Source: a virus. From it: a DNA stretch of 30,728 bases. A model generated the notes under the pieces. The model made no database searches. It was not told the origin of the DNA and was given only the letters and a program-made list of their open reading frames with translations. Shown here one piece after another: positions 1 to 30,728 of the stretch; position 1 is the first letter of the stretch, and each line of letters opens with the position of its first letter. The translations under genes were made by a program, and so were the position numbers. Location of the stretch: the IMG/VR virus record IMGVR_UViG_3300020392_000051, positions 1 through 30,728 of that record; one strand, 5' to 3'.

Positions 1-75
1 GAAGGAAAATACCATAAGTACTGGAATCGCGTATGGCATGATTTTTCAGTTGGTTTTAATTATAGAATAATTTAA
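1..75 (+). CDS. C-terminal end of an unidentified protein (partial)
   Basis: The first frame is open from the window edge to a TAA at 73-75 and encodes 24 residues rich in aromatic and basic amino acids, ending in SVGFNYRII. The gene starts upstream of the window. The 12-base gap to the next ATG and the shared strand suggest the same operon as the membrane protein that follows. Too little is visible to assign a function. The alternating hydrophobic tail could be a final beta strand, but that is a guess. Confidence 0.5.
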   Translation, partial: EGKYHKYWNRVWHDFSVGFNYRII

Positions 76-87
76 AATAATAGAATC

Positions 88-306
88 ATGGCATTTAAAG
101 ATATTTTTAAAGACGAAAACGACATTAATGAAAAATCAGTAGTTGGTTTTTCAGCTTTTGCAATTATGGTAGTATTTGCTATAACTGATTTAGCAACCGG
201 TTATTTTGGGCAAGATTTAGTAATTAATGAAGCTATCTATAATTCATTTGTGTTTGTAACTCTAGGTAGTTTTGGGATAGCAGGTTTAGAAAAATTTGCT
301 AAATAA
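88..306 (+). CDS. Small two-helix membrane protein, holin candidate
   Basis: This 72-aa protein has a charged N-terminus (MAFKDIFKDENDINEKS), then a hydrophobic segment at about residues 18-41 and a second at about 49-66, ending in LEKFAK. Two membrane helices with a short loop and a charged N-terminus fit small class II-like phage holins, which open the inner membrane for lysis. The sequence does not prove this, because many small phage membrane proteins look the same. Its TAA overlaps the ATG of the nuclease gene by one base (TAATG), so the two are probably translationally coupled. No endolysin lies next to it; the nearest cell-wall-type domain in the window is in the baseplate protein at 5402-7057. 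The upstream leader has no Shine-Dalgarno sequence. Confidence 0.5.
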   Translation: MAFKDIFKDENDINEKSVVGFSAFAIMVVFAITDLATGYFGQDLVINEAIYNSFVFVTLGSFGIAGLEKFAK

Positions 307-686
307 TGTATGAATATAAAGCTATAGTAGATAGGGTAGTTGATGGTGACACAATAGATGTCACTATTGATTTAGGATTTAAAGTGTGGAAAAAAATGAG
401 AGTCAGAATGGAAGGTATTAATACCCCAGAATCTAGAACTCGCGATTTAGAAGAAAAAAAACGGGGACTAGCTGCTAAAGATAGACTTATAGAAATTTTA
501 AAATTTAATGATAACGAATGTGTTTTGAAAGTTTCTGGAGTTGGTAAATATGGTAGAGCATTAGCTACCGTTATGGTTAATTCTCTTTCCCCCTTAAACG
601 GAGAAGATGGTATTACATTAATTGATGTTAATAGGCAATTAATAGAGGAAGGACACGCTGTTGAATATCATGGAGGAAAACGCTGA
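306..686 (+). CDS. Staphylococcal-nuclease-type (thermonuclease) endonuclease
   Basis: The 126-aa product is a single SNase (OB-fold) domain, a Ca2+-dependent nuclease family that cuts DNA or RNA. Visible landmarks are VVDGDT at residues 11-16 (metal-binding D15), RVRMEGINTPES at 32-43, holding the equivalents of catalytic Arg35 (R34) and Glu43 (E42), and GKYGRAL at 80-86 with the equivalent of Arg87 (R84). The usual Asp40 position is Asn39, in the INTPE variant. There is no signal peptide, so it probably acts in the infected cell or is carried in the virion. Possible roles are host DNA breakdown or nucleotide scavenging; the sequence does not choose between them. It is coupled to the membrane protein upstream and followed by a 40-base gap with a promoter-like element. 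Confidence 0.85.
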   Translation: MYEYKAIVDRVVDGDTIDVTIDLGFKVWKKMRVRMEGINTPESRTRDLEEKKRGLAAKDRLIEILKFNDNECVLKVSGVGKYGRALATVMVNSLSPLNGEDGITLIDVNRQLIEEGHAVEYHGGKR

Positions 687-701
687 TTTTTAATTTTTTT
701 A

Positions 702-713
702 TATATTTATAAC
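702..713 (+). promoter_or_regulatory. Candidate late promoter element TATATTTATAAC
   Basis: The 40-base gap between the nuclease gene and the next ATG (727) carries TATATTTATAAC. The same 12-mer occurs again at 5055-5066, and close variants precede four other genes. It lies 13 bases before the start codon, behind a T-rich tract. It is a candidate site for the gp55-like sigma factor encoded at 4359-5051. Strand assignment is inferred from gene direction; no transcript start is known. Confidence 0.4.
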
Positions 714-726
714 AAAACCTCATTAA

Positions 727-1188
727 ATGGCTACATTAAACGAAAATAATGATAATTATTATGGGTATAAACCTAAAAAAGAAGATAATATAGTAGGTTG
801 GCAAAATAATTCAATGGGACAAGGAACTCGTTTAGATAGAGTAAATCCTTATGAATTTAAAAAAGGAATGTATTATGAATTAGGGAAATTAGGTACTTCT
901 CTTAGAGAATCAGAAGAAGAACAAAGAGAAAAAGCTACTGAAACTATCCTAAAAAATTTAGAAAACGTCTCTCCTTCTTATTATTCATATATGATGCATT
1001 ATGAAACAGTTACTCGTAACATGGATCGTAAGCCATCCTTTAAATCCTTTTTAAAGGAATTAGAAGGACATTCTATGAAAGAAGTAAATGAAAAATTTAC
1101 TGAAGATAAGATGAAAGAAATTAAGCTCAAAGAAAATATTAGAGCTGAAGTTAGAAATAAAATTAACGAAATTTTCAAATTGAAATAA
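727..1188 (+). CDS. Hypothetical protein, helical, charged
   Basis: I do not recognise this 153-aa protein. It begins with a polar, Asn- and Tyr-rich stretch (residues 1-45, containing NDNYYGYKPKKED and GWQNNSMGQGTRLDRVNPYE) that looks disordered. A mostly helical region rich in Glu and Lys follows and ends in a basic tail (NKINEIFKLK). No catalytic motif, membrane segment or signal peptide is visible. It follows a promoter-like element and sits one base before the acidic gene at 1190, so the two are probably co-transcribed. In T4-related phages small proteins of this style are often virion or neck components, but nothing here establishes that. Confidence 0.7.
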   Translation: MATLNENNDNYYGYKPKKEDNIVGWQNNSMGQGTRLDRVNPYEFKKGMYYELGKLGTSLRESEEEQREKATETILKNLENVSPSYYSYMMHYETVTRNMDRKPSFKSFLKELEGHSMKEVNEKFTEDKMKEIKLKENIRAEVRNKINEIFKLK

Positions 1189-1189
1189 A

Positions 1190-1615
1190 ATGACTATTGA
1201 AGAATTAAACAAAATCATTCAAGAAGAGCTTAAAGCCTACTTAAATGAAGAACAAACTGATGAAGCTGTCCATGGAGAGGATGGTGATGATGATATTGAA
1301 GTAACTACTGATGAACCTGATGTTGCTGATGGTGGTGAAGCTATGGATACATTAAGGCAAATTTATGATATGCTTAGACCCATAGTAGAACCTGAAGGTG
1401 ATGAGGCAATGGATATGGATATGGACGGTGAAGAAGCTCCTATGGATGATGAAGCTGCTGATGAAGAACCTGAAGAGGAAATGGATGAAGCCGTTGGGTA
1501 TCCAAACTATAAAGCTGATGATGTCCAAAAAGTAAAATCAGATGCTACTGATGTTAATAAAGGACTCAACGAATCAGTAACTCGCTTTAAAAAACTTGCC
1601 AATATAAAAGGCTAA
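1190..1615 (+). CDS. Very acidic protein, possible prohead-core or scaffold-like protein
   Basis: The 141-aa product begins with an amphipathic helix (MTIEELNKIIQEELKAYLNE). A long stretch at about residues 20-100 is dominated by Asp, Glu and Met (for example DEAMDMDMDGEEAPMDDEAA). It ends in a basic helix (VTRFKKLANIKG). T4 prohead-core proteins such as gp67 are similarly small and highly acidic and are cut by the prohead protease at [LI]-x-E. Tripeptides of that kind occur here at IQE (10-12), LNE (18-20) and LNE shortly before the basic tail. The role is inferred from composition only; no capsid gene is in the window. It could equally be a DNA mimic or a linker protein. It is one base downstream of the preceding stop codon. 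Confidence 0.65.
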   Translation: MTIEELNKIIQEELKAYLNEEQTDEAVHGEDGDDDIEVTTDEPDVADGGEAMDTLRQIYDMLRPIVEPEGDEAMDMDMDGEEAPMDDEAADEEPEEEMDEAVGYPNYKADDVQKVKSDATDVNKGLNESVTRFKKLANIKG

Positions 1616-1628
1616 AAAATTTAATTCA

Positions 1629-2717
1629 ATGGTCAATACAGACGCTTTATTGAGCGAATGGGCATACCGATGCAAGAAGGGCTATCCAGACATGGATAGC
1701 CCCTCTGATCTTAAGGTTCTTAAGGATATCCTTAATGAGTGGGAAATTTCATTGCCCGAGTTTCAAGAACAAGTTATTACAGAACAAGAAAAAAAGGAAA
1801 TATCAGTTCAAGATATTGAAGAGATTTTAAATCAAATTAAGGATGATCAAAAAGCCCTTGATAAGATTTATAAGTTTATTATTAATAGACCAGGTGAAAA
1901 AGGATTTTTTGGTGTAGCTACTGATTCAAATGTTACTGATAAAACTGTAGATACATCTAATGCACCACAAGTTATATTTGATTTATTATCTAATAGTGGT
2001 GATTTAAAAAAATATATAGATTTAGAAAAACCCGGGTATAGTGAAATTGGTAAGGAAGGTAATTTTTTAGACTTTTTTGAAAAAAAATCGGGAATGTCTA
2101 GAGAGACTCTTACTAAAATGTTTAATTTTTCTGGAAAAGAAAGTGGAAGGGGTGTAGGTAAAGGAGAGGTAGCTATGGCGTTGTTATTTAAGGATGTAAA
2201 AATGGCGTCTGCAGGTGCAGGTGATTTAGATTGGAGTGGAAAGTCTTTAGAAGTAAAAGGATCTAATGCTCGTTTAGGAGGAAGAGATAGAAAATTTGAA
2301 GGGTTTGAACGTACAGCTTTAGGGCAGTTAGCTACTAAATATGATAAATCCGATGAAAAATTAACAACTCTTATTACTAATTTAGCAGATGAAGATGGAA
2401 TAGATAATAAAGAATTATTAGATGCTGTTATTGATTTTGAAGAAAAAGCCCACCCAAAAGGAGATGCTAAAAAATATTTTACTGAGAATATTTTAGGTAA
2501 TCCTATCGAACTTAGAAAATCATTTACTAAAAATTTAATTAAACATTATTCTACAAGTAAAAATATAGACCATTTTATATGGTGGAATAGTGAAAGTAGA
2601 TTTGGGAAATATATATCCTTTACACCTGAAGAAGCGGATGGATTAGTTGATAAAGGAGATTTAAGAACTAATAACATGTTTGTTTATCAATTAGATCCTT
2701 CTATTTCCAAACCCTAA
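1629..2717 (+). CDS. Protein with PD-(D/E)XK-like nuclease core
   Basis: The 362-aa protein has an N-terminal helical module (about 1-45, with ALLSEWAYRCKKGYPDMD), an acidic helical linker (about 50-90) and a larger globular part. The segment GKGEVAMALLF, then GDLDWSGKSLEVKGSNARL, gives Glu180, Asp201, Glu208 and Lys210 in the E...D...ExK arrangement of PD-(D/E)XK nucleases. The rest to the C-terminus is charged and mixed helix/strand. A DNA nuclease or a DNA-processing virion protein is the best inference. The exact family is not recognised, and the motif alone does not prove activity. The 5' end of the gene is less AT-rich than its surroundings and contains a strong inverted repeat at 1679-1702. 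The ATG lies 13 bases after the acidic gene. Confidence 0.6.
   Translation: MVNTDALLSEWAYRCKKGYPDMDSPSDLKVLKDILNEWEISLPEFQEQVITEQEKKEISVQDIEEILNQIKDDQKALDKIYKFIINRPGEKGFFGVATDSNVTDKTVDTSNAPQVIFDLLSNSGDLKKYIDLEKPGYSEIGKEGNFLDFFEKKSGMSRETLTKMFNFSGKESGRGVGKGEVAMALLFKDVKMASAGAGDLDWSGKSLEVKGSNARLGGRDRKFEGFERTALGQLATKYDKSDEKLTTLITNLADEDGIDNKELLDAVIDFEEKAHPKGDAKKYFTENILGNPIELRKSFTKNLIKHYSTSKNIDHFIWWNSESRFGKYISFTPEEADGLVDKGDLRTNNMFVYQLDPSISKP
1679..1702 (+). repeat. Perfect 9-bp inverted repeat (RNA hairpin) inside the coding region
   Basis: GGGCTATCC (1679-1687) and GGATAGCCC (1694-1702) are exact inverted copies separated by the 6-base loop AGACAT. After one A-C mismatch the stem can continue for three more pairs (1675-1677 with 1704-1706). 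A stem this GC-rich stands out in such an AT-rich genome. It starts 50 bases into the gene at 1629. No U-tract follows, so it does not look like an intrinsic terminator. Confidence 0.7.
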
Positions 2718-2802
2718 TTTGGATTTTCATCTCTTTTTATGTATCTTCCCTTACTGTAGGGGGTAAGGGTAAGGGTCGCAACGGATCGCACAGTCGCATA
2801 TT
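2718..2802. other. 85-base intergenic spacer with a CCCTTAC/GTAAGGG hairpin
   Basis: This is the longest clearly non-coding stretch in the window. CCCTTAC (2748-2754) pairs with GTAAGGG (2763-2769) across an 8-base loop, and GGGTAAGGGTAAGGGT shows a short tandem of GGGTAA units. The following 30 bases (GTCGCAACGGATCGCACAGT and beyond) are unusually GC-rich for this genome and carry GATCGCA. No T-run follows the hairpin, so a terminator is not well supported. An RNA-processing or regulatory role is possible. Confidence 0.45.
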
Positions 2803-3081
2803 ATGTCATTAAACAGTTTTTTCGATAGTATAGATACAGACGCACAGTTCGATGTGTGGAAAAAAACTATTACTCAAAAATTAGTTCATTTAAAAAATAT
2901 TATTCCTATTGAAAATAGGAATGAACTTAATTATGTAGGGGAAACAATAGAGTTTATTAACTCACTAAATCTCTTAAGTAGTGATTTTTTAGCTCACCAC
3001 CCTAATATGGATAATAAAAAAACTTTAATTAAAAGATTAAAAACCTGTAATTCTTTTCATAAAAAATTTGGAAATCGGTAA
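2803..3081 (+). CDS. Hypothetical small protein
   Basis: I do not recognise this 92-aa protein. It looks mainly helical (WKKTITQKLVHLKNIIPIE, then VGETIEFINSLNLLS), with a basic C-terminus (LIKRLKTCNSFHKKFGNR). There is no membrane segment or catalytic motif. It is the first gene after the hairpin-bearing spacer and is followed by a 32-base gap, so it may open a small transcription unit that includes the next genes. Its start is supported by the lack of any upstream in-frame extension with good coding character. Confidence 0.65.
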   Translation: MSLNSFFDSIDTDAQFDVWKKTITQKLVHLKNIIPIENRNELNYVGETIEFINSLNLLSSDFLAHHPNMDNKKTLIKRLKTCNSFHKKFGNR

Positions 3082-3113
3082 ATAGGTTTGTATATTAAAC
3101 AAAAATTTTAAAT

Positions 3114-3326
3114 ATGGCTTACAAAAGACAATTACAAATTGCGCTCGACCGCTTAGATCAAGGATTAGCTCGTGTACATAGCATGGTTAAACGTGGTAAA
3201 AATGCTGACGCAGTCTATTTTATGGAAAATAACTTAAAAGAACTATACGAAGAATTGGAAAATATTATTAATATTACGCCTGACAATGATGAATCAAGAG
3301 TAGGGTTTTTAGGTAGAAGACGATGA
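3114..3326 (+). CDS. Hypothetical small helical protein
   Basis: This 70-aa protein is not recognised. Residues 1-50 form a probable helical hairpin (QLQIALDRLDQGLARVHSMV, then MENNLKELYEELENII). The tail ends in the basic string GFLGRRR. The stop codon overlaps the next ATG (ATGA), so it is probably translationally coupled to the HD-fold gene. Size and helical character would fit a small structural or accessory protein; no function can be assigned. Confidence 0.65.
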   Translation: MAYKRQLQIALDRLDQGLARVHSMVKRGKNADAVYFMENNLKELYEELENIINITPDNDESRVGFLGRRR

Positions 3327-4105
3327 TAGGAGCAGAACAAATAAAGGTTAATTTTGAAAACTTTAATGAAGTTTTAGAAGTTAATTTTGAAGGTGAACGT
3401 TTAGAAAAGCTAAAAACCCTTTCTGATTGCCTTAAAGAAAGAATGATGTTTGCACCTGCATCATCTAAAGACTGGTTTAATAACGCTTTTCCTGGTGGTT
3501 ATTTAGATCATGTTTTAAGAGTAAATAAAATAGCTAATCAACTTCATAAATTATATGATTTCCATGGTGCAACCGAATCTTATACAGGTGAAGAATTAAA
3601 TTTTGTATCACTATTTTGTCAATTAGGTAAATTAGGAGATTGGAATAATGAATATTTTACTAAAAATGATTCTGATTGGCACGTTAAAAACTTGGGTATG
3701 GTATATAAATTCAATGAGCATGTACCTGCTATGAAAGTTTATGATCGTACTATTTATCTTCTCCAAGATGCTGGTATTAAGATATCTCATAATGAATATT
3801 TAGCTATTCGTAATCAAGAAGGATTATTTGATGATAGTAATAAATTTTATTTTTATAGTGGCCAAAAAGAAACTAAGTTTAGAACCCATTTACCATTATT
3901 AATCCACCAGGCAATTCAAACTGCTCAAGAAATAGAATTTCAAATGTGGAATTCTGGAAATTCGGTTATACAACAATCGTCTAAACCCGCTAATGCCTCC
4001 AAAGCTGATAAAACTATAAGGAAGGCTAAAGCGATAAACGTAGAAAATAATCCTAATTTCAACGAAAAAACTAAATCAATTATTGATTCATTCTTTACAG
4101 ATTAA
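3323..4105 (+). CDS. HD-superfamily-like protein lacking its metal ligands
   Basis: The 260-aa protein follows the plan of phage HD-domain phosphohydrolase-like proteins: PGGYLDHVLRVNKIANQL (57-74), a helix FVSLFCQLGKLGDW (94-107), then DRTIYLLQDAGIKISHNEY and a later LPLLIHQAIQTAQE helix. In active HD enzymes the second helix reads like LLHDIGK; here the HD pair is Cys99-Gln100. The later His and Asp positions also look replaced (RNQEGL and IHQAIQ). His63 remains. This suggests a fold kept for binding or structure rather than hydrolysis, although my alignment is by eye. The C-terminal 60 residues are polar and probably flexible. The gene overlaps its upstream neighbour by four bases and abuts the next. 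Confidence 0.6.
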   Translation: MIGAEQIKVNFENFNEVLEVNFEGERLEKLKTLSDCLKERMMFAPASSKDWFNNAFPGGYLDHVLRVNKIANQLHKLYDFHGATESYTGEELNFVSLFCQLGKLGDWNNEYFTKNDSDWHVKNLGMVYKFNEHVPAMKVYDRTIYLLQDAGIKISHNEYLAIRNQEGLFDDSNKFYFYSGQKETKFRTHLPLLIHQAIQTAQEIEFQMWNSGNSVIQQSSKPANASKADKTIRKAKAINVENNPNFNEKTKSIIDSFFTD

Positions 4106-4354
4106 ATGGAAATTATAATTGCAATATTATCAGCCCTATTAATAGCCGCGGGTGTAGCTATAAGAAATCTTATAAGAAAAAACGAAATATTAGAAGATTT
4201 TATTGCGACCCAAAGTGAAGCTATAGATAAATGTAATCATAGATTAACTCAAATCGATGATAAAGGTATTTTTATAGCGGATGATGAAATAGGTTGGTTT
4301 TTTAATGAAGTTAAGAAGATACAGGAGGCATTAAACGAATTCCGCCTCCGTTAA
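4106..4354 (+). CDS. Small membrane-anchored protein with cytoplasmic helix
   Basis: The 82-aa product starts with one hydrophobic helix (IIIAILSALLIAAGVAI, about residues 3-19), then a basic stop-transfer stretch (RNLIRKNE). A helical region rich in charged residues and a conserved-looking patch follow (DDKGIFIADDEIGWFF), ending in an amphipathic helix. Similar one-helix proteins with a D-x-K-x-x-F...DDE...F patch occur in T4-related marine phages without known function; this comparison is from memory. It sits directly behind the HD-like gene and four bases before the sigma factor gene. Confidence 0.6.
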   Translation: MEIIIAILSALLIAAGVAIRNLIRKNEILEDFIATQSEAIDKCNHRLTQIDDKGIFIADDEIGWFFNEVKKIQEALNEFRLR

Positions 4355-4358
4355 CTTT

Positions 4359-5051
4359 ATGCCTAGAAAAAAAAGCAAACGACAATATTTTACAGAAGAT
4401 ACAGAAGCAGCTATAATAGAATATTTAGCTAGCGAAAATCAAGTAGAGAGAAATCGGATTTATAATGCACGAATTCACCATTCATTTTATAAATTAGCCG
4501 AAAATCTTATTCATACCTTTAAATTTTATTATACTGAGGTAGATGATCTCGAAGATTTAAAACACGAGGTTATTACATTTTTACTTGAAAAACTCCATTA
4601 CTTTAAAGTAGGAAAGGGTAAAGCCTTTTCTTATTTTAGTATTGTAGGTAAAAACTATCTTATTCTTTATAATAATAAAAATTATGCCAAAAAGAAAGGT
4701 AAAGCAGACCTTTTAGAAGTTGATACAGACTCAGGTATATTAAATAATTTTGAAAATAAAGAAAAACTAGACGAAAAAATAGAATTTTTAGATCTTTTTA
4801 TAGAAAAATTAGATCGTAAATTACCTACTATTTTTAATAAACCTAAAGATATTGTAGTAGCTGATGCTATAATAACCCTATTTAAAAAAAGAGAATCATT
4901 AGAAATCTTTAATAAAAAAGCTCTTTATATTTATATCAGAGAAATCACTGGGTGTGATACACCTTCTATTACTAAAGTTACTAAAAATTTAAAATCATAC
5001 TATATCAAAGCTTATAATCAATGGGAAAACGGTAAGCCAATAGTTTTATAA
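4359..5051 (+). CDS. 55: Late-transcription sigma factor, T4 gp55-like
   Basis: The 230-aa protein resembles the T4 gp55 family of late sigma factors, which bind host RNA polymerase and recognise only a short -10-like element. After a basic N-terminus (MPRKKSKRQYF), residues about 25-100 form a region-2-like helical bundle. It includes TEVDDLEDLKHEVITFLLEK and VGKGKAFSYFSIVGKNYLI, matching the sigma region 2 pattern DL...E......K......AFxYF....N. The C-terminal half is divergent and contains a helix-turn-helix-like segment (about 185-215). It is longer than T4 gp55 (185 aa). A promoter-like element recurring in this window (TATATTTATA) is a plausible target. It lies in front of the structural block it would be expected to switch on. 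Confidence 0.7.
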   Translation: MPRKKSKRQYFTEDTEAAIIEYLASENQVERNRIYNARIHHSFYKLAENLIHTFKFYYTEVDDLEDLKHEVITFLLEKLHYFKVGKGKAFSYFSIVGKNYLILYNNKNYAKKKGKADLLEVDTDSGILNNFENKEKLDEKIEFLDLFIEKLDRKLPTIFNKPKDIVVADAIITLFKKRESLEIFNKKALYIYIREITGCDTPSITKVTKNLKSYYIKAYNQWENGKPIVL

Positions 5052-5054
5052 TTA

Positions 5055-5066
5055 TATATTTATAAC
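5055..5066 (+). promoter_or_regulatory. Candidate late promoter element TATATTTATAAC
   Basis: The 16-base gap between the sigma factor gene and the next gene consists almost entirely of this element, and the ATG follows one base later (5068). It is identical to the copy at 702-713. If it acts as a -10-type box, the transcript would start at or inside the beginning of the gene, giving a leaderless message or serving a start further downstream. Confidence 0.4.
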
Positions 5067-5067
5067 T

Positions 5068-5448
5068 ATGAATACTCCACTCGATACAGTATTATTTAAT
5101 GGAAAAACATCTTCTGATGTATTTAAGGAAATATATGATAACAGCAAAAAAAAGGATAAACAAATTAATTCTTTAATTGCCGAACTAAAACCCTTAATAC
5201 AAAATATTGGAGATGCACCAGTAGTTGTACCCCTTATAAAAGAATATTTAGAAGTTAGTGTAAAAAATGATGAACATCTTATAAAAATGATGGCTGTCAT
5301 ACAAAGAATGGGTAATAATAATGGTTCAGGTGGTAGTGATTCTCTTTTAACAGACGAAGAATTAAAACAACTTCAACAAATAGCAGAAGAAGTAGCACAA
5401 GATGCCAACAAATCAACTAAAAACATTAAAAGGCCAAAGGAGCAATAA
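5068..5448 (+). CDS. Hypothetical protein with coiled-coil, start of the hub operon
   Basis: The 126-aa protein is not recognised. It is helical, with a basic patch (NSKKKDKQINSLIAELKPLI), a second helix (EYLEVSVKNDEHLIKMMAVI), a flexible NNNGSGGSDS linker at about 83-92 and a C-terminal acidic helix (TDEELKQLQQIAEEVAQDA). It could be a tail chaperone or assembly factor, judging only by its place directly upstream of the baseplate hub gene. Its last 47 bases overlap the beginning of that gene in another frame, which is more than the 1-11 base overlaps elsewhere in the window. Confidence 0.65.
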   Translation: MNTPLDTVLFNGKTSSDVFKEIYDNSKKKDKQINSLIAELKPLIQNIGDAPVVVPLIKEYLEVSVKNDEHLIKMMAVIQRMGNNNGSGGSDSLLTDEELKQLQQIAEEVAQDANKSTKNIKRPKEQ

Positions 5449-7057
5449 TAGTAACTCAAGGGATCGTAGTTTAATATCCGCTAGGGTATATGATATTATA
5501 TTGGATGAAACTCATCCATTTTTTTCAAAAACTTTAGAAGGGCAATTTGATTCTACCTATATTGGAGCTATTTTTTGGGCTGAAATAGGTACTAAAGAAG
5601 GAAATAAAGATATGGATCCTTTAAATTTAAATATAGCTAAACCCTACTTTTCTTCAACTAATATTTTACCACTAAGAAATGAGATAGTAACTCTAACATT
5701 AGCCCCTAGTTTAAATCATTATAGTAAAACTGGAGGATATTCTAACCACGCAGAGTATTATTATTTCCCAAGTGTAAATGTGTGGGGAAATGCCGGTTAT
5801 AACCCATTACCCCGAGAAGCAGATTTAAAATCCCCAACAGTTAACCCTGGTCAAGTTGCTGCCCCCGCTAATCTAGAAGAAGACTTTAACTTAGAATTAG
5901 GAACCTATATAGATGAAAATAAAGTAGCATCTACTAAAAAAATGTTACCTTTTGAAGGTGATATGTTATTTGAAGGTAGATTTGGTAATAGTATAAGATT
6001 TGGTTCTTCAACACCACAAGGTAAAAACAGTTGGTCTGAAAACGATAGTGAAGGTGATCCCATTATTGTAATATCTAATGGTCAATCTGGTGATGATGAA
6101 ATGGTAATAGAAAATATTAACGAAGATGCTAGTTCCATTTATATGTTAAGTAACCAAAATGTCTCTGGTTTTTCCATATCTGCTGATAATTTTAGATCTT
6201 TAGGAGAAAATGTCAATCTAACTCCCTCAACAGAACCTATTACACCACTACAAAAAATTAACTTATTTACACGAACTGACTTAGCAGATTCAAATAATGC
6301 TATTCCTCAAAGTCCTGATGATACATTTAAAGAAATAAAAACAGATAATATTATAGATACTGAAAAAGGAACAATTACACCTGGTATATTACAAGATCCT
6401 ACTAGAAATTTAGGTAAATTCTTAACAGAAACTCCTTGGAGTGCTGCTTTCATAAGCTACACAATAGCAGAAAAAGCAGGGATATCCTTCCCAAGACGTG
6501 CTAATCATGTTGGATACGCCCAAACTATAAAAAATGGAGGATACCCATTTTCAGTTATAGATCCCTTTTTATCAGGATCAGAAGGTGAAGTGAAACCGGG
6601 TGATATTTTTATTAAAGGGAGAGGAGGAAATAAACTTAAGTTTAGTGATGATAAATGGAAAGGAGCATCTCATGGAGATATAGTTGTTAAAGTTCAGCCT
6701 GGGAGGGTCGATTTAGTGGGGGGTAATGTAAGTGAATTAAAGGATAAAGAAATATATGGCACTGATATTAATCAGGGTACTTGTAGAATAAAAAAACTTA
6801 CAGCCTCTGGTGGAAAAATCAAATCTTTAGGTACCCCAGGGGGTAAAAATGCAGCTTTTGTAATTATAAGACCTATAAATGGTGAAGACGCTTCAAAAAT
6901 AGTTAAGGCAGCTTTAGAGGAAGCAAATTTTTGGAAAAATAGAAGCGAAATAGACCCAGCAGTTACAGACACACTTATTACTTATTGGAGTCAATTTCCT
7001 ACTTATATTAAAAAAATAAACCAAGCTATAGATAAAGATGCAAAACAAAACTCATGA
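5402..7057 (+). CDS. Baseplate hub/spike protein with DUF2272-like cell-wall domain
   Basis: In this 551-aa protein the N-terminal part (about 24-110, SLISARVYDIILDETHPFF onward) and the segment about 184-240 (EGDMLFEGRFGNSIRFGS, GDPIIVISNGQ, then ASSIYMLS) look like an OB-fold baseplate hub domain of the gp5 type. The C-terminal part, about 335-495, resembles DUF2272 of the NlpC/P60-CHAP group: TPWSAAFISYTIAEKAG at 344-360, then ANHVGYA with His369, KPGDIFI, SHGDIVV with His424, and DLVGGNV with Asn442. The usual Cys nucleophile position appears to be Ser347. The inferred role is local opening of the cell wall during injection. The chosen ATG overlaps the previous gene by 47 bases; the conserved part begins only near residue 24, so a later start cannot be excluded. 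The stop overlaps the next ATG. Confidence 0.7.
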   Translation: MPTNQLKTLKGQRSNNSNSRDRSLISARVYDIILDETHPFFSKTLEGQFDSTYIGAIFWAEIGTKEGNKDMDPLNLNIAKPYFSSTNILPLRNEIVTLTLAPSLNHYSKTGGYSNHAEYYYFPSVNVWGNAGYNPLPREADLKSPTVNPGQVAAPANLEEDFNLELGTYIDENKVASTKKMLPFEGDMLFEGRFGNSIRFGSSTPQGKNSWSENDSEGDPIIVISNGQSGDDEMVIENINEDASSIYMLSNQNVSGFSISADNFRSLGENVNLTPSTEPITPLQKINLFTRTDLADSNNAIPQSPDDTFKEIKTDNIIDTEKGTITPGILQDPTRNLGKFLTETPWSAAFISYTIAEKAGISFPRRANHVGYAQTIKNGGYPFSVIDPFLSGSEGEVKPGDIFIKGRGGNKLKFSDDKWKGASHGDIVVKVQPGRVDLVGGNVSELKDKEIYGTDINQGTCRIKKLTASGGKIKSLGTPGGKNAAFVIIRPINGEDASKIVKAALEEANFWKNRSEIDPAVTDTLITYWSQFPTYIKKINQAIDKDAKQNS

Positions 7058-7518
7058 TTAAATCTCCGGACACATATCAAGGTAAACAGATAATATTAAC
7101 ATCAGATAGATTAATATTTAATGCTCGTGAAGATCAAGTATATTCTTCTGATAGTACTATAGTATTTTCTACTAATAAAGATTTCCATATTAATACATCT
7201 GAGGGTTCTAATGGTTTATTTATAGTTAATAGCCCTAAAATCCGTTTAGGTAAAATATCAGATACTTCTCCTGAAGCACCTAATAATCCTGCAGTAAAAG
7301 GTAACGAATTAGTTAGTTTAATGGGGGATATTTTAGACCATATAGACAAACTGTATAATACAGTATTACCTGCATTAAATCAAATTACTATATTCCCCGG
7401 ACTCCCTACAATGCCTAGCCCTACTAATGTAGGTATAATAGCCCCCCTTTCAGCTGAACTAAAAACACTAAAAGGAAGGTTAAATTCTATCAACAGTAAA
7501 AACGTTTATATAAAATGA
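7054..7518 (+). CDS. Spike-like baseplate protein (short beta-helix candidate)
   Basis: The 154-aa protein starts with repeated short strands (QIILTSDRLIFNAREDQVY, TIVFSTNKDFHINTS, GLFIVNSPKIRLG) in the manner of the small beta-helix that forms the tip of contractile-tail spikes. A proline-rich turn follows, then a helical region (VKGNELVSLMGDILDHIDKL) and a Pro-rich loop. The phrase NSPKIRLG...A..P.VKG..L is typical of phage gp5/gpV-associated spike proteins as I remember them. It overlaps both neighbours by four bases, so it is tightly coupled to the hub gene, which supports a role in the same complex. Confidence 0.55.
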   Translation: MIKSPDTYQGKQIILTSDRLIFNAREDQVYSSDSTIVFSTNKDFHINTSEGSNGLFIVNSPKIRLGKISDTSPEAPNNPAVKGNELVSLMGDILDHIDKLYNTVLPALNQITIFPGLPTMPSPTNVGIIAPLSAELKTLKGRLNSINSKNVYIK

Positions 7519-8333
7519 TTCGTCTTTATCAAGCTGTTTTACCAGGTGCTATGAGGCTATTTGAAGATGCTAAACAAAGAACTTTCTTTTTTAGTAATAT
7601 TGCCCCTACAATAGATGCTAGAATCACAGTAAATATACCAACTACTTCAAGAATTCTTCTTCTTCTTGCTGAAAGGACTAATTCTACTGAAGAACTTGAA
7701 AGAGCTTTTTTAGAATTAAAAAAAGTGTGCCAAACACTTGAAAAAGAATTAAGAAATTATGTAAATGAAATAGATAAAATTATAAATATCTTAAATAGAG
7801 TTAATCAAACATTTGGTTCTTTTGATGGGATCTTAACCCAACTACTTCAATTAATCCCTGTTTTTAATAGTATTATAGCAGCAGGCCAAATAATATTAGC
7901 AGCCCAAGTATTTCCGGTGGCAAACGGGGCTCTTATAATAAGGACTGGTGATGCTATAAATCTTTTAAAAGGTAAAATTAAAGAAATACAAGGATTAGGG
8001 TCGTTAATAACGAATACGGCTTCTTTTTTTAATAGGGAAACATCTTTACTTTTAAGTATTTTAAATCCCGTTAGGACCGATATATTAAATATACTTACAA
8101 TTATACAAACTAGATGTTTACTTATAGATAGTTTGTATTTAGAAGAATTAAAAAAATATAATTTAAATAGTGCTACTAATAATTCTCAAACTAATGAAGA
8201 AATTATTGATACCCTAGGAGGTATATATAAACCCGAAATTATATTAGATAACTTAGAAAACTCAAATAAATCCCAGTTTATAGAATATCTTGTAGAAAAT
8301 GGTCATACTGGGTATCAAATAACTAAAGGATAA
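7515..8333 (+). CDS. Hydrophobic helical tail/baseplate protein, function unknown
   Basis: The 272-aa protein is rich in Leu and Ile. It contains a coiled-coil-like helix (about 50-100, ERAFLELKKVCQTLEKEL) and two hydrophobic stretches (about 108-138, LTQLLQLIPVFNSIIAAGQ, and about 160-200). The hydrophobic parts could be membrane-active or buried in a helical bundle. Placement between the spike-like gene and gp25 suggests a hub, tape-measure-tip or ejection protein. It is far too short to be the main tape measure. No signature residues are visible. It starts in an ATGA overlap and ends 24 bases before the next ATG, in a gap holding a promoter-like element. Confidence 0.6.
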   Translation: MIRLYQAVLPGAMRLFEDAKQRTFFFSNIAPTIDARITVNIPTTSRILLLLAERTNSTEELERAFLELKKVCQTLEKELRNYVNEIDKIINILNRVNQTFGSFDGILTQLLQLIPVFNSIIAAGQIILAAQVFPVANGALIIRTGDAINLLKGKIKEIQGLGSLITNTASFFNRETSLLLSILNPVRTDILNILTIIQTRCLLIDSLYLEELKKYNLNSATNNSQTNEEIIDTLGGIYKPEIILDNLENSNKSQFIEYLVENGHTGYQITKG

Positions 8334-8342
8334 TATATTTAT
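8334..8342 (+). promoter_or_regulatory. Candidate late promoter element TATATTTAT
   Basis: The 24-base gap before the gene at 8358 contains TATATTTAT followed by TAAAAACT, a close variant of the 12-mer at 702-713 and 5055-5066. It is 15 bases upstream of the start codon, about the same distance as at 702-713, and would serve the gp25-gp6 wedge operon. Confidence 0.35.
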
Positions 8343-8357
8343 TAAAAACTAATAGCA

Positions 8358-8720
8358 ATGAAATTAAGTGCATTTGAAAAAATAATTAGAAAAGTTGTAC
8401 GTGAAGAAATAGATTACGCCCTAAGGCGTGAAATTGCACTACTAAAAGAAGAATTAACTTTACAACCACAACAACGTGTTGTTGAGTCTAAAGTAAATAC
8501 TCAAGAAGCTGAAGATTTTAGAACAAAATTAAGAGAACAAATGCCCCCACCTAATTTTAACACAGGAAATGATACTCTTAATTCACTCTTATCTGAAACA
8601 GCTATATCACCAACCCCAGAACAAACATTTGCAGCTAACGATCCTGTAAATGAATTTATAAATAAAGATTATGGGCCTTTAATGGAGGCGATGGATAAGA
8701 AAAAAGAATTTAGACCCTAA
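8358..8720 (+). CDS. Hypothetical protein with N-terminal amphipathic leader helix
   Basis: The 120-aa protein begins with MKLSAFEKIIRKVVREEIDY, a strongly basic-then-acidic amphipathic helix that continues as a coiled coil to about residue 35. The rest is polar and probably disordered (QPQQRVVES, QMPPPNFNTGND, ISPTPEQTFAANDPVNE), ending in basic MDKKKEFRP. The leader resembles those of the proteins at 1190, 30135 and 30415 in being a short amphipathic helix ending in -EE. It may be a small baseplate or assembly factor. The stop overlaps the gp25 start by one base (TAATG), which ties it to wedge assembly. Confidence 0.6.
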   Translation: MKLSAFEKIIRKVVREEIDYALRREIALLKEELTLQPQQRVVESKVNTQEAEDFRTKLREQMPPPNFNTGNDTLNSLLSETAISPTPEQTFAANDPVNEFINKDYGPLMEAMDKKKEFRP

Positions 8721-9139
8721 TGGCTATACAAAGAAAAGTTGGTATAAGAATTAATCCTTTAGACCTTGACACACGCAAGGCTATAGGGACAAAAATACCT
8801 TTTAATAAAAAAAGTATTTTTGATTCTAATTTTACTACTAAAGATCAAATAAAGTCTAATTTAATTAATTTACTTTTAACTTCTCAAGGTGAAAGAATTC
8901 ATGAACCTAATTATGGAGTAGGATTAAGAGAAATATTATTTGAACCTAATACAGAAACGGCAGACAAAATATCCCAACTTAAAGGACTTATTAATCAAAA
9001 CATTGCAGTTCATATTCCTCAGATAACAGCTACAGATATAAAAGTAGACCCAATAAAAAATACTAATAATCTATTAGTTAAAATACAATATAAAGTTTTA
9101 GTTGATGGTGATACTAATGAAGTATCTTTAAAACTATAA
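8720..9139 (+). CDS. 25: Baseplate wedge protein, T4 gp25-like
   Basis: The 139-aa product carries the gp25 signature: a helix ending NLLLTSQGERIHEPNYGVGL, with Gly57-Glu58-Arg59 and Pro63-x-Tyr65-Gly66, then REILFEPN and a beta-rich C-terminus (TDIKVDPI, LLVKIQYKVL). gp25 is the conserved inner-wedge protein of contractile tails, related to the type VI secretion TssE and lysozyme-like gpW families. It joins the wedge to the sheath. Length (139 against about 132 aa in T4) and its position just upstream of gp6 match T4 order. A three-base gap separates it from gp6. Confidence 0.93.
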   Translation: MAIQRKVGIRINPLDLDTRKAIGTKIPFNKKSIFDSNFTTKDQIKSNLINLLLTSQGERIHEPNYGVGLREILFEPNTETADKISQLKGLINQNIAVHIPQITATDIKVDPIKNTNNLLVKIQYKVLVDGDTNEVSLKL

Positions 9140-9142
9140 TAA

Positions 9143-11035
9143 ATGGCTTATTCTAAAATAAATAATACCCAAAATAAAGATATAAATTATCTTAATAAAA
9201 ATTATAATCAGCTAAAACAAAATTTAGTTGAGTTTACTAGAACTTATTTTCCTGATAACTTTAATGATTTTTCGGAAAGTAATCCGGGAATGATATTTTT
9301 AGAAATGGCATCATATGTGGGTGATGTACTATCTTTTTATATTGACACACAAATTCAAGAAACTTTTATAGAATCCGCTCAAGAAAAAACTAATCTTTTA
9401 GCTTTAGCTTATAATTTAGGTTATAAACCCTCAATAACTAATGCTTCTACTACTGAAGTAGATTTATTTATGGAAATCCCTGCTAAAGGGACATCCCCCT
9501 ATCTACCCGATTTTGATTATGCTTTAACTATACGTAAAAATTCAAATTTTAAAACTGTTGGTGGTGAATCAGCTATAACCTTTACTTTAGAAAATGATGT
9601 TAATTTTAGTATTAGTTCTTCTTTAGATCCCCTTGAAACTATAATCCACCAAACAGATAGTGGTGGAAATCCCGAATATTATCTTTTAAAGAAAAAAGGC
9701 AAAGTAATTTCAGGTACTGCTAAGACTAAAACATTTGAGATAGGAAATTCACAAAGATTTCTTACATTAGAAATAGCTGATAAAAATATAATTAAAATAG
9801 AATCAATAATAGATTCGGATGGTAATCAATACACTGAAGTTCCTTATTTAGCACAAGAAACTGTATTTGAGGAAGTAAATAATGATACTTCAAATACTCC
9901 TGCTTTATCACAATATTCTAGTGATACCCCCTATTTATTAAAACTTAAAAAAGTCCCTAAAAGGTTTGTTAGTAGATTTTTAGCTAATAATACCCTTCAA
10001 ATCCAATTTGGAGCGGGTAATACATCTAATACAGATGAAGACATAATTCCAAACCCAGATAATATTGGTTTAGGAATTAAGGATGGTAGATCTTTATTAG
10101 ATTTTGCTTTTGATCCTTCTAATTTCTTATATACTAAGACATATGGTGAAACACCAAAAAATACTACTCTTACTGTAACATATTTAGTAGGAGGTGGTGT
10201 TACTAGCAATGTAGATTCAAATCTAATTACCCGAAAAAATACAATATTAACCCTCGATAATGCCGGAGGATTAGATTCTGGTATAAAAAATACCGTTATT
10301 GAATCTATAGCTGTTAATAACCCCGAAGCAGCTACAGGTGGTGGACCAGGGGATACAATTGAAGATATCAGATTAAATTCGATAGCTAGTGCTGCTTCTC
10401 AATTACGTACTGTATCTAAAGAGGATTATATCATAAGAACATTGAATTTACCTCCTAAATTAGGAAGAGTAGCTAAAGCATGTATTATTAAAGATGATCA
10501 AATTAGTGCTTTAACTTCTAATAGAATAGAAAATCCTAATGCTTTAAATTTATATACTTTAGGTTATAATTCACAAAATCAATTAGTTCCTTTAAATCCT
10601 GCTACTAGACAAAACCTAATAACATATTTAGAACAATTTAGAATGTTAACAGATTCTATTAATATAAAAGATGGGTTTGTAATAAATTTTAGTATAGATT
10701 TTGATATAATAACGTTTAAACAATTTAATAATCAAGAAGTTATATTAAATTGCATTGATGTTTTAAAAGATTATTTTAATATCCAAAAATGGCAGTTTAA
10801 TCAACCAATACTAATAAGTGAGGTATTTAATACAATAGGACAAGTTCCTGGGGTACAAAATGTAGAAAGTGTAAGTTTTAATAATAAGGCAGGAGAAGCT
10901 TTAGGTTATTCAAAATACTCATATGATTTTAACTCAGCAACTGTAAATAACATAATCTATCCTTCACAAGATATAGGTATATTTGAATTAAAATATCCTA
11001 ATTCTGATATAAAAGGTAGAGTAGTAAAATATTAA
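9143..11035 (+). CDS. 6: Baseplate wedge protein, T4 gp6-like (baseplate J family)
   Basis: The 630-aa protein starts with the typical gp6/baseplate J N-terminus: FSESNPGMIFLEMASYVGDV (about 43-62), then SFYIDTQIQETFIESAQEK and ALAYNLGYKPS. The C-terminal half has the RTVSKEDYIIRTLNLPPKLG segment, characteristic of baseplate J proteins, and a domain near 500-600 (DGFVINFSIDFDIITF, QKWQFNQPILISEVF, VPGVQNVESVSF). gp6 forms the dimeric ring that holds the wedges together around the hub. The length is close to T4 gp6 (660 aa). It follows gp25 by three bases and is followed by another virion gene two bases after its stop. Confidence 0.93.
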   Translation: MAYSKINNTQNKDINYLNKNYNQLKQNLVEFTRTYFPDNFNDFSESNPGMIFLEMASYVGDVLSFYIDTQIQETFIESAQEKTNLLALAYNLGYKPSITNASTTEVDLFMEIPAKGTSPYLPDFDYALTIRKNSNFKTVGGESAITFTLENDVNFSISSSLDPLETIIHQTDSGGNPEYYLLKKKGKVISGTAKTKTFEIGNSQRFLTLEIADKNIIKIESIIDSDGNQYTEVPYLAQETVFEEVNNDTSNTPALSQYSSDTPYLLKLKKVPKRFVSRFLANNTLQIQFGAGNTSNTDEDIIPNPDNIGLGIKDGRSLLDFAFDPSNFLYTKTYGETPKNTTLTVTYLVGGGVTSNVDSNLITRKNTILTLDNAGGLDSGIKNTVIESIAVNNPEAATGGGPGDTIEDIRLNSIASAASQLRTVSKEDYIIRTLNLPPKLGRVAKACIIKDDQISALTSNRIENPNALNLYTLGYNSQNQLVPLNPATRQNLITYLEQFRMLTDSINIKDGFVINFSIDFDIITFKQFNNQEVILNCIDVLKDYFNIQKWQFNQPILISEVFNTIGQVPGVQNVESVSFNNKAGEALGYSKYSYDFNSATVNNIIYPSQDIGIFELKYPNSDIKGRVVKY

Positions 11036-11037
11036 TT

Positions 11038-12186
11038 ATGGCATATCACTTTTTATTTCCCGAAAAGGACACAACAATATACTCCCACCCCAGTAGACAA
11101 AACTTAAATACTGGAGTTGGGGAAATACTAGAATTAACTACTGAAAAGGGAATAAATAATGAATTATATTACCCTTCAAGAATACTTCTACAATTCAAAA
11201 ACAGCGAACTAACTGATGTACTTTCAAGTAAAGTAACAGGAAGTTTTTCAGCTAGTTTAAAATTATATGCCACCGAATTTGCCCAAAATTTTCCTACTTC
11301 TCAAAATATAGAATTATACCCTCTTTCAGAATCTTGGGATAACGGAAACCAAAAGTATAATGAAAACCCTACTAATAATAATATAATTAGTAATGGTTGT
11401 TCATGGTTATATAGAGATAATGAAACTACTAAAACATCCTGGGGTGTTTTAACTCCAGGCACAACGGGTAGTTTTTCAGGTAGTACTACTCCGGTGTCTG
11501 GGGGGATATGGTATACTGGTAGTGGATTTGAAAAAGAACAAACATTAGGGATAGTAAATGATTTAGATTTAGATTTTAATGTTACTAGTCAAATCCAAAA
11601 ATTCTCTTCAAGCCTATTTTCAGCCCAAACATATCCTGAAGGTATACCTAATAATGGTTTTATCATTTTAAGGGAAAATGATGTACATAATAATACTACA
11701 GATCAAGGTAGTTTAAAATATTTTTCAGTAGATACTAATACTATATTTTCACCTACATTATCTATAAAATGGGACGATTCAAGTTACGTAACAGGTAGTG
11801 GGGCTACTCTTTTAAATAGTGGTAAAATACAATTAAATATTTCTAATAATAAAATATATTACAAAAATAGCGAAGAATATACTTTTAGAATAAACGTAAG
11901 AAAACAATTTCCTACTAGAACATTTACTACATCTTCAAACTTTTTAGACGTAGGTTATTTATCTTCTACTTCTTATTATAGTATAGAAGATTTTACTTCT
12001 AAAGAAGTAATAATCCCCTTTGATACTTCTTATACTAAATTAAGTGCAGACTCCGAAGGAATGTTTTTTAAATTAAATATGAGTGGCTTACAACCAGAAA
12101 GATATTACAAAATCCTAATCAGGCATGATTGCAATGATGGGATTATTTTATATGATGACTATTGTTATTTTAAAGTTGAAAGATAA
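11038..12186 (+). CDS. Virion protein with DNRLRE/CBM96-like domain, probable baseplate or fibre component
   Basis: The 382-aa protein starts with FPEKDTTIYSHPSRQNLNTG and YPSRILLQF, then LYPLSESWDNGNQKYNENPT, NGCSWLYRD and TKTSWGVLTPG. This order (D-T-x-I-Y..., S-R-x-L-L-x-F, W-x-x-G, W-x-Y-R, W) matches the DNRLRE (CBM96-like) beta-sandwich found in secreted and surface-binding proteins. The rest is Ser/Thr/Asn-rich beta structure, with a C-terminal domain from about 275 (NISNNKIYYKNSEEYTFRI to the end). It could be the functional counterpart of gp7/gp8 or a short fibre. Placement directly behind gp6 and a TAATG overlap with the next gene support a baseplate-peripheral role. Carbohydrate binding is inference. 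Confidence 0.6.
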   Translation: MAYHFLFPEKDTTIYSHPSRQNLNTGVGEILELTTEKGINNELYYPSRILLQFKNSELTDVLSSKVTGSFSASLKLYATEFAQNFPTSQNIELYPLSESWDNGNQKYNENPTNNNIISNGCSWLYRDNETTKTSWGVLTPGTTGSFSGSTTPVSGGIWYTGSGFEKEQTLGIVNDLDLDFNVTSQIQKFSSSLFSAQTYPEGIPNNGFIILRENDVHNNTTDQGSLKYFSVDTNTIFSPTLSIKWDDSSYVTGSGATLLNSGKIQLNISNNKIYYKNSEEYTFRINVRKQFPTRTFTTSSNFLDVGYLSSTSYYSIEDFTSKEVIIPFDTSYTKLSADSEGMFFKLNMSGLQPERYYKILIRHDCNDGIILYDDYCYFKVER

Positions 12187-13436
12187 TGGCGGAGAAAATT
12201 AAAATAATAAAAGACTCTTATTTAAAATCTGAATATAAGGGGGTAATTGATACTAATTTTTCTGAATTAGCTAATAATCAAGAATCTGAAATAGATTTAG
12301 AAAGCTTTTTTAGGGAATATGATGATTTATTCTTTAATATTCCGTTAGAAGGAACTTTAAGTCATAGAACACTTGTTTTGAGAAGTTCTGGATTATTAGA
12401 TGATTTAGATGATCCCAGAGATAAAGAAATAGATAACTTAAGAAATAGAGTAAGTGAGTTAGAACTAGAATTATTACAAAGGGATGAATCTTCTCAAGAA
12501 CCAGAACACCCACAATTCAAAAATGGTTCACTCCTTCATGACCCAACAACAGGTGAAAATTTCTTTATGTCTAAAGGAAAAACCAGAAAAATATTTGATA
12601 GTAATGTATTAGATGTTTTAAAACAACTACAACCGGGTGGTACTATAGATTCCTCTGTAAGAGATGTAGCTACTCTTGTACCTACTTCTATAGTTAATGG
12701 AATTGAAAATGGTATCCCCCTAAATGAAGCTAATTTTAATCTAATAGACAGTACTGTTGATGACGAAACACAACGTGCTATATGGAATATAGATTGGTCT
12801 GATGCTACTCTTAATTTAGATTACGCTAGAACTATATATAATGATGTTTTTGAGTATTTAGAAGTTTTAGCTAAAGATATAGACGCGAAAGAAAAAGTAC
12901 TTGAATTTGTTGAAGAAAAAATTCTTAATATTAACAGAAGAATTAACGCTTTAAGAGTACAAAGCCAAAAAGGATCACCTTCTTTACAATCAGAAGTTAA
13001 CGCAAAAATAGAAGAGCTTAGACAACAAAAAAATGATCTTAGTGATACTTTAGATAGTACTGAAGTTAGACTAGATCAAGTTAAACAAGCTTTTATTACA
13101 TTAGATGACCAACCATCACTATTTAGCGATTTACCAGGTGGCGGTGAGGATATTGTTGATAATGATAACCCAGAAATAAGATACGGCCACTTAAAAGATA
13201 ATTTACAGAAATTATTTGATGAAGGTGCTCTAGAAAATAATAATATTAGTGGCCCTCAAAGGGATTTAAGACAAGCTAAAGAAAAAGAAAGAGATGGTAA
13301 ATCAGTTCGTAAGTTTAACGCTTGGAAAACTGATATAGATAAACGCAGTAGTTCTAAGGATCAAAGAGATTTAATAGTAGTATTAAGAGCTACAAGAAAC
13401 AGCATTAGAGAAACAGGAGAAGGAAGAATTCAATAA
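12186..13436 (+). CDS. Coiled-coil structural protein of the baseplate block
   Basis: The 416-aa protein is helical and charged. It has a possible wedge-binding N-terminus (about 1-75, with YKGVIDTNFSEL and LSHRTLVLRSSGLL), a first coiled coil at about 80-105 (DKEIDNLRNRVSELELELLQ) and a middle domain (about 115-215). Longer coiled coils at about 215-300 follow (VLEFVEEKILNINRRINAL and IEELRQQKNDLSDTLDST). The basic C-terminus carries KEKERDGKSVRKFNAWKTD. No catalytic site is visible. It is probably a connector between wedge proteins or the base of a fibre. It begins in a one-base overlap and ends three bases before the large wedge gene. Confidence 0.65.
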   Translation: MAEKIKIIKDSYLKSEYKGVIDTNFSELANNQESEIDLESFFREYDDLFFNIPLEGTLSHRTLVLRSSGLLDDLDDPRDKEIDNLRNRVSELELELLQRDESSQEPEHPQFKNGSLLHDPTTGENFFMSKGKTRKIFDSNVLDVLKQLQPGGTIDSSVRDVATLVPTSIVNGIENGIPLNEANFNLIDSTVDDETQRAIWNIDWSDATLNLDYARTIYNDVFEYLEVLAKDIDAKEKVLEFVEEKILNINRRINALRVQSQKGSPSLQSEVNAKIEELRQQKNDLSDTLDSTEVRLDQVKQAFITLDDQPSLFSDLPGGGEDIVDNDNPEIRYGHLKDNLQKLFDEGALENNNISGPQRDLRQAKEKERDGKSVRKFNAWKTDIDKRSSSKDQRDLIVVLRATRNSIRETGEGRIQ

Positions 13437-13439
13437 ACC

Positions 13440-16400
13440 ATGGCGATTCAATCATTTGAAATATTAAACCAAATAAAACCCGAAGATAGAAATCTTTTAA
13501 ACCCAGAAGAAAGACAAAATTCTTTTGGTAATGAAAACGATTTTATAGAATTACATGTTTATGATTCAATAGATCAAAGAGTACTTTCACTCCCTAATTT
13601 TACTAATTATAATCTTCCAGAGTTACTTACTGAAAATACTGAAACTTTTAATGAAATTATTATTAACCCTGATAATGTTTTAAGAAATTTAGGATTTAAT
13701 CAAGGAAGTTATAATATTATATTAAACTGCCTTAGACAAGAGATTGGCCCTAATATAGAAAATGCTTTTTATATAGAGACTATATCTCCTAGTAGAACTG
13801 AAATAAGAGCTAGATTATTACCTGAATTTGAAAATAGATCTATACAAAATCAAATAAACGCTTTAGCATTAACATATGATACTGAAGATGGTGGTGCCGA
13901 ACGTTATTTTAAAGATTTTGCTCTTAACTTTGATAAAAATATTATATTAACAGGAGTTAATTTTATAATAGAAAGTGATAAAAACTTCTTAATAAAACTG
14001 TATGAACCTATTCCTGTTAATATAATTGAAAAAACACCTTTTAGGATAGTTAATGAATTAATAGATCCAATAAAATATAAAATTAATTTAGAACCACCTG
14101 AGGTAGATTTAAATACTATAGAATTAAAAGGACCCAATTTAAGAATAGATACTAGATTAAATTCTAGTGTCCCTACAACTTATAAAACATATAATGATAT
14201 CCTAAGATATAGTTCAACTTCTTCACTTAACGATGTAATTAACGTACTTTCCCAAAGCATTCCAATATCAGTTGAATATGGTAATCCCAATACAGATTCT
14301 GGGTTTACATTTGAAAAATTTACACATTTTGGATCTGCCGAAGAAAAAATAAGAAACTTTAATTATAAATTAGAGTTAATAGAATTATATACTAGTAAAA
14401 GTGCTATAGTAGAAGATGTAACTAATTATACCTTAATCCCTTCTTTAGTAATAGAAAGGCAAAATAATATAAATTTAAAAAATAAAGTTATTAACGATTT
14501 TAATAACTTTGAAAGATTTCTTTATTTTGAAAGTGGAACATATTCTTGGCCTAAATCAAATTCTGTTAAACCTTATATTAATTCACCAACTACGTCATCT
14601 GAGGTTTTAACATGGATAGGGAGTATAGACCCAAATAGTGTTTATTATGGTGGTCAGTTATTGAGTGCTTCATTATTTGATCAACAAAACCCTTATATTT
14701 TACGGAATACTTTACCTACTTATATAATTGATAATCCACAAAATAGTGAAGCTATAACATTCACAGATATGTTAGGACAATATTTTGATGATATTTGGAT
14801 TTATATTGAAAATATTACTGATAAAAACTTTGCTAATAACGATTTAAACCAAGGAATCTCTAAAGATTTAGTATTTAATGCTTTACAAGAAAGAGGTATC
14901 CCAGCTTTTGATCAATTTGAAAACAGTAATTTATTTGAATATCTTTTAGGAGAAAATGGTGAGGGGAATTATCAATACCAAGCACCTATTTCTCAAAGTA
15001 TGATATCCGCTTCAAATGCTGATTCTATTCCCAAAGGAGATATAGCAAAAGAAGTATGGAAACGTTTATATCATAATGCTCCATATCTCCTACAAACGAA
15101 AGGTACTGAAAGAGGAATTAAAGCCTTAATGGCATGTTATGGTATTCCTGAAACAATTCTTCATGTAAAAGAATATGGTGGCCCTACAACTACCCTAAGT
15201 GGTATTAGAACGTTTAGTTATAAAAAACATAGTAAAATGGCTTCTCCTGCGGCAGGATTAACTGTTATGTCTGATACTTTAATACCAAATACTACTAAAA
15301 CTCTTCAAGTCAGATTTTTACCTACTAAAGGACCAACCACAGCCTTTGATATTATGGCTATTACGCCCCCAACTAGTAATAATGATGTGGTAATTGGTAT
15401 ATCTCAAAGTATAGATCCTACTAAAGGGATAAATTCGGGCTCTTTTGCTCATTTAGTAATCGCATCAGGTTCTTTAGCAGATTCATCAGCGGGTAGAATT
15501 AAAGCTATTTCTAGCAGCTTATTAGGACCTATCTTTAATGGTGAAGTTTGGAATTTATCCGTTAGATTAAACAGTGGATCATCAGAAGGTAATACAGTTG
15601 AAGCATTTGCTACTAATACAGCACTTGATAAAAGCATTTATGTTTTATCATGTAGTATAGAGTTACCTAATTTCTTTACAGATTTAACAGCAGATGCTAA
15701 TACAGTAGTAGCAGGAAATTCTAACCCTATAGGTTCCCATACAACACTAGGTACCTTAATAAATCCATTTACAGGTAGTATACAAGAATATAGAGCATGG
15801 ACTGAAAAACTAACTAAAAATACTATAGTTACTCAATCACTATCCCCCTTTAATTATAATGGTAATAATGTAAGTTCAAGTTTTGAATCATTAATTCAAA
15901 GATTATCTTTAGGATCTAATAACCAAACTATTGTCAGTGGTCAGCAAAACCAAGCCCCAAACCCAACAATGCATTCACTACACCTTGCTAATATTGTAGC
16001 GGGCACTACAGCGATTCCTATAGAAGAAACCCACCATTTAACTACACCTGATACCGTAGGTTCTACAATGGTATCAGAAAAAGTTAGATTTGATAGTGGG
16101 TCTGTAAATGATAATATATTATCACCTTTTATAATGTCTGAAGAATCTACTTTAGATAGACAACCTTTAGATTATTCTACTTTAGGTGTATTTTTCTCTC
16201 CCACATTTGAAATCAATGAAGATATAGTAAATACTTTAGGTCCCTTTAGTATGGATGATTTTATTGGTGATCCTAGACATTTAGTAAGTGGTAGTTATCC
16301 TGATTTAAAAGCACTAAGAGATACTTATAACCAAAAATTAAGCGAAAGATATGATTTCTTTGATTATATTAAAGCTATCCAATATATAGATCATACCTTA

Positions 16401-16835
16401 TTTAAGGTAATAGAACAATTTATACCCGCTAAAGCTAATTTAAAATCAGGATTAGTTATAGAACCACACTATTTAGAAAGAAATAAATTTAACTTCGGTA
16501 ATCCTGATTTTTCTCAAATCTCTATACAAGATGCTAACTATATAGGCACAGGTTCTATTTCAGGTGAATATATATTACACGAAACCGATATTAACATGAT
16601 ATCAGTATTTGATGGAAGCGGGGGTAATATAGAAAATAATTTTGTATATGCTCCTTATAGTTCAAAATACTATAGAATAGTATCACAGTATAACCACCAA
16701 GGTGAAGACACAACAATTACTGATAATACAGGTACAACAGTTACTCCTGATTTCAATAATGTAACAAGAACTTCTGACGCTATTAATGAAATAACTAACC
16801 CTCCAGCGCCCGCATCAGAATTTGAAGGCGCTTAA
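13440..16835 (+). CDS. Large baseplate wedge protein with LamG-like insertion
   Basis: The 1131-aa protein has a long N-terminal region (1-540) of mixed fold, including IDNPQNSEAITFTDMLGQYF and DIWIYIENITDK. A highly conserved-looking block follows at about 540-590 (LYHNAPYLLQTKGTERGIKA, LMACYGIPETILHVKEYGG) that recurs in wedge proteins of distant T4-like phages, as I recall them. From about 619 to 795 a concanavalin A/LamG-like beta sandwich appears to be inserted (LQVRFLPTKG, AHLVIASGS, FNGEVWNLSVRLNS, FTGSIQEYRAWTEKL). The remainder includes DFFDYIKAIQYIDHTLFKVI and IPAKANLKSGLVIEPHYLER. Size and position after gp6 suggest the gp7-equivalent peripheral wedge protein. The LamG part may bind host glycans or a fibre. 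Confidence 0.7.
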   Translation: MAIQSFEILNQIKPEDRNLLNPEERQNSFGNENDFIELHVYDSIDQRVLSLPNFTNYNLPELLTENTETFNEIIINPDNVLRNLGFNQGSYNIILNCLRQEIGPNIENAFYIETISPSRTEIRARLLPEFENRSIQNQINALALTYDTEDGGAERYFKDFALNFDKNIILTGVNFIIESDKNFLIKLYEPIPVNIIEKTPFRIVNELIDPIKYKINLEPPEVDLNTIELKGPNLRIDTRLNSSVPTTYKTYNDILRYSSTSSLNDVINVLSQSIPISVEYGNPNTDSGFTFEKFTHFGSAEEKIRNFNYKLELIELYTSKSAIVEDVTNYTLIPSLVIERQNNINLKNKVINDFNNFERFLYFESGTYSWPKSNSVKPYINSPTTSSEVLTWIGSIDPNSVYYGGQLLSASLFDQQNPYILRNTLPTYIIDNPQNSEAITFTDMLGQYFDDIWIYIENITDKNFANNDLNQGISKDLVFNALQERGIPAFDQFENSNLFEYLLGENGEGNYQYQAPISQSMISASNADSIPKGDIAKEVWKRLYHNAPYLLQTKGTERGIKALMACYGIPETILHVKEYGGPTTTLSGIRTFSYKKHSKMASPAAGLTVMSDTLIPNTTKTLQVRFLPTKGPTTAFDIMAITPPTSNNDVVIGISQSIDPTKGINSGSFAHLVIASGSLADSSAGRIKAISSSLLGPIFNGEVWNLSVRLNSGSSEGNTVEAFATNTALDKSIYVLSCSIELPNFFTDLTADANTVVAGNSNPIGSHTTLGTLINPFTGSIQEYRAWTEKLTKNTIVTQSLSPFNYNGNNVSSSFESLIQRLSLGSNNQTIVSGQQNQAPNPTMHSLHLANIVAGTTAIPIEETHHLTTPDTVGSTMVSEKVRFDSGSVNDNILSPFIMSEESTLDRQPLDYSTLGVFFSPTFEINEDIVNTLGPFSMDDFIGDPRHLVSGSYPDLKALRDTYNQKLSERYDFFDYIKAIQYIDHTLFKVIEQFIPAKANLKSGLVIEPHYLERNKFNFGNPDFSQISIQDANYIGTGSISGEYILHETDINMISVFDGSGGNIENNFVYAPYSSKYYRIVSQYNHQGEDTTITDNTGTTVTPDFNNVTRTSDAINEITNPPAPASEFEGA

Positions 16836-16847
16836 AGAAAATGAATA

Positions 16848-18308
16848 ATGCCAAACGGAACACCACAATCATTACCTCAAGTCGTTTCTAATTTACCCTC
16901 AGCTCCTCCCCAAACCCCACCTTCATTTGGGCAACAACTTTTAGGTAATAAAGAATTTTCTGTAGAATTTAATGATAGTGTATGTGATACAATTGCCTGG
17001 AGATCGTCAAGATATGATGGAAACCAGCTAAAAACACAAAACGGTATAAATGGGGCATTTACATCAGGTGATAAAACATTTGGAAAATCTTCTGCGGTAG
17101 AAAAATATACAAGATGTATTTACATTGGAAAACAAGTTTTTAGTCATATACCTGATAATGAAATAATTCCAAATACACTTATTAAAACCGGGTTTAAAAA
17201 TAAAACTATAATACAAATTGAAGGTTTTTTTCAAATTAATAGTGATAATACTATAACTAAAATTACTAACTTTGATTCTAGTGATAATAAAAGATCTACT
17301 AAAAATACTATAAGAGAATCTATAGGAAATGATTTTAAACTAGGGTCTAGAGCAAAATTAGTAGTATTTGATAATAGTATAGAACAAAATCTTAAGGAAA
17401 ATTACTTAGTAGATTTTAATGAAGGTAGTTTAAATAGAATAGCCCAAATTAGCCAAAGCCTTTCGGATCAAGGTACTGTGTTATCCCCAATGCCCACATT
17501 TGTAGCCCCGATTAGTATAGGAGACCCAGCAGATGGAAATAATGTAATTGTCCCTTTATTCCAATTTGCTTTTCCCGAAACTTCCGCGGATGGCATAGGA
17601 GATTTTACTTCTGGACCAAATACTGACGGCCCAGTAGTTAAAGTATTTGAAAATGAATCAAGCAATTTTTATACTAATATATCAGGTAGTGGAGATAATT
17701 ATATAGCAGGAGGTATTGAACAATTTAGAGAAAGATTTATTAGTCTTTTTAATGAAGTAAAAAAAGTAGCTGATGAAAATCCGGGTAATAATAAATTCTA
17801 TTTAGAAGTAAAAGGACCCCCAGATGTTAGTCCACAAAAATATAATACGGCTAATTTTGGACCTGAAAATCTAAACTTATTTGAAATAGATAGAAATAGT
17901 ATACAACCTGATGAAACATTAGCGTTTTTAAATGTTACTGGAAAAGTATCATCGGCTAGACTTAGTAATCCATTTAGTTTAGGGGGTACTTTTTTCTTTG
18001 ATACATTTGGAGAAGCTGATACTTCAAATCCCGAAAGACCCGGTAATTTTATGGTATTACATAGATTAAATACAAACCCAGCAATAATAATAAATATGCC
18101 TATGGAGGATGATTTACCTAATGGAGTTGGTTCAGAAGGGTTTGTTATTTTACCTGAAAATTTACACCCTGATATTAAAAGAGATATAGATAAAATACTT
18201 GTAAAAGACTTAGGATTTAAAAAAGAAGGATTTTCTAATAAAAGAGATTTTGATCCATTTGCAAATAATAGAAATAATTATGGAGGATTTGGATTCTTTA
18301 AAAGATAA
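16848..18308 (+). CDS. Virion structural protein, probable baseplate/tail component
   Basis: The 486-aa protein has a Pro-rich, disordered start (SLPQVVSNLPSAPPQTPPSF), then a conserved-looking block (FSVEFNDSVCDTIAWRSSRY, about residues 37-56). A region of mixed strands follows, and a C-terminal tail rich in Asn, Gly and Phe (FANNRNNYGGFGFFKR). A helix at about 285-310 (IEQFRERFISLFNEVKKVA) precedes KFYLEVKGPPDVSPQKYNTA. I cannot name the family. Its location between the wedge protein and the fibre genes makes a structural role very likely. It begins 12 bases after the previous stop and is followed by a 45-base gap with a promoter-like element. Confidence 0.6.
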   Translation: MPNGTPQSLPQVVSNLPSAPPQTPPSFGQQLLGNKEFSVEFNDSVCDTIAWRSSRYDGNQLKTQNGINGAFTSGDKTFGKSSAVEKYTRCIYIGKQVFSHIPDNEIIPNTLIKTGFKNKTIIQIEGFFQINSDNTITKITNFDSSDNKRSTKNTIRESIGNDFKLGSRAKLVVFDNSIEQNLKENYLVDFNEGSLNRIAQISQSLSDQGTVLSPMPTFVAPISIGDPADGNNVIVPLFQFAFPETSADGIGDFTSGPNTDGPVVKVFENESSNFYTNISGSGDNYIAGGIEQFRERFISLFNEVKKVADENPGNNKFYLEVKGPPDVSPQKYNTANFGPENLNLFEIDRNSIQPDETLAFLNVTGKVSSARLSNPFSLGGTFFFDTFGEADTSNPERPGNFMVLHRLNTNPAIIINMPMEDDLPNGVGSEGFVILPENLHPDIKRDIDKILVKDLGFKKEGFSNKRDFDPFANNRNNYGGFGFFKR

Positions 18309-18331
18309 TTTATAATATTTAAAAAAGATAT

Positions 18332-18341
18332 ATATTTATAA
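18332..18341 (+). promoter_or_regulatory. Candidate late promoter element TATATTTATA
   Basis: The 45-base gap before the fibre genes contains TATATTTATA followed by seven A residues. It is 12 bases upstream of the ATG at 18354, close to the spacing at 702-713 (13 bases) and 8334-8342 (15 bases). It would allow separate late transcription of the fibre genes. Confidence 0.4.
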
Positions 18342-18353
18342 AAAAATAAAGAA

Positions 18354-19046
18354 ATGGGATATTTAAATAACCAAACAATAATAGTAGACGCTGTATTAAC
18401 TAAAAAAGGAAGAGAACTTTTATCTAGGCAAGATGGTTCTTTTAATATTACTCAATTTGCCTTAGGAGATGATGAAATTGATTATTCTCTTTTTAATGAA
18501 AACCACCCTAATGGTTCTCAATTTGTAGGAGAAGCAATTGAAAACCTATCACTATTAGAAGCTATTCCTGATGATAGATTTATTATGAAATCTAAATTAG
18601 TTACTTTACCAAGAGGAACTTCTAAAATGCCTGTAGTAACTGCTAATATATCTAAAGTTACACTTTCGTTAGGATCAACTACTAATGTTAATCCTACTAC
18701 ATTAAATTTTAACGGCACTGCAAACTTAAAAGAACCTGGAGGATATATAGCTACTATAGCTGATAGAAGATTACTACAAACATTTACAGGTACTTCAACT
18801 AAAGGTGCTCCTATTTCTCGAAGAAGACCCTATGCTAATACTCCTATAGCAGAATCTGTGTTAGGTAATTCTTTCACCTTAACAGCTATAAATTCTCAAA
18901 CTTTATTTGGTACTTCTAATACTTTATTAACTTCTCTTATATTAGAAGGTAGAGATAGTGGGGCTAGAGTAACAATACCTGTAGAAATTAATAAAGAAGT
19001 TATAGCCGTAACTGCAGATCAAAATGTAACTGGAACCGTAAAATAA
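18354..19046 (+). CDS. Virion protein of the tail-fibre operon
   Basis: The 230-aa protein begins with YLNNQTIIVDAVLTKKGREL and then FNITQFALGDDEIDYSLFN and HPNGSQFVGEAIENLSLLEA. This N-terminal pattern (N...VDAxLTKKGRxLL...F.ITxFAxGDDEIDY) is common in structural proteins of T4-related marine phages, where I recall it beside tail-fibre genes. The C-terminal part (about 115-230) is beta-rich and Thr/Asn-rich (LRDSGARVTIPV-like strands, EVIAVTADQNVTGTV), perhaps an Ig-like module. A fibre-attachment role is inferred. It follows a promoter-like element and lies six bases ahead of the next fibre gene. Confidence 0.65.
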   Translation: MGYLNNQTIIVDAVLTKKGRELLSRQDGSFNITQFALGDDEIDYSLFNENHPNGSQFVGEAIENLSLLEAIPDDRFIMKSKLVTLPRGTSKMPVVTANISKVTLSLGSTTNVNPTTLNFNGTANLKEPGGYIATIADRRLLQTFTGTSTKGAPISRRRPYANTPIAESVLGNSFTLTAINSQTLFGTSNTLLTSLILEGRDSGARVTIPVEINKEVIAVTADQNVTGTVK

Positions 19047-19052
19047 TAAATA

Positions 19053-20093
19053 ATGTCAACATTTGTACGATTATCATCCGACGATATAGTAATTAACTCA
19101 GAAAAAATATCTACTTCTACTTGGAGTAATAATGTTAATAACTTAACTACTGCTCATACATCAAGTACTGAAGCTAGTTTTTCCAGCCCCACAGCTAGTG
19201 GACAATTCTACATAAATGTATTTAATGTCCAAACAGATTCTACTAGTACTACTCCTGAAGTACAATATGCTCTTGCATATGGTCATAAACAAGGTAGTGG
19301 ATCATTAGATTTTACAAATGATACTGGATCATTTGGATTTAGTGCTACTAGAGCTAATTATGGTCAATATAGATCACTAATATACGGGGATGAAACAAGA
19401 GATTTTAAATTTGACCAATTTACTTCTGATGATATTTACATACTAAACGTTAATAGAGCCAGATACAAACAGTCTTTAAAACCTGGTTCTTTAAATTTAA
19501 AAATTAAAAACGGTTCTAGTGAAGTATTTTTAACTGATGATTCTGTTACTACTACAGGAAGTGCGGTACTAACTAATTTAGGAAGACAATTTAATATAGT
19601 CTCTGGATCTAATGGTGTTATGGTAGGGTCTACCTTAACCCAAGTAACAGATTCAGGTAGCTATGGATTATTTTACCCAGATGCAGGAGTAATTATTTTA
19701 AACCCAGCATGTTTAGATGCAACGGGGGCTGATGGGGGCATAGGATTAGGAACTTCAACTAATTCTAATACCTCAGATAAAAATAACCAAAAACTTTATA
19801 ATGCAATATCGGCATCAGGATATTTTATAGTAGATTCTGAAGAAACAATTTCTTCTCAATTTTATTTTGTAAGAGCAAAAAATAAAGAATTTAATTATAC
19901 TACAAATGCTTCTTTTATAGATAATAATGGAAATATATCTTTTGATTCTATGATAGATAATCCTAAATCATATATTACTACTGTAGGATTATATAATGAT
20001 TCTAATGAATTATTAGCAGTTGCTAAACTAAGTCAACCTGTTACTAAAGATTTTACAAAAGAGGCCTTAATAAAAGTAAAACTTGATTATTAA
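19053..20093 (+). CDS. Tail-fibre-like protein, short paralogue of the giant fibre gene
   Basis: The 346-aa protein is rich in Ser, Thr and Asn. A region at about 130-150 (ILNVNRARYKQSLKPGSLNL) and a C-terminal domain at about 265-346 (YFVRAKNKEFNYTTNASF, then YITTVGLYNDSNELLAVAKL and SQPV) both have counterparts in the 1669-aa protein that follows. There they read ISIPQGLFGSDIFPNSVNL and YVTTIGLYSDDGELLVVGKL with GQPI. The two genes thus share N- and C-terminal framework domains, and the longer one has extra modules in between. Fibre or fibre-tip function is inferred from composition and place. The stop overlaps the next ATG by one base. Confidence 0.65.
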   Translation: MSTFVRLSSDDIVINSEKISTSTWSNNVNNLTTAHTSSTEASFSSPTASGQFYINVFNVQTDSTSTTPEVQYALAYGHKQGSGSLDFTNDTGSFGFSATRANYGQYRSLIYGDETRDFKFDQFTSDDIYILNVNRARYKQSLKPGSLNLKIKNGSSEVFLTDDSVTTTGSAVLTNLGRQFNIVSGSNGVMVGSTLTQVTDSGSYGLFYPDAGVIILNPACLDATGADGGIGLGTSTNSNTSDKNNQKLYNAISASGYFIVDSEETISSQFYFVRAKNKEFNYTTNASFIDNNGNISFDSMIDNPKSYITTVGLYNDSNELLAVAKLSQPVTKDFTKEALIKVKLDY

Positions 20094-23000
20094 TGTTTAC
20101 ATACAAGAAGTTAAATGCTTCAGACATAAACAAGTCACCTGCTGAAGCCCATAAGCAGTGGAATATAGACTCTGATAATACTTCTTCATTAGGGATTGAT
20201 TTTTTTTCTGCAAGATTTAGTAGTGCTAGTAAATTTACATTTGGTGTAAGTGATGCAAATGAAACTAAAAAATATTTTCAATTAGATCATTTATATTACA
20301 ACAATAAAAATAATGACTATCCCGTATCTGAATTAAGATATAAAGATCAAGAAAAAAGATTATATGATCAAACTAATATAATTTCTATCCCTCAAGGTCT
20401 TTTCGGTAGTGATATATTCCCTAATAGTGTTAATTTATTAAATACCTATAAGGATGATGGTTTAGGAAACATATATCCAATAACTACTGATCTAGACACA
20501 TATCCTGTAGATGAAGATAGAGTATTATATTTAGCCCCAGTAAAAGGATTTAAATCATTAAATCTTAATTGGGATTACAAAAATGGTCGGGAATTAGTTA
20601 ACCCACCTATTACTTTAGATAAAATAGATATAGATGATTCTCTTTATCAAAATAGTTTTGAATATATTAGCAGTTCTATATCTACCCTATCAGAATTAAA
20701 TTGCACAGGAGTAAATCTTAATAGTGGTTATATTAAATTTCCCCATAAAAATGAATATAACTTTGGTGAAAATGATAATTATACTATAAGTTTTTATTAT
20801 AAGTCTCCCTCAACCCTTACAGGAACTAAATATTTAGTAGCTAAATCTTATAGCCAAACAGTAGTTAAAAGCTCCGAAACTGGTATAAGTGGTCTTATAT
20901 TAAATACAAATACTAGTGGTAGTCACCAAAGACATGAAGTAGATGCAGGGCAATCTACTCCGTTTGAAATCTTCTTAGAAAATAATAGTTTAAATTTTTC
21001 TATAGCAGATGATCTTCATATTACTACTATTACTACTGCATCCGCTCTTCAAACTAATACTTTAAACCATTTTGCTTTTGTTAAAACGGGAAGTGAATTA
21101 CAAATATGGAAAGATGGTACTAAAATAAAATCTGGTTCAGTTGGGGAGGTTAAAAATACTAAAACCCCCGCTAATTTATATGTCGGTGTTCAGGGAGGTA
21201 CAAGAAATAGATATAACTCATCACAGGGTACTATATCGCAATTAATGGTTTTTAATAAAAGTTTAAATTCTACTCAAATATCTAACGTATCCGAGTCTAT
21301 AACAGGATTACCTTATGTAGGAAATGTTTTTTATGAAAACGGATTAATTACAGTTACATCCCCTAAACATAATAGTTCTTTATTAGCAAATAATACAATA
21401 ACAAGTTCTTTAGTAACAATTGGGCCTACTGTTGGGAATGTAAATAACTTTACAGAATTTGCAATAGATACAAGTGCTACAGTAGCATTTAAATCTGTTA
21501 TAAGTGCTTTTACTTCTTCATTTGCACATAGAAATGAAGTATTTACACCTAGTACTTTTCCAGCAATCCCTGAATCAACCCGTATAGTGGTATCTACGGA
21601 TACTTTAGGATCAAATATAGGAAATACCTTAAAATATGAATTGAGATTAGATTCAGCTAGTAGTGAAAATTACAGTGTTCAAGCATTTAGTGCTAAACCC
21701 TTTATGAATTCTGCATTTCATATTCCTGCATTTTCTCAACTTGATCCTATTTTATTCCCATTTGGTGGAGCACTTCCGGGTTCAAATATAAGTGGTTTTA
21801 CCCCTTCAGGATCATGTAGTATTACCTCAAATACTAGTAAATTCATATTAAGTGCATCCGCAGATGCCCCATCAACTTCATTTGCTACATTTAAAGCTAT
21901 TAATAGTCAATCTAGAGTAGAAGATAATTTTCCTACCAGTGATACTACTTTATCTGATACTGTTTTCCAATTTACTGAAGGCACATCAGATTCAGGTTCA
22001 GTATATTTAGCTGATTTTAACATAGATGGATTAGCTATGTCGGGAAGTTTAGAAAATATCCCTGATTATACTTCTAATGGTGCTGTAATAAATACTATTT
22101 CTTTAAATGGTCTTTCTTCCCCTAATGATACTCTTGTAAGTCTTAATTCAATAAATTTAAATGGTAATCCTTTAACTACATCTACAAATAATCTTGCAAA
22201 TGATGGCATTGAAATTAGTCTTTCTACTAATGCTCTTTTAATTAAATCTGTACCTTCAGATGTTACACCTAATGTTCAATTTTCAATAAATCCCAAATTT
22301 ACTAATACATCTACTAGTAGATTTAAAACGGCTGAAATATCACTTCGTTCGGGATCTACAACAATTGTTTCACAATCATTTTCGGTACCACCTAGTGCTA
22401 CAACACCCATATCTTTAGGAAGCATTACCCATAATACTAATATAGCAACTAATGATAGTTATAGTATTTTTGCTGATTTGGGTGGGGAATCTTCTCTCAC
22501 TATGACAGAATGCCCGTTCTTAATAAAAGAACAAAACCCAACTGGGGGGAAAAGAAATAAAGTAGCATTAATTGATGCTATGTTTCCTTTTAGGTCATTA
22601 AATAATAATAAATCTTTTAGATACTTAGTTAAATTTGATGAAGTACATACATCCTCATCTAATCAGGGTAGTGGACCTAACCATAATGGATTAATTTCCT
22701 CTTCATTATTAATACAACTAAAAACAGTTGGCACAAGACCTAGTAAATCAAACCCAGGAACCTTTGTAACAGAAGATGTTATTATAACTAGTTCTATATA
22801 TAACCCAATGGTTAGTTCGGGTTCATTTATACATCTAATAAACCCTGGTGATTTAACCCCTGAAGGAACTGAGGATTACTTTTTAGATAGTGATCAAATA
22901 TTAACTACCCTAATTAAGGTAATTCCCTCAGGTACCGCATTTACTCCAGGTACAGAAACCTTAGAAAGTTTTGAAGGAGGAGAAGGATTTACTTTAAAAA

Positions 23001-25102
23001 ACTTTTCTATTCTAGAAATTAGTGGATCAACTCAAGTAGATAATGCTACAGGTATTACTGGTACTGAAGTAGGTAAAACACTATCATTTACAGATGGTAC
23101 TACTGCTTTTACACTTCCTTCTAGTGCTTCTATTAGTGCTTCTTCTGCCGTAGTGAATAGTATATCTCCTATAATTTTAAATAGACCTATATTAACTATA
23201 GACAGTACTGGAAGCGCAATATTTAGATCTGCATCTGTATTAGGGGATCCTAGTGGTTTTGTAAGTGCTAGTTTTACTATTAATACACCAGAGCCGGGAA
23301 TATTTTTAGGAACAGGATTAAATATAGATACTAATTTTGATTCTGGGAAAAATATTAGAATGAGAATATTTTCAGGAAGTACCCTAGTTACTTCGTCAGT
23401 AAACCAATCTTCATTATCATTAGGAACAGGATATACAGAGACTAGTATAGATGATTTAGCCCCTAATAATTCAACAGGTTCAGGAGCAAACATAACTTTA
23501 GGATTTTTATCTGCGAGCACCCCTATTAGAATAGATTTAGATGTAGTAGATAACGGTAATAGTTCAATAAGTATATCTCCTAGTTTTTCCGCAAGTTTTT
23601 CTAATTTAGGTATTCATTATTTAACCGCAAGTAATTTTATAATTAATAAGGCTAATACTGGAATAGGAGGAGGTAGTACAGGATTTGCTATTGATCAAGC
23701 ATATAACCAAATAAGAATCGATTCCACAGCAACATCTCCACCTTTTACTAATGGAGCTATAACCCAAAGTACATCAGAGGTTAACGAACCAAGTGCAGAA
23801 AATTTTGGTTTTATAACAACTACAACAACATTAGGACCAGGAATATTATTTCTTACTTCTAGTATGCCGGCTACGTACCACCAAGTTACTACCCCTCGTC
23901 CTTTAGTTATAGAACGTGATATAGATTTATCCTCTAATAGAAGATATGAAATTACACAATCTTTACTCTTTACAACTTCTTCTACAGACACAGATAAAGT
24001 CTACGTAAGGATGTTTAGAAAAGGTGGTGTACAATCATTTGGTTCTTTTGGAAGCTTTAATGTACCCTCCCCAACAGAAGGAGGTGATTTTCCTGGTCCT
24101 AAAATCACAACTCAAGCTTTTACAGGTATAGAAAATACTTTAGAAGAATTTAAAGGAACCGTAGATATAGCTTCTAACCAAGCAGGAACATATACTATTC
24201 AATTATACTATGGCACAGGAAGTACCAGTAATTTTACTTTTGATAATCTCCCTGATGAAACTTCAGATGTAGTAGTTCATTTAACTTCTGCTTCTTTAAA
24301 AGAATTTGCCCCAACAGCTTCTATTACACGAATAAGTGGAGATGCTTTTACATCTGCTGATGTAAGTAATATAAGAGTTAAAACAGCAGAAGGAAACTTT
24401 TTTACAGCCCAAAATTCAAATATTCTTCTTGAAACAGGAAGTAATCAAATTCATGTATCAACCTCATTTGCAAACGAAAATGGATTATTACTCCCTCCAG
24501 TAGATAGCTTTAATGAATTTACAGTTGATAATACTAATAAAATAGGTTTAAATAACGGGGAAATCTTTATAATTAATGGAGAAATAACAGCATCAAATAA
24601 TAATACATTTTTATATTTTACCCCAACTTCATCATTAAATATAGTTGGTGGTTTTAATAGTGATATGGAGGGTGGTAGTTTTACTGATGCTATACAAGGA
24701 GATTTTTTAATTACATCAGCTCCTACTAATACTTTTATTGTAAACCAAAACTATTTTAGTACTACAAACCAAACATTTACTATAAATTATATAGATCCTA
24801 CAAGCATTAGCAATTTTGATTTAAAATTTAAAAATACACATTTAATTTTTGAAAATGAATATATGTGTACTGTGGAAGAAGATGAATATAATTTTACTCT
24901 AAACCCAACAGTTAGAAAACTCCAATCTATACATGGGGATGAATTAGCTGATTTTGCTACAGGTTCAAACTTTAAACCATATGTAACAACGATAGGTTTA
25001 TATAGTGATGATGGTGAATTATTAGTAGTAGGTAAATTAGGACAACCTATTAAGATGAGTGATGAAACTGATACAACATTTATAGTAAGATACGATACAT
25101 GA
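20093..25102 (+). CDS. Giant tail-fibre/adhesin protein with LamG domain
   Basis: At 1669 aa this is the longest protein in the window. The N-terminal framework (1-200) contains KLNASDINKSPAEAHKQWNI and SIPQGLFGSDIFPNSVNLLN. A concanavalin A/LamG-like domain follows at about 215-400: YIKFPHKNEYNFGENDNYTI, ISFYYKSP, NTLNHFAFVKTGSELQIWKD, ANLYVGVQGG and GTISQLMVFNKSLN. The middle (400-1550) is built of Ser/Thr/Gly-rich beta modules. Some look related to each other, with strands ending RSGSTTIVSQSF, RIFSGSTLVTSSV and RMFRKGG. The C-terminal domain (about 1585-1669, YVTTIGLYSDDGELLVVGKL) matches the end of the preceding protein. It is probably the receptor-binding fibre, with LamG contacting surface glycans. 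The stop overlaps the next ATG. Codon use looks like that of its neighbours. Confidence 0.72.
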   Translation: MFTYKKLNASDINKSPAEAHKQWNIDSDNTSSLGIDFFSARFSSASKFTFGVSDANETKKYFQLDHLYYNNKNNDYPVSELRYKDQEKRLYDQTNIISIPQGLFGSDIFPNSVNLLNTYKDDGLGNIYPITTDLDTYPVDEDRVLYLAPVKGFKSLNLNWDYKNGRELVNPPITLDKIDIDDSLYQNSFEYISSSISTLSELNCTGVNLNSGYIKFPHKNEYNFGENDNYTISFYYKSPSTLTGTKYLVAKSYSQTVVKSSETGISGLILNTNTSGSHQRHEVDAGQSTPFEIFLENNSLNFSIADDLHITTITTASALQTNTLNHFAFVKTGSELQIWKDGTKIKSGSVGEVKNTKTPANLYVGVQGGTRNRYNSSQGTISQLMVFNKSLNSTQISNVSESITGLPYVGNVFYENGLITVTSPKHNSSLLANNTITSSLVTIGPTVGNVNNFTEFAIDTSATVAFKSVISAFTSSFAHRNEVFTPSTFPAIPESTRIVVSTDTLGSNIGNTLKYELRLDSASSENYSVQAFSAKPFMNSAFHIPAFSQLDPILFPFGGALPGSNISGFTPSGSCSITSNTSKFILSASADAPSTSFATFKAINSQSRVEDNFPTSDTTLSDTVFQFTEGTSDSGSVYLADFNIDGLAMSGSLENIPDYTSNGAVINTISLNGLSSPNDTLVSLNSINLNGNPLTTSTNNLANDGIEISLSTNALLIKSVPSDVTPNVQFSINPKFTNTSTSRFKTAEISLRSGSTTIVSQSFSVPPSATTPISLGSITHNTNIATNDSYSIFADLGGESSLTMTECPFLIKEQNPTGGKRNKVALIDAMFPFRSLNNNKSFRYLVKFDEVHTSSSNQGSGPNHNGLISSSLLIQLKTVGTRPSKSNPGTFVTEDVIITSSIYNPMVSSGSFIHLINPGDLTPEGTEDYFLDSDQILTTLIKVIPSGTAFTPGTETLESFEGGEGFTLKNFSILEISGSTQVDNATGITGTEVGKTLSFTDGTTAFTLPSSASISASSAVVNSISPIILNRPILTIDSTGSAIFRSASVLGDPSGFVSASFTINTPEPGIFLGTGLNIDTNFDSGKNIRMRIFSGSTLVTSSVNQSSLSLGTGYTETSIDDLAPNNSTGSGANITLGFLSASTPIRIDLDVVDNGNSSISISPSFSASFSNLGIHYLTASNFIINKANTGIGGGSTGFAIDQAYNQIRIDSTATSPPFTNGAITQSTSEVNEPSAENFGFITTTTTLGPGILFLTSSMPATYHQVTTPRPLVIERDIDLSSNRRYEITQSLLFTTSSTDTDKVYVRMFRKGGVQSFGSFGSFNVPSPTEGGDFPGPKITTQAFTGIENTLEEFKGTVDIASNQAGTYTIQLYYGTGSTSNFTFDNLPDETSDVVVHLTSASLKEFAPTASITRISGDAFTSADVSNIRVKTAEGNFFTAQNSNILLETGSNQIHVSTSFANENGLLLPPVDSFNEFTVDNTNKIGLNNGEIFIINGEITASNNNTFLYFTPTSSLNIVGGFNSDMEGGSFTDAIQGDFLITSAPTNTFIVNQNYFSTTNQTFTINYIDPTSISNFDLKFKNTHLIFENEYMCTVEEDEYNFTLNPTVRKLQSIHGDELADFATGSNFKPYVTTIGLYSDDGELLVVGKLGQPIKMSDETDTTFIVRYDT

Positions 25103-25524
25103 TAATACCAGAAAGTTATGAACAATTCCCAGAAGGCACATATGGATACGTTTATCAAACAACCCATATACCTTCAGGAAAAAAATACGTAGGTAAAAAA
25201 GCCTTAATATATAACCAAAAGAAAAAAATTGGTAAACGTGAATTAGCACTGTGGGAAGGTAAGGGTCGACCACCAGTTTATAAGCAAGTTCAAAAAGAAA
25301 GCGATTGGAAAACCTATTATGGTTCTCATCAATTTATTAAAGATGAAATTAAGGAAGGTAACCAACCCCATTTTGAGCGTATAATTTTACAATTAGCCTA
25401 CTCTAAAAAAGAATTAACTTACTTAGAAAATAAAGCATTATTTAGTTTAGGTGTTTTAGAAACCGAAGATTATTTAAATGATAACATCGAAGGAAGATAC
25501 TTTAAGAGGGATTTTGGCCTTTGA
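25099..25524 (+). CDS. GIY-YIG-type nuclease
   Basis: The 141-aa protein opens with TYGYVYQTTHIPSGKKYVGK, in which Gly16-Tyr17-Val18-Tyr19 and Tyr30-Val31-Gly32 are the two halves of a GIY-YIG motif. SDWKTYYGSHQFIKDEI (68-84) and KELTYLENKALF follow, with Glu110 in the position of the metal-binding Glu. Related stand-alone proteins in T4-like phages include the Seg endonucleases. No separate DNA-binding domain follows, so it may be a DNA-repair or junction-processing nuclease rather than a homing enzyme. It overlaps the end of the giant fibre gene by four bases and ends 23 bases before the primase, so it sits at the switch from structural to replication genes. Confidence 0.72.
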   Translation: MIIPESYEQFPEGTYGYVYQTTHIPSGKKYVGKKALIYNQKKKIGKRELALWEGKGRPPVYKQVQKESDWKTYYGSHQFIKDEIKEGNQPHFERIILQLAYSKKELTYLENKALFSLGVLETEDYLNDNIEGRYFKRDFGL

Positions 25525-25535
25525 CTTTTCTTTCA

Positions 25536-25544
25536 TATATTTAA
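25536..25544 (+). promoter_or_regulatory. Candidate promoter element TATATTTAA
   Basis: The 23-base gap before the primase gene carries TATATTTAA four bases before the ATG, with TTGAC at 25521-25525 upstream. It is a weaker match to the recurring TATATTTATA element. Because a primase is usually an early or middle gene, it may instead be a host-type promoter. In Bacteroidota the -7 box is TAnnTTTG, and TATATTTA is one base away from it. Confidence 0.3.
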
Positions 25545-25547
25545 GGC

Positions 25548-26468
25548 ATGAAGGAAGATCGCCTTATATATTTGCTAGAAAGCCTATTAGGAAAAAGCAA
25601 AAGCGCACGAGGAGGAGATGAGGCCGTATTTAGTTGCCCTAATTGTAACCACCATAAGAAAAAACTTACATTAAATAAGTTAACCCAAAAATACCAATGT
25701 TGGGTTTGTGGTTTTAAAGGTGCTAGAGCAATACAACTCCTTAAATTTATTAAGGCCCCATATACAGCGTTTCAAGAATTAAAAGAAATTGATGCTCAGT
25801 ATAATTTTAAAACCGCACATGTAGAAAAAACTAAAGACCAACTTCAATTACCTGAGGGATTTATTACTTTACTTAAAGGTAAAGGCTTAATCAGAGATAA
25901 AGCATATCATTATTTAAAATCCCGAGGAGTTACAGCACAAGATATAATAAAATATAATATAGGGTATATTGAAGAAGGTAAGTTATCTAATTTTATAATA
26001 ATACCAAGTTATGACAGACACGGAATCCTCAACTACTGGGTGGGTCGCTCGTTTGATCCACAAGCTTACCACAAACACAAGCTTCCGCCAACATCAAAAG
26101 ATATTATTGGCTTTGACATGCTTTGTAACTTTAATATTCCTATTATCATTTGTGAAGGTGCCTTTGATGCAATCGCAATCAAGCGAAATGCCGTGCCCTT
26201 GTTTGGAAAACGAATCAGCAAATCACTCTATAAGGAACTCGTTAGAGGACGAGTAAAACAAATATATCTTGCACTTGATCAAGATGCTATAAATGATTCA
26301 CTTAAGTATGCTAAGGAACTTATGGCGTATGGTAAAGAAATATTTTTGTTAGAACTTGAAGGTAAAGACCCAAGTGATTTAGGGTTTGAAGAAATGACTC
26401 GCATATTACAAAACGCAAAACCCTTAACTTTCCAAGGATTAGTAGAAAAGAAAATCTTATATCAGTAG
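25548..26468 (+). CDS. DNA primase (zinc finger plus TOPRIM)
   Basis: The 306-aa protein makes RNA primers for lagging-strand synthesis, probably together with a phage helicase. The N-terminal zinc ribbon has Cys30-x2-Cys33 and Cys51-x2-Cys54 (CPNCNHHKKK and CWVCGFKG). The TOPRIM part shows PIIICEGAFDAIAIK with catalytic Glu203 and Asp207, and LALDQDA with Asp244 and Asp246, then GKDPSDLGF. It is about half the length of bacterial DnaG and has no helicase-interaction domain, as in phage primases of the T4 gp61 type. The start is fixed by the short gap and the compact zinc-finger N-terminus. Between about 26015 and 26260 the codon choice turns noticeably less AT-rich than in the flanking parts, which could mark a recombined segment. 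Confidence 0.88.
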   Translation: MKEDRLIYLLESLLGKSKSARGGDEAVFSCPNCNHHKKKLTLNKLTQKYQCWVCGFKGARAIQLLKFIKAPYTAFQELKEIDAQYNFKTAHVEKTKDQLQLPEGFITLLKGKGLIRDKAYHYLKSRGVTAQDIIKYNIGYIEEGKLSNFIIIPSYDRHGILNYWVGRSFDPQAYHKHKLPPTSKDIIGFDMLCNFNIPIIICEGAFDAIAIKRNAVPLFGKRISKSLYKELVRGRVKQIYLALDQDAINDSLKYAKELMAYGKEIFLLELEGKDPSDLGFEEMTRILQNAKPLTFQGLVEKKILYQ

Positions 26469-26470
26469 GT

Positions 26471-26480
26471 TATATGTATA
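26471..26480 (+). promoter_or_regulatory. Candidate promoter element TATATGTATA
   Basis: TATATGTATA differs by one base from TATATTTATA at 18332-18341. It lies 16 bases upstream of the ATG at 26497, in the 28-base gap after the primase gene, directly ahead of a palindrome at 26482-26495. Together they look like a promoter with an adjoining operator-type site. Confidence 0.35.
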
Positions 26481-26481
26481 A

Positions 26482-26495
26482 TAAACTATAGTTTA
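26482..26495. promoter_or_regulatory. 14-bp perfect palindrome before the polyprotein gene
   Basis: TAAACTATAGTTTA reads the same on both strands and ends one base before the ATG at 26497. A dimeric regulator could bind it, or it could form a small RNA hairpin over the ribosome-binding region. At 14 bp and AT-rich it could be chance, but its position between a promoter-like box and a start codon is suggestive. Confidence 0.35.
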
Positions 26496-26496
26496 C

Positions 26497-29400
26497 ATGA
26501 AAATAGCCCTTTTACCTGGTGGGTTTAAACCACCCCACCTTGGACATTATAATATGGCAAAATATCTCGCAGATTTTGCAGATAAAGTTATAGTAAGAAT
26601 TGGACAAAAAGAAAGAGAGGGCATAGGATCTCCTTTAGCTTTAGAAATATGGAATTTTTATAAAGAGTTTGACTCTGACTCGCGTGCTCAAAAATTAATT
26701 ATAAGTGTAGCACAATCACCTTCTCCTGTAAAAGATGTATATGATTTTGTAGAAAGTGTAGCACCTGAAGGTTCTACTATTATTTTAGGTTTAGGTGAAA
26801 AAGATGCTACTGATGGACGTTATAACAATATCCCAAAATTTGCAGAACCACGTAATATTAAAGCAGACATTGAATTAGTCCCCCCTCAAGCTGGAGGTAT
26901 TTCAGGTACCCGTATGCGTGAAATTATTAAAAATAATAATAAAGAAGAATTTTTTAAATTTATCCCTGAATTTTTACCTAAAGAAGTTAAAGAAGAAATT
27001 TGGACTAAATTAGTAGATACTACTATGCCATCTGAAATAGGTGAAATGATGGGAGGTACTATGAATAAACAAGAAATGGCTAAACATATGGCTAATATGA
27101 AAAAATTGCGCAAGTTTTTTTCTAAACAAGGGGACCAAATGACAGAAATACCCCCTAAACTAACTAAAGGATTACGCAGAAAATTATATGAAGGCCGTTA
27201 TGGTCAAGAAACTTTAATGCAGTCTAGATTTATAGTTAATATATTTAAGGCTAATTTTGGTGAGTTTACCGAAGAAAGTACCGAAGGTAATATAGGAGGA
27301 ATTGAGTATGAATTAGATTATATATTTGAACCAAATATTAAAGAAGTAGGACCATTACCTTTTATAATTGATGGTGAAGCTGATTATGATACTTTACAAA
27401 TCAAAATCAAATATAACCCTGATAGATTTCCTGAAGCATATACTGAATTAATTCCCGAAATTAAAGATACAATTCGCCATGAATTAGAACATATAGCTCA
27501 ATTTAATTTTTCTAAGGGAGTTAACCCCAATTCCCAAAAATTAAGTAAATATACTTGGTTTCAGTATTTTACATTTGACCATGAAATACCTGCTTTTGTT
27601 CAGGGTTTATATAAAAGAGCTAAAACTAAACGTATTTCATTTACCGAAGCAGTAAATGAATTTTTAATCAATTATCTTGATGTCTTAACAGATGAAGAAG
27701 AAATTAAGATAAAACAGATTTGGACGGATTATGCTCGTAAAAATTTACCCGCAGCACAAATAGATGAAAAACGTGACCCCAAAGTAGGTACAGGTAAAAA
27801 ACCAAAAGGATCAGGACGTAGACTTTACACAGATGAAGACCCTACAGATACAGTAAAAGTTAAATTTAGTACTAGACAAGATATAGTAGATACTTTATCT
27901 AAAAAATCATTTAAAGCTAAATCGCATGCTCGTCAATCACAAATTATTAATTTAATCCACCAACGAGTTAGAGCGGCTTTAAACAGAACTAAAGATCCAG
28001 CTACTAAAAAACGGTTACGTTCTGCATTTGAATATATTAAAAAACGTAAAGAAGCATCTAAAAAGAAAACTATTCGTTTACGTAAGTTAAAAAAGGAAAA
28101 TTACCCAATGTATAATGCTGCCGAGGTAGGATATACTAGATATAGAGCAAGTGATGTATTTACTAGGGACCCCAAAAAGGCAAAAAAATTAGGTTATTTA
28201 GAGGATAATGGGTTGGAGGAAATTGGTATTGATTTAAGTAACTATAGTGGACAAATACTTCCTGGTGATGTTTTACGTGCTCCTAAAGGATTTCCATTAG
28301 GGGGTAAAAAATTAGAAAAGTCTAAAGTTGTAAAAGTTATAAAAAATTCAAGAGAAGGAGTAAATAGATATAAGTTATCATTAGAAGATAAAGATGGTAA
28401 AAGATTTACTGTTAGAAATTTTGAAATGGATGGAGAATACCAAGGTAAAAAATTACCTAAATTTGGGCTTATACGTAAATCTAAAAAGAATATAAAAGAA
28501 GCAAAATCAACCCATACTGTAATAGCAAAAGGAATAGTTTTTGAACCTAAAAATCTTAAGATTAATATTGGAGATACTGTTAAATGGATTAATAAAGAGG
28601 GGGTTCATAACGTTAATGGGAAAGATGAAAATAATCCTGAAAAATTTGGCAATAAAGTAGGATCAGGCTGGACATATTCATTTACGTTTACTAAACCGGG
28701 AACATATAAATACCATTGTGATCCCCATAAAACTGCAGGTATGGGAGGAGTTATAAAAGTAAAAGATAAAGTAGATGAGGGAGATACTTATGAAAAAATG
28801 GCTGCTAAAGGTAAAAAAGCAGGTAATTTAAAACAAGGTACAGTTAGAAAAAGACTTCGTATCCCTAAGGGTGAAAAAATACCTTTATCATTAATTAATA
28901 AAGAAATATCACGCCTTAAAAAGATGGAAAAAAGAAGTCCTAAAAACCAAAAATATTATAAGGCACTTACTTTAGCTAAAACATTAAAAACAACAACTAA
29001 CGTGAACGAACATAGATTATTTTCACAAGATTGGTGGTCAGATGTAATCACTGAAGAACTATTATACGAAGGGGGTGCTGCAGGTCATATGGCACACCCA
29101 TTTGATTTACCTAATGTAAATAATGGTAAAGATTTAATTAAATCATTTGAACAAGCTGCTAATAGTCTTAAAAAAACACCCGGTAGTGTCAAAATAGATG
29201 GCGTAAATGCGTCAATTAGATTAATAAATCTCGATGGAAAACGCGTCTTCGCCATGGACCGTGGATCAAAAAAGGCACTTGATTTACGTGGCGTTACTAA
29301 AGCTGACTTAGAAGATAGATTTGGTCCAGGCCACGGAATGATTAAAGCAGGTGGTAATGTATTAGATATATTTAATGATGCTTTACCTTCAATTCAAGAA

Positions 29401-30138
29401 GAATTAAACGCATTAGGGTTAATTGATGACCCTAACATTATGTTTAATATGGAGTATGTTAGTGGTAAATCTAACGTACAAGATTATGGTAAAAATTTCT
29501 TAGCAATACATGGTTTATTAAAAGTAGAAACTAAAGAAGTACAAGGCGCTCGTAAAATGTTAACTAAACGAATAACATCTGAAAAATTATATGATAAGGC
29601 TGATTTAGAAGAATTACTTAAAAAGTTAGAACCATTTGCTAAAAAGAAAGGATTTGAAATTTATGGTTCAGTACCTACTACATTTACTAAAGAACCAGAC
29701 TTTAGCTCTGCATTAAACCAAAAATACACTATAGATTTTGCCGAGGGAGACCAAACTAAAACATTAGCTCAATGGTTAAATGGTGTTACTAATATTCCTA
29801 AAACTGATCGTTTGAAAATGAATATTGAAGAAACTGATTCTATAAAAGATGTAGGTGCATTAAGTAAACAAGTATATTTTGCTGTGTTTGGGGGTGAAAA
29901 TGTAGATTCATTATTTAGTACGGAGCAAGAAGTCCAAAAAGCCATTCAGGGAGCTACTACATACTTAGCAACAGAAAAATTAGGTGATGCAATATTAGAT
30001 GTATTAGATTCGCCGATGGGTTCTGTTAATGATCATGAAGGTGTAGTTATACGTGACGATAAAATCTCACCTAAACCCTTTAAAGTTACAGGTAAATTTA
30101 TAACCGGAGGTGTATCCTCGGATTTTCAGAAAAAATGA
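26497..30138 (+). CDS. Multi-enzyme fusion: nucleotidyltransferase, metallopeptidase, blue-copper and ligase domains
   Basis: The 1213-aa chain holds at least four recognisable domains. (1) 1-165: HxGH nucleotidyltransferase (GGFKPPHLGH with His14/His17, ISGTRMR 135-141), of the NMN/pantetheine-phosphate/cytidylyl-transferase type. (2) About 233-420: HExxH zinc-peptidase-like domain (IRHELEHIAQFN, His328-Glu329-His332, probable third ligand Glu363 in DHEIPAF). (3) 425-665: basic helical segment, then an unassigned beta-rich region. (4) 673-756: plastocyanin-like cupredoxin with ligands His704, Cys741, His744, Met749 (YHCDPHKTAGMGG). (5) 762-835: basic module. (6) About 860-1213: ATP-dependent polynucleotide-ligase fold with motif I SVKIDG (Lys899), NMEYV, motif IV EGVVIRDD (1181-1188) and motif V KPFKVTGKF. 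No frameshift or stop interrupts it. Substrates are unknown. Packaging in the virion is a hypothesis. Its stop overlaps the next ATG. Confidence 0.8.
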   Translation: MKIALLPGGFKPPHLGHYNMAKYLADFADKVIVRIGQKEREGIGSPLALEIWNFYKEFDSDSRAQKLIISVAQSPSPVKDVYDFVESVAPEGSTIILGLGEKDATDGRYNNIPKFAEPRNIKADIELVPPQAGGISGTRMREIIKNNNKEEFFKFIPEFLPKEVKEEIWTKLVDTTMPSEIGEMMGGTMNKQEMAKHMANMKKLRKFFSKQGDQMTEIPPKLTKGLRRKLYEGRYGQETLMQSRFIVNIFKANFGEFTEESTEGNIGGIEYELDYIFEPNIKEVGPLPFIIDGEADYDTLQIKIKYNPDRFPEAYTELIPEIKDTIRHELEHIAQFNFSKGVNPNSQKLSKYTWFQYFTFDHEIPAFVQGLYKRAKTKRISFTEAVNEFLINYLDVLTDEEEIKIKQIWTDYARKNLPAAQIDEKRDPKVGTGKKPKGSGRRLYTDEDPTDTVKVKFSTRQDIVDTLSKKSFKAKSHARQSQIINLIHQRVRAALNRTKDPATKKRLRSAFEYIKKRKEASKKKTIRLRKLKKENYPMYNAAEVGYTRYRASDVFTRDPKKAKKLGYLEDNGLEEIGIDLSNYSGQILPGDVLRAPKGFPLGGKKLEKSKVVKVIKNSREGVNRYKLSLEDKDGKRFTVRNFEMDGEYQGKKLPKFGLIRKSKKNIKEAKSTHTVIAKGIVFEPKNLKINIGDTVKWINKEGVHNVNGKDENNPEKFGNKVGSGWTYSFTFTKPGTYKYHCDPHKTAGMGGVIKVKDKVDEGDTYEKMAAKGKKAGNLKQGTVRKRLRIPKGEKIPLSLINKEISRLKKMEKRSPKNQKYYKALTLAKTLKTTTNVNEHRLFSQDWWSDVITEELLYEGGAAGHMAHPFDLPNVNNGKDLIKSFEQAANSLKKTPGSVKIDGVNASIRLINLDGKRVFAMDRGSKKALDLRGVTKADLEDRFGPGHGMIKAGGNVLDIFNDALPSIQEELNALGLIDDPNIMFNMEYVSGKSNVQDYGKNFLAIHGLLKVETKEVQGARKMLTKRITSEKLYDKADLEELLKKLEPFAKKKGFEIYGSVPTTFTKEPDFSSALNQKYTIDFAEGDQTKTLAQWLNGVTNIPKTDRLKMNIEETDSIKDVGALSKQVYFAVFGGENVDSLFSTEQEVQKAIQGATTYLATEKLGDAILDVLDSPMGSVNDHEGVVIRDDKISPKPFKVTGKFITGGVSSDFQKK

Positions 30139-30425
30139 AATTAAAAGATATATTAAAAGAAGTTGAAGATAATTCTGAAAATATCCAGCCGGATTTTATC
30201 TTACCCAGGGGTCAAAGAGTTATATTGCAAGCTGAAGAAACCGATTATAAAAGAGGTTTATTTGTAGAACTTAGAGAAGACGGAGGTTATAATATAAACT
30301 ACTGGATTGGTGATGATCCTAAAGTTTACCCAATTGAGGCAATAATTGATGGAGAATCAATAAAACCTGATGCAAAAGAAATATATTTAAAATTCCACCC
30401 AGAACTTAAAAAAAATGAAACTTAA
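30135..30425 (+). CDS. Hypothetical protein with capsid-targeting-like leader
   Basis: The 96-aa protein begins MKLKDILKEVEDNSEN. The first nine residues are identical to those of the next gene, although several codons differ. The leader is like the T4 capsid-targeting sequence of internal proteins (about ten residues ending in [LI]-x-E, cut by prohead protease), with LKE at 7-9. The rest is a compact beta-rich domain (FILPRGQRVILQAEE, GLFVELREDGGYNINYWIGD) with a basic end. I do not recognise the family. It overlaps the fusion gene by four bases (ATGA) and the next gene by eleven, so the three are translationally coupled. An internal head protein is the hypothesis. Confidence 0.6.
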   Translation: MKLKDILKEVEDNSENIQPDFILPRGQRVILQAEETDYKRGLFVELREDGGYNINYWIGDDPKVYPIEAIIDGESIKPDAKEIYLKFHPELKKNET

Positions 30426-30728
30426 AGATATACTAAAAGAAATTACTATTAGTCGCAATATTGAAATTGATATTGTAGGTAATGATATTATGATAAAACA
30501 AGGTGATCGTGTAAGTGGTAAACTTACCAGCATTAGCATAGCTTATGTAGGAATGTCAGATCGCATTTATAGAGGTTACTTATTTGTAGATGATGGAGGA
30601 TCTAGACCACAACAAATAAATCTTGATGGTGGTGAGAGAGGATTATTTGAATTCTATGATGCTGTGGGTGCTGGAAGAGGAGCCCAAGCAAGAGAATTTT
30701 TTGAAAAATATGGCGTTGAAATAAGTGC
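30415..30728 (+). CDS. Hypothetical protein with capsid-targeting-like leader (partial)
   Basis: An ATG at 30415, inside the last bases of the previous gene, opens a frame that stays open to the window edge (104 codons visible). It starts MKLKDILKEITISRNIEIDI, sharing MKLKDILKE with the gene before it. A beta-rich stretch follows (IMIKQGDRVSGKLTSIS, then YRGYLFVDDGGSRPQQINLD) and a helical part (GAQAREFFEKYGVEIS). The first visible strands and the GYLFVDDGG phrase loosely recall GLFVELREDGG in the upstream protein, so the two may be diverged duplicates. The C-terminus lies outside the window and no function can be assigned. Confidence 0.6.
   Translation, partial: MKLKDILKEITISRNIEIDIVGNDIMIKQGDRVSGKLTSISIAYVGMSDRIYRGYLFVDDGGSRPQQINLDGGERGLFEFYDAVGAGRGAQAREFFEKYGVEIS

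Follow-up and report, generated by a model that had tools for sequence, protein, structure and literature searches.

Background

Several described systems come close to the locus analysed here. Phage T4 packs small and often basic internal proteins together with its DNA and ejects them. IPI, IPII, IPIII and Alt carry a leader of about ten residues which ends in a site of the gp21 type, and according to their sequence records IPII and IPIII begin MKTYQEFIAE/ (here and below the slash marks the joint). The gp21 prohead protease of T4 cleaves after L/I-x-E, and for directing a protein into the head the N-terminal ten residues of IPIII are enough (PMC9026906). The propeptide of the T4 capsid protein gp23 comprises 65 residues and ends at E65 (PMC5694885). 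Relatives known as far-T4 phages have been described as well (PMC4360716, PMC7198788).

The polyvalent proteins likewise unite several enzyme domains of unrelated kinds, in many cases including a metallopeptidase, in a single polypeptide; they are encoded near virion genes and are thought to be injected, and Iyer et al. 2017 proposed that the embedded metallopeptidases release the domains (PMC5512222). Cyanophages offer two further points of comparison. Their cytidylyltransferase T4-GC190 (S-PM2p142), a member of phrog_395, has been detected by mass spectrometry in purified S-SM1 virions (PMC3037559), and in S-PM2 the adjoining gene has a motif of the ligase type, KxDG. Their plastocyanin (PetE), e.g. 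in P-SSM2, is encoded by a separate, photosynthesis-related gene.

The window, i.e. the whole stretch of viral DNA analysed here, is a 30.7-kb fragment (30,728 nucleotides). A reading of its sequence alone, hereafter the sequence-only reading, had drawn attention to a single frame that chains four enzyme-like domains in an order not known from any characterised protein, and had suggested a precursor, an injected multi-enzyme or a scaffold.

Results

Architecture of the chain

Positions 26497-30138 of the plus strand form one unbroken ORF of 1213 aa, as had been claimed, and all motifs lie where they had been placed: HLGH at 14-17, HELEH at 328-332, the four type-1 copper ligands H704, C741, H744 and M749, KIDG at 899-902 and EGVVIRD at 1181-1187. 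The product is nevertheless a chain built in modular fashion from about nine segments rather than a single four-enzyme protein; one of the four supposed enzymes, the cupredoxin, is an electron-transfer protein. Several unrelated domains are found in one phage polypeptide close to virion genes, the window including baseplate genes. The chain begins MKIALLPGG, without a leader. The segments and the two genes that follow are:

26497..27045, plus strand: segment NT (aa 1-183), probable HIGH-superfamily nucleotidyltransferase with HLGH 14-17 and ISGTRMR; C-terminal end IGE/
27046..27192, plus strand: segment O (aa 184-232), short and basic, between IGE/ and LYE/
27193..27768, plus strand: segment pep1 (aa 233-424), putative HExxH metallopeptidase with HELEH 328-332; C-terminal end IDE/
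27769..28098, plus strand: segment A (aa 425-534), basic DPKVGTGKKPKGSGRRLYTDE segment; end LKKE/, a non-canonical joint
28099..28221, plus strand: segment B (aa 535-575), short NYPMYNAAEVGYTRY segment; end LEE/
28222..28500, plus strand: segment C (aa 576-668), IGIDLSNYSGQILPGDV segment; end IKE/
28501..28779, plus strand: segment Cu (aa 669-761), plastocyanin-type cupredoxin with complete copper site; end VDE/
28780..29010, plus strand: segment E (aa 762-838), basic GDTYEKMAAKGKKAGNLKQGTVRKRL segment; end VNE/
29011..29070, plus strand: internal leader-like stretch (aa 839-858), HRLFSQDWWSDVITEELLYE/, preceding the ligase-type segment
29071..30135, plus strand: segment LIG (aa 859-1213), beginning GGAAGHMAHPFD, putative ligase-type covalent nucleotidyltransferase with KIDG 899-902 and EGVVIRD 1181-1187
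30135..30425, plus strand: next gene (96 aa), leader MKLKDILKE/ followed by a segment that is found in the L029 chain
30415..30728, plus strand, running off the window: second following gene, leader MKLKDILKE/

Domain identities

Segment Cu is certainly a cupredoxin. It matches Pfam PF00127 (E=1.6e-15, aa 677-756, 57.7 bits with a cut-off of 21.2) and plastocyanin 1bxu (E=2.2e-13), and the family profile together with the H, C, H and M ligands marks it as a type-1 blue copper protein of the plastocyanin/azurin kind. It belongs to the same cupredoxin family as cyanophage PetE but, in contrast to that separate gene, is a cassette in a cargo chain and has no signal peptide.

The evidence on segment NT is weaker in each part. 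It matches phrog_395 (E=1.8e-5) and NCBIfam models at 3e-4 to 1e-3, below their curated cut-offs, and its family profile matches adenylyltransferases of the PDB at 2e-4; GGFKPPH..GH and SGT..R are kept across distant relatives. Against PF01467 it scored 14.6 bits, short of the 21-bit cut-off. The combined weak evidence supports placing it with the HIGH nucleotidyltransferases. Given these motifs and the weaker profile matches, it would work like a member of that superfamily, though the missed PF01467 cut-off keeps it from being formally filed as one.

For the ligase-type and the peptidase-like domain the motifs proved to be invariant, and the assignment leans mainly on them. In segment LIG K, DG, EG and K-x-TG are invariant in 12 diverse sequences, and RNA/DNA ligases recur among the matches of a fold search, none of them at E<=0.001; sequence and profile searches of the PDB gave no match, a comparison with T4 RnlB gave nothing, and tblastn found no relative of the ligase-type segment of L095 in cultured phages. 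Segment LIG is likely to be a ligase-type covalent nucleotidyltransferase and is treated here as a putative one. In segment pep1 HExEH is invariant in 13 relatives. A sequence search of the PDB gave no match, and a fold search with its AlphaFold model (pLDDT 84.5) gave no credible one, the HExxH motif being the one feature by which pep1 may be called a putative metallopeptidase. As to roles, we can only guess from family knowledge at NAD or nucleotide metabolism, nucleic-acid repair, electron transfer and, for the basic segments, DNA binding.

Shuffling of segments among relatives

Relatives (32) were fetched from viral contigs and their segments compared by local alignment. In 20-odd relatives from other metagenomes these segments recur, but their order and number differ and so do the combinations; some are separate small genes. 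The window order itself was also found, in L001, L002 and L003, with 79-88% identity for the best segment and lacking the cupredoxin segment only (the L002 sequence stops inside the last segment). The sequence-only reading had missed that the architecture varies, with segments permuted, gained, lost or encoded separately in relatives; this shuffling rules out a fixed multi-enzyme.

Segment A is preceded by eight different neighbours, gene start counted, and so is the ligase-type segment; segment B has four different upstream neighbours. The HExxH segment sits C-terminally in L021, and just upstream of segment O other segments are inserted in L008, L012 and L021, ending LNE/, LEE/ and LSE/. In this group every long chain has NT as the first of its recognised segments, recognition being by simple patterns that missed a few copies. 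Separate genes include segments A and C in L031 (leaders MIKLLEILNE/ and MIKLFDILSE/) and the ligase-type segment in L023. Conversely, the segment encoded in the window by the gene that follows the chain, at 30135, has a counterpart inside the L029 chain, which reads KQKLNE/DVLDQTSLVLPRGKKIYLQAEEEDYDRGL. Relatives of the second following gene (30415) are found at the same place in many contigs.

The cupredoxin segment is a clean cassette by comparison with L001: the junction KSKKN-VDE/GDTY of that chain reads KSKKN-IKE/(cupredoxin)-VDE/GDTY in the window. At this position the cupredoxin is seen in the window alone, and in L029 and L030 it occupies other positions.

As several segments are separate genes in related phages, an assembly join or a frameshift might have fused them, a concern that the sequence-only reading had itself raised. 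Long open chains are however present in many independent metagenome contigs, three of them with the window order, and comparable chains occur in the cultured phages immuto and Mel-JY01. Such a fusion is thereby already refuted for the general architecture, the cupredoxin insertion being the part seen once at its position, and as an account of the window chain it retains hardly any probability.

Placement of the group

The gp23 of the group is nearest to those of Flavobacterium phage immuto (54.5%), Microcystis phage Mel-JY01 (51%) and Rhodothermus phage RM378 (37%), which makes immuto and Mel-JY01 the closest cultured relatives by this protein. As judged by gp23, the group lies near the far-T4 phages, and Bacteroidota are a plausible host of the window's phage. 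Both cultured relatives encode a similar chain that has fewer segments and lacks the cupredoxin: immuto gp088 (YP_010114595.1) joins nucleotidyltransferase and HExxH segments at VMAE/GRYD, and Mel-JY01 WWT39297.1 joins a nucleotidyltransferase to a ligase-type segment at IIAE/GGLGGHM. These two proteins are annotated only as adenylyltransferase and cytidylyltransferase. Cyanophage T4-GC190, which shares phrog_395 with segment NT, differs from the window chain in not being a many-segment protein.

A common motif at the joints

The joints carry a motif, [LIV]-x-E, that the sequence-only reading had overlooked. It ends exactly at the junction in 46 of 61 distinct junction contexts, with 0.9 expected; these contexts are the starts of segments A, B, C, E, F and M and of the ligase-type segment, deduplicated by sequence. 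As the phages are related, a binomial p-value for the joints should not be taken literally. Taken singly, segment C shows an exact [LIV]xE/ in 7 of 7 distinct upstream contexts and segment E in 12 of 13. Before the ligase-type segment the motif stands immediately in front of GG in 59 of 61 distinct upstream contexts, which were drawn from 81 distinct ORFs. Exceptions are L106/L107, where an HNH endonuclease seems to have been inserted in frame downstream of an earlier LLTE/GGAA, and L128, where the segment starts M/GGAAGHM. Joints that deviate from the motif are LKKE/ between A and B in the window chain and HKE/ before segment F in relatives.

In an unbiased test, 43 of 339 BLAST alignment ends fell exactly at the motif (12.7% vs 1.7% at random). 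Alignment starts peak 3 residues before the joint because the motif is common to both copies.

The chain might instead be a stable, uncut multidomain protein, in the virion or in the cytoplasm, whose linkers happen to share a short sequence. Motif-like tripeptides do occur inside domains too; their depletion within domain cores is weak (11 found vs 15.5 expected) and we claim no significance for it, and with [LIV]xE also present in the cores, the sites of cutting cannot be read from the motif by itself. Joints between unrelated neighbours however show the motif far above chance, its middle position varies freely there, and the leaders of separate genes have the same ending. A stable uncut protein would leave unexplained why joints, leaders and gp23 have this motif in common, and we regard it as improbable.

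Leaders, capsid protein and prohead protease

Free-standing segments begin with leaders of 9-10 residues, MKLKDILxE/ or MIKLLEILNE/, and both genes that follow the chain begin with the capsid-targeting-like leader MKLKDILKE, likewise overlooked in the sequence-only reading. Leaders of the form M(I)KLxxILxE are present on about 60 distinct ORFs of related contigs, where they precede unrelated proteins, with 1.6 expected after shuffling. They match the T4 IPII/IPIII leader in length and in the way they end. The chains of L029-L031 and of Mel-JY01 also begin with leader-like stretches. Before the ligase-type segment L009, L012, L013 and L057 read E/MKLFS(K/Q).WW...E/GG, methionine included, which looks like the fusion of a separate gene that brought along its leader and start codon. 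As a head-targeting signal of the chain, the internal LFSQDWW..LYE stretch is a candidate and only that.

The window includes neither gp21 nor gp23, and both genes are seen in relatives: gp23 (PF07068) and the S77 protease gp21 (PF03420) are both present in 4 of 4 related contigs that include capsid genes. In the gp23 alignment T4 E65 falls in an invariant column, the four contigs reading QLVNE/A, QLVQE/A and QLVVE/S and Mel-JY01 reading QLISE/A. Valine at P3 in the gp23 of the group implies that V is acceptable in this phage group, which is needed for the joints VDE, VNE and VKE.

In the published polyvalent-protein model embedded metallopeptidases are invoked for release (PMC5512222), and the chain might accordingly be a self-released polyvalent protein whose HExxH segment cuts it before packaging or after injection; this segment is present in the window chain and in most long relatives. 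On the other hand, among 70 complete ligase-segment ORFs there are 49 that lack an upstream HExxH and yet retain the [LIV]xE joint, which disfavours metallopeptidase auto-processing as the sole route. The same motif also closes the leaders of single-segment genes and the gp23 propeptide, and the HExxH segment is merely another movable segment. Self-release is thus a rather unlikely account, though less so than a stable uncut protein.

Discussion

We consider it quite likely that the chain is a cargo polyprotein of a far-T4-type myovirus, which is cut by the gp21-type prohead protease and delivered with the DNA. The chain would be incorporated into the prohead core, where the protease would cut exposed [L/I/V]-x-E joints and so set free a nucleotidyltransferase, a putative metallopeptidase, several basic proteins, a cupredoxin and a ligase-type enzyme as separate products, each presumably active. 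The cut pieces would stay with the DNA in the head and probably enter the host at infection. Free-standing cargo genes would be sent to the head likewise, by short leaders ending in the same motif. Of the earlier proposals a precursor and an injected multi-enzyme fit the evidence, whereas a stable multi-enzyme or scaffold does not.

The detection of T4-GC190 in virions may be taken as independent support for packaging of the chain, at the level of the family, which is also the level of its relation to the window's NT segment.

Compared with the T4 internal proteins and Alt, which have one gene each and lose a propeptide, many proteins here form a single chain in which every boundary has a joint and whose segments are shuffled between phages. 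Release of polyvalent proteins is attributed to embedded metallopeptidases, whereas the joints of the window group carry a prohead-protease motif; in its available part the polyvalent-protein study describes neither such joints nor capsid-targeting leaders nor a cupredoxin domain (PMC5512222). The papers searched, within the accessible part of the literature, describe no cargo polyprotein that is shuffled at joints of a prohead protease. The parts are known from T4 internal proteins and polyvalent proteins, and the combination, shuffling at protease joints, appears to be new.

Segments can be gained, lost and shuffled as cassettes because a motif-bounded segment can be added without disturbing its neighbours. 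On balance we think it probable, with somewhat less confidence than for the chain itself, that far-T4-type phages use the protease cleavage motif as a universal joint, the flanked proteins being packed in a fixed ratio, released at maturation and delivered to the host by a plug-in system that evolves by cassette shuffling.

Such a system accounts for a fusion that looks absurd at first, and capsid targeting, which in T4 concerns individual internal proteins, would be extended to a chain of shuffled cargo. What a virion carries is otherwise difficult to infer from sequence, and a simple rule, [LIV]xE joints together with MKLKDILxE-type leaders, points to the probable head cargo of an uncultured aquatic phage group. 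Many genes without an assigned function may in this way become testable as injected effectors, with the cultured relatives immuto and Mel-JY01 at hand.

The ligase-type segment, which forms the C-terminal part of the proposed cargo chain, is found as a free-standing gene in the 235-kb viral contig L128 (3998-5131), where it begins M/GGAAGHM (the slash marks the joint) without any leader and carries an additional C-terminal tail. The L128 protein is possibly a non-packaged version. In the contigs L106 (2555-5029) and L107, an in-frame stretch resembling an HNH homing endonuclease (KIECKICG..., HLDHKYSILEGY) is located after LLTE/GGAAD and before a second GGAAGHM, and is apparently an insertion into the ligase-type segment.

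Pelagibacter phage HTVC033P, which is of another type, encodes the basic segment A of the chain (EPKKGTGKHPGKKYGRRLYTDENPRDTV) as a separate, leaderless gene, gp40 (L034 6001-6291, 96 aa).

In the window itself, the gene at 1629-2717 starts with MVNTDALLSE/WAYRC and its relative in L050 with MVNIDALLNE/WAYRC, suggesting that this may be another leader-bearing cargo gene; its family is unassigned, the PHROG search having given no match. The small gene at 25099-25524 matches phrog_447, named NAD synthetase, as well as homing-endonuclease PHROGs, and the phrog_447 label looks doubtful.

Finally, the shuffled segment upstream of the ligase-type leader in L012 and L013 is DUF5661 (PF18905; E=4.3e-13 in L012), a family without known function. 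Its presence within a cargo chain provides a lead to the role of DUF5661.
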